Assembly: GCA_028287065.1 (NCBI GenBank)
Contig: JAQBQJ010000079.1
Coordinates: 1-43,324 of the forward strand
Length of the DNA: 43,324 nucleotides
Origin: Labilithrix sp.
Lineage (GTDB): Bacteria; Myxococcota_A; Polyangia; Polyangiales; Polyangiaceae
Reading direction: 5' to 3'
Part shown: piece after piece, positions 1 through 43,324 of the stretch
Position numbering within the stretch: position 1 is the stretch's first letter
Layout: every line of letters starts with the position of its first letter
The notes under the pieces: generated by a model
The model's database searches: none
Told to the model about the DNA's origin: nothing
What the model saw: only the letters and a program-made list of their open reading frames with translations
Program-made: the position numbers and the translations under genes

Positions 1-2127
1 CGTGCGCTCGGTGACACGTGCGGGAGCGAGGCCGATTGCGCCGCGGGCGCGCGCTGCAATGCGACGGGCCTCTCCGCGGAGTGTCAGGCCGAGGGCGCCG
101 CGGACGTCGGCGCCCCGTGCAAGACGAGCACGGACTGCTTCGGTGGCCTCCTGTGCGGAGCGGGCACATGCGTCGCGCCGCCGCCTTCGACGGGTGCACC
201 GCCGGTGGCGATCTCGAGCTTCGCGGGCGTCGCGTGCAGCGACGACCCCGGCCCCGTGCGTTCCTATTTCCGCGTGCCGCGCGGCCAGGACGACGGCGAC
301 TTCTTCCGCCTCCCGTTTCCGAACGACGTGCGTCGCAAGAACGGCAAGCTCGATCTCAGCGGCTTCCCCACGCCCGGTGCCGACGTGCTCGGCTACGACC
401 TCGTCGATCGCTGGGCGCGCTACACCGAGGAGAGCGCGACCGGGTTCTCGGCGTACCCGACCGTCATCGTGCGCTTCGCCGGCTCGCCGGACTTCAACAC
501 CTTCAAGGCGATGGGCGTCGTCCGCATGGTCGACGTGACGAGCGGAAGCGACGGCGCGGACGTGCCGTTCGGCTGGGCGGCGACGAGCGCGAAGACGAAG
601 TACGTGTGCGAGAACGCGCTCACCGCGCGACCTGCTCCGGGCTTCGCGCTCGAGCAGGGCCACACCTACGCGCTGTTCATCACGAACGCGGCGAAGGCGC
701 CGGGCGGCGTCGCGATCGAGGTCTCGTCGGACCTGAAGGCCCTGCTCGGCGCGACCGATCCCGGCGCGCCGCTCTCGCAAGCATGGACTGCCTATGCGCC
801 GCTACGCGCATGGGCGTCGTCCAAGTCCCTCGACCTCGGGACGCTCGTGAATGCGACGGTCTTCACGGTCGGGAAGCACACCGACCTCGTCGCGAAGCTC
901 GCGACGTCGATCGGCGCCGCGACGCCGCCCCTCGTCAGCGGCTGGGTCAAGTGCGGAACGGCACCGTCCCCGTGCCCGCAGGCCGAAGGCGCGCGCGCAT
1001 GCGGTCCGAGCGACCCGTCGTTCGACGAGCTCCACGCGCTCGTCACGCTTCCGACGTGGCAGAAGGGAACGGCTCCCTATCGCACGCCCGCCGAGGACGG
1101 CGACGTCGCCCTCGATGCGCAGGGCTCGCCGGTCGCGCAGGCGACGGCGCAGGTGTGCCTGTCCCTCACGATTCCCAAGGGCGCCGCGATGCCCGCAGGC
1201 GGATGGCCGCTCGCGATCTACGCGCACGAGACGGGCGGCAGCTTCCGGAGCCACGTGACCGACGGGATCGCCAAGCGCTTCGCGGCCGCGGATGCAGGCA
1301 CCGCGAACGTGGCCGTGCTCGGCATCGATCAGGTCGCGCACGGCACACGTCGCGGCGGGACGACGGCTCGTCCGGAGGCGCTCTGGTTCGCGAGCTCGAA
1401 CCCGCGTGCGATGCGTGGCAACGCGCTCCAGGCTGCGGCCGATGTCCTGTCGCTCGCGCGCCTCGCATCCACGTTCACGCTGAGCGCAGCGGCATCGCCC
1501 ACGGCCGCCGAGATCCGCTTCGGACCGGTCGTGCTCGTCGGACACGGACAAGGTTCGACGGCGATCGCGCTCGCCGGTCCGTACACCGCTGCGAAGGGCG
1601 TCGTGCTCGGCGGCATCGGCGCGAGCTTCCTCGACACCGTCGTCGTGAAGAGAAAGCCCGTCGACTTCGCCGACGTCGCTCCGACCGTGCTCGGAGAGGT
1701 CACGCTCACGCCGTCGCATCCCGTGCTCGGCATGTTCCAGAACGCGCTCGACCCCGTCGACCCGCTCGATCACGCGGCCTCGATCGTGAAGGCGCCGGCG
1801 ACGCAGGCGAAGCACACGTTCGTCGTGTACGGCCGCGGAGACTCCTTCACGCCGGGTGTCACGCAGAGCGCGTACACCCTCGGCGCCGGCCTCGGTGTCG
1901 CGGCGCCGCCTGCTTCGCTCATGAACCCCGACGACATCGGTCAGCCGCTGCTGCCGGTGCCCGCCGGCGCGAATGCGGCCGGCGGCATCACGGCGATCGT
2001 CCGTCAGTACGATCGCGGGAACGACGATGGGCACAACGTGATGCTCGTTTCGCCCGACGCCACACCCGACGTCGATCGCTTCGTCGCGCAGATCGCGCGC
2101 GCGCTGAGCCCGATGGTCGGTCGTTGA
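1..2127 (+). CDS. Secreted Cys-rich alpha/beta-hydrolase-like protein (5' end missing)
   Basis: The reading frame is open from the first base, so the start lies upstream of the window. The first 70 or so residues form a disulfide-type Cys-rich segment with about nine Cys spaced as in myxobacterial secreted proteins. The rest carries a PFPND motif and a domain resembling the N-terminal part of bacterial virulence-factor lipases (VolA-like), also seen in the two giant lipoproteins at 12671-16135 and 22302-25763. It then has an alpha/beta-hydrolase-like core. The nucleophile elbow reads GHGQGS where the related proteins have GNSFGG and GESLGG, so the expected Ser is Gly and lipase activity is doubtful. 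A C-terminal His within DDGHN could be the remaining catalytic-type His. The gene overlaps the next one by three bases. Being secreted is inferred from Cys content, since the signal peptide is not visible. Confidence 0.8.
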   Translation, partial: RALGDTCGSEADCAAGARCNATGLSAECQAEGAADVGAPCKTSTDCFGGLLCGAGTCVAPPPSTGAPPVAISSFAGVACSDDPGPVRSYFRVPRGQDDGDFFRLPFPNDVRRKNGKLDLSGFPTPGADVLGYDLVDRWARYTEESATGFSAYPTVIVRFAGSPDFNTFKAMGVVRMVDVTSGSDGADVPFGWAATSAKTKYVCENALTARPAPGFALEQGHTYALFITNAAKAPGGVAIEVSSDLKALLGATDPGAPLSQAWTAYAPLRAWASSKSLDLGTLVNATVFTVGKHTDLVAKLATSIGAATPPLVSGWVKCGTAPSPCPQAEGARACGPSDPSFDELHALVTLPTWQKGTAPYRTPAEDGDVALDAQGSPVAQATAQVCLSLTIPKGAAMPAGGWPLAIYAHETGGSFRSHVTDGIAKRFAAADAGTANVAVLGIDQVAHGTRRGGTTARPEALWFASSNPRAMRGNALQAAADVLSLARLASTFTLSAAASPTAAEIRFGPVVLVGHGQGSTAIALAGPYTAAKGVVLGGIGASFLDTVVVKRKPVDFADVAPTVLGEVTLTPSHPVLGMFQNALDPVDPLDHAASIVKAPATQAKHTFVVYGRGDSFTPGVTQSAYTLGAGLGVAAPPASLMNPDDIGQPLLPVPAGANAAGGITAIVRQYDRGNDDGHNVMLVSPDATPDVDRFVAQIARALSPMVGR

Positions 2128-2906
2128 ATCGGCGCCGTGCCGCGGCGCTCGCGGCGTTCGCGATCGTCCTCGCGTGTCCGGGCCATGCGAACGCGCAGCG
2201 GACCCGCCGCCGCTTCGAGCCGACCGACCTGCGCCTCCAGCCCGCGGGCGTCGCCGAGCTCGATCTCCAGGCCGGCGTGGTGACCGGCGAGGACGGGCAG
2301 CGCGCGTTCGTTCCCGACTTCGAAGCGAGCCTCGGGATCACACCCCACGTCGAGCTCGAAGTGGACGGCGCGTTCGGCCTCGATCGGCTCGTGACTCCCG
2401 AGCTCCTCGACAACACGCTCGTCGCGCTTCGTCTCGCCGTGATCGACGAGCCGGACGCGCCGGAGTCGAGCTCGAAGTGGTCCGGGGGCGTGCAGGCCGG
2501 TCCACGGCTTCCGACGCTTCCGAGCACGCACGGCATGGGCTTCGAAGCGCTCGCGATCGCAGGGCGCTCGACCGAACGGATCCACGTCTTCGTGCAGGCC
2601 GGCACGCTCGTCGACCCGGCCGAGCCGGTGCGCGGCCGTCGCAGTCTCGTGCGCCCGTTCGGTATCGAGGCCGGTCTCGATCTCGACCTCGATCTGGACG
2701 ATCGCGACGTCTGGTCGGTGACCGGCGAGCTCGGCGGCATCCACTACCTCTCGCCGCAGCGCGATCAGCTGCACGCGGCCTTCGGACCTTCGGCGCAGGT
2801 CTCGAGCTCGCTCGAGCTGTCGCTCGTCGGCCTCGTCGGGATCCTGCCGGGCGGCGATCGACTCGGATTGCTGCTGGGCGCGAACTCGCGCTTCCGGATG
2901 TTCTAG
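2124..2906 (+). CDS. Putative outer-membrane beta-barrel protein
   Basis: A TTG start at 2124 overlaps the TGA of the preceding gene (TTGA), which suggests translational coupling. The 260-residue product opens with an Arg-rich signal peptide ending near HANAQ. It continues as alternating amphipathic strands with many short Asp/Gly turns and ends in Phe (RFRMF), the usual C-terminal residue of barrels inserted by BamA. I do not recognise a specific family. It may be a small porin-like or transporter-like protein working with the secreted hydrolase-like protein before it. The gene runs convergently into the EpmA-like gene, with four bases between the stop codons. Confidence 0.7.
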   Translation: MNRRRAAALAAFAIVLACPGHANAQRTRRRFEPTDLRLQPAGVAELDLQAGVVTGEDGQRAFVPDFEASLGITPHVELEVDGAFGLDRLVTPELLDNTLVALRLAVIDEPDAPESSSKWSGGVQAGPRLPTLPSTHGMGFEALAIAGRSTERIHVFVQAGTLVDPAEPVRGRRSLVRPFGIEAGLDLDLDLDDRDVWSVTGELGGIHYLSPQRDQLHAAFGPSAQVSSSLELSLVGLVGILPGGDRLGLLLGANSRFRMF

Positions 2907-2910
2907 GAGC

Positions 2911-3831
2911 TCAGAGCTCGTCGTCGGCAAACGCGAGGACGTCCCGGATCGACGTCGACCCCGTGGCGAGCGCCACGAGGCGATCGAGGCCGATCGCATT
3001 GCCTCCGCTGTCCGGCATGCCGCGCGCGAGCGCCTCGAGGAACCGCTCGTCGAGCGGATACACCGGCTTGCTGCGGCGCGCGCGCTCCTCCTGATCGCGC
3101 ACGAACCTGGCGCGCTGCTCGACGGCGTCGGTGAGCTCGCCGAAGCCGTTGCACAGCTCGACGCCCGCGACGTACAGCTCGAAGCGCTCGGCGACGCGTG
3201 GATCGGACGGCTTCTTCCTTGCGAGCGAGGCTTGCGTCGCGGGGTACTCGGTCATGAACAGCGCGTGATCGAGCTTCGCGAGCGCCGGCTCGACGTCGTC
3301 GACCAGCAATCGATAGAAGCGATCCTCGTCGTGCTCGGCGAGGCGAAGCGTCTCTTCGGGCGCGGTGCCGGCGAATCGCTCGTAGGCGTCGCACACCGTC
3401 ATGCGAGCGAACGGCGGTCGCACGTCGATGGTCCGGCCGCTCACGTGCACCGAGCCGCCGGTCACGCGCGCGACGAGCTGCTCGGTGTCGCGCATGATCG
3501 CGTCGACGCCGGCGTGCGCGCGATAGAGCTCGAGGATCGTGAACTCGGGGTTGTGCCGCTCGCCGAGCTCACCGGCCCGGAACGCGCGCGTGATCTGGAA
3601 GATGCGCGCGTGGCCGTCCACGAGCAGGCGCTTCATCTGGTACTCGGGCGAGGTGCTCAGGAAACGCGGCGAAGTGGACCGAGCGGGCAGCACCTCGAAC
3701 GCGTCGAGATGGAGATCGAGGCCGGGGCAGGGGACGGCGATGGGCGTCTCCACCTCGAGGTAGCCGCGCGATTCGAAGAACGCGCGAACCTCCCGCACGA
3801 TGCGCGCGCGCTCGCGGAGGCGCTTGCTCAC
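2911..3831 (-). CDS. epmA: EpmA/GenX/PoxA-like elongation factor P beta-lysyl ligase
   Basis: The 306-residue protein is a stand-alone class II lysyl-tRNA synthetase catalytic core without the anticodon-binding domain, the hallmark of EpmA, which attaches (R)-beta-lysine to EF-P in the cytoplasm. Visible features are a class II motif 2 at residues 81-101 (TRAFRAGELGERHNPEFTIL), the ELCNGFGEL substrate-side segment, and a motif 3 with GNAIGLDRLV near residues 277-287. Length matches the family (about 310-325). The GTG start at 3831 overlaps the TGA of the TetR gene by four bases (GTGA), so the two are probably co-transcribed. The aminomutase EpmB and EF-P are not in the window, so whether the substrate is beta-lysine or lysine cannot be told. 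Confidence 0.9.
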   Translation of the reverse strand: MSKRLRERARIVREVRAFFESRGYLEVETPIAVPCPGLDLHLDAFEVLPARSTSPRFLSTSPEYQMKRLLVDGHARIFQITRAFRAGELGERHNPEFTILELYRAHAGVDAIMRDTEQLVARVTGGSVHVSGRTIDVRPPFARMTVCDAYERFAGTAPEETLRLAEHDEDRFYRLLVDDVEPALAKLDHALFMTEYPATQASLARKKPSDPRVAERFELYVAGVELCNGFGELTDAVEQRARFVRDQEERARRSKPVYPLDERFLEALARGMPDSGGNAIGLDRLVALATGSTSIRDVLAFADDEL

Positions 3832-4568
3832 GTCGGAGCGAGACCGCGGAGGAGGACGTCGGCGAGCTGCGTCGCTGCGCGTGCGAGCGCGCCCTGCTCG
3901 GCGCGTCCGAGCGCCCAGGTGAGCGTGATGCCGTCGAGCGCACCGAACACGGCGCGCGCGGCGATGTGCGGCGAGATGTCCTGGCGGAAGTCGCCGGCGG
4001 CCTGTCCCTCCTGGACGATCTTCGCGATCGCATCGAGGTACGCGAGGAACTTCGGCGCCGCGAACTCCTTCATCAGGCGGGTCGACTGGCGGATGATGAC
4101 GGTCACGACCTCGGCGAGATCGCGCTCGCCCTCGAGCAGGCCGAGCTGCATGTCGATGACGGCGCGGAGCCGCTCGGGCGCGCTCGACAGCTTCGGCAGG
4201 CTGTCCATCATGAAAGCGAGCAGCTTGCTGACGCGATCCTCGAAGAGCGAGACGAGCAGCTCCTCCTTCGACTTGAAGTACAGGTAGATCGTCCCGTCGG
4301 CCACGCCGGCCGCCTTCGCGACCTCGCTGACGCGCGTGGCGTGGAAGCCGTTCCGCGCGAACACCTTCACGGCCGCCTTCAGGATGCGGTCGCGTTTGTC
4401 TCGCGAACGGCGTTTCTTCGCCGCGGTCCGCTCCTCGCGCTCGCGCGCCGCGTCCTCCCGCGTGCGCGCGGCGCTCCCGCCGGAGCGCGCTGCATCGGCG
4501 GAATCCTTCGGCTTCCGGCCGTTTGCTGCCCGCCCCGCACGTCGCAAACTGAGTGAGGATTCACTCAT
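3828..4568 (-). CDS. TetR/AcrR-family transcriptional regulator
   Basis: The product is about 246 residues long from the ATG at 4568. After an unusually long basic, Ala/Arg-rich N-terminal tail of about 60 residues comes a TetR helix-turn-helix of the FadR-like subgroup, with segments RDRILKAAVKVFARNGFHAT and VADGTIYLYFKSKEELLVSL. The rest is an all-helical ligand-binding and dimerisation domain. The ligand is unknown; the close relatives I know often bind acyl-CoA. An upstream in-frame ATG at 4586 is possible. The inverted repeat at 4550-4567 overlaps the chosen start and suggests autoregulation. It also raises the possibility that translation begins further downstream, since the tail is not needed for the fold. 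The gene overlaps epmA by four bases. Confidence 0.88.
   Translation of the reverse strand: MSESSLSLRRAGRAANGRKPKDSADAARSGGSAARTREDAAREREERTAAKKRRSRDKRDRILKAAVKVFARNGFHATRVSEVAKAAGVADGTIYLYFKSKEELLVSLFEDRVSKLLAFMMDSLPKLSSAPERLRAVIDMQLGLLEGERDLAEVVTVIIRQSTRLMKEFAAPKFLAYLDAIAKIVQEGQAAGDFRQDISPHIAARAVFGALDGITLTWALGRAEQGALARAATQLADVLLRGLAPT
4550..4567. promoter_or_regulatory. Inverted repeat over the TetR start, candidate autoregulatory operator
   Basis: The arms are TGAGTGA (4550-4556) and TCACTCA (4561-4567), perfect over 7 bp with a 4-bp spacer (GGAT). The site covers the first codons of the TetR gene. TGA-rich palindromes of this size are typical of FadR-like TetR operators. The assignment is inference from shape and position. 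Confidence 0.5.
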
Positions 4569-4615
4569 TCGCAGGCGAGGTACCAAAGCCCCGCGCGCGG
4601 GTCAACGCGCGCCGC

Positions 4616-5458
4616 TCAGTGCGCGAGCAGATCGCGCTGGCGGTCGAACCCGGTGGAGTCGACGACCGGCTGCGAGCCCGGCCACGAGCGACCGATCGTG
4701 TGGTTGCCCTGGATCTTCTCCCAGACGCGGTAGCGGCGGGTCTCGCCGCCGGCGTTCGTATCGAAGGCCGCGTACGGCTTGAACGCGAACGTCTGGAACG
4801 AGTTTCCGCTCGTCGAGTTGTGCGCGCTCGAGATGCACGTGCTGATGCCCGAGAAGCGGTAGACGATCGCGGCCTCGCCGTTCACGAGCTGCGCCCGCCC
4901 GACCTCTTGGAGGTCGTTCTTCGCGGTTAAGCTGTCGCCGCGGCTCGTCCAGAAGCCGACGCCGGCGAACGAAGGCTGCGCTGCCGCAGCCTCGCGCACG
5001 ACCACGCGCACCTCGACCATGTTGCAGAAATCCGGATCGACGTAGACGGCGCTGCCGGTCACGTCCTTGCTGACCGTGAAGCGGACCGGCGTCATGACGG
5101 GCCCAGCCGCGTGCGTGACGTCGAACGGTGCGGCGGCGGCGAATGCCGGCGCGCAGTCGACCTTGCGGTCCTCCCAGTGCGACCAGCTGTTCGTCTCGAG
5201 CACAGTGCACGCGCTCTTCGCGTCGATCGACACGTCCTTGGGTCCGGCGCTCTGCCACGGCTGCGGCGCCTGCGGGTAGAGGCGGCCGGGGGTCCAGATC
5301 TGGAGGACCTGCGCGTCGATGCCCGCCTGGTCGGTCTCGGTGAGCGCCGAGTCGTTCGAGGCAGCTCCGTCGTCGGAGGTCGGGGCAGCGCAGGCGGCGC
5401 CGGTGAGGGCGAAGGCACCGACAATGACAAAAGCCGTGAGATATCGAACGGTAGACAT
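4616..5458 (-). CDS. Secreted protein of unknown function
   Basis: The 280-residue product begins with a clear signal peptide (MSTVRYLTAFVIVGAFALTG) followed by AACAAPTSDDG. The Cys could be a lipidation site, but the residue three before it is Gly, so cleavage by signal peptidase I is equally plausible. The mature part has five further Cys and many Trp and Asn residues, fitting an extracellular beta-rich domain. I recognise no family or catalytic motif. It has its own upstream region with a 9-bp inverted repeat (5506-5531) and is separated from the TetR gene by 47 bases. A GGAGC lies upstream of the ATG at suitable spacing. Confidence 0.8.
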   Translation of the reverse strand: MSTVRYLTAFVIVGAFALTGAACAAPTSDDGAASNDSALTETDQAGIDAQVLQIWTPGRLYPQAPQPWQSAGPKDVSIDAKSACTVLETNSWSHWEDRKVDCAPAFAAAAPFDVTHAAGPVMTPVRFTVSKDVTGSAVYVDPDFCNMVEVRVVVREAAAAQPSFAGVGFWTSRGDSLTAKNDLQEVGRAQLVNGEAAIVYRFSGISTCISSAHNSTSGNSFQTFAFKPYAAFDTNAGGETRRYRVWEKIQGNHTIGRSWPGSQPVVDSTGFDRQRDLLAH

Positions 5459-5505
5459 GGGACTCGCTCCAAGCGTCCGTCGTGCTCCCCGGCCTCGGAC
5501 GTAGG

Positions 5506-5531
5506 GTGAGGTAGCACTTGTCCTACCTCAC
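5506..5531. promoter_or_regulatory. Perfect 9-bp inverted repeat upstream of the secreted-protein gene
   Basis: The arms are GTGAGGTAG (5506-5514) and CTACCTCAC (5523-5531), with an 8-base loop. It lies about 50 bases before the ATG at 5458 of the leftward gene and about 60 bases beyond the stop of the SctS gene. No T-run follows on either strand, so a protein-binding site or 5'-leader hairpin is likelier than a terminator. Confidence 0.45.
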
Positions 5532-5589
5532 GCAAGCCTCGCGGACCTCACATCTGCGTGACGCTTTTCCTGTCCATGCCGCAGCGGCG

Positions 5590-5877
5590 TCAGTGCGCGC
5601 TGGCGAGCAGCAGCATGCGCTCGGCGAACGCGCCGATCTGCGACCCCATCCAGGGGCCCAGGATCACGAGCGCGGCGACCACGGCGAGGAGCCGGGGGAG
5701 ATGCGCGATCGTCGGATCCTGGATCTGCGAGGCCGCCTGGAACGCGGCCACCACGAGACCGACGACGGCTGCGACGAGCAGCACAGGAAGGACCATCGCG
5801 AGCGAGAGCATCAGCGCATTCTGCGCGTGCTCGACGAGCGCGCTCGCGGAGATCCCGCCGCCCGGGGCCGCCGTCAA
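5590..5877 (-). CDS. sctS: Type III export apparatus protein, SctS/FliQ family
   Basis: This 95-residue protein has two membrane segments (about residues 23-46 and 60-78). The conserved signature between them, FQAASQIQDPTIAHLPRLLAV (about residues 46-66), matches the FliQ/SctS pattern in which QxQ(D/E)xT precedes a Pro-Lys/Arg-Leu segment. In known systems SctS assembles with SctR and SctT into the export gate in the inner membrane. The length equals the family norm (about 85-95). The start is TTG at 5877, one base after the TGA of the lipoprotein gene, which implies coupled translation. No SctR, SctT, SctU, SctV or flagellar gene is in the window, so it is an orphan here. Its role in injectisome or flagellar export is inferred from family only. 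Confidence 0.85.
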   Translation of the reverse strand: MTAAPGGGISASALVEHAQNALMLSLAMVLPVLLVAAVVGLVVAAFQAASQIQDPTIAHLPRLLAVVAALVILGPWMGSQIGAFAERMLLLASAH

Positions 5878-5878
5878 A

Positions 5879-6268
5879 TCACCCGCCGTCGTCGGAGGCG
5901 TCCACGTCGGGACCGGCCTCCGGGATCGTGCTCGTCTCGACCGGCGCGTCGATCGACGCTTCGGGCAAGGGGCCCGTGCTGCCGTCCGGCGGAGTGGCGT
6001 CGCCGCCGATGATGACCTGCGGCTGCTTGCACGCGTCCGCCGTTGCCGTCGAGCGGTCGACCGGGCAGCAGCGGTCGCTGTTGTTGAAGCCCTGGGCGAT
6101 CAGGCCCTTCGGCGTGCACTGCAAAGGCGACGCGCAGTCGTCGTTGCCGTTGAGGACCTCGCAGCGATCGCCCTCTTCGTAGTTCGAGCACGCGCTCAAC
6201 GCGACGAAGCCGCCGAGCACGGCGCAAAGTACGATGCTCACGACGCGGTAGCGGACGGCCCTCTGCAT
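5879..6268 (-). CDS. Cys-rich lipoprotein of unknown function
   Basis: The start is taken as ATG at 6268, because a purine-rich AAGGGG precedes it and MQRAVRYRVVSIVLCAVLGG forms a proper signal peptide. An ATG at 6313 would add 15 residues. The lipobox reads LSAC near residue 27. The 129-residue product then has an EGF- or Dickkopf-like Cys pattern (DRC, DDC, QC, DRCC, AC) within about 60 residues. It ends in a flexible Pro/Asp/Glu-rich tail. The stop is one base from the SctS start. Nothing in the sequence gives a function; a surface-exposed anchor or adhesion role is conceivable. Confidence 0.78.
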   Translation of the reverse strand: MQRAVRYRVVSIVLCAVLGGFVALSACSNYEEGDRCEVLNGNDDCASPLQCTPKGLIAQGFNNSDRCCPVDRSTATADACKQPQVIIGGDATPPDGSTGPLPEASIDAPVETSTIPEAGPDVDASDDGG

Positions 6269-6322
6269 GCCGCCCCTTGATAAGACGGATACTCTGCCGG
6301 TGGCAAGCGCCATCGCCCGATT

Positions 6323-7039
6323 TCACGGCAATCTGCCGCTCTTGTCGCCCTTCTCCAGCTTTTCTTCCTTCGCCTCGACCGCCTGCGCGAAGAGACCGAT
6401 GTACTGCGCCGCGCTCGCGACGGAGAAGACGAGCGAGAGGTACACGAGGACGCGGCCCACCCGCTGGCAGTCGACGACGCCGAGGTCCAGCCCGAAGTAG
6501 CTGAGGTGGTACGGGTAGCCGACGAGCAGCGCGATGATGCCGATCATCTGGAGCGCCGTCTTCGTCTTGCCCTCCTGCCCGGCGGAGATGATCACGCCTT
6601 CGCTCGCGGCGACGCTCCGCAACGCCGTCACGCTGAACTCGCGCGCGAGGAGGACGATCACCGCCCACGCCGGCATGCGCTCCATCGGGACGAGCCACAC
6701 GAGCGTCGCCATGACGATCAGTTTGTCGGCGAGCGGATCGATGAGCTTGCCGAGCACGCTCACGACGCCGAGCTTGCGCGCGAGATAGCCGTCGAGGATG
6801 TCGGTGATCGCGGCGAGCGTGAAGACGATCGCCGACCAGAAGCCCGCGCGCGGCGTGTCCTGGTCGAGGAACCAGAGGCACAGCGGGATCATCAAGATCC
6901 GCGCGAACGTCAGCATGTTCGGCAGGTTCACCGCATCTTGCGCGAGCGATCGCCGGACCTCTTTGCGCCGCGTCTTCAGCGACTCGCGCGGCGCGCCCGG
7001 GTCGGTACCGAGCTCTTGCTGCGATCCCGAATCCTGCAC
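6323..7039 (-). CDS. pgsA: CDP-diacylglycerol--glycerol-3-phosphate 3-phosphatidyltransferase
   Basis: PgsA makes phosphatidylglycerol phosphate from CDP-diacylglycerol and sn-glycerol 3-phosphate in the inner membrane, the committed step to phosphatidylglycerol and cardiolipin. The full CDP-alcohol phosphotransferase signature is present: D80xxDG84xxAR88 followed by G97xxxD101xxxD105. It sits in a protein with about five to six hydrophobic segments and 238 residues. The start is GTG at 7039; the preceding frame is open but of poor quality. The N-terminal 38 residues are hydrophilic, longer than in many PgsA proteins. The TPR-AIM24 gene ends 31 bases upstream, so the two probably share a transcript. 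Confidence 0.93.
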   Translation of the reverse strand: MQDSGSQQELGTDPGAPRESLKTRRKEVRRSLAQDAVNLPNMLTFARILMIPLCLWFLDQDTPRAGFWSAIVFTLAAITDILDGYLARKLGVVSVLGKLIDPLADKLIVMATLVWLVPMERMPAWAVIVLLAREFSVTALRSVAASEGVIISAGQEGKTKTALQMIGIIALLVGYPYHLSYFGLDLGVVDCQRVGRVLVYLSLVFSVASAAQYIGLFAQAVEAKEEKLEKGDKSGRLP

Positions 7040-7070
7040 GCCTCGGGTGTATCCCTTCGGCGACCGGGCG

Positions 7071-8951
7071 TCACGCGCTCGCGACGAGGACCCGGCCCTC
7101 GCCGGCGAAGCTGACGAGCCCACGCTGGCCGCACGGCGCCTCGCTGGGCGCGAGCGCACGCGGGACGAGCCGGCCGAACCAGCCGAGGACCACCTCGCGC
7201 CGCACGCTGAGACCGCGTGTGCCCTGGACCTCGAGCGTGAGGATCTCGCCAATCGCCTCGAGCAGGACCGCGCCCTTGCCTCGGAGCTGGACGACGGAGA
7301 CGAACTCGCCTTCGCCGGTCGCAAGTCGACCGTTCTCGAAGGCGAGCTCGCCGTCGAAGCCGAGGAGGACCTCCTCGCGCACGAAGCACATCTCGTCGCC
7401 TTCGGCGGTGCGCGTTGCCGCTGTCGCTTCGGTCGCGGGAGGCGGACCCGTGAGCGTGAACGACGACAGCTTGCGTCCTGCGCGCGGGCCGAGCACGAGC
7501 TGGCCTTCGCCCGTCGCGTGGACGAGCGGGCTGGACGCGCCGCCGAACGACTCGCCGGTGGGCTTGCCCTTCACGTGACGCTCGAGGAGCTTCATCGTGA
7601 GCGTGTTCGACGATGCACGGAGCGCTTCGAGGCGCGCCGCGAATCCCGCGACCGGTGCCGTCCGCACGAGCGCCACGCCCGACGCATGGATGACGACGTT
7701 GCCCGATGCCGGAAACGCGAGGATCGAATCGCGCGTGAGCTGAGCCGCGGGCGGCGGCACCGTCGGGGGTCGCACGACCGCCGGAGAAGGCGCGCTCGGC
7801 GCGCGCACGACGGGCGGCGGCGGCAGCGTGCGTTTGCTCGCCGGCGCGTTCGCGTCGTAGGTCCCCATGTCCGTAGGGCCCGATGCGACGCCGGGAACGC
7901 GGACCGCGGGAAGACGCGGCGCCGTGGTGCGCCTCAGCGACGGCGCGCCGGCTTCGTCGATGACGAAACCCGGCGATCGCGGCGAGGCGACCTTGCTGAG
8001 CGCCTCGAGCTCCGCGGGATCGTGCGGGGGCGCGACGCCGACCATCAGCGTGTTGCGGTGCCCGGCGGAAGGCGGGCCGCCGAGCTGCGGCAGCGCGGCG
8101 ACCGGCGGCGGTCCGTCCTTCGTGTCGGGATTCTTCGACTCGGCGCCGGGCTCGCGCATCGACAGCGGAGCTCCGTCCGGCTTCGTCCGGACCATCTGCC
8201 CGAGCTCGATCGAGAGCCAGCTGTCGGGCGACCTCTCGCCGGAGTCCGTGGCAGGCTCGGCGAGCGCGAAGCTCAGCTCCCCGGCATCGAGCTCTTCGTA
8301 GGCCGCGGCGACGACGTCGCGTACGTCGCGCGCGGGGCTCGCGTCGGCGGACGTAGCGGCGGCGGCAGGCGCCTGCGACGCGCGTCGATCCGCCATGCGT
8401 CGGGCCATCTGCGAGTGGCCGCCTTGCGTGAATGCACGCTCCGCGTCGCCGAGCGCGCCCAGTCGTTCGCAGGCGAGGCCGAGATATCCCCACGCGCGCG
8501 CATGCGACGGATTGATCGCGAGGAGCTGCTCGAGATCGCGTCGCGCGAGCCCCGCCTGTCCCGTCTTCAGGTAGCAGAGCGCGAGGTTCAGCAGGAGCGC
8601 CGGATCGCGCGTGCTCGTGCGCCGGAGCTGCTCGTAGATCGAGATCGCGCGCGGGTAGAGACCGAGCCGGAAGTAAACGACGGCGAGGAGGTCCTGACCT
8701 TTTGCGTCGTGCGGCTGGAGGTGGAGTGCGCGCTCGAGCTCTTCCTTCGCCTCGTGGGCGCGGTTGTCCTGGAGCAGCTCGCTGCCCCGATAGAGATGGA
8801 AGAGGAAATCCTCGTTCGCGGCGTCGTCCGGCTTCTCGCTGTCGGGCGCAAGACCCGTCGACGGGGTCAGGCGGCGCGACGCAGCCGAAACTTCGCTGCC
8901 CTCGCCGGCGCCTGCCGCCAGGTCGAACGGGCCCTTCTGCGCGCCACGCAT
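7071..8951 (-). CDS. TPR and AIM24-domain protein
   Basis: The 626-residue product has three parts. Residues about 49-180 form three to four tetratricopeptide repeats (for example ALLLNLALCYLKTGQAGLAR). Residues about 190-395 are a disordered Pro/Ala/Ser linker. Residues about 400-626 form a beta-rich domain resembling AIM24, recognisable by the long run of Gly-containing strands (GEGQLVLGP, EMCFVREEVLLGFDG, GRGLSV-like). AIM24-type domains are of uncertain biochemical function in bacteria. No signal peptide is visible, so the protein is probably cytoplasmic. The ATG at 8951 is used; the frame extends far upstream without protein-like sequence. Its neighbours are a CPBP membrane protein 41 bases upstream and pgsA downstream. 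Confidence 0.82.
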   Translation of the reverse strand: MRGAQKGPFDLAAGAGEGSEVSAASRRLTPSTGLAPDSEKPDDAANEDFLFHLYRGSELLQDNRAHEAKEELERALHLQPHDAKGQDLLAVVYFRLGLYPRAISIYEQLRRTSTRDPALLLNLALCYLKTGQAGLARRDLEQLLAINPSHARAWGYLGLACERLGALGDAERAFTQGGHSQMARRMADRRASQAPAAAATSADASPARDVRDVVAAAYEELDAGELSFALAEPATDSGERSPDSWLSIELGQMVRTKPDGAPLSMREPGAESKNPDTKDGPPPVAALPQLGGPPSAGHRNTLMVGVAPPHDPAELEALSKVASPRSPGFVIDEAGAPSLRRTTAPRLPAVRVPGVASGPTDMGTYDANAPASKRTLPPPPVVRAPSAPSPAVVRPPTVPPPAAQLTRDSILAFPASGNVVIHASGVALVRTAPVAGFAARLEALRASSNTLTMKLLERHVKGKPTGESFGGASSPLVHATGEGQLVLGPRAGRKLSSFTLTGPPPATEATAATRTAEGDEMCFVREEVLLGFDGELAFENGRLATGEGEFVSVVQLRGKGAVLLEAIGEILTLEVQGTRGLSVRREVVLGWFGRLVPRALAPSEAPCGQRGLVSFAGEGRVLVASA

Positions 8952-8992
8952 CGCCCGTCGAGCGTACACGAGGCCGCCGTGCGCGGGCGAGT

Positions 8993-9781
8993 TCAGACTC
9001 GCGGACGGATGGATCCGGCGAGCGCACCGGCCGCGAGCGGAGCGAGGGCAATGACCGCGGCCGTACCCCCTAGGGGGCCTGCGTCGGCGCCGCCCCAGGA
9101 CGTCGAGGCCACGCGGGCCTCGAAAATCCCGCCCTGCATGAGCGCGCTGGTGGCGAAGAGCCACGCCGTATGCGCGCCCCATGCCGGCCACGCGCCGCGG
9201 TCCCGGACCCAGAGCGAGCCGAAGACGATCCCGAGCAGGCCCTGCGCGACGACCGCGCTCGGCGCCGTGGCGCCCACCTCGCCGTAGGCCGCAGCCGCCG
9301 AGGTGAGACCGCAGGCCAAAACCTTCAGGACGGGCGACTCGACCGTGACGAGCGCCCGGACGACGAGCCCGTGGAGCAGGAGCTCGTCGCGCATCGCGTA
9401 GAGCCCCGCCGTGACGAGCGCGACGATGATCATGCCGAGCGCCGGCTCGGTCCGCTCGAGGATGACAGCGCGTGTCGTCGCGAGGAATCCGACGACGATC
9501 ACCGCTGCGACCACGCCGACGACGGCGCCCATGCCCGCGCGCCGGGCGATCGCTCCGCCGGTCGGGAGCGGCTGCGTGGGATCGCTCCATGCGACGCCGA
9601 GCCGGCCGACGCCCCACTCCGCGATCAACGCCTGCGCGACCGCCGCGGGCAGCGACATGCTCTGGAGCAGGAGCGCGGCGATCCGTCCAGCGGCGTAGAT
9701 CGCGATCCCCCATACAGCGACGCGCCATGCGGAAGCGGCGGCGGCGCGCGATTCAGCAGAGGAGAGGGGCTTCGGGGCCAT
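8993..9781 (-). CDS. CPBP-like integral membrane protein with degraded active site
   Basis: The 262-residue protein has about six to seven hydrophobic segments. A CPBP (CAAX protease and bacteriocin-processing, Abi) type core is suggested by RDELLLHGLVVRAL around residues 132-145, matching motif 1 (EExxFRG) but with DE and with His in place of Arg. GAHTAWLF matches the His-containing motif 3. The second motif (FxxxH) appears lost, its place being taken by AAYGEVGA. I infer a pseudoprotease or a strongly diverged member. It could instead be an unrelated polytopic protein, as the match rests on two short motifs. The gene lies in the leftward run, 64 bases after the PLP enzyme. Confidence 0.65.
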   Translation of the reverse strand: MAPKPLSSAESRAAAASAWRVAVWGIAIYAAGRIAALLLQSMSLPAAVAQALIAEWGVGRLGVAWSDPTQPLPTGGAIARRAGMGAVVGVVAAVIVVGFLATTRAVILERTEPALGMIIVALVTAGLYAMRDELLLHGLVVRALVTVESPVLKVLACGLTSAAAAYGEVGATAPSAVVAQGLLGIVFGSLWVRDRGAWPAWGAHTAWLFATSALMQGGIFEARVASTSWGGADAGPLGGTAAVIALAPLAAGALAGSIRPRV

Positions 9782-9845
9782 CGTCGTCGGAGGTCTCGGC
9801 GCGGTCGGGTTTTTACCCTAGCACTCTGGACGCGCGAGGGAGGGC

Positions 9846-10937
9846 TCAGCCGATCGCGTCGCGGAGGTCTTCGCCCTGCGCCAGCAAGCCGGGAAGCCCG
9901 CCGGTGTGGAGGAAGAGGACGCGGCCGTCGCGCGGGACCTCGCCCCGGTCCACCGCCTGCGCGAGACCGAACATCGCCTTGCCGGTGTAGACCGGATCGA
10001 GAACGAGCCCGGTCGCGCGCGCGACGCGCACGAGGAAACGTTTCTGCTCGTCGCTCATCGATCCGTAGGCGGGTCCCTTGGCGCGGTCGTCGACGACGAC
10101 GCGCGCGGCGAGCTGCCCTTCGGCGCCGCGAGGCGCGCCCTCCGAGGGCTCGACGAACGCGAGCTCGGGGAGGTCGGGCACGAAGCCGCGAGCCTCGACG
10201 GCGATGCGCGCGATCGTCTTCGTGAAGTATGCGCGGTCGTCGCAGACCGCGAATGCCCACGTCGTGCGCGCGACGCCGAAGCGCGCGGCGCCGAGCGCGA
10301 CCCCCGCCGCGGTCCCTCCCGAGCCGCATGCGTGAGCGACGATGTCGAACGGCGCGCCGTCGCCGGCGAGCCCGAGCTCCATCTGACCGCGGACCTCGCG
10401 CATGGCCTCGACGTAACCGAGCGAGCCGAGGCCGTTCGAGCCGCCTTCGGGCACGACGTACGCGCGGACGCCGCGGTCCTCGGAGTCGGCGCGCGCTTGT
10501 TCGAGCATCGCGCCGCGCTCGCGGTATTCGGCGGGAGAGACGAAGCGGATCTCCGCACCGGCAAGCCGATCGAGCAGCACGTTCCCTTCGAGCGCGAGGG
10601 GCGCCGCGCGCGCGCGCTCCGGATCCGGAACGCGGAGAAGGAGGATCGAACGGAGACCGATCTGCGCGCACGTGAGCGCCGTCGCGCGTGCGTGGTTCGA
10701 CTGGAGACCGCCGCACGTGACGACGACGCGCGCGCCGCGTGCCTTCGCGTCCGCGAGGAGGAACTCGAGCTTGCGGATCTTGTTGCCCGACTCGGCGCCG
10801 GAGGTCGCGTCGTCGCGCTTGATCCACACCGACGTGCCGACGATGTCGTCGAGCGCCGGAATGCGGACGATGGGCGTCGGGCCGTGGACGAGAAAGATGC
10901 GCGGGGGGCGCGCCGTCGCGGCTTCGCCCGTGCTCAT
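9846..10937 (-). CDS. D-cysteine desulfhydrase / ACC deaminase family PLP enzyme
   Basis: The 363-residue fold-type II PLP enzyme has SGAESGNKIRKLEFLL (Lys53 as the Schiff-base lysine), GGLQSNHARATA (the substrate-carboxylate-binding SNH) and ACGSGGTAAGVALG (phosphate-binding loop). Together these define the D-cysteine desulfhydrase and 1-aminocyclopropane-1-carboxylate deaminase group. Members release ammonia and pyruvate (plus sulfide) from D-cysteine, or ammonia and 2-oxobutyrate from ACC; the choice cannot be made by eye. The C-terminal part has YTGKAMFGL and LFLHTGGLPGL, the latter being the conserved HTGG segment. The ATG start overlaps the stop of the biotin carrier gene by four bases (ATGA), an odd metabolic pairing. 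Confidence 0.88.
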   Translation of the reverse strand: MSTGEAATARPPRIFLVHGPTPIVRIPALDDIVGTSVWIKRDDATSGAESGNKIRKLEFLLADAKARGARVVVTCGGLQSNHARATALTCAQIGLRSILLLRVPDPERARAAPLALEGNVLLDRLAGAEIRFVSPAEYRERGAMLEQARADSEDRGVRAYVVPEGGSNGLGSLGYVEAMREVRGQMELGLAGDGAPFDIVAHACGSGGTAAGVALGAARFGVARTTWAFAVCDDRAYFTKTIARIAVEARGFVPDLPELAFVEPSEGAPRGAEGQLAARVVVDDRAKGPAYGSMSDEQKRFLVRVARATGLVLDPVYTGKAMFGLAQAVDRGEVPRDGRVLFLHTGGLPGLLAQGEDLRDAIG

Positions 10938-11458
10938 GCCAGCGTGAAGAGCTTGCCGTTGGCCTCGACGGTCGCGCCTTCGACGACGTGCACGTCGGCG
11001 ACGGAGCCGGCTGCCTTCGCTTTGACTTCGTTCTCCATCTTCATCGCCTCGATCACGCAGAGCGTCTGGCCGGCGACGATCTCGTCCTTGGCGGCGACGA
11101 GGAGACGGATGACGCGACCGGGCATCGGCGACTTCACGATCTTGTCGCTCGCGCCGCCGCCGACCTTCTTCGCGGCGGCTGCGGCGCGCTGGCGCTCACT
11201 CTCGACGCGCACATACGAGCGATGCCCGCTCGCGATCGCGCCGATCTCGGGCGGCTGACCTTCGGTCGTCAGATCGACCATGCGGCCTTCGACGCACACC
11301 GAAATCGGGCGTGCGGGCCCGTTCCCGACCGACACGACATCGACGGCGACGCGCTTGCTTCCGACGGTGACATCGAGCGCACCGGACGGCAGCTCGGTCA
11401 GATCGACGACGATGGGCTCGGCGGAAGGCGAGGGATCGAGGTTCACGAAGTAGCGCAT
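10934..11458 (-). CDS. Biotin carboxyl carrier protein (acyl-CoA carboxylase type)
   Basis: The 174-residue protein ends in a biotinyl domain with the signature VIEAMKMENEV, Lys140 being the biotinylation site. It is preceded by PMPGRVIRLLV, the usual opening of the domain. The N-terminal 90 residues form a beta-rich region followed by an Ala-rich hinge, as in stand-alone carriers of propionyl- or acetyl-CoA carboxylases rather than the E. coli AccB type. No biotin carboxylase or carboxyltransferase gene is present in the window, so the partner is unknown. The 290-base region upstream contains a near-perfect palindrome that could control this gene and the overlapping PLP enzyme. Confidence 0.88.
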   Translation of the reverse strand: MRYFVNLDPSPSAEPIVVDLTELPSGALDVTVGSKRVAVDVVSVGNGPARPISVCVEGRMVDLTTEGQPPEIGAIASGHRSYVRVESERQRAAAAAKKVGGGASDKIVKSPMPGRVIRLLVAAKDEIVAGQTLCVIEAMKMENEVKAKAAGSVADVHVVEGATVEANGKLFTLA

Positions 11459-11748
11459 CGGTCCGTCCTTCTTCGACCGGATCGCCGTTTACGTCAAGGC
11501 CGCGGTCGCAGGCGGGTCATCCGAGCTCAGGGCGCCACCTCGCCGCCATCTCGCTGCGGTCGAGGTCGTGGGCGAAATGTATGTATCATGCACACGATGG
11601 CCGGTGCCCGACGGCCCCGAGGCCCCGGTGGGCGGAGATGGTTAGACCACCAAATTGGTGGTCGAAGCATTCCGGTGGGGAAGGCGGCGGACGGGCTGCC
11701 CTTTCGCAATTGCTTAGGGCATCTAGGGCATCTAACGATTTGGCGCGG
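11459..11748. promoter_or_regulatory. Intergenic region upstream of the biotin carrier gene
   Basis: No convincing gene was found; the ORFs on both strands are short, Arg/Pro-rich and lack ribosome-binding sites. The region is less GC-rich than its surroundings near 11576-11600 (ATGTATGTATCATGCACA), a plausible place for a leftward promoter. It also holds the 19-bp palindrome at 11645-11663 and a short tandem repeat (AGGGCATCT twice) near 11712-11730. Confidence 0.5.
11645..11663. promoter_or_regulatory. 19-bp palindrome, candidate operator
   Basis: GACCACCAA and TTGGTGGTC are perfect 9-bp arms around a single central A. Palindromes of this style (TGGT with ACCA half-sites) are bound by GntR/FadR-type repressors; that family link is by analogy only. 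It lies about 190 bases upstream of the biotin carrier start. The right half plus two bases (TTGGTGGTCGA) recurs at 16173-16183 in the promoter region of the SecY-like operon. Confidence 0.5.
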
Positions 11749-12669
11749 TCAGCGCTTCGTGGGCGGGATGGCGAAGGCGACGTCGAAGGTGCGGTCTTCA
11801 CGGTCCTCGAAGGCAACATGGCCCGTGCTGCCGACGTCGAGGCCGAACACGACGGTCTCGTTCGCGGCGCCCGCGTCGAGCGCCGTCTCGAGCAGGACGC
11901 GGCGGTAGCAGCTCGCGCCGCCGGGGCGGAGCGCGTCGATCCATCCGACGGCGCGGCGTAAACGAGCGCGCCCGACCGGCCCACGTGCGGACGCCGTCCG
12001 GCCCCGCGCGCGCATCGCCTCGAGGACCGACTGCGGCGGCTCGTTCATGCGGCGCGCATCGACCTCGCGCACCATCGAAGCGACGCGACGGAGCTCGGTC
12101 GCGAACGACGCCGCACCTTCGACGGCGCCACGCTCCACCGGCGCTCGCGTCAACGTGAGCTCCGAGCCGCGACGCTTCGCGATCGTCAGCCCTGCGCGCG
12201 CGATCTCCTCGAGCAGCGACTCGTCATCGAAGAAGCAATGGCCGTACGCGTCCGGACCGAAGCGGTCGCCCGGCTCGGCCGTTCGCACGCCCGCACGACG
12301 CAGCACGCGGCGCGGCAGGTCGATCGCCAGCCGCCCGACGTGGCTCTTGTCGTCGGCGATCACGACGTGGACGACGACCTCGTCGCGCGCCGCGCGCCGC
12401 GCGGCCTCGAGCAATCGCACGCGACCCTCCGATGTCGGCACGCGCGCGTACACGCCGCGCGCGAGACGCACCACCGCGAAGCGATCGACACCGAGGACGT
12501 CGAGGCCGTCGCCGTCGCCGTCGCCATCGCCATCGCGATCGTCGTCGATCGTCGCCACGCCGTCGCTCTCGCTGCGCACCCGCAGACGTGCGAGCGCCGC
12601 CTCCGCGTCGCGCGCGTCCGGTGCCGCGCGCAGCTCCGCGATCAGGCGCCTCAGCGCGGACGACCGCAT
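11749..12669 (-). CDS. Degenerate methyltransferase with C-terminal transglutaminase-like domain
   Basis: The 306-residue protein starts one base after the stop of the giant lipoprotein gene. Residues about 60-170 resemble the second half of a class I SAM-dependent methyltransferase (VVHVVIADDKSHVGRLAIDL, then GDRFGPDAYGHCFFDDESLL and an AGL segment). However, the Gly-rich SAM loop is not recognisable; an Asp-Gly hexanucleotide repeat stands near that place. Residues about 235-306 look like a papain/transglutaminase-like fold with Cys254, His284 and Glu288 (SCYRRVLLETALDAGA and GSTGHVAFED). This is similar in spacing to the leader peptidase-like B2 proteins of lasso peptide pathways. Both assignments are by motif only. 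No precursor peptide was found nearby. Confidence 0.7.
   Translation of the reverse strand: MRSSALRRLIAELRAAPDARDAEAALARLRVRSESDGVATIDDDRDGDGDGDGDGLDVLGVDRFAVVRLARGVYARVPTSEGRVRLLEAARRAARDEVVVHVVIADDKSHVGRLAIDLPRRVLRRAGVRTAEPGDRFGPDAYGHCFFDDESLLEEIARAGLTIAKRRGSELTLTRAPVERGAVEGAASFATELRRVASMVREVDARRMNEPPQSVLEAMRARGRTASARGPVGRARLRRAVGWIDALRPGGASCYRRVLLETALDAGAANETVVFGLDVGSTGHVAFEDREDRTFDVAFAIPPTKR
12505..12540. repeat. Hexanucleotide tandem repeat inside the methyltransferase-like gene
   Basis: There are six units of GCC(G/A)TC or GCGATC in a row, in frame with the leftward gene, encoding an Asp-Gly run. Such tracts can change in length by slippage without breaking the frame. Confidence 0.7.
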
Positions 12670-12670
12670 C

Positions 12671-15600
12671 TCAGAAAATCGGGCACGACTCGCGCTCGAG
12701 GCAACGATGCGTGCTCGGATGGCTGAGGACGTAGAGGTCCTTGCCCTGCGTCGCCAGGAAGCGAACGAGCAAGTTGTCGTGGTACACGACGTCGTCGAAC
12801 GTCTTGCACGGGTCGCCGTTGACGAACACGTGCTGCCCGCCCGGCTGGATCCACGCGTCGAGCACGCCGAGCAGCGGCGCATTCGAGATCCAGCCTCGAT
12901 CGTCCGATGCGAACGGCTGGCCCGAGAGCCGCGGCGCCCATGCCTGCGCGAGCGAGCCAGCGTCCGTCGCGCGAACGTTCGCCTGGCGCGCCAGACGGAG
13001 CGGCATCGCCGGACGCGGCGCGTCCCACGCGTTCGCGCCTTCCGCCAGCCAGTCGGCGTCGAACAGCGCATGCGAGCACTCGCTCGGCGACGGCGAGCTC
13101 GTGCACGTCGCGCCCGTGTTGTAGTTCGGCTTGCACGTCGGGCCGCCGCGCGTCCGCTCGAGACGCGCAATGCCTTCGAGGCTGTGCGAGTCGATCAACA
13201 CTTGATTGGGCGTCTTTCCGCCGAGCGACGTCCACAGCTCCAGCGGGGTCGCGTACTCGGCCCACTCGGGATGCGTCGTCGCGAAGCTCGGCGGAAGGAA
13301 CGGCAGCGCGCCCGCCGCCCGCGCGAACGCGTAACCCGTGCCCGCCGGCACCATGGGATCGCCCGCCGTGTTCCACGCCACGATCGCGCGCGGCGGCAAC
13401 GGTGAGCCGTCGACGTTCGGCGCAACGCGCATCGCGTAGTACGGCGCGAAGTTGATCGGGTCGCTCGAGTCGATGCCCGCCTGGACGAGGTTGAACAGCC
13501 GCCGCGCCTCCGGCGACTGCCGCGTGAGACCAAGGCCTTCCTGCGGCGCCACCAGCAGCGATCCGACCGGATAGAACTGATCGCGGAACTGCTGGCAGCC
13601 GCGGTTCTCGCCGCTAGGGTTCGCCGCGTCGTCGAGCACGAGGGCGCCCGCGAACGCGGCGTCGCACGTCTTCGTTTCGTCGGCGACGACCGACGGCTGC
13701 ACCAGCGCCTGCTCGAACCTGTAGATGCGTCGCCCCACCGGCGCGACCGGGCCGACCTCGCAGCCCTTGTACGAGAGCACCGCGTCGGGCGCGTCGTAGA
13801 TCTGGATGTCCAGACGATCGCCGATGTCCGCCGGGATCGGCACGCGGAAGCGCCCTTCGCCGGACGTGCGCGCGCAACGCCGCTCGCCGTTGCGCAAGTT
13901 CTCGAGCACGACCGTCTTGCCGCGATCGAGCTCGGTGGGCGTGAGGCACGCGATCTCGACCTCACGCGAGATCGTGAGATCGTTGATCACGAAGCGCACC
14001 GAGCGTTGATCGCCCGTGCACTGCGTCTGAGCGACGTCGTTCTTCTTCCCGATCGCGCTTGCGGGCACGCCCACGATCAGCGGGCTGAAGACCTGCTCGA
14101 GCACGGAGTCCGGCACGAGGGCCGAGCGCGTGGCGACGTCCGTGAGGCCGCCTCCACCCGAGATCGGCGCTGCCGCCGTCACGTTGGGATCGACCGCGCC
14201 GTGCACCATCGCGAGCACGCCGCCGAAGGAGTTGCCCGACGTGGTGATGGCGACGTCGGGACCGCCGAGGTCCGGTACGCCGTCGCCGTCGAAGTCGCCC
14301 GCCATGTCCGGCTGCCCGTCGGCGTCGTAGTCCTGCGTCCCGAGGTGGCGATCGAACGCACGCAGCACGCGCGTCGCCTGCATCTCGTCGACCACCGACT
14401 GCCGGATGTTGTCGCGCGAGTGGAAGATGTGCGCGGTCCACAGGAGGCCGCCGGAGTCCGGCTCGCCGTCGCCGTTCAGGTCCTGCTGCCGGCCGGTCGT
14501 GATTGCCTTTGCCCACGGCTCGAGGCACGTCGCGCCGAGGAAGGCCTCGGCGATCGCCTGCAGTCCCTGGTTCAGGAACAAGCCGTGGCCGGGCATGTTG
14601 ATGCCCATCATCGCGACGCCCTGCTTCGCGAAGTAGCCCGCGCGGATGATGATCTCGTCGGCGTGCAGCGTCGTTCCGTGCGCCCAGACCGTCGTGGGGA
14701 AGGGCTGCGCGCCGTGCTCCTTCGTCGGCACGCTGATCCAGAACTGCACCGTGTCGCGCGCGACGCGTCCCTGGCCGGTCTTGAAATCGACGTCGAACCT
14801 GCCGTCGGGGTCCTCGTGCTTCGGATCGCCCATGAAATAGGGCGATTCGAAGCTTCCGACGACGAAGTGATCGACATTGTCGAGGCTCTGGAGCAGTCGC
14901 TCGAGCTCCATGCCGGAGAGGCCGAGCGCCTTCTCGAGGAGCTGGCCGAGCGAGGTCCGCGCGTTCTTGACGCGAACGATGTACGGCGACTGCCGGTGCG
15001 GCGCGCACTTCGGGAGCGTCTCGACGGTGCCCGGCACCTCGTCGGCGGGATCGAGCGTGGTGCCGACCGCGCGCGCTGCCGTCGCGACGGGCGGGAACTC
15101 GCTCGCGAGCCGCGCGAACGGACCCTTGCCGTGCATGCCATCACGGAGGACGCGCATGTCGTCGTAGACCGGCTGCGTCGTGAACGTCCACAGGAACGCC
15201 ACGTGATCGAGGCCCGTGCCGGCCACGTCGCCGTAGTACGCGCGACGCGCGGGGTCGGACAGGATCGCGCGCACGCGCTCGGCGCCGGCGCGCTGTTGTG
15301 CATGATGCACGGATTCGAACGGCGACTTCACCGGCTGCCCGGCGTGGTCCTTCAGGCGATCGGTGAGCACCACCGCGTATTCGCGCTTCTCCTCGAGCGG
15401 CACGACGGGGCGCAGGATGAGCGTGTCACTCTCGCGCTCGTACCAGGGGATGACGTCCTCGATGCGCGCGTTCTTGCCGGTCGGACGCAGCACGTTCGGG
15501 TGATCGAGGACGCCGTCGAAGTCGGTGTCGAGCTCGGGCCGGTATGCGCCGCGCGGCAGGCCGGCGCCCTCCTCGACGGTCTCGAAGAGGAGCGAGTCCT

Positions 15601-16135
15601 CGGACGCGCGCGGATCGTTCGCCCAGTACCTGTCGCGATCGACCAGCGCGAGCGGAAAATTGCCCTTCCCCATGTCGAGGACGACCGGGATGCCGGTGGT
15701 GAGATCGACGATGTAGAACGGATCGTCCGCGGGATCGTAGTCGGCGGTCCGCTGCGCGACGGCTTCGAGATCGATCGCCGTGTCGTCGGTCGTCTTGTTC
15801 GCGAAGGCGACGGTGATCGGCGCGAACGTGCCCCAGCCCTCGAGCGAATTGAAGCCCTCGCGCGCGGCGGTCTCGAGACGCGTGGGCGCGACGAGGCTCA
15901 CGTTGATGCGCCGCCCGGTGCGGCTCGTCGGATCGGCGAACGTGGCGACGTCGTTCGGCTGCGGGATCTCGGGCAGCGGCCGGCGCGACGTATCGAAGAC
16001 GATCTCGGGGCCGTCGCCCGCGGGCGTCCTGCGCGCGCCGTCGGGGGCGGTGTCGATCGCGCATCCCGGCGCGATGGTGGTCGCGATGGCGCACGCGACG
16101 ACGACGCCGAACAGCCGCGAGACACGCTCTTGCAT
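12671..16135 (-). CDS. Giant VolA-type lipase-like lipoprotein (paralogue A)
   Basis: The 1154-residue product has a signal peptide and a Cys at about residue 25 (APGCAIDTAPDG), so it is probably a lipoprotein. The lipobox is imperfect. The N-terminal region (PNDVATFADPTSRTGRRINV, later RESDTLILRPVVPLEEKREY) resembles the bacterial virulence-factor lipase N-terminal domain. An alpha/beta-hydrolase core follows, with HGTTLHADEI, MPGHG and the nucleophile elbow TSGNSFGGVL. Calcium-binding DxDxDG loops are inserted (DLNGDGEPDSGG, DYDADGQPD, DFDGDGVPD). The C-terminal third has many Cys. An ATG at 16153 would add six residues. It is a clear paralogue of 22302-25763, collinear over its whole length, and probably acts on lipids or polyesters at the cell surface. 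Confidence 0.85.
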   Translation of the reverse strand: MQERVSRLFGVVVACAIATTIAPGCAIDTAPDGARRTPAGDGPEIVFDTSRRPLPEIPQPNDVATFADPTSRTGRRINVSLVAPTRLETAAREGFNSLEGWGTFAPITVAFANKTTDDTAIDLEAVAQRTADYDPADDPFYIVDLTTGIPVVLDMGKGNFPLALVDRDRYWANDPRASEDSLLFETVEEGAGLPRGAYRPELDTDFDGVLDHPNVLRPTGKNARIEDVIPWYERESDTLILRPVVPLEEKREYAVVLTDRLKDHAGQPVKSPFESVHHAQQRAGAERVRAILSDPARRAYYGDVAGTGLDHVAFLWTFTTQPVYDDMRVLRDGMHGKGPFARLASEFPPVATAARAVGTTLDPADEVPGTVETLPKCAPHRQSPYIVRVKNARTSLGQLLEKALGLSGMELERLLQSLDNVDHFVVGSFESPYFMGDPKHEDPDGRFDVDFKTGQGRVARDTVQFWISVPTKEHGAQPFPTTVWAHGTTLHADEIIIRAGYFAKQGVAMMGINMPGHGLFLNQGLQAIAEAFLGATCLEPWAKAITTGRQQDLNGDGEPDSGGLLWTAHIFHSRDNIRQSVVDEMQATRVLRAFDRHLGTQDYDADGQPDMAGDFDGDGVPDLGGPDVAITTSGNSFGGVLAMVHGAVDPNVTAAAPISGGGGLTDVATRSALVPDSVLEQVFSPLIVGVPASAIGKKNDVAQTQCTGDQRSVRFVINDLTISREVEIACLTPTELDRGKTVVLENLRNGERRCARTSGEGRFRVPIPADIGDRLDIQIYDAPDAVLSYKGCEVGPVAPVGRRIYRFEQALVQPSVVADETKTCDAAFAGALVLDDAANPSGENRGCQQFRDQFYPVGSLLVAPQEGLGLTRQSPEARRLFNLVQAGIDSSDPINFAPYYAMRVAPNVDGSPLPPRAIVAWNTAGDPMVPAGTGYAFARAAGALPFLPPSFATTHPEWAEYATPLELWTSLGGKTPNQVLIDSHSLEGIARLERTRGGPTCKPNYNTGATCTSSPSPSECSHALFDADWLAEGANAWDAPRPAMPLRLARQANVRATDAGSLAQAWAPRLSGQPFASDDRGWISNAPLLGVLDAWIQPGGQHVFVNGDPCKTFDDVVYHDNLLVRFLATQGKDLYVLSHPSTHRCLERESCPIF

Positions 16136-16155
16136 GGCGCGGAGTTCTATCATAC

Positions 16156-16192
16156 CCGCGGCGTCGACCTGCTTGGTGGTCGACCGCCGCGG
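16156..16192. promoter_or_regulatory. Strong hairpin in the divergent promoter region
   Basis: The left arm 16156-16169 (CCGCGGCGTCGACC) pairs with the right arm 16178-16192 except for one bulged base, leaving an 8-base loop. It sits in the 81-base gap between the giant lipoprotein (leftward) and the SecY-like operon (rightward). No T-run follows, so an operator or leader structure is likelier than a terminator. The loop and right arm include the TTGGTGGTCGA element also found at 11655-11665. Confidence 0.55.
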
Positions 16193-16216
16193 AGAATGAC
16201 GTACCCTTCGCGAGCC

Positions 16217-18421
16217 ATGCGCTCGCCCGCGATCCGCCTCGCGATCACCCTGCTCCTGCCCCTGCTCGTCGTCCTCGGGGGCGAGCACGTGCTCTTGCCG
16301 GGTATGGAGGACCTCTGCCATCAGCTCACGCGAAGCGGCAGCGACTTCCTTCGCTTCGACCAATCGAACCTCTCCGTGTTCGCGCTCGGCATCGCGCCGG
16401 TGATGACGGCGTACGGGCTCGTCGAGCTCGCGGCGTTCCTCGTGCCGCGATGGGCACGCCTGCGTCACGGAAATCCGGAGGGCCGCGCGAAGCTCGAGCG
16501 AACCGCGCGCGTCGTCGCGATCGTGCTTGCCGCGTTGCAAGGGTGGGGCGTCGCGCAGAGCCTGTCCGCGCTCCGCACCTCCGACGTCTTCGGGATCGTC
16601 GCGGACCTGCCTTCGCCGCTCATCGTCGTCGCCACGCTGATCGGAGGCGTGTGCGTGCAGATCGTCGTCGCGCAGCTCATCTCGCGGCAGGGGATCGCCA
16701 ACGGGTACGTCCTCCTCACGGTCGTCGAGGCGCTCGCGGGGTTGCGGGGGACCTTCGTCCCGCGGCTCGAGAGGGCCCGCCTGCTCGGCACGCTCGAGAC
16801 GCGGCATGTCGCGCTGATGGTAGCCGTCGTCGCGCTGCCCGCGGCGGCGACGTGGCTCGCGCTGCGCGGAGGCGATCGCACGCGCGCGCCGGCCGACCCG
16901 GTGAGCAAGACGAAGAATGCTTCGGCCGCGCCGTATCGCGCCGCTCGCGCGCTCGCGGTGTCGCCGTGGGTCCCGGTTCCTTCGAGCTCGATCTCTCCTT
17001 ATCCCGTCGCGCTCGCGGTTGTTGGCCTGCCCGCCACGCTCGCGCTGGTGCTCCACCTGGGGCGCGGAACGCTCGACGCGACGAACGCGCTCTACGAGCG
17101 GCTCCCGTACACCGTGGCGGTGGCCGTGCTCACGCTCGTTGTCGCGTTCGTCTTCGCGCGCCTGCTGCATCGACCGCAGGAGATGACCGAAGTCGCAACT
17201 CGAGTCGGCCTCGCCGGCGGTGAAGAGCAGACCGACGTGGCGCGCGCGGCGCTGCGTGCGACGGCGCTGCCGACGCTGTTGTTCTTCGCGACGCTGATCG
17301 CGGCGGCGACCGCGAGCAGCGCGCTTCCGGCCGGACCCTCGGTGATCTTCGTGCCGCTGCTCGTCGCCGTCGTGATGGATGCGACCACCAGTCTGCGCAC
17401 GTCCTCGCTCGTACCGGTGTGGCAAGAGCGCCGCGCCTCCGCGGTACCGGTCGTGCGCGCCGTCCTCGCCGCCGAGGGCATCGAGTCATCCGTGCGCGGG
17501 CTCGGCGTCCTCTCGCTGCTGCAGGCGTTCGCGCCTTATGCGCCCGCCGAGATCGTCGTCGCCGAGGTCGATGCCGCCCGCGCGACGTCGGTCCTCCGCC
17601 ACGTCTTCCTCGGCGAGAGGCGCGACCTGGAAGGGGAGCGTGGCGGAGAGCCGATCGCCGACGGCGACGCGCCTGCTGCGTGGACGCCGGCGCGCCGCGT
17701 GCTCGGCCTGGCATCGACGACTCTCTTCGCGCTCGTGGCCGTCGTGTCCGCGACGGTCGCCCCGCATCGCGAGCTCGTTGCAAAGGAGGCGCGCGGTCGC
17801 CTCGAGGTCGTGCGCGTCGCGGACGACGAGGACGTCTTCGGCAGGATGGATGACAAGGACGTGCCGGAGGGCATCGAGCTGCGGTTCGAGAACGTCCCGC
17901 TCGGGCAGGGCCACATGCAAAGGGTGTACTTTGCACGCGTAGAAATACGCGAGCGCGAGCCATACTCGTCGGCGGCGGCACGTCTGCGGCGATGGACCGA
18001 CACGATCGCGCTGCCCGCGGGGACGCAGATCGCTCTCGCACCGGTCGACGAGATCGACGAGGACACCCTGAAGAGCCGTCGCGTCGGCATACGGACGTTC
18101 ATCGTGCGCGGAAGCCCGATCATCACGACGGAGGACGTCGTCGAGGCGATGCCGTCGATCAACACGATGAACGGAACTCGAGAGGTCTACGTGGCGGTCA
18201 CGCTCTCGGAGGCGGCGAGCGAGAAGTTCCGCCTCGCGACGCGCGAGTACGTGCAGCGCCGCATCGCGATCGTCGTCGACGGACAGATCGACTCTGCGCC
18301 CGTGGTACGGACGGAAATCGGCGGCGGTCGCCTCAGCATCACGATGGGCGCCGGCGATCCGGACGTCCAGCTCGTGCAGGCGAAGGCGCTGGCCAAGAGC
18401 CTCGGAGGTAGTCAGCGATGA
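16217..18421 (+). CDS. SecY-like channel fused to DUF2007-like and SecD P1-like domains
   Basis: The 734-residue protein has three parts. Residues 1-400 are a divergent SecY: HVLLPGMED (cf. IPLPGID), SVFALGIAPVMTAYGLVELA, GNPEGRAKLERTARVVAIVL, ISRQGIANGYVLL (cf. ITERGIGNGISL), SSSISPYPVALAV, and LPYTVAVAVL leading into FARLLHRPQEM. Residues about 397-465 resemble DUF2007 (PVVRAVLAAEGIESSV, EIVVAEVDAARATSVL). A membrane segment lies at 497-515. Residues about 595-734 match the SecD P1 periplasmic domain (ITTEDVVEAM, LSEAASEKFRLATRE, RRIAIVVDGQIDSAPVV, IGGGRLSITMG). The ATG at 16217 is used; 16196 is an alternative. The stop overlaps the next start (ATGA). I infer an accessory translocon carrying its own SecD-type module; canonical Sec genes are absent here. 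Confidence 0.87.
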   Translation: MRSPAIRLAITLLLPLLVVLGGEHVLLPGMEDLCHQLTRSGSDFLRFDQSNLSVFALGIAPVMTAYGLVELAAFLVPRWARLRHGNPEGRAKLERTARVVAIVLAALQGWGVAQSLSALRTSDVFGIVADLPSPLIVVATLIGGVCVQIVVAQLISRQGIANGYVLLTVVEALAGLRGTFVPRLERARLLGTLETRHVALMVAVVALPAAATWLALRGGDRTRAPADPVSKTKNASAAPYRAARALAVSPWVPVPSSSISPYPVALAVVGLPATLALVLHLGRGTLDATNALYERLPYTVAVAVLTLVVAFVFARLLHRPQEMTEVATRVGLAGGEEQTDVARAALRATALPTLLFFATLIAAATASSALPAGPSVIFVPLLVAVVMDATTSLRTSSLVPVWQERRASAVPVVRAVLAAEGIESSVRGLGVLSLLQAFAPYAPAEIVVAEVDAARATSVLRHVFLGERRDLEGERGGEPIADGDAPAAWTPARRVLGLASTTLFALVAVVSATVAPHRELVAKEARGRLEVVRVADDEDVFGRMDDKDVPEGIELRFENVPLGQGHMQRVYFARVEIREREPYSSAAARLRRWTDTIALPAGTQIALAPVDEIDEDTLKSRRVGIRTFIVRGSPIITTEDVVEAMPSINTMNGTREVYVAVTLSEAASEKFRLATREYVQRRIAIVVDGQIDSAPVVRTEIGGGRLSITMGAGDPDVQLVQAKALAKSLGGSQR

Positions 18422-19035
18422 ACGAGCTCGCGACGAGCGACACGAAGACGCGTGTGGCCGCGGCGATCACCGCGATCGAGAAGGAGACCTCCGCCGAGAT
18501 CGTCGTGATGATGCGCCCCCTGTCCGGCACGTACCGGCACGCCGACCTGCTCGCCGGCGCCGTGACGGCGCTCGCGTACCTCTGCGTGTTCCTCTATCAC
18601 CCCGAGCCTTTCGACTTCACGTACTTCCCGCTCGAGCAGGCCGCCGTGTTCGCGCTGGCGGCGCTCGCGTGCTCGCGGCTGCCATCGCTCCGGCGCGCGC
18701 TCTCTGGCCGGAAGACGCGCGAGAAGAACGTGCAGACTGCAGCCAAAGCGGCGTTCGTCGATCGCGGCATGAGCAAGACGCGGTCGCGGACGGGCGTGCT
18801 CGTGTACGTCTCGGCGTTCGAGCGCGATGTCGCGGTGGTCCTCGACGTCGGGCTGGATGCCGCCGCGCTCGGCGAGCCGCATGCGCGCGCCGTCGAGGCG
18901 CTCCGCGACGCCGCACGCCGCGGCAGGCGAGACGACTTCGTGAAGGCGCTCGAGGACATGGGGGCGCGGCTCGCGGAGATCGACCCGATCGACGAGGACG
19001 ACGTCGACGAGCTCCCGAACGAGGTCGCGGCATGA
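18418..19035 (+). CDS. TPM-domain membrane protein
   Basis: The 205-residue protein overlaps its neighbours at both ends by ATGA. The N-terminus (TRVAAAITAIEKETSAEIVV) and the segment SRTGVLVYVSAFERDVAVVLDVGL match the two halves of the TPM (DUF477, Psb32/phosphatase-like) domain. They are split by two hydrophobic segments at about residues 42-60 and 69-88, so the domain is interrupted by a membrane hairpin. An acidic C-terminus follows. TPM domains occur in thylakoid Psb32 and in bacterial membrane proteins often encoded beside LemA or Tim44-like proteins. The biochemical role is unsettled. Here it sits between a SecY-like channel and a Tim44-like protein, so a role in assembly or quality control of that complex is inferred. 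Confidence 0.85.
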   Translation: MNELATSDTKTRVAAAITAIEKETSAEIVVMMRPLSGTYRHADLLAGAVTALAYLCVFLYHPEPFDFTYFPLEQAAVFALAALACSRLPSLRRALSGRKTREKNVQTAAKAAFVDRGMSKTRSRTGVLVYVSAFERDVAVVLDVGLDAAALGEPHARAVEALRDAARRGRRDDFVKALEDMGARLAEIDPIDEDDVDELPNEVAA

Positions 19036-20843
19036 GCGCTCGGAGCACGACGCGTGCGCTCCTCGTGACCGGCGCCTTCGTGCTGGTCGCGGCGATCGCG
19101 GCGGCACGACCGGGCGGCGGACAGAGCTTCGGCGGGGGCTCGCGTTCGAGCTCGTCGAGCGGCGGCTCGCGTTCGTCATCCAGCTCGTCGAGCTCGGGCA
19201 GCTTCCGATCGTCGTCGAGCTCATCGAGCTCGTCGGGCGGCTTCCGATCGACGTCCTCGAGCTCGTCCAGCTCGTCGTCGTCGAGCAGCGGCGGCTCGTC
19301 GTTCGGCTCGCGGACGACGACGACGACGACGACGTCGTCGTCGAGCAGCTCCGGCGGCTCTTCGTCGTTCGGTCACACGAGCTCCACGAGCGGGGCGAAC
19401 GGCTCTTACTCGTCGAGCTCGTCCGGCGACACGACGCCGCCGCCGTACACGCCGCCGCTGACCGGCGACGGGTACACGAGCGAAGGCGCGCCGCCGTACG
19501 CGGTGCCGAAGAGCGATCGCCCCGTCACGTTGACGCTGCTCGCGCTCTTCGGTGCGATCGCGTTCGTCGTTCTCGCGCTGATCGCGTATTCGCGCTGGCG
19601 AGCGAATCAGCAGCTCGCGAGCTGGGACGCGAGCGTCGACGACACGCTCGACGCAGAGGTGCGCGCGAAGCGCCACGCCAACGTGATGTCGGCACTGCTC
19701 GCGATCCGCTCCGCCGACGACGCGTTCAGCTTCGTTCTCTTCGAGGACTTCTTGTACGCCCTCTACGCCGAGGTCCACACCGCGCGTGCGACCGGCCGGC
19801 TCGACGGCCTCTCTCCATATCTCTCGACCGAGGCGCAGGCCCAGCTCTCGCGCCTCCCGGCAAGCGGGATCGACGGCGTCGTGATCGGCGGCATGCGCAT
19901 CGAATCGATCCGCACCTCCGCGACGAGGGTGACGCTCGATGCCGTCTTCACCGCGAACCTCGCCGAGACCGACGAGACCGGAGCTCCGGCCGCCGTCTAC
20001 ATGGAGGAGCGCTGGACCCTGTGCCGTGACGCGTCCGCTCGTTCGCGCCCGCCGGAGCGCGCGCGCGTGATCGGGTGCCCGAGCTGCGGCGCGCCGCTGG
20101 ACAAGACGATTGGACAGCAGTGCGGCTATTGCGGCGCGACCTCCAAGCCCGGCGACCACGACTGGTTCGTCGAGAACGTCACCATCGTCGCACGCGAGAA
20201 CCGCGGTCCGATGCTCACTGGCACCACCGAAGAGGTCGGCACCGACTGGCCGACCGTCGTTGCGCCGGACGTGAAGAAGGAGCTCGAGGCGCTACGCTCG
20301 CGCGACCCGGCGTTCTCGTGGCCGGCGTTCGTCGCGCGCGTGGGCGTCGTGTTCTCCGCCTTCCACACGTCGTGGAGCGCACAGGACCTCACCGCGGTGC
20401 GCCCGTATCTCAGTGACAACCTGTACGAGCTCCAGAAGTACTGGGTGAGCGCGTACCTCGAGCAGGGTCTTCACAACAAGACGGAGAACCCGCTCATCGT
20501 CACCGTGCATCTTGCACGTATCACGCGCGACCGCTTCTTCGACGCCGTCACGGTCCGCGTGTTCGCGACCTGCATCGACTACACGACGGACGCGAAGGGC
20601 GCGGTCGTCGCCGGCGATAGCGAACAGCCGCGCGAGTACTCCGAGTACTGGACGTTCATCCGCGGCGCGGGCAAGTCCGCGGCGCCGCGGTCTGACAACG
20701 CGTGCCCGAGCTGCGGCGGCTCACTCGCCGGCATCAACATGGCCGGCGAGTGCAGCCACTGCCGCGTGAAGGTCACGACCGGCGAGTTCGACTGGGTCCT
20801 CTCGCGCATCGAGCAGGACGAGGTCTACGAAGCCGCGGCGTGA
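19032..20843 (+). CDS. Tim44-like protein with two zinc ribbons and a poly-Ser stalk
   Basis: The 603-residue protein begins with a hydrophobic N-terminal segment (residues 8-25). A Ser/Gly/Thr-rich stretch of about 100 residues follows (33-132), then a Pro-rich linker and a membrane helix at 164-187. Two Tim44-like domains follow (about 200-345 and 400-545). The first ends in a ribbon with Cys349, Cys352, Cys364 and Cys367, the second in one with Cys558, Cys561, Cys574 and Cys577. Typical Tim44 features are DFLYALYAEVHTA-type and ESIRT..TRVTLDAVFTA-type segments. In mitochondria Tim44 tethers the import motor to TIM23; bacterial relatives are little studied. The topology would put the Ser-rich part on one side and the Tim44 domains on the other. 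Its stop is one base from that of the convergent serpin gene. Confidence 0.86.
   Translation: MSARSTTRALLVTGAFVLVAAIAAARPGGGQSFGGGSRSSSSSGGSRSSSSSSSSGSFRSSSSSSSSSGGFRSTSSSSSSSSSSSSGGSSFGSRTTTTTTTSSSSSSGGSSSFGHTSSTSGANGSYSSSSSGDTTPPPYTPPLTGDGYTSEGAPPYAVPKSDRPVTLTLLALFGAIAFVVLALIAYSRWRANQQLASWDASVDDTLDAEVRAKRHANVMSALLAIRSADDAFSFVLFEDFLYALYAEVHTARATGRLDGLSPYLSTEAQAQLSRLPASGIDGVVIGGMRIESIRTSATRVTLDAVFTANLAETDETGAPAAVYMEERWTLCRDASARSRPPERARVIGCPSCGAPLDKTIGQQCGYCGATSKPGDHDWFVENVTIVARENRGPMLTGTTEEVGTDWPTVVAPDVKKELEALRSRDPAFSWPAFVARVGVVFSAFHTSWSAQDLTAVRPYLSDNLYELQKYWVSAYLEQGLHNKTENPLIVTVHLARITRDRFFDAVTVRVFATCIDYTTDAKGAVVAGDSEQPREYSEYWTFIRGAGKSAAPRSDNACPSCGGSLAGINMAGECSHCRVKVTTGEFDWVLSRIEQDEVYEAAA
19128..19427 (+). 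repeat. Low-complexity Ser/Gly/Thr-coding tract
   Basis: This is a roughly 300-base stretch of the Tim44-like gene built from imperfect TCG, AGC and GGC codon runs. It encodes Ser clusters separated by Gly-Gly-Ser, Gly-Phe-Arg and Thr7. The mix of Ser codons suggests that the amino-acid composition, rather than recent DNA slippage, is what is kept. Confidence 0.75.
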
Positions 20844-20844
20844 G

Positions 20845-22143
20845 TCACTTCGGGTCGAGGATGCGACCCATGAAGAGGAGCGTCTTCGTCTGGCGGTCGA
20901 CGATGGCGACCACGTAGGGGCGATCGACCTGCATCTTCACGATGTCCACCGGAGGTCCCGCCGACGACGCCGCGTCGATGACGACCGCCGTCGCCGCAGC
21001 GGCTTCGGTGCCGCCCTCGTCGACGGCGAGGAACGTCTGGTGGAACACCTCGGAGATCTGGAGCTCCTCGAGCTGCGCGATGCCGGTGAAGTCGGCACCC
21101 TCGAACGCGTGCTTCATGCCGAGTGACTCGAGCGGCCCTTTCAGCTCGAAGGCCTGGTGCAGCTTCGCCTTCGGGAACGAGAGCCGAACCGGCTTCTCGC
21201 GCAGGCCGGCGAGGACGTCGAGGACCTTCGCTCCGGTGAGTGTCGACTCGAACTCGCCGAACGTGCCCTTCGTGGGTGCGATGACGAGCATCGATACCGC
21301 GCCACCGTCGTACGGCAGCTCGATCGCGTCGAACGCCGCGTCCTTCGTGTGCGCCGCGCTGAGCTCCGCGTTCATCATCGTGACTGGCTTTTCGGTGCCG
21401 TCGAGCGTCGTGAACGGCGCCTGCGCGGTCGCGAGCGGGTCGAACTTCGTCGTCCACGCGGCGTTGAAGTACACCGCGTTGACGAGCACCATCCGCGTGA
21501 GAGCGCGAATGCCGTCCTCGGGGATCAGCTCCTCGATGCGCGACTCGGTCTTTTCCTCGACCCACGAATTGATCGTGCCGCGCGCTGCCTGCGGTGCGCC
21601 CCTGAAGTCGACGACGTTCAGGCCGGCTCCGTAGTTGACGGCGAGCGTGTCGAGGAACGGCGCTTCGAACGCGTAGTTCTTCTGACCCCACACCGAGTTG
21701 ATCACGCTGAGTCGGAACGGCTTGCCGTCCTTGTCGAGCGCGCCTTGCCCGCGGCTCGAGAGCGCGAGGTCGAGATAGTCGAAGCCGCGGTGCAGGCGAT
21801 CGTCAGGCAAGCCGAAATGCAGCGCCTTCTTCATCTCCTCTTTCGTCTCCCCGCGTGCGCCGGCGTACGTCATGGCGAGCGCCGTCGAGATGCTGTGCGG
21901 GCTGAGGAAGACGTCCTTGTCGTGGAATTCCGCCGACGAGCCGACGGCGCGATAGAGGTCGACCGCGAAGTCGGCCTGGTCGCCGGCGAACGTGTCGAGC
22001 TCCGTGGGCGACAGCACCGGAGCGGTGTCGCGCGCGAGAGACGAGCGCACGGTCTCGACCTGCGGCTTGTCCTCGGTCGGAGCCGAACATGCGGTGAGAG
22101 AAGCGACGGCGAGGAGAAGAGCGATGTTCGATTGCTTGATCAT
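20845..22143 (-). CDS. Serpin lipoprotein (putative serine protease inhibitor)
   Basis: The 432-residue protein has a lipoprotein signal with lipobox LTAC (Cys19) and then a full serpin fold. Recognisable pieces are SPHSISTALAMTYAGARGET, NSWVEEKTESRIEELI, LVNAVYFNAAW, FKLS-like RLSFPKAKL, and the C-terminal RPYVVAIVDRQTKTLLFMGRI. The reactive-centre loop has a hinge of small residues (EGGTEAAAATAVV, residues 376-388), as in inhibitory serpins. Counting from Glu376 as P17, the scissile bond would fall near Ala392-Ser393. This predicts elastase- or subtilisin-like targets; the P1 assignment is approximate. Membrane anchoring would place the inhibitor at the cell surface or in the periplasm. Confidence 0.93.
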   Translation of the reverse strand: MIKQSNIALLLAVASLTACSAPTEDKPQVETVRSSLARDTAPVLSPTELDTFAGDQADFAVDLYRAVGSSAEFHDKDVFLSPHSISTALAMTYAGARGETKEEMKKALHFGLPDDRLHRGFDYLDLALSSRGQGALDKDGKPFRLSVINSVWGQKNYAFEAPFLDTLAVNYGAGLNVVDFRGAPQAARGTINSWVEEKTESRIEELIPEDGIRALTRMVLVNAVYFNAAWTTKFDPLATAQAPFTTLDGTEKPVTMMNAELSAAHTKDAAFDAIELPYDGGAVSMLVIAPTKGTFGEFESTLTGAKVLDVLAGLREKPVRLSFPKAKLHQAFELKGPLESLGMKHAFEGADFTGIAQLEELQISEVFHQTFLAVDEGGTEAAAATAVVIDAASSAGPPVDIVKMQVDRPYVVAIVDRQTKTLLFMGRILDPK

Positions 22144-22301
22144 GGCGACCTGACCAAGTGCAGCGCACGTACCAGCGCTGCGCGTGACGATCCCCCTTCA
22201 AACAAGCGTGATTCGACGATCCAGCGCACGTGCCACGGTGTGCCACCGGCTTCGAGCGCGGCTCCGCCGCCAGCGGCGATCGCCCCTCACGCCCCGACGA
22301 A
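22144..22301. promoter_or_regulatory. Gap between giant lipoprotein B and the serpin gene
   Basis: It contains no gene. The decamer CAGCGCACGT occurs twice (22161-22170 and 22222-22231) in direct orientation upstream of the serpin start, a weak candidate for regulator binding. Confidence 0.3.
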
Positions 22302-25300
22302 TCACGGCTTCATGAAGTCACACGAGCCGATCGCGAGGCAGCCGTGCGTCTTCGGATGGCTCAAGTAGTAGACGTCGCGCCCCTCGGTCGCGAAGAACCT
22401 CGCGGTCAGCGCGTTGCCGTAGGTCGCGAAGTCCCACGCCTTGCACGCGTCGCCGACGTCCCACGTGTGCTGGCCCTTCGGCACGAGATAGTGGTTGAGC
22501 AGGCCGACCACGCGCTCCGACGCCGACCACGCGGTCTCGTCCGGCGCGAAGGGCACGCCGCGCAATCGAGGCTCCCATGCGGCCGCGAGCGTCGAGCTGT
22601 CGCTGACATGCAGCTTCGCGACGCGCGCGAGCCGCAGCGGTACGTCGGGATGCGGTTGATCGTAGGGGAGGCCGCCCTCGCTCACCCAGTCGGCGTCGTA
22701 GAGCGCGTTCTTGCACTCCATCGGATCGATCGTGACCGTCTTCGTGCACGTCGTCGCGTCCGGCTTGTAGTTCGCCTTGCACGCCGGGCCTGCCGTCGTC
22801 TTGCCGAGGCGCGCGACGCCCTCGACCACGGACTGATCGACGAGGAACTGCATCGGCGTGCGCCGTCCCAGCCGCTCGTAGAGCTCGTCGGGGGTCGCGT
22901 AGTCCGCATACTCGGGATAGCGGGCCGCGGCAGACGGCGGGAGGAACGGCACGGCGCCGGCCGCACGCGCGAACGTCACGCCCGATGCAATCTGCACGAA
23001 GTTGTCGCCGACGGTGTTGATGTTCAGCAGCGCATGCGGCGCCACGCGATTGCCGTCCGGGTCGAGGAGCGGCTTGAGCATGTAGTACGGCGCGTACGCG
23101 ATCGGGTCCGCCGGATCGAATGCAGCCTGCGCGAGATCGCGGAAGCGCCGCAGCGACGGCGACTGGCGCCGGAACCCGAAGCCTTCGTTCGGCGCGACGA
23201 GCGCCGAGCCGACCGGGTAGAACACGTCGCGGAACTGCGTGCAGCCGAGCGGCTCGTCGCAGTGGTTCGTGTCGGGCGCCGCGACGTCGAGCGTGTGCAG
23301 CGCGGGCTGCTCCCACGTCGAGATGCGCCGCCCGATCGGGATGTCGCCGTCGAGCAGCTTGCACCCGTCGTACGACTGCACGACGTCCGCCGCGTTGTAG
23401 ATCTGGATGTCGAGCCGGTCGTTCGTGCTGCTCGGGATCGGGACGCGGAAGCGACCGTCCTTCTCGGTGCGAGCGCAGCGGACCTCGCCGTTGTTCACGT
23501 TCTCGACGACGACGGTCATGCGCTCGCCGAGCTCGTCGGGGTTCAAGCACGCGATCTCGAGCTCGTGGTTGTCGTCGCCCTCGTTGACGACGATGCGGAC
23601 GGAGCGCTGGGTCATCGCGCAGCGCGAGCCCATCTGGTGGATGGACTTCTTGTCGTCGTCAGGCCGCTCCGAAGGCGGCACCGCGAAGACCAACGGCCCC
23701 ATCAGCTGCGCGGTCACGGCCTCGACGACGCCGTACGAGCGGAAGCCGACGTCGAGCGCGAGCGAGCCTCCGCCGGACATCGGCGCCGAAGCGACGACGT
23801 ACGGATCGATGCCGCCCTGGATGCCGCTCATGATGCCGCCGAGCGACTCGCCCGCCGCGAAGTAGGGGACGTCGGGTCCGCCGACGTCCGGCGTGCCGTC
23901 GCCGTTGAAGTCGCCGACGGGATCGATCTTGCCGTCGTTGTTGTAGTCGATGGTGCCCGGCTGACCGAACGTGCGCAGGATGCGGAGGGCCTGCATGCCG
24001 TCGAGGATCCCCTGACGGACGTTGTCGCGCGTGTGGAAGATGTGCGCGGTCCACCAGAACCACCCGCTGTCCGGCTTGCCGTCGCCGTTGAGATCGTGCG
24101 CGCGCCCGTTCTTGAACGCGTCGAGGAACGGGACGAGGCAGTTGCCGAACAGCTTGCTCGTCGCGAGCGCCTCGTCGGTCTCGTCGAACACGAGCCCGTG
24201 CTCAGGGTTGTTGTAACCGAACATCGCGATGCCCTGCTTCGCGTAGTCACCCGCGTAGAACAGGATCTCGTCGGAGTGACCGGTCACGCCATGACCCCAG
24301 AACGCCACGGGCGCGGGCTTCGGTGCCTTGTGCGGATCCTTCTTCGGCACCGAGAGGAACCACTGCACGGTGTCGGGGCGCACGTCGCCCTGGCCGGTGC
24401 GGAAGTCGACGTGGAACCTCGTGTCGGGATCGCGCGACGCGGGATCGCCCATCAAATAGGGCGTCTTGTACGTCCCGACGACGATGTAATCGATGTTCTC
24501 GAAGCCCTTCTCGACGGCGATCAGATCGCCGGCGTCGAGCCCGAAGACCTCCTTGAAGAACGTGTGGAACGAGTCCTTGATGTCCGGATCGTTCACCTTC
24601 ACGACGTACGGTGACTGGCCGAAGCCGGCGCGCTTCTGACACACCTCGCTCGAGAGGTCCTGCGGCTCGCCCGCGGGCCTCTGACCGGCGGACTGCTTCA
24701 CGTCGAAGACGGCGGGGTACTCCGTCGCGAAGCGCGCGAACGGGCCCGTGCCGTACAGGCCGTCGCGGAGGAGACGCATGTCCTCGTGGGTGGGTTGCGT
24801 GGTGAACGTCCACGCAAACGCGACGTGATCGAGGCCGGTGCCGGCGATGTCGCCGAAGTAGTTCGCGAGGCGCTTCTCGCGGAGGACGTCCGCCAGGCGC
24901 GCGATTCCTTTGCGCTGCGACGGGTGGTGGATGCTCTCGAACGGCGAGCGGATCGGCTGGCGGTTTCCGCCGCGCAGGCGATCGGTGAGCACGACCGCGT
25001 ACTCCGTCTTTTCGTCGAGCGGCACGACCGGACGCATGATGAGCGTGTCGGTCTCGCGCTCGTACCAGGTGAGGAGGTTGTCGACGCCCGCGATGCCTTT
25101 CGTGCCGAGCGTGTTCGGGTGATCGAGCACGCCGTCGAAGTCGTTGTCGAGGTCGGGTCGGTACGCGGACTGCGGCAGCCCGAGGCCCTCTTCGACGGTC
25201 TCGAACGCGAGGTTGCTCTCGCCCGCCTTCGGGTCGTTCGGGAAGTAGCGGAACGGATCGCGCAGCGTGACCGGGTAGTAGCCGTTGCCCACGTCGACGA

Positions 25301-25763
25301 AGACGGGAAGGCCGGTCGTGAGGTTCACGATGTAGAAGGGGTCGTTCGAGAGATCGTGCTCGTCGCCCTGCATGCGCGAGGCGACGTCCTCGAGATCGAT
25401 CGCGGCCTCGCGCGGGTCGGCGCCGGCTGCGCGATCGAACGCGACGCTGATCGGCGACGAGATCCCCCAGCCCTCCATCGACGTGAAGTCCTCGCGCGCG
25501 TTGCGCTCCATGAAGGTGGGCGCGACGAGGCTGACGTTGATGCGCCGTCCGGTGCGGCTCGTCGGATCGGCGAACGTCGCGAGGTCGTTCGGGAGCGGCA
25601 CCTCGGGGAGCGGCCGATGCGCGACGTCGAACTTCACCATCGGGCCGTCGCCGGCGGGCGTCCGCCGCAGGCCGTCCGGCGCCGTGTCGACTCCGCAGGC
25701 ACCGCCGAACGCGATCACCCCGCAGGTCGAGACGAGAAGAAGGAGGCTCTTCGCGAGAGTCAT
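22302..25763 (-). CDS. Giant VolA-type lipase-like lipoprotein (paralogue B)
   Basis: The 1153-residue product is collinear with 12671-16135, sharing the mature N-terminus (DTAPDG-RRTPAGDGP), the PNDLATFADPTSRTGRRINV segment and all later blocks. The signal peptide ends at GGACGVD, making a lipoprotein likely although the lipobox is not ideal. The nucleophile elbow is GESLGG (AAGESLGGIMSG), and HGVTGHSDEI and NPEHG correspond to the other core loops. Calcium-type loops are DLNGDGKPDSG, DYNNDGKIDPVGDFNGDG and DNDFDGVLD. It is probably a surface hydrolase of lipids or esters; the substrate is unknown. The ATG at 25763 is the only good start. The barrel gene ends 59 bases upstream and may be co-transcribed. 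Confidence 0.87.
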   Translation of the reverse strand: MTLAKSLLLLVSTCGVIAFGGACGVDTAPDGLRRTPAGDGPMVKFDVAHRPLPEVPLPNDLATFADPTSRTGRRINVSLVAPTFMERNAREDFTSMEGWGISSPISVAFDRAAGADPREAAIDLEDVASRMQGDEHDLSNDPFYIVNLTTGLPVFVDVGNGYYPVTLRDPFRYFPNDPKAGESNLAFETVEEGLGLPQSAYRPDLDNDFDGVLDHPNTLGTKGIAGVDNLLTWYERETDTLIMRPVVPLDEKTEYAVVLTDRLRGGNRQPIRSPFESIHHPSQRKGIARLADVLREKRLANYFGDIAGTGLDHVAFAWTFTTQPTHEDMRLLRDGLYGTGPFARFATEYPAVFDVKQSAGQRPAGEPQDLSSEVCQKRAGFGQSPYVVKVNDPDIKDSFHTFFKEVFGLDAGDLIAVEKGFENIDYIVVGTYKTPYLMGDPASRDPDTRFHVDFRTGQGDVRPDTVQWFLSVPKKDPHKAPKPAPVAFWGHGVTGHSDEILFYAGDYAKQGIAMFGYNNPEHGLVFDETDEALATSKLFGNCLVPFLDAFKNGRAHDLNGDGKPDSGWFWWTAHIFHTRDNVRQGILDGMQALRILRTFGQPGTIDYNNDGKIDPVGDFNGDGTPDVGGPDVPYFAAGESLGGIMSGIQGGIDPYVVASAPMSGGGSLALDVGFRSYGVVEAVTAQLMGPLVFAVPPSERPDDDKKSIHQMGSRCAMTQRSVRIVVNEGDDNHELEIACLNPDELGERMTVVVENVNNGEVRCARTEKDGRFRVPIPSSTNDRLDIQIYNAADVVQSYDGCKLLDGDIPIGRRISTWEQPALHTLDVAAPDTNHCDEPLGCTQFRDVFYPVGSALVAPNEGFGFRRQSPSLRRFRDLAQAAFDPADPIAYAPYYMLKPLLDPDGNRVAPHALLNINTVGDNFVQIASGVTFARAAGAVPFLPPSAAARYPEYADYATPDELYERLGRRTPMQFLVDQSVVEGVARLGKTTAGPACKANYKPDATTCTKTVTIDPMECKNALYDADWVSEGGLPYDQPHPDVPLRLARVAKLHVSDSSTLAAAWEPRLRGVPFAPDETAWSASERVVGLLNHYLVPKGQHTWDVGDACKAWDFATYGNALTARFFATEGRDVYYLSHPKTHGCLAIGSCDFMKP

Positions 25764-25822
25764 GTTCGCACCTGGACCACGCGATTACCGGAGGCCGCGC
25801 CTGCCTGCACGTCTCTTCTCGC

Positions 25823-27580
25823 CTAGAAGAGCAAGCCCAGCCGACCGATCACGACCCACTGCGGCGGGAGCCGCTCGCCGTCGGCGTTCTCGAGCGCGCC
25901 GCCGGGCAGGAGCAGGCCGGCCTGCGCGCCGAGCACGCCCTTCAGGTCGTAATCGAGCGGGAAACGAGCCTCGAAGCCGGCGTCGAATTCGACGCCGAGG
26001 TCCTTCTTGCGGCGATCGCCGCCGCGGTAGTTCACGTACGAGCCCTGCGTCGCGAGGCGGTACGGATCGACGACGTCGGCCGTCGACTGCGCGACGACCA
26101 TGCCGCCCTTGATGTCGATGAAGTGGCGCGGCCGGAAGATGAACGTCGGGTTGACGTACTGCGCTCCGAACACGCCGCCGTTCGACGCGAGGAGATCGAC
26201 GCCGGGCGTGGGGCGGTTCGCGTTCGTGAGCAGTGGATCCGTCGCTGCGGTCGCGGAGCGCGCGGTCTGGAAGCGGAGGACCTCGTCGAACAGGAGCAGG
26301 CCGACCCGGTGGTTCGGATCGAAGACGAAGCGGCGCTGCGTGCTGTCGTACGGATCGGCGTCGCCCGACGCGTATCCGAGCTCGACCTGCGCGACGAGAT
26401 CGCCGTACGGAACGCCGCGCGACGACGGCTTGCCGAGATAGTGGAGGCTCGTGGCGCGCGCGCTCGCGTCGCGCCGTTCCTTGTTGGACGCCTCGGCATC
26501 GGCCCACACGCCGGTCGCCCAGCTGCGGTGGACGACGCCGACGACCGCCGCGCCGCCGTACGAGCGGATCGACGTCTTCTGTCCCTCGAGCGCCTGCTCC
26601 GCCGTGCGGAGGATGTTCGTGGAGCCCGCGATGTACGCGCCCTCGGCCTCGGCGAAGAGGAACGCATCCTGACCCGGGACCGGCACGGCGACACGACCGT
26701 GGATGTCGACGGCGAGCGCGTCGATCTCGTCGGTGTACGGGAAGAGGGGAGAGCCGCTCGTCTTCGCGTTCTGCTGATGGCGCAGGGTGCTGAAGACGCC
26801 GAGCTTGTCGTAGTCGTGCTCGTAGAAGGCGGCGAGCACGCCCTGGAACGCCTGCTGCCCGCGCGACAGCGTCGCGTTCGGATCGCGGTACACGAGGTCG
26901 CCGGCGAGCGCGACGAAGAAGTCGCTGTCCTTGCCGCCCGGCTTCGTCGCGAAGAGGATCCGCTCGCTGATCGATCCGTAGCGGTAGTCGCCGAAGAGCG
27001 TGGGGTGATCGCCGTCGTTGGCGAGGATGCCCATGCCCCAGTGGTTCGGCTGCTGGCCGACGCGCACGACGCCGACGGGAAGTTTGTATTGTGCAAACAA
27101 CCAGCGCGGCTGGAAGTTGCCGAAGCCGTTGTAGTCGTCGCGCGGCGTCGCGTCGGCGCTCGTGCCGTGCGCCGTCTCTCCGAAGAGGACGCCGGTGATC
27201 AGGTCCGCCTGCGCGATGAGCTCGAGTGTGTCGCGGATCTGGAAGCGAGGCGTGACGCGGAGCCAGTGGCTGACGAACTGGTTCTGGCCGGTCCCGTCCT
27301 CGACGAGGCCGGGGCGACGATTGATGTCACTGGCGGTGGCGATGAGCGGAAAGGTCCGCTGCGCCTGGTAACGGATCTGGTGCTCGCCGTGGAGGAAGAA
27401 CCGGTACGCGTCCGGATCGGGGGCCGGGACGTCGACGCGCCCGTTGTCGAGGATGAGGCGCGGGAGGTCCCTCGGGACGTCGCCGTCCGGGTCGGGATCG
27501 CCGGCGCGCGCGGGGGCTGCGGTCAGGACGAGAGAGAGGAGAGCCGAGCTCGGCAACACTGCGACCAGCAGGCGTCTCAT
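25823..27580 (-). CDS. Large outer-membrane beta-barrel protein
   Basis: The 585-residue product has a signal peptide (MRRLLVAVLPSSALLSLVLT, cleavage after ARA), then a region of alternating amphipathic strands. Examples are FFLHGEHQIRYQAQ, HWLRVTPRFQIRDTLELIAQ and VGVVRVGQQPNHWGMGIL. It ends in Phe (VVIGRLGLLF). These are the marks of an outer-membrane barrel; it may belong to the myxobacterial family I know as TIGR04551, but that is from memory and untested. An ATG at 27595 would add five residues. It lies directly upstream of giant lipoprotein B in the same direction, so it could help display or export that protein, which is inference. Confidence 0.8.
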   Translation of the reverse strand: MRRLLVAVLPSSALLSLVLTAAPARAGDPDPDGDVPRDLPRLILDNGRVDVPAPDPDAYRFFLHGEHQIRYQAQRTFPLIATASDINRRPGLVEDGTGQNQFVSHWLRVTPRFQIRDTLELIAQADLITGVLFGETAHGTSADATPRDDYNGFGNFQPRWLFAQYKLPVGVVRVGQQPNHWGMGILANDGDHPTLFGDYRYGSISERILFATKPGGKDSDFFVALAGDLVYRDPNATLSRGQQAFQGVLAAFYEHDYDKLGVFSTLRHQQNAKTSGSPLFPYTDEIDALAVDIHGRVAVPVPGQDAFLFAEAEGAYIAGSTNILRTAEQALEGQKTSIRSYGGAAVVGVVHRSWATGVWADAEASNKERRDASARATSLHYLGKPSSRGVPYGDLVAQVELGYASGDADPYDSTQRRFVFDPNHRVGLLLFDEVLRFQTARSATAATDPLLTNANRPTPGVDLLASNGGVFGAQYVNPTFIFRPRHFIDIKGGMVVAQSTADVVDPYRLATQGSYVNYRGGDRRKKDLGVEFDAGFEARFPLDYDLKGVLGAQAGLLLPGGALENADGERLPPQWVVIGRLGLLF

Positions 27581-28072
27581 GAACGGGCGCAGCATAGACG
27601 CGATGTGCCTCGACCGTCCGCATGGATCGCGCCTTGCCCACATGATGCGGCAATGTCTCACATGATGCGCGAAGATCGCGGCGTCGTTTGCCTGATTTCA
27701 GCTACTTGCCGCCGATCCAGAGACGGATTGCCCGCGGCCCACTTGATGCACCTATGTAGGTCACTGTCGGCCAGAAGCCGACTCCGGCACGAAGCCGCTG
27801 GAAGCCCGACGAGCTCGCCCGATTCGAATGAATCGCCGCGAGATCTCTTCCGCCTCCTCAGGACCTTCGCGGCCGCTGCGACGTCCACTCTCGACTACAG
27901 GAGCTCTGCGCACGACGAAACGGCCGAACAGAAACAATGTCTGACCGCGCTTCTGCGCATGGAGCCCAAAGCTCTTCCGCCGACTGGGCCTCTTCGTGAG
28001 GTCCGGTCGGTAACCATTTTGTCGCTCGCATTTTGTGGTGTTGGAGGCGCGCCGCCGCGGTAAACGCGTCCC
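27581..28072. promoter_or_regulatory. Long intergenic region upstream of hutH
   Basis: These 490 bases hold no convincing gene; the open frames on both strands lack ribosome-binding sites and protein-like composition. Two direct repeats stand out. CACATGATGCG occurs at 27639-27649 and 27659-27669. CATTTTGT occurs at 28015-28022 and 28029-28036, the latter just upstream of hutH in a locally AT-richer patch (GGTAACCATTTTGTCG) that could carry its promoter. Confidence 0.5.
27639..27669. repeat. Direct repeat CACATGATGCG with 20-bp period
   Basis: Two identical 11-mers at 27639-27649 and 27659-27669 are spaced two helical turns apart, so a regulator could contact both from one face of the DNA. 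They lie about 45 bases upstream of the candidate barrel start (27595) and 400 bases upstream of hutH. Confidence 0.5.
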
Positions 28073-29620
28073 ATGTCACCTGTACGCGTCGGCCTCGCGC
28101 TCTCGCTCTCGGATCTCGAAGACGTGGCGGTGCGCGCTCGGCGCGTCACCTTCGCCGACGAAGCCCGCGCCAAGGTCGAGCGATCACGGCTCGCGATCGA
28201 AGCGATCGCGGACGCGGGCGACGCGGCGCCGAACGTGTACGGCGTGAACACGGGGTTCGGCGCGCTGAGCGAGACGCGCATCTCCGCCTCGGACGTACGC
28301 GCCCTGCAGCAGAACCTCGTGCGCTCGCACTCGACGGGCGTAGGACCGAACCTCTCGCCTGCGGAGGTGCGCGGCATGATGCTCCTCCGCGCGCAGGTGC
28401 TCGCGCTCGGGCATTCGGGCGTGCGCTCGAGCCTCGTCGACCTCCTCGTCGCGATGCTGAACGCGCAGGTCCATCCGCGCATCCCGGTGCAGGGCTCCGT
28501 CGGCGCGAGCGGCGACCTCGCGCCTCTCGCGCATCTCGCGCTCGCGATGATCGGCGAGGGCGAGGCGCAGATTGGAGACGGACCGATGCGCCCATCGGCC
28601 GAGGTCCTGCGCGAGGCGGGCATCGCGCCCGTGGTCCTCGAGGCGAAGGAAGGCCTCGCGCTCATCAACGGCACGCAGCTCATGGCCTCGCTCGGCACGC
28701 TCTCTCTGCTCGCCGCCGAGCGCCTCTGTGTCGCGGCGGACGTCGCCGGCGCGATGAGCCTCGAGGCCCTCAAGGGCTCGACCCGGCCGTTCGACGATCG
28801 CCTGCACGTCGCGCGTCCGCATCCCGGGCAGCGTCTCGTCGCGAACAACCTGCGCGCGCTCCTCGCCGACAGCGAGATCGCGGAGAGCCATCGCGACTGC
28901 AGCAAGGTGCAGGACGCGTATTCGCTCCGGTGCATGCCGCAGGTGCACGGCGCGAGCCGCGATGCGCTCGCGTGGGTGCGCAGCGTGCTCGAGCGCGAGG
29001 TGAACAGCATCACGGACAACCCGAGCGTCTTCGTCGATCGGGGCGAGACCGAGATCATCAGCGGCGGCAATTTTCACGGGCAGCCGCTCGCGCTCGCGCT
29101 CGATCTCGCGGCAATGGCGACGGCGGAGCTCGCGAACATCAGCGAGCGCCGCGTCGAGCAGCTCGTGAACCCGGCGCTGTCCACCGGGCTCAGCCCGTTC
29201 CTGGCTGCGGGCAGCGGGCTGCACTCCGGGTTCATGATCGCGCAGGTCACGAGCGCGTCCCTCGTCAGCGAGAACAAGGTGTACTGCCATCCTGCCAGCG
29301 TCGACTCGATCCCGTCGTCGGCCGGGAAGGAGGACCACGTCTCGATGGGAAGCGTGAGCGCGAAGAAGCTGCGCGAGGTGGTCACGAACGTCCGCGTGTG
29401 CCTCGCGATCGAGATCATGACCGCGGCAGCAGGCCTCGACCAGCGCGCGCCGCTCCGCCCGAGCCGAGGGGTACAGGCCGCGCTCGCGGCCGTGCGCGAG
29501 CGTGTTGCTCCGATGACGGGAGATCGTCCGCTGTATGGCGATATCGCGGCGGTCAGCACGCTCGTGGCCTCGCACGAGCTCGTCACGACCGTGGAACGCG
29601 CGGTCGGCGCGCTCGCCTGA
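28073..29620 (+). CDS. hutH: Histidine ammonia-lyase
   Basis: HutH converts L-histidine to trans-urocanate and ammonia, the first step of histidine use, in the cytoplasm. The 515-residue protein has the self-cyclising Ala145-Ser146-Gly147 in [14 protein letters not shown] that makes the MIO electrophile. It also has YGVNTGFG (residues 56-63, with the catalytic Tyr), and [20 protein letters not shown] and ITDNPSVF from the active-site core. The length is normal for bacterial HAL. His-type loop residues (SHSTG at 85-89) favour histidine over phenylalanine or tyrosine as substrate, though aminomutase relatives cannot be excluded. No other hut gene is present, so it stands alone with its own 490-base upstream region. 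Confidence 0.93.
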
Positions 29621-29724
29621 CGGCGTGACCCGCTCCGTTGCGATACGTCGCGAAGCGCAATTACATCTTCTTAAGATCGGCGGCGGCGCGTAGCCAACGC
29701 GCGAGCGCGGAAGTAGATCGTGGT

Positions 29725-29741
29725 TCACCTCACGGAGGTGA
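29725..29741 (+). promoter_or_regulatory. Hairpin containing the ribosome-binding site of the histidine kinase
   Basis: TCACCTC (29725-29731) pairs perfectly with GAGGTGA (29735-29741) around a 3-base loop. The right arm carries the near-ideal ribosome-binding site GGAGGTG, 4 bases before the ATG at 29745. If formed, it would hide the site and damp translation. Confidence 0.5.
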
Positions 29742-29744
29742 TCG

Positions 29745-30839
29745 ATGGCCACGATCGCGAAGGTTCGGCACTGCCAAGGAACGGATACGGCCGCGGCCGT
29801 CCGCTATGGCGTTGCGGTCGGGGCCGTTGCCGTCGCGTATGCGCTGCAGCGGGCGATCTGGCCGCTCGTTCCGCCCTCGCCCCATCTGTTCTTCTACCCG
29901 GCCGTTTTCCTCGCGGCGCGCGTCGGCGGCAGTCGACCCGGGTACGTCGCGACCGCGCTCTCGACGTTCGCGATCGCGCACGGCTTCTTGCCGCCGACGG
30001 GCCTGTTCGCCATCCAAGATCCGAGCGACGCGCTCGACCTCGCGATCTTCTTCGCCGTGTGCATCGGGATCAGCGCTGCCGTCGGCCAGCTGCACGAGGC
30101 GCTCAAGCGAGAGCAGCGCGCGGCGGTCGTGGCCCGCGAGGCGAAGCAGTCGACCGACGAGACGTGGTCGATGGTCGCGCACGACCTGCGGCAGCCGCTC
30201 AGCGTGATCAACATGGGCTCGACGGAGCTCGGCCGCAGGGCCACGACGCCGCCGGACATGGAGAAGATGCTCCAGTTGATCCAGCGCTCGACGCATCGCG
30301 CACGCGACCTGATCGACCACGCGCTCGATGCGATGCGCGCCGCCGAGGGCAAGCTCGTCGTGGCGCCGGCGCCCTGCGATGTCGCGGAGCTCTGCGCGCA
30401 CGCGCTCGATGCCGTCGCGCTCCTCGGCGAGCGCAAGGGAGTGAAGCTCGACTCGGACGTCTCGGCCCGGCACGCGGTGGCCTGCGATCAGCCGCGCCTC
30501 GAGCAGGTCCTGACGAACCTGCTCGGCAATGCGATCGAGTTCACGCCGCGGAACGGCGTCGTGTCGCTCTATGCCGACGAGACCGACGACGGCATCGTGT
30601 TCTCGGTGCGCGACACCGGGCGCGGCATCCCCGCGGACGAGATCGGCGCGATCTTCACCAAGTTCTGGTCGAGTGCGCACAGTCCCGGCACCGGCCTCGG
30701 TCTGTGGATCGCGGGCGCGATCCTCGAGGCGCACGGCTCGAAGCTGGACGTCGCGAGCCGCGTCGGAGAGGGGACGACGTTCAGCTTCACGCTGCCGATC
30801 GTCCACGAAGGCTCAGCGCCGCGCGCGGCCCTGGCCTAG
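29745..30839 (+). CDS. Orphan sensor histidine kinase with DUF4118-like membrane domain
   Basis: The 364-residue protein begins with three to four hydrophobic segments (residues about 20-115) resembling the DUF4118 membrane domain of KdpD-type sensors (FFYPAVFLAARVGGSRPGYVAT). A short coiled linker leads to a HisKA domain with the phosphorylatable His146 in SMVAHDLRQPL. The HATPase has N box QVLTNLLGNAIEFTP, G1 DTGRGIP, F box FTKFW and G2 GTGLGLWI. It should autophosphorylate on His in response to an unknown signal. No response regulator is adjacent. The ATG at 29745 has an excellent GGAGGTG site within a hairpin. The 3' end overlaps the convergent lipoprotein gene by 27 bases. Confidence 0.92.
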   Translation: MATIAKVRHCQGTDTAAAVRYGVAVGAVAVAYALQRAIWPLVPPSPHLFFYPAVFLAARVGGSRPGYVATALSTFAIAHGFLPPTGLFAIQDPSDALDLAIFFAVCIGISAAVGQLHEALKREQRAAVVAREAKQSTDETWSMVAHDLRQPLSVINMGSTELGRRATTPPDMEKMLQLIQRSTHRARDLIDHALDAMRAAEGKLVVAPAPCDVAELCAHALDAVALLGERKGVKLDSDVSARHAVACDQPRLEQVLTNLLGNAIEFTPRNGVVSLYADETDDGIVFSVRDTGRGIPADEIGAIFTKFWSSAHSPGTGLGLWIAGAILEAHGSKLDVASRVGEGTTFSFTLPIVHEGSAPRAALA

Positions 30840-32261
30840 CGTCGTGAACGGGCGGACGTCGTGTCCCGCCGCCCGCGCGCGCCACTTGCCGTCGCGTGCG
30901 GGCCGCTTCGGCATCGTCTCGGGCGTGATGGTCGCTTTGCCCGAGCCCACGTCGGCAGCGTCGTCGTTCACGACGAGCACGGGCCAGTAATGCGCCGACG
31001 TCTTGCTCGTGTACGCGAGCATGATCATGAGGTCGTACGCCGGATCGTCCGGTGCATCGATGGTGACGGAGATCGTGTCGCCCACCTTTGCGTACGAGCG
31101 ATCGAGCGTGAACGTGTATCCGCTCGGCTGTCCGCCGCCGCGTCCGGCGTAGAACTCCTCGTAGCTCATCGCGCGCATCGGAACGAGATCGGCGTGCGGC
31201 TGATCCGAGTAGACGAGGACGTCGACCTTTCGTGACTTGCCCGGCGCCACGCGCACGGCCTTCGTGTTGATGTTCGTCGGCTTGCCGCTCTGGTCGTACG
31301 ACGGGACGATCGCGTCGTCGTCGGCGGTCGTGATCGCCTGGAGGTAAGGCGCGTCCTTCGCGGGCGCGCACGGGTACTTGCCGGCGAGCGATGCCTTGTT
31401 CGACCACTGGCGCTGCACGTCGAAGCCGATGTCTGCAGGATGCAGGTTGTCGCGATCGAGGAACGTGCACAGGTCGCCGAGCTCGCCGATCATCGTCGCC
31501 TGCCAGGCCCAGTGCGCGTCGTCGAGCTTGTTGAAGCCGGGCTTCGTCTTCGGGAACGGATCGGTCGCCCACTCGAAGTACTCGTGGCTCGCGGCGATGG
31601 TCAGCTCGCCGATGTCCGAGCAGCGCGGGAGCACCGCGTAGCCGACCTGCGTGCCGCCGGCGTCGATCTCGAAGTGATAGCCGCCGTAGCCCTCGCAGCT
31701 CTGTCCGAGCTCGCCGGCGCCGTCCATCGTGATCTTCGTGCTCGCCGGATAGTAGATCGCGTAGAGCGTGCTCGCGTCGGGCGCGCCGAACGCGGGCGTC
31801 GCTCCAGTGAGCTTGCCCTTCAACCAGTCCTCGATCGCTGCCGAGGTGATCGCGGCGGGCGGTGCCTCGTCGAGGACGATCGTCTCGCGCGCGGTCATCG
31901 GGCCGACTCCGTACTCCTTGCCGACGTCCTTCCAGTACGTCGAGGCGGAGATCTTCGACGTGAACTCGGTGATCGACGTCGCGAGCGGATCGCCCGGGAA
32001 CACGATCGCGACGACCTTCGGCGTCTTGATGACGGGGCCGCCTCGGCTCTGCACCTCGGGGAACGTCGGCTTCGGGGCGACCTTCGGCGGGGCAGCATCG
32101 GGCTGCTCGACGGGCGCTCCGGCGTCCTCCGGCGGCGGCGGGATCACGGGTGGAACCGGCTGCGGGGCCAGCGTCGTCTCGACGCTCGAACAAGCGCCGA
32201 TGGATCCTCCGAGTCCCACGAGCGTCGAGAGCAGCAGCGCAAACGCCGGACGCGATGTCAT
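30813..32261 (-). CDS. Lipoprotein with metalloprotease-like HEYFE motif
   Basis: The 482-residue product has a lipoprotein signal with IGAC (Cys24), then a Pro-rich linker (30-75). The central domain has SHEYFEWATDPFP (His226, Glu227, Glu230) followed by GELGDLC (259-265). I recall the same pair of motifs, HExxE-xxTDP and E(I/L)GDxC, in a widespread group of secreted proteins of unknown activity. The first resembles the HExxE zinc site of some proteases. The C-terminal part (about 360-460) is beta-rich. The ATG at 32261 fits the signal peptide; the open frame extends further upstream without support. Enzyme activity is a guess. The stop lies inside the 3' end of the histidine kinase gene. 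Confidence 0.82.
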   Translation of the reverse strand: MTSRPAFALLLSTLVGLGGSIGACSSVETTLAPQPVPPVIPPPPEDAGAPVEQPDAAPPKVAPKPTFPEVQSRGGPVIKTPKVVAIVFPGDPLATSITEFTSKISASTYWKDVGKEYGVGPMTARETIVLDEAPPAAITSAAIEDWLKGKLTGATPAFGAPDASTLYAIYYPASTKITMDGAGELGQSCEGYGGYHFEIDAGGTQVGYAVLPRCSDIGELTIAASHEYFEWATDPFPKTKPGFNKLDDAHWAWQATMIGELGDLCTFLDRDNLHPADIGFDVQRQWSNKASLAGKYPCAPAKDAPYLQAITTADDDAIVPSYDQSGKPTNINTKAVRVAPGKSRKVDVLVYSDQPHADLVPMRAMSYEEFYAGRGGGQPSGYTFTLDRSYAKVGDTISVTIDAPDDPAYDLMIMLAYTSKTSAHYWPVLVVNDDAADVGSGKATITPETMPKRPARDGKWRARAAGHDVRPFTTLGQGRARR

Positions 32262-32381
32262 CGGCCCATGCGTTAGCACGCGACATGCCACGCGCCAGCA
32301 TCGGTACAAACGATGCGCGTGCACGGACCGACGGCAGGATCGTCTCGATCCCGACGCCAACCGTCAGTAGGCTGGCGGTCC

Positions 32382-32795
32382 ATGTCGAAGGCTACTCTCG
32401 TTCTCGTGTCTGTCACCGTCGCCGCTGCGCTCGCAGCTTGCGGCCCGCCCCATCGCGACGTCCCCGCGGGCGAGGTCCCGAAGCTCACGTCGCTCGAGCA
32501 CCTCATGGACGCGCAGGCGACGATCGCCGATCCGCAGATGAAGAAGGCCGGCGCGGCGAGCTTCACCGACGAGGACTACGCGGCGTTCGCCGAGGTCTCG
32601 AGCCGCATCCAGGCGACGAGCATGAAGGCGAAGGAGTTCACGAAGGGCCCCGATTTCGACAAGCTCGCCGATCGCCTTCACGAGAACGCCGTCGCGCTCG
32701 GGAAGGCCGCTTCCGCAAAGGATCAGAAGGCCTCGTCCGACTCGCTGGCCGCGATGAAGGCGACCTGCAAGGAGTGCCACGGCAAGTTCAAGTGA
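32382..32795 (+). CDS. Small c-type cytochrome lipoprotein (cytochrome c'-like)
   Basis: The 137-residue protein has a lipobox LAAC (Cys20) and an all-helical body. The single haem-binding motif CKECH is at residues 129-133, right at the C-terminus, as in class II cytochromes c (cytochrome c' and c-556 types), where CxxCH closes the last helix. A Met in the first helix (EHLMDAQATIADPQM) could be the sixth ligand. It is probably a periplasmic, outer- or inner-membrane-anchored electron carrier. No oxidase or reductase gene is near, so the partner is unknown. It converges on the delta-60 repeat gene, with three bases between the stops. Confidence 0.85.
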   Translation: MSKATLVLVSVTVAAALAACGPPHRDVPAGEVPKLTSLEHLMDAQATIADPQMKKAGAASFTDEDYAAFAEVSSRIQATSMKAKEFTKGPDFDKLADRLHENAVALGKAASAKDQKASSDSLAAMKATCKECHGKFK

Positions 32796-32798
32796 CGG

Positions 32799-34472
32799 TC
32801 ACTGCCACACGCGGATCGCGGCGAGCTGCGCGGGCGCGGCGTCGAGGTTCGTGACGGCGACGATGCGTCCGTCGGGTGCCTGCGCGATGCGCACGTTGCC
32901 GACCACCGCAGGCGCGCCGAGCTTCGTCACGACGAAGCCGGTCGCGCCGAACGAGGTGTCGAGCTTCCCGTCGCTCGTCACACGCGCGACGACGAGAGCG
33001 CGATCGGCGTCGACGGTCGCGGCGGCGAACACGAGCCGGCCGGACGCATCGACGACCGAGCGCGCGCCGCCGATCTTCGTGCCGAGCGCGATCTTCACGA
33101 CGCCGCCCGGTGCGAACGACGTGTCGAGCGCGCCGGCGCTGTCGAAGCGGACGGCGAAGAGCTGTCCGTCCGCGGTCTCCCCGGTCATCACCACGCGACG
33201 ATCGGCGAGGACGTGGATCGCGTGTGCGGTCGCGCCGGCGAGCGGCACGGGCGAGAAGCCGTTCTGGGGACCGAACGCCGGATCGGCCTGACCGTTCGCC
33301 TGCAGCCTGAGCGCGACGGGATGCGCGCCGCCGTCGTCGGCCGAGCACGCCGCGAGGATCCTTCCGTCCGGCGCGATCGTGACGGCCTCGCAGGCGTCGT
33401 TCGGCGCGCCGCTCGTGTGACCGTAGAAGAACCCGGAGCTCGGTGACGCGCCGATGCCGAACGTGTCGTCGAGCGCGCCTTGCGGCTTGAAGCGCGCGAT
33501 GACCGCCTCGGTCGTCGCTGCGCCCTTCTCGAGCACGGTGCCGGCGAGGACGATGCTGCCGTCGGTTTGCACCGCCACGCCGAACGCGAGCAGGTTGTTC
33601 GCGTCGGGCACGGCGAACGACGGCGTCGCGTAGCCGTCGTCGTCGAACGACGGATCGGCCTTGCCCGCGGCGGTCACGCGCGCGATCCCGTACGAGCTGT
33701 CGCCGCCGTTCGAGCGATAGCCCGCGAGCACGGCCTCGCCGTCCTTCGTGAGGGCGATCGCCTCCGCGACGTCGACCGATGCTGCGCCCCCCTTGCGGAG
33801 ATCGACGCTCACCTTGCCGATGCCGCCGTACGAGGTGTCGCTCGCGCCGTCGACGCCGAGACGGACGACCACGAAGTCGTTGTCGCTCGTGCCGGCGACG
33901 AGGATGCGTCCGTCTGCCTGTACCGCCGCCGAGCGCACGCCGATGCCGGTGACGCCGACGCTCGCGAGGACCTTGCCCGCGTTGCCGAACGTCGTGTCGA
34001 GCGTGGCCGCCGGGCCGCGAACGAGGAGCGAAGCGGACTTGTCGCGGCGGATCTTCCCGCCGGCGTCGGAGGCCGAGATCGTGATCGGCGTCGTGCCCTG
34101 CTTCGAATTCGGCAGCGCCGAGAGCGTGAGCTTGCCGGTCGTCGCGCCGGCGACGATCACGAGCGGCAGCGCCGTGACGCCGTCGGGCAGCCCGGACGCG
34201 GTCGCAGTGATCGGACCGTCGAAGCCGGCGCGCGTGATCTGCAGATCGACCTGCACGCTGCCGCCCTGCACGAGCGTCACCGCCGAGCCGGTCGCGACTT
34301 CGAACCCTGCCTCGCCTTGCGGCGCGGTGCCGTGCTCGGGCGTGCAATCCGCGCCGCACAACGCCGCCGGATCGTCGCCCGTACAGCCCGCCGCGAACGC
34401 TCCTGCCGAGGTCGCGACGAGCGCGAGCAGACGAAGAGCGGCGGGCGAACGAAGGCGAAGGGCGAAATTCAT
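32799..34472 (-). CDS. Delta-60 repeat beta-propeller-like lipoprotein
   Basis: The 557-residue product has a signal peptide with AAGC at residue 30 and then an Ig-like beta domain (about 60-150). About six to seven delta-60 type repeats follow, recognisable by recurrent LDTTFGNAGKV, DTSYGGIGKV, ADPSFDDDGY, LDDTFGIGAS, LDTSFAPGGVV and LDTSFGATGFV blocks. Each alternates with a DGRILVAGT-type strand pair. Such repeats fold as a propeller-like surface domain, commonly in myxobacterial secreted proteins. The function is probably binding or adhesion, not catalysis. The ATG at 34472 is preceded by a 92-base gap with a hairpin. Confidence 0.85.
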   Translation of the reverse strand: MNFALRLRSPAALRLLALVATSAGAFAAGCTGDDPAALCGADCTPEHGTAPQGEAGFEVATGSAVTLVQGGSVQVDLQITRAGFDGPITATASGLPDGVTALPLVIVAGATTGKLTLSALPNSKQGTTPITISASDAGGKIRRDKSASLLVRGPAATLDTTFGNAGKVLASVGVTGIGVRSAAVQADGRILVAGTSDNDFVVVRLGVDGASDTSYGGIGKVSVDLRKGGAASVDVAEAIALTKDGEAVLAGYRSNGGDSSYGIARVTAAGKADPSFDDDGYATPSFAVPDANNLLAFGVAVQTDGSIVLAGTVLEKGAATTEAVIARFKPQGALDDTFGIGASPSSGFFYGHTSGAPNDACEAVTIAPDGRILAACSADDGGAHPVALRLQANGQADPAFGPQNGFSPVPLAGATAHAIHVLADRRVVMTGETADGQLFAVRFDSAGALDTSFAPGGVVKIALGTKIGGARSVVDASGRLVFAAATVDADRALVVARVTSDGKLDTSFGATGFVVTKLGAPAVVGNVRIAQAPDGRIVAVTNLDAAPAQLAAIRVWQ

Positions 34473-34527
34473 CTGGCGAACCTAGCCAGCCAGATCCGCG
34501 CGAACAGGTCCCCAACGGGGTGACACC

Positions 34528-34560
34528 CGCGAGCCCGAGGCAGGCTCGCGAGCCCTTTTT
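34528..34560 (+). terminator. Hairpin with T-run, rightward orientation
   Basis: The perfect 8-bp stem CGCGAGCC (34528-34535) with GGCTCGCG (34543-34550) and a 7-base loop is followed by AGCCC and TTTTT at 34556-34560. It has the form of an intrinsic terminator for rightward transcription. Both flanking genes run leftward, so it would stop antisense transcripts entering the 34565-35647 gene. Confidence 0.55.
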
Positions 34561-34564
34561 AACG

Positions 34565-35647
34565 CTACTTCTTGGCCGCCGGAGCCGGAGCCTTCCCGGG
34601 GCGCGTCGCGGCGGCGATCTCGGACTTCATCTTCATCTGGGCCTTCTCGCCCTTCATCGTGACGCTGAAGGACGACTCCATCGCGATCTTGGTCGTGGAG
34701 GTGCCGACGAGGCGGACGAACGAAGGCGAGACCTTGCCGGAGCCTGTGCCGGCGACGCTGTCGAGCGTCGCGGTCGCCCCCGGCGGGAGCGCGCCGATGT
34801 GCATGGGCTGGTTCGGCGGTGCGGACATGGTGATCGCGATCTCGGCGTCGGCGCGATCGGCTTCGAGCTTCGTGAGCGTGTAGCTCGTCTTCGAGTCGAC
34901 GAGCGCGCCGCCGAGCGGCACGCGGGACGTCACGTCCCACTTCGCGCCCTTGCCGACCTCCTCTTCGGGGAAGGGGACGGACATCTGGCGGACGGAGTCG
35001 CGGATCGTGTCGAGCTGGCTCTTCAGCGTTTCGCTCGCGCCGGGCCCGAGGTCGAACTCGGTCTCGCTCGCGACGCCGCGCGCGGAGATGCGGGCCTTGC
35101 CGTGCAGTCCGACGATCCCCTTCATCTCCTTCTCGACGGCTGCGCGAAGCTTGGGATCGACCGCGACGTCGTCGAGCACGTCGACCTTCTCCGTGCTCAG
35201 GTCGCAGCGGAGGTCACCTTCGGGCGTGACCTCCTTCGCGTCGATGCGCATGAGGGTGCGGATCGTGGGGAGGTCCGTCTTCGGTGCGGACTTGCCGCCC
35301 ATCGACATCCCCATCGACATCTTCATGTCCATCTCGAGGTACTCGGTCGTGCCGGCCTTGAACTTGTAACGGAGCGCCCGTCGAGGCGCCGCTCCGGGAG
35401 CGGTCACCTTCACGGTGGGCTGCACGATCTCGGGCGGCTTCGCGGGACCGACGTCGGCCTGCGCGGGCTCGTCCTTCGGCTTCGCGCTCGTGCTCGCGGC
35501 GGCGTCGGCCGGTTGCGTCGACGCCGGCGCGGTTGCATCGGCGGTCGAGGCAGGCGTGCCGGTCGGAGCCGTGGGCTCGGTCGGGCCTCCGCAGGCAAGG
35601 AGGAGCGACGCGAGGACGGGCACGAGACTCGAAGGGAGAATTCGCAT
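34565..35647 (-). CDS. Lipoprotein of unknown function (periplasmic beta-rich)
   Basis: The 360-residue product has a lipoprotein signal with LLLAC (Cys19), then a long Pro/Thr/Ala linker to about residue 85. The beta-rich domain that follows has a Met-rich strand (EMDMKMSMGMSMGGKSAPKT). It also has repeated WDVTSRVPLGGALVDSKTSYTL-like hairpins, as in secreted proteins of the DUF6263 or similar lipid-binding-like groups; the family is not identified. It ends in a Lys/Ala tail (PAPAAKK). The Met cluster could simply be part of the strand. The tRNA-Leu gene lies 67 bases upstream of its ATG on the same strand. Confidence 0.78.
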   Translation of the reverse strand: MRILPSSLVPVLASLLLACGGPTEPTAPTGTPASTADATAPASTQPADAAASTSAKPKDEPAQADVGPAKPPEIVQPTVKVTAPGAAPRRALRYKFKAGTTEYLEMDMKMSMGMSMGGKSAPKTDLPTIRTLMRIDAKEVTPEGDLRCDLSTEKVDVLDDVAVDPKLRAAVEKEMKGIVGLHGKARISARGVASETEFDLGPGASETLKSQLDTIRDSVRQMSVPFPEEEVGKGAKWDVTSRVPLGGALVDSKTSYTLTKLEADRADAEIAITMSAPPNQPMHIGALPPGATATLDSVAGTGSGKVSPSFVRLVGTSTTKIAMESSFSVTMKGEKAQMKMKSEIAAATRPGKAPAPAAKK

Positions 35648-35713
35648 GCGGGCGCGAGAAAGCCACGGCTTCGTGAGCGAGGCAAGCGCGGAGGTCGTCT
35701 CGAAGTTCAGCGG

Positions 35714-35796
35714 TAGCCCCTCCCGGACTCGAACCGGGACACCCTTCCGGGCCAGAGATTTTAAGTCTCCTGCGTATGCCATTCCGCCAAGGGGCC
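35714..35796 (-). tRNA. tRNA-Leu (anticodon UAA)
   Basis: Read on the minus strand from 35796, the sequence forms a class II tRNA of 83 nt. The acceptor stem GGCCCCT/AGGGGCT has a G1-U72 wobble, and the D arm is GCGG...CGC-like. The anticodon loop CTTAAAA carries anticodon TAA at 35763-35761, and a variable arm with CCCGG precedes the TTCGAGT T-loop (stem CCCGG/CCGGG). A73 is followed by CCG, so the CCA end is not encoded. A73 and the long variable arm are leucine identity features. Confidence 0.93.
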
Positions 35797-35905
35797 TCGA
35801 GCTCCTCGTCAGCGTAGCTCGGTCGGGTGCTGGCGTGGCGACGAGACCGAAGGCGGACGGCCGTGCTCGTTTGACCCGCCGCAGACACGTGTATAGAGAG
35901 AGCCC

Positions 35906-36457
35906 ATGCTCGCCCGACGCCTCCTCGCCTTCGCGCCGCTCCTCGTTCTCCTCGCGTGCGGCGGCACGTCGACTGCGCCCATCCCGACCAGTGACCCGCC
36001 GGCAGCGAGCGGTGCAAGCGGCGACGGGAGCGGCGCTGCGAGCTCGAACACGCCGCCGGCGACGCCCTCGGTCCCGCCGGCGGGTGCCTCGCCGACGACC
36101 GCTTGCACGTGGTCGAACATGCTCGACCGCGACAGCTTCTACGTGGTCGCCGGCGCGCTCGAGAAGTGTGTCGCGACGCCGACCGCGTCGGGTTGCACGC
36201 GCGTCCACAGCGCGACGGAAGACACGCTCACGATGGCCGGTCTCGACGAAGGTGTCGGCACGATTCAGTTCATGTACACGTCCGTGAACGGATCACACTC
36301 GCTGCTCGGCTCGCGCGTCGTGAGCCCGACCACGAACGAGACCGTGCTCACGGCCGCCGGCGTCCCCGCCGCAATCACGCTCGATCAGGCGCTCACGACC
36401 TTGTTCGCGGCGGAGAGCCCGGAGAAGAAGGCCTTCGTCTGCACCATCGCGCCCTGA
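35906..36457 (+). CDS. Small lipoprotein of unknown function
   Basis: The 183-residue product has a lipobox LLAC (Cys18) and a Ser/Pro/Ala/Gly-rich linker (about 20-65). The compact domain behind it has four Cys (ACTW, EKC, GCTRV, FVCTI) that could form two disulfides. I recognise no family. A GAGAGAG stretch before the ATG at 35906 is a weak ribosome-binding site. The next gene starts six bases after the stop, so the two are probably co-transcribed. Confidence 0.75.
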   Translation: MLARRLLAFAPLLVLLACGGTSTAPIPTSDPPAASGASGDGSGAASSNTPPATPSVPPAGASPTTACTWSNMLDRDSFYVVAGALEKCVATPTASGCTRVHSATEDTLTMAGLDEGVGTIQFMYTSVNGSHSLLGSRVVSPTTNETVLTAAGVPAAITLDQALTTLFAAESPEKKAFVCTIAP

Positions 36458-36462
36458 GCGGC

Positions 36463-36984
36463 ATGCGAGCCGCCTCGATCGCCGGTGTCGGGCTCGTCGC
36501 GCTCCTCGTCGCGCTCGTCGCGCCGGCCGTCGCGCGCGCCGACGAGAACGTCATCAAGAACCCGGGCGACCATCCGGCGTATCGCTTCGAAGCCGAGCCG
36601 CACGCGCTGCTCGGCTACGCGGGCCCGTTCGAGAAGGGCGGGGCGGACTTCGGCGCCGGCTTCCGCGGCACCATCATCGTCGCGGATCGAGGCTTCATCT
36701 CGTCCATCAACAACAGCGTCGGCGTCGGGTTCGGCGGCGACATCTTCTTCAAGCACGGCACGGTCGTGATCCCCGTCGTCATGCAGTGGAACTTCTGGCT
36801 CACCACGCACTGGTCCGTGTTCGCCGAGCCGGGATTCGGGCTCTCCGCGAACCCCGAGAAGAGCCGCGACACGCTCTTTCCCGCGGCGTACGTCGGCGGC
36901 CGATACCACTTCACCGACAAGATCTCGCTGACGCTGCGACTCGGCTATCCATCGTTCTCGGTCGGCGCGTCGTTCTTCCTCTGA
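36463..36984 (+). CDS. Small outer-membrane beta-barrel protein
   Basis: The 173-residue product has a signal peptide ending at VARA. Amphipathic strands follow (HALLGYAGPFEKGGADFGAG, NSVGVGFGGDIFFKHG, WSVFAEPGFGL, AAYVGGRYHFTDKISLTLRLG). It ends with VGASFFL, hydrophobic at the C-terminus. This fits an eight-strand OmpA-like or lipid-A-modifier-sized barrel, with no catalytic residues I can identify. It starts six bases after the preceding lipoprotein gene and may work with it. Confidence 0.82.
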   Translation: MRAASIAGVGLVALLVALVAPAVARADENVIKNPGDHPAYRFEAEPHALLGYAGPFEKGGADFGAGFRGTIIVADRGFISSINNSVGVGFGGDIFFKHGTVVIPVVMQWNFWLTTHWSVFAEPGFGLSANPEKSRDTLFPAAYVGGRYHFTDKISLTLRLGYPSFSVGASFFL

Positions 36985-37080
36985 TCGTCGCCGGCCGTCA
37001 CCTGTTCGAGCGACACGAAATCCCCGAAAAAAAGCGGCCCGGGGCGTGCGCGCGCCAAGGCCGTGGCTAAGCTCTAACGG

Positions 37081-38112
37081 TTGGATTCCCACGTCCGCCC
37101 GCCGCTTCCACGTCTGAACAGCGCGACCGAGCGATTGCCGGGGGCGGACGAGGGCAGACAGCCGGTCGGCCTCCCCAACGTCGATCTCCGCCAGGCTTAC
37201 GGCTTCGCGCGAGGGATCGCGCGGATCCAGCCCGCCGGCGCGATGTCGGCGCCGGGCCATCGCCTCGTGTGGGTCCGGCGTGCGGCGTTTGCGTGCACCA
37301 CGCTCATCGCCGCGGACGACGCGTTCGCGGTCGTGGGCCGGCACACGCAGTGCAGCGTCGTTTTGCCCGACGATCCGTTCGTCGCGCTGCGTCATGTGCT
37401 CGTACGGTCCGTGGCGCTGCCGGCCGGCGGCGTCGCGGTGCGCATGCTCGATCTCCACACCGGCATCGGCTTCGTCCTTCCGGACGGGTCGCGGCACACG
37501 TCGATCTTCGCCGAGGGCCCGATCGCCGTCGGGCTCGGCGAGTACGCGCTCGTCGCGCTTCCGAACGAGTCGAAGGGCGACGAGCTCCCCGGCGAGATGC
37601 CCGCGCCCGTCGTCGACATGCCGTCCGACGTCCGCGATCAGCTCCAGAAGCTCGCCGTCGCGATGTCGCCCTATCGCGTGAACGCGCGGCCCGTGAATCG
37701 CACGTCACGCATCACGCTGATGCCGAGCCCGGTCATGGTCGGCGAGCCTCTGCCGCCGAGCCTCGGCAGGCTCGCCAACGGCGGACGCTACGCGCTCACG
37801 CTCGCGCGCCGCGGCCGTTCGGCCACCGTGATGATCGCCGACGAGGACCTCGCGCGCGGCGTCGTCATCGGTCGCTCCGAGAAGTGCCACACCGAGATGC
37901 TCCGTCGCATCACGGACGAGAACACCTCGCGCGTCCACATCCTCGTGCTGCGCGAAGGCTCGGTCATCTACGCGTACGATCTCGCGTCCACGCAGGGCAG
38001 CTACGTGAACGGCATGCCCGTGCGGCGCGTCGTGCTCGGGGATCGCGGCGCATCGATGACGCTCGGCCGCGGCGACGACGCCGTGCGCTTGATCTGGCAA
38101 GCGCACAGCTGA
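37081..38112 (+). CDS. Protein with two FHA domains
   Basis: The protein has two forkhead-associated domains. The second (about residues 255-340) has the full set of contacts: GVVIGRSEKCH, TSRVHILV and STQGSYVNG (Arg, Ser-x-x-His, Asn-Gly). The first (about 75-150) retains FAVVGRHTQCS and RHVLV but lacks the Asn-Gly loop. FHA domains bind phosphothreonine and in myxobacteria usually act with Ser/Thr kinases; no kinase is nearby. The start is uncertain: TTG at 37081 gives 343 residues, with PNVDLRQAYGFARGIARIQ looking like real protein. ATG at 37243 gives 289. It converges on the M1 peptidase gene, with three bases between. Confidence 0.82.
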   Translation: MDSHVRPPLPRLNSATERLPGADEGRQPVGLPNVDLRQAYGFARGIARIQPAGAMSAPGHRLVWVRRAAFACTTLIAADDAFAVVGRHTQCSVVLPDDPFVALRHVLVRSVALPAGGVAVRMLDLHTGIGFVLPDGSRHTSIFAEGPIAVGLGEYALVALPNESKGDELPGEMPAPVVDMPSDVRDQLQKLAVAMSPYRVNARPVNRTSRITLMPSPVMVGEPLPPSLGRLANGGRYALTLARRGRSATVMIADEDLARGVVIGRSEKCHTEMLRRITDENTSRVHILVLREGSVIYAYDLASTQGSYVNGMPVRRVVLGDRGASMTLGRGDDAVRLIWQAHS

Positions 38113-38115
38113 ACG

Positions 38116-40863
38116 CTACTTCTTCGGCTTTTTCTCGCCGCCGCCGTTGAGGAGCTCGCGCGTGAGCGACGACGCTCCGGCGGCACGGAGCTCGGCGCAG
38201 AGCGACGCGGCCTCGAGCGCCTCGGCGAGCGGCCGTGCCGCGCTCTCGATCTCCGCGGCGCGCGGCCCGTAGAACGCGGCGCGCTCCTCTTGCTCGGCCT
38301 TCGTGCACGCGACGCCTGCGGCTCCGATGAGGCTCGCGCTCAGCGCGCCGGGGAGCTTCTTCCGGAGATCGGGCCACCGCGCGCGAACCCACGATTCGGC
38401 GATCATTCGTGACGTGCGTCGTGCGAACGCCGCGCCCATCACGTAGCGCATCTCGTGCGGCCGGATCTCGTCCTCGAGCGACGCATCGAGCCCGCGACGG
38501 AGCAGCGCGGCATCGTCGAAGCCGCCGAGCGCCTTCAGCGCGAGCACGCGATCTTCTTTCGTCTTCGCTGCGCGAGCCGTGGCGAGCAGCTTCGTGAGCC
38601 GATCGGCGCCGGCGTGCCGCGTGGCGAGATCGAGCGCGACGCCTGCGGTGTCGGAGTCGACGCTCGTGGGATCGGCGAGCCACTTCACCGCGAGCTCGTC
38701 GGCTTCACGCAGCGTCGCCTCGTCCTCGGCGAGATCGCCCATCGCGAAGAACACGCTGCGCCGGAGGATGGCGTCGTCGCCGCCGCCGGCGGCCTCGTCC
38801 TTCTTCGGCATCCAGCCGAGGTCCTTCTTCCGCTTCGCGAGGCGCGCGCTGACGAACTTGCGGAACGCAGGGCGCGCGTCGTCCTCGACGAGCACGAGGC
38901 TCATGCTCGCGAGGATCGACGTGATCTGCTCCACGACCTGCCGTGCCGGATCGTCGTCGAACAGCGGCAGGACCTTGAGCATCACGGCGGGCTTCAGCTT
39001 GCCTGCGCGCACGCCGGCCCACGCGTTCGAGAGCAGCGAGATGCGCGCGGGCACCTCGAGCTGAGCGCGCGCCTGCGCGAGCTTCGTGAGCTCCGTCTCC
39101 GAGAGCGCGAACCGGTAGTAGCCGCCCTCGGCGTTCGGATGCACCCACGTGGGGCATTTGCGACCTGCGACGATCGACGGCGCGCCGTACGCGAGGTCCG
39201 CGCACTGCGCCTTCTTCTCCCCCTGCGCGAGGACGCAAACGGGGATCGTCCACGCGCGCTCCTGATCCTCCGGGACCTTCGAGCCGAGCGGACGCCACGC
39301 TTCCTGACCGAGCTCGATGTGCCAGCGCGAGCCGCGGTCGCACTCGACGTGCGCGGTGACCTCGGGCACGCCGGTGCGATCGAGGTACGTGGCGGCCATC
39401 TGCGTGACGTCCTTGCCGGACGCGCGATCGAGCGATGCGAAGAGGCGATCCGCGTGGACGCTCTTGAAGGCGTTCGTCGTGAGGTACTCGCGCACGCCGC
39501 GCTGGAAGGTCGCTTCGCCGATCCATCGCTCGATGGTCGAGAGCACCGCCGCGCCCTTCTCGTACGTGATGCCGTCGAACGCCTCGTCGGCCTCGCTGGT
39601 CGAGACCACCGGCTGTCGAACGGCGCGCGCGGAGGCGAGCGCGTCGACGTCCATGACCCCGAGCTGGTCGACGACAGCGTCGTTCTTCGCGCCGAACGAC
39701 GGCTTCCAGATGTCGACGATGCGCCACTCCATCCACGTGGCGAAGCCTTCGTTCAGCCAGAGGTCGTCCCACCATGCAGCCGTGACGAGATCGCCGAACC
39801 ACTGGTGCGCGAGCTCGTGCGCGACTACGAGCGCCTGCGACCGCCGCGAGCGGACCGACGCGCGCGCGGGATCGAGGAGGAGCAGCTCCTCGCGGAACGT
39901 GATGAGGCCTGCGTTCTCCATCGCGCCGGCGCCGAACTCGGGCACCGCGACGATGTCGAGCTTCTCGTACGGGTACGGGATCCCGAACCACGTCGCGAGC
40001 GCGTCGACGAGGCCGCTCGTCGCCTCGAGGCCGAGGGCGCCTTGCGCGGTCTTCCCCTTCACGGTGATCAGCCGGATCGGCGGCTTGGTGGTGCGCGCGA
40101 GCTCCTTGATCTCGAGCTCACCGACCGCGAGCGCGACGAGGTACGTCGGCAGCGGCGGAGTCTCGGCGAAGCGGAACGCGATCTTGTCGCCACTCGCATC
40201 GCGCGCGAGCTCCGGCGTGTTGGCGACGGCGAGCATGCCCTTCGGCACCGTCACGCTCACCTCGAACGGCACCTTGTATCCGGGCTCGTCGAAGCACGGG
40301 AACGCGCGTCGAGCGTCCGTCGCTTCGAACTGCGTGAACGCGTACCAGTTGCCGCCGTCCGCGACGCGATAGAGGCCCGACAGCTCCTGATCGAACGGCG
40401 CGGAGTACGTGATGACGAGCGTCGCGCGCCCTGGCGCGAGCGGCGGATCGAACGTGAGGACCAGCTCCTCGGGCGTGGGCGTGCGTGCGGCGTGCGCGGC
40501 GCGCAATGACACGCGGGCGGGGTGAGGCGCGTCGTCGACGATCGCGCGCGCATCGGTCACGTTCAGCGCGTGCGCGTCGAGGACGACATGCGACGTCTTC
40601 GCGGGGATCGCGACGTCGATGCGCGCGGTGCCGGCGAACGTCGGCGCGCGCGGATCGATGTCGAACGCGAGCGCGTAGTGGAGAGGCGTGGCGAGCGCGG
40701 GGAGGTGCCCGTCCTCGCGTGGCGGAGGGAGGACGGTCGCGGGCTCGCTCGCTGCCAGCGGAGCTGGCGGCGGCTGCGGCGGCGGTCCGGCGCACGCCGC
40801 GAGCGCGAGCACGCACGCCGCGAGGATGCGCAGAGCCACGGAGATGGGAGAGCGCCGGGCCAT
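38116..40863 (-). CDS. M1-family zinc aminopeptidase lipoprotein
   Basis: The 915-residue protein has a lipoprotein signal with lipobox LAAC (Cys24) and a Pro-rich linker. A complete M1 (aminopeptidase N-like) enzyme follows. GAMEN is at 313-317, and the zinc site is HELAHQWFGDL (His349, Glu350, His353) with Glu372 in NEGFA. A downstream Tyr lies in the ITYEKGAAVL region. The C-terminal half is a helical ERAP1-like domain (about 570-900). It should remove N-terminal residues from peptides outside the inner membrane, fitting nutrition from prey or proteins. A GTG at 40884 would add seven residues; ATG at 40863 gives the better signal peptide. Confidence 0.94.
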   Translation of the reverse strand: MARRSPISVALRILAACVLALAACAGPPPQPPPAPLAASEPATVLPPPREDGHLPALATPLHYALAFDIDPRAPTFAGTARIDVAIPAKTSHVVLDAHALNVTDARAIVDDAPHPARVSLRAAHAARTPTPEELVLTFDPPLAPGRATLVITYSAPFDQELSGLYRVADGGNWYAFTQFEATDARRAFPCFDEPGYKVPFEVSVTVPKGMLAVANTPELARDASGDKIAFRFAETPPLPTYLVALAVGELEIKELARTTKPPIRLITVKGKTAQGALGLEATSGLVDALATWFGIPYPYEKLDIVAVPEFGAGAMENAGLITFREELLLLDPARASVRSRRSQALVVAHELAHQWFGDLVTAAWWDDLWLNEGFATWMEWRIVDIWKPSFGAKNDAVVDQLGVMDVDALASARAVRQPVVSTSEADEAFDGITYEKGAAVLSTIERWIGEATFQRGVREYLTTNAFKSVHADRLFASLDRASGKDVTQMAATYLDRTGVPEVTAHVECDRGSRWHIELGQEAWRPLGSKVPEDQERAWTIPVCVLAQGEKKAQCADLAYGAPSIVAGRKCPTWVHPNAEGGYYRFALSETELTKLAQARAQLEVPARISLLSNAWAGVRAGKLKPAVMLKVLPLFDDDPARQVVEQITSILASMSLVLVEDDARPAFRKFVSARLAKRKKDLGWMPKKDEAAGGGDDAILRRSVFFAMGDLAEDEATLREADELAVKWLADPTSVDSDTAGVALDLATRHAGADRLTKLLATARAAKTKEDRVLALKALGGFDDAALLRRGLDASLEDEIRPHEMRYVMGAAFARRTSRMIAESWVRARWPDLRKKLPGALSASLIGAAGVACTKAEQEERAAFYGPRAAEIESAARPLAEALEAASLCAELRAAGASSLTRELLNGGGEKKPKK

Positions 40864-40906
40864 CGGCCGCACACGCTCGTTCACCGAGGCGGTGGGGTCA
40901 AGCCGT

Positions 40907-41452
40907 TCAGCGTGACGAAGCGGCTGGGCTCGCGTTGTGGATCCGGGTCATCGACGGCGGGAGAGGACGGCGGATGCTCGGCGGCCGCGCGAGACGGCGA
41001 ATCATCACGCCGGATTGCGACGGCGGGCGGGCGGCCCAGGGGATCGGCCTCGGCTCCGGATTCGCGGGCTTCGGCTCGGGCTCATCGAGCGTGAAGTCCT
41101 TCGTGGGCGACGTGAGGACGAACGACTCGACCTCCGTCTCCCCCGGCTTCCAGAGGACCGCGTGCGCGCCTGGCTGCCAGCGAGGCGAGAGGGACCACAT
41201 TCCACCTTCGTCGTGGAGGAAGCCGATGAGGCGAACGCCGCGGAGCGACTTCGGGCACTCGAACGAACGCGCGCCCTTCTGCGCCCGGCCGAGGAACACG
41301 CCGTTCTCGAATCGGTACACGCTGTTGCCCGTCGCGATGCTCAGCTCGCCCGGATAGATCTGCGCCCCCAGCGCGTGCCACCCGGCCGCGGACATGGGCG
41401 CGAGCTCCGCGAGAAACGTTTCGGGCGACGACAAGACCTCGAGCGACGACAT
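40907..41452 (-). CDS. Small protein of unknown function
   Basis: The 181-residue product from ATG 41452 has no signal peptide. The first 125 residues look like a compact alpha/beta domain (ETFLAELAPMSAAGWHALGA, YPGELSIATGNSVYRFENGVFLG). The tail is Pro/Arg-rich and basic. I recognise no family. It lies 43 bases upstream of the M1 peptidase start and runs the same way, so they may share a transcript. The frame also stays open upstream to 41587 but becomes Arg-rich and implausible. Confidence 0.65.
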   Translation of the reverse strand: MSSLEVLSSPETFLAELAPMSAAGWHALGAQIYPGELSIATGNSVYRFENGVFLGRAQKGARSFECPKSLRGVRLIGFLHDEGGMWSLSPRWQPGAHAVLWKPGETEVESFVLTSPTKDFTLDEPEPKPANPEPRPIPWAARPPSQSGVMIRRLARPPSIRRPLPPSMTRIHNASPAASSR

Positions 41453-41698
41453 GGTGCAGAGCCTCCGGAGTCCGTATCCTACACGAACATACCTTTGCAC
41501 CTGGCGTGCCGTCGTCCTATCCCGACCGTTTCTCCTGGAATCGGTCGAATCGCGGCCGAAACCACGGGTGAACGATCGGCGGATCACCCCCTCGCGGGTC
41601 GCCGTGGTCGCTCGTCCGCCGTGGCGCGCCGATCCAGGTCATGGCCCCGACCAGACCGCCGGTGGTGCGCGACGGACCTAAACGGACCTAAAACGGAA
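41453..41698. promoter_or_regulatory. Gap between phoD-like gene and small unknown gene
   Basis: It contains no convincing gene. A short A/T-rich segment near 41475-41500 (TATCCTACACGAACATACC) on the leftward path could hold the promoter of the 40907-41452 gene. The right end carries the decamer repeats at 41672-41702. Confidence 0.4.
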
Positions 41699-41702
41699 CT
41701 AA
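41672..41702. repeat. Tandem decamer repeat at the end of the phoD-like gene
   Basis: ACGGACCTAA occurs twice in perfect tandem (41672-41681 and 41682-41691), with a third, diverged copy ACGGAACTAA at 41693-41702. The last copy includes the stop codon of the phosphatase gene (TAG on the minus strand). Confidence 0.7.
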
Positions 41703-43279
41703 GGAGAGGGGCGGAGGACGGTGACGTGGAGATCGCGGCCGCGGCCGTCGACGAGCGTGACGGTCATCACGCGCGAGGCGCCGTCGATCCGGACGATGCC
41801 GAAGTACTGCTGTCCCGTCGCCGGTGAGCCGAACGTGTCCCAGCCCGCGGTGGCGAAGGCGAGCTCGGGCCCGAAGGTGTCGTCGAAGCGCTTCCGAGGG
41901 AACGACGTCGCGTGCATCGGGCCGGCGACGAACTCCCAGAAGGGATCCATGTCGCGGAAGGCGGCGCGCGACGGGTCGTAGCGATGTGCGGCGGCATAGT
42001 GCACGTCCGCGGTGAGCCACACGACGTTGCGGACCGCGCGCCTCCGTAGAGAAGAGAGGAGGGAAGCGAGCTCGGTCTCGCGTCCGGACGGAGGGCCGTT
42101 CGTGTTCGCGAAGCCGTCGAACGCTTCGATACCGGACCTGTCCGGCGCCGGCTCGGAGACGACGAGGCCCACGGGCATGTCGCAGGCGATCACCTTCCAG
42201 GTCGCCGTCGACGCCGCGAGCGCGTGCTCGAGCCACGCGAGCTGCGCTTTTCCGAGGAATGCTTCGTCGGGCGGCACCGGATGGTTCGGGGTTCGGAAGC
42301 TGCGGCCGTCGAGGAAGAAGACCTCGAGCATCGGGCCCCAGCGCACCGAGCGGTACATCCTCGACGGGTCGACGAGCGTGGGCCAGTGCTCGAGCATCGC
42401 GCGCTTCGCATGCTCCGCGATGACGCTCATGCGTGGCTCGGTGCGCGCCGGATCGTCGACGACCTCGCCCGGGAACCAGTTGTTGCGGACCTCGTGGTCG
42501 TCCCAGATCGCGAACGTGGGGACCTGCGCGGAGAGCGCGCGGACCTCGGCGGAGTGACGCGGATAGAGGTGCGCGCCGCGGAAGTCGTCGAGCGTCTCCG
42601 CGATATGGGATTTCGCCGGCGTGACGAGGTTCTTCCACGCGCCGCCGTCGGGGAGCGCGATCTCGGCCGGGATCGGGTTGTCCGCGTAGATCGCGTCGCC
42701 GCACGACACGAAGAAGTCGGGCGCGCGATCGAGCAGCGCCGTGAACGCGGGCATGCCTCCGCGCGACGTGTCGATGCCCCAGCCTTGACCGTTGGTGTCG
42801 CCCGACCATGCGAACACGACGTCGCTCGGGTTCGTGCGGCGTGAGGAATCGGAGAGCGCGTCCGGGGTCGAGAGCGCGCCCACCTGCCAGTCCGACGCTC
42901 GCTCGGCTTCGAACCGGACGCGGTAGTGGATGCGCGTCGACGAGGGCAGGCCCTCGAGCGCGACCTTCGCGATGAGGTCCGTGTCCGGTACGGCCCACGG
43001 GCCGAGCACGCGCCGCGGGGCCGTGAATGCCGCCGAATCCGACCATTCGACCATCATCCGCGCAGGGCGATCGGAGCGGCACCACACGACCGCGCCCGAG
43101 GCCGAGACGTCGCCGCTCTGCACGCCCCAGCGGGGCTCGGGTCCGCCGCTCGCGGGCCGCGGAGCGGCGGCCGTTGCGGGCAACCGCCCTCGCGCGCACG
43201 CCGACGAGAGGAGCGCGGTCGATGCACCCACGACGAGATTGCGCCGACCGAGCTTGTGATAGCCTCGAAATCCGCGCAT
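41699..43279 (-). CDS. phoD: PhoD-type alkaline phosphatase/phosphodiesterase
   Basis: The 526-residue protein has an N-terminal GRRNLVVGAS stretch resembling a twin-arginine signal, followed by a Cys (SSAC) that could be lipidated. A PhoD_N-like Ig domain follows (about 45-140). The metallophosphatase domain has AWSGDTNGQGW, SCGDAIYADN, IWDDHEVRNNW, LDGRSFRTP and TADVHYAAAH, which together supply the Asp, Asn and His ligands of the PhoD metal site (Fe and Ca in known members). It should release phosphate from phosphomono- and diesters outside the inner membrane. The ATG at 43279 is good. The gene is complete, and the remaining 45 bases to the end show nothing. Confidence 0.9.
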   Translation of the reverse strand: MRGFRGYHKLGRRNLVVGASTALLSSACARGRLPATAAAPRPASGGPEPRWGVQSGDVSASGAVVWCRSDRPARMMVEWSDSAAFTAPRRVLGPWAVPDTDLIAKVALEGLPSSTRIHYRVRFEAERASDWQVGALSTPDALSDSSRRTNPSDVVFAWSGDTNGQGWGIDTSRGGMPAFTALLDRAPDFFVSCGDAIYADNPIPAEIALPDGGAWKNLVTPAKSHIAETLDDFRGAHLYPRHSAEVRALSAQVPTFAIWDDHEVRNNWFPGEVVDDPARTEPRMSVIAEHAKRAMLEHWPTLVDPSRMYRSVRWGPMLEVFFLDGRSFRTPNHPVPPDEAFLGKAQLAWLEHALAASTATWKVIACDMPVGLVVSEPAPDRSGIEAFDGFANTNGPPSGRETELASLLSSLRRRAVRNVVWLTADVHYAAAHRYDPSRAAFRDMDPFWEFVAGPMHATSFPRKRFDDTFGPELAFATAGWDTFGSPATGQQYFGIVRIDGASRVMTVTLVDGRGRDLHVTVLRPSP

Positions 43280-43324
43280 GCGGCGCTTGTACTACGTCCC
43301 GATCGGCAACGCGCGCTTGCGGAC

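Follow-up and report, generated by a model that had tools for sequence, protein, structure and literature searches.

Organisation of the locus

The window, as we call the whole stretch of 43,324 nucleotides that was analysed, contains three genes on one strand, P0001 to P0003 (Table 1), which are joined by ATGA overlaps at positions 18418-18421 and 19032-19035. The three reading frames and their overlaps are as given in a preliminary description of this DNA. The overlaps and the common strand make it probable that the genes are co-translated in the window.

Table 1. Coordinates of the three genes and of the domains of P0001 in the window
Feature	Position	Strand	Details
P0001, SecY-DUF2007-TM-SecD_P1 fusion	16217..18421	+	734 aa, single chain
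SecY part of P0001	16373..17191	+	Pfam match, aa 53-325
DUF2007-like domain of P0001	17444..17599	+	aa 410-461, Pfam score just below cut-off
Extra TM helix of P0001	17699..17755	+	aa 495-513, hydropathy; AlphaFold2 helix 493-511, low pLDDT
SecD P1 head subdomain of P0001	18092..18343	+	aa 626-709, Pfam
P0002, TPM-domain protein, two hydrophobic helices	18418..19035	+	205 aa, Pfam
P0003, Ser-rich Tim44 protein, N-terminal and internal hydrophobic helix, zinc-ribbon-like motifs	19032..20843	+	603 aa

In the preliminary description, P0001 combined a SecY channel with a DUF2007-like and a SecD P1-like domain. Both the SecY match (Pfam PF00344, E 1e-20, 74.8 bits against a cut-off of 32.2) and the match to the P1 head (SecDF_P1_head, PF22599, E 2.2e-15, 57 bits against a cut-off of 27) were significant and lay in one chain, confirming these two parts. 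The DUF2007-like domain was also matched (PF09413, E 8e-5), at a score of 23.2 bits that falls just below the cut-off of 25.7. Among solved structures, the P0001 sequence matched SecY (best E 8e-11) and SecDF (2.5e-6), and a profile built from five intact P1 tails matched the SecDF P1 structure 3aqo at 9e-20. A profile search of solved structures with the DUF2007 region gave no match.

Ten SecY helices are expected over approximately residues 8-390 of P0001, and nine were visible in a simple hydropathy scan; a short hydropathy peak was also seen within the DUF2007 stretch. The likeness to SecD (TIGR01129, PF22599) lies in the P1 head, but the SecD-like end of P0001 consists of one helix and P1 only. 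The chain ends after P1, the RND-type membrane half of SecD is absent, and the score against TIGR01129 is 49.9 bits, compared with a cut-off of 244.4. If the C terminus of the SecY part is cytosolic, as in canonical SecY, the DUF2007-like domain would lie in the cytosol, and the extra helix would bring the chain into the periplasm, where P1 would be placed.

An AlphaFold2 model of P0001, built from an alignment of eight rows, had a mean pLDDT of 59.5 and a pTM of 0.52. The better-modelled parts were helices one to five and the DUF2007-like domain, the latter with a pLDDT of 59-89 by 10-residue block. Model quality was poor for P1, which only the row from the window covers, and for the latter half of the SecY body; the assignment of P1 follows the sequence profiles, not the model. 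In a Foldseek search of the PDB, SecY/Sec61 chains occupied ranks 1-24, as expected for a SecY fold. The best of them reached E 8e-7 and 14 had E values of 1e-3 or lower; TMt went up to 0.62, and most rmsd values lay between 6 and 12 A. Matches to PII/CutA-like structures were weak and not significant (E 0.2-0.8, matched region not shown).

TPM and Tim44 genes

The identification of the second gene product as a TPM protein was borne out by a Pfam score above the cut-off (PF04536, 24.2 bits against 22.1). P0003 had been described as a membrane-anchored protein with two Tim44-like domains and two four-Cys ribbons. Tim44 was matched in two stretches (6e-27, 95 bits against a cut-off of 29.6), and a hydrophobic helix is present; the double zinc ribbon, at 18.6 bits, is below its cut-off of 27.3 and is discernible as motifs only. 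P0003 resembles the TimA and Tim44-TimA adaptor families (NF033778, NF033779) in having Tim44 domains behind a hydrophobic helix, but differs in its two Tim44 stretches, its ribbon motifs and its TPM partner, and its scores stay below the thresholds of both (64 against 80 bits for NF033779, 26.8 against 200 for NF033778). No description of a Tim44-like and a TPM domain together was found in the open-licence literature.

The three genes had further been proposed to form a module, which predicts that they occur together in relatives. We compared 58 genomes, the window's own included. SecY and DUF2007 share a frame in six others (G005, G035, G016, G033, G024 and G043), and TPM or Tim44 was found within 10 kb of SecY-DUF2007 at none of these six loci. 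Three of the genomes (G016, G033 and G043) gave no TPM match at E up to 0.01 and no Tim44 match at E up to 1e-4 anywhere. Matches to TPM and Tim44 were both absent also from G037, whose DUF2007-only fragment was left out of the six. Of 41 Tim44 matches, 30 lay no more than 2 kb from a TPM match; these came from 22 genomes, the window's own among them. The other 11 had no TPM match at this distance. Only the pair in the window adjoins a SecY fusion, the other 29 being elsewhere, among them another pair in the window's genome (G000:C199). The pairs of G024 and G006 likewise overlap by four bases.

The trio was rejected as a module on co-occurrence, and TPM-Tim44 is a separate pair. Since the pair is independent and the other six loci have neither gene nearby, the neighbourhood in the window is a local join of two separate units in this lineage, and TPM and Tim44 are probably chance neighbours of P0001. 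The preliminary description had tied its claims to co-occurrence of the three genes and to matches of P0001 to SecY and SecD; on those terms the trio falls and the fusion stands.

A family of SecY paralogues with a DUF2007-like end

P0001 belongs to a group of SecY paralogues, sparsely distributed and for the most part from Myxococcota, that carry a C-terminal DUF2007-like domain. A profile of TM10 and DUF2007, run over 377 sampled genomes of the phylum, gave matches in 38. SecY was present in the same open frame in 17 of the 35 genomes checked, in 14 of them above the cut-off, and absent from that frame in 18. With three genomes already known (G000, G005 and G024), the family occurs in 20 of the 377 sampled genomes as judged by same-frame SecY. 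A profile of the full family matched 333 of the 377, a figure that is not a family count because this profile also picks up canonical SecY in most genomes.

A wider scan of contigs used one degenerate pattern, so that the look outside the phylum was narrow. The family profile matched nine of the ten loci it yielded, three of which belong to genomes already in the profile set; L159 is split over two frames and L160 is partial. These members come from Polyangium sp. 6x1 and 15x6 (Myxococcota, Polyangiaceae by taxonomy), Sandaracinaceae, other MAGs and one Gemmatimonadetes-binned contig. The last, L163, carries SecY with a DUF2007-like end that Pfam does not call, on a contig of 4.6 kb, and may reflect either wider spread or mis-binning. 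The open reading frames of L167 (Rhodobacter viridis) had no family match, and this locus was dropped.

SecY scored above the Pfam cut-off in 14 of 15 family proteins scanned. DUF2007 was picked up in ten of the 15 with E no higher than 1, and above the cut-off in four (P0004, the G033 copy, L161 and L144). It went unreported in the G016 copy (P0007), in L163 and in three proteins of the reverse arrangement described below, where the label comes from the alignment. A four-Cys zinc ribbon is found at the N terminus of nine of 25 aligned members and is lacking in P0001. SecY-DUF2007 occurs without P1 in G024 and G043.

An all-against-all comparison of open reading frames at 32 loci revealed no conserved neighbour gene across genera. 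The family itself was linked across 30 genomes, and all other groups spanned at most four. Many of the shared-neighbour pairs were same-genus blocks. By eye, two of the wider neighbour groups were of two-component type, and others were unrecognised or may be shadow frames.

Two arrangements of the P1 fusion

The arrangement SecY-DUF2007-TM-P1 (C-fusion) was found in six genomes of the window's family (G000, G005, G035, G016, G033 and G313), the copy of G313 being broken by an apparent frameshift. Within the set of 58 genomes, P0001 has full-length matches in four others (G005, G035, G016 and G033). The reverse arrangement, P1-SecY-DUF2007 (N-fusion), was found at three loci elsewhere (G133, G332 and SJ525).

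In a SecY tree made by a quick method, the N-fusions grouped together (SH-aLRT 93) and the C-fusions were placed with unfused copies of the Polyangium group (84), individual placements being unsure because of long branches. This tree held 16 of 19 canonical rows, those of G082, G313 and G269 having been missed by a length and motif filter. L159, L160 and the partial or doubtful copies of G037, G151, G297 and G092 were left out of the trees. With midpoint rooting, seven members lay on the same side as canonical SecY, so the family does not appear as a single clade against it.

In the P1 tree (midpoint-rooted, with the four weak stand-alone rows G394, G380, G137 and G240 left out), the C-fused P1s and two stand-alone P1s (from G369 and G395, genus g14) formed a clade (100/98). 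This clade sits among the SecDs of the same order (100/99). The N-fused P1s lay elsewhere, with other stand-alone P1s (89/94). A single clade for C-fused and N-fused P1s was rejected (p 0.00055), a value weakened because this grouping was put to the test with a first tree already known. It was also rejected after the three nearest stand-alone P1s had been added (p 0.0018). Grouping every P1 outside SecD in a single clade was not rejected (p 0.22), which leaves room for one pool of P1s behind both fusions. Thus the joins to SecY differ between C- and N-fusions, but judging from these trees the P1s may share one stand-alone pool.

The stand-alone SecDF_P1_head proteins of the phylum resemble P0001 in having P1 without the membrane half of SecD, and two of them (from G369 and G395) branch within the C-fused P1s; unlike P0001, the stand-alone proteins are not joined to SecY-DUF2007. 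Seven of them (L212, L217, L218, L219, L220, L225 and L226) are frames of approximately 250-440 aa, some with lipobox-like starts by eye. L216 (G323), from the same genus as the N-fusion of G133, has P1 and the following helix, and SecY is absent from the 5 kb fetched. It is possibly a split or loss of a P1-SecY-DUF2007 fusion.

Conservation and selection

Across the ten pairs of five Polyangium-group copies, dN/dS was 0.37-0.52. This indicates purifying selection on a gene that is kept and yet changes fast. In these copies the zinc ribbon and DUF2007 are approximately 90% identical, and the membrane part 64-69%. The five intact C-fusions gave mean identities of 39% for the P1 head, 36% for DUF2007, 35% for TM2-TM5 and 22-26% for TM6-TM10. 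As DUF2007 is thus scarcely better kept than TM2-TM5 in the C-fusions, strong conservation of the cytosolic part was observed only in the Polyangium group.

The 97 positions that are invariant in 16 canonical SecYs were taken as a reference for 28 family rows. Only 15 of the 97 were kept in at least half of the rows, and 46 were kept in fewer than 10%. Those retained include the prolines of TM2 and TM7 and two glycines of TM5. In the loop before TM9, which we take to be the part of canonical SecY that meets SecA, residues N388, K391, I399, G402, T405 and A406 were kept in fewer than 10% of the 28 rows, in an alignment that is rough at such divergence. With much of this loop lost, the family does not show the conserved cytosolic SecA and ribosome loops of a housekeeping SecY. 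Two acidic residues, E70 in TM2 and D388 at the end of TM10, were invariant in the first seven aligned members. The loss of most SecY-invariant residues, together with the more rapid change in the membrane part, could indicate a body that has ceased to conduct.

Housekeeping Sec components

The preliminary description had called for a search for a second, canonical secY. This gene is present in the window's genome (G000:C451, 1.9e-111), away from P0001 and in a row of ribosomal type, its neighbours being ribosomal-protein-like and adenylate-kinase-like as named by eye, without a family search. Full-strength canonical SecY was found in 32 of 35 genomes of the phylum and was lacking in the assemblies of G332, G240 and G297. 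As canonical SecY coexists with it, P0001 is a paralogue. P0001 shares with canonical SecY (PF00344, TIGR00967) the fold, the Pfam match and motif residues of TM2 and TM5; it differs in sitting away from the canonical gene and in its fused DUF2007-like domain and P1, and scores 57.6 bits against the TIGR00967 equivalog cut-off of 253.6. Of the dedicated device separate from housekeeping Sec that had been suggested, what survives is a SecY paralogue apart from canonical SecY; the trio does not.

Among 13 relatives, each genome had one SecE match and none had a second. In the window's own genome, an assembly that is 72% complete, the SecE search was uninformative (best E 3.6). Full-strength SecA_DEAD was single in 12 of the 13. 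A second, divergent SecA_DEAD (G366:C130:35182-36360, 375 bits) was found only in G366, a genome that carries SecY-DUF2007, and an extra match of 23 bits in G064 is below the cut-off. Apart from the second SecA of G366, no dedicated SecE or SecA was found across the 13 relatives.

Possible function of the fusion

A second, fast-changing SecY copy with a DUF2007-like domain and a SecD P1 head points to a side-branch of the export machinery. To our knowledge, SecY is nearly always a single, slow-changing gene, the known exceptions being SecY2 in Gram-positive bacteria and the copies in plastids. P0001 resembles the accessory SecY2 of Gram-positives (TIGR02920) as an additional, divergent SecY next to the housekeeping copy, but its fusions are different, a second full-strength SecA was found in 1 of 13 relatives, and its TIGR02920 score of 16.7 bits lies below the cut-off (249.6). 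SecA2/SecY2 paralogues are described in PMC12445088. No SecY-DUF2007 or SecY-SecD P1 fusion was found in the open-licence literature among the matches listed, which include PMC8675477, PMC12445088 and PMC9508474, and no report of DUF2007 together with SecY was found in that literature. The SecY ancestry is clear; the fusion architecture and its recurrence look undescribed.

We tentatively favour, at somewhat less than an even chance, a reading of P0001 as a specialised SecY-derived translocase or insertase, a two-sided device with DUF2007 on one side and P1 on the other. The SecY-type body would translocate or insert its substrate without the canonical docking of SecA or ribosomes. On the cytosolic side, DUF2007 would select the substrate or gate the SecY body, acting as adaptor or sensor. 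The tethered P1 head, held above the exit, would take the emerging segment and so replace part of SecD, minus the proton-driven membrane half. Because P1 lacks that half, no energy source is visible. A gated device instead of a translocase or insertase also falls within this reading, and the machine would probably be SecA-independent. In favour of this reading are the SecY match and fold, the recurrence of the P1 link in both arrangements, purifying selection, and coexistence with canonical SecY. Counting against it are the sparse occurrence of the family, the absence of a conserved neighbour across genera, the DUF2007 score of P0001 below the cut-off and the poor model of the latter half of the SecY body. 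It is possible, if rather doubtful, that such SecA-independent translocases or insertases represent, in Gram-negative bacteria, a second class of SecY-based machine, with a P1 receiver and a cytosolic DUF2007 gate or adaptor (with or without the zinc ribbon) built in and fused in opposite arrangements. A SecY paralogue joined to P1 at either end provides a natural single-chain test of the position of P1 on SecY, and of whether P1 works without the proton-driven half of SecD.

The strongest competitor, which we regard as possible but on the unlikely side, is a SecY-derived regulator, whose non-conducting body would associate with housekeeping SecYEG, SecE or SecDF and modulate its activity. DUF2007 would then be a sensor of a ligand or of stress, for which the non-significant PII/CutA-like matches would fit a ligand-binding fold, and P1 would act as a decoy for SecDF or for SecDF substrates. 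The disappearance of most SecY-invariant residues, the higher conservation of the zinc ribbon and DUF2007 than of other parts in the Polyangium-group copies, and the scarcity of a second SecE (0/13) or a second full-strength SecA (1/13) are all in keeping with regulation. The retained TM2 and TM7 prolines and TM5 glycines speak against it, and a pure regulator has no obvious need for a P1 joined in two arrangements.

Transport of a small molecule, ion or lipid by the membrane body, or a body that merely scaffolds DUF2007 and P1, appears improbable. The fast change of the membrane part and the invariant acidic residues E70 and D388 would suit it, but we know of no SecY-family member that carries non-protein cargo, and in SecD P1 is a protein-export domain. 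Least probable of all is an export device in which the SecY-P1 fusion, TPM and Tim44 proteins act together: Tim44 works at a protein-import channel of mitochondria, and the genes overlap on one strand in the window, but TPM and Tim44 are missing from the surroundings of all six other fusions and from half of those genomes, and nearly all TPM-Tim44 pairs lie away from SecY fusions.

Other genes of the window

A bacterial serpin gene (PF00079, 5e-104) at 20845-22143 on the minus strand adjoins the Tim44 gene. Two paralogues on the minus strand, of 1154 aa (12671-16135) and 1153 aa (22302-25763) and 52% identical, flank P0001-P0003 and the serpin gene, as if these had been inserted between tandem copies. 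An export protein similar to FliQ/SctS (PF01313, 1e-23) is encoded at window positions 5590-5877, also on the minus strand.
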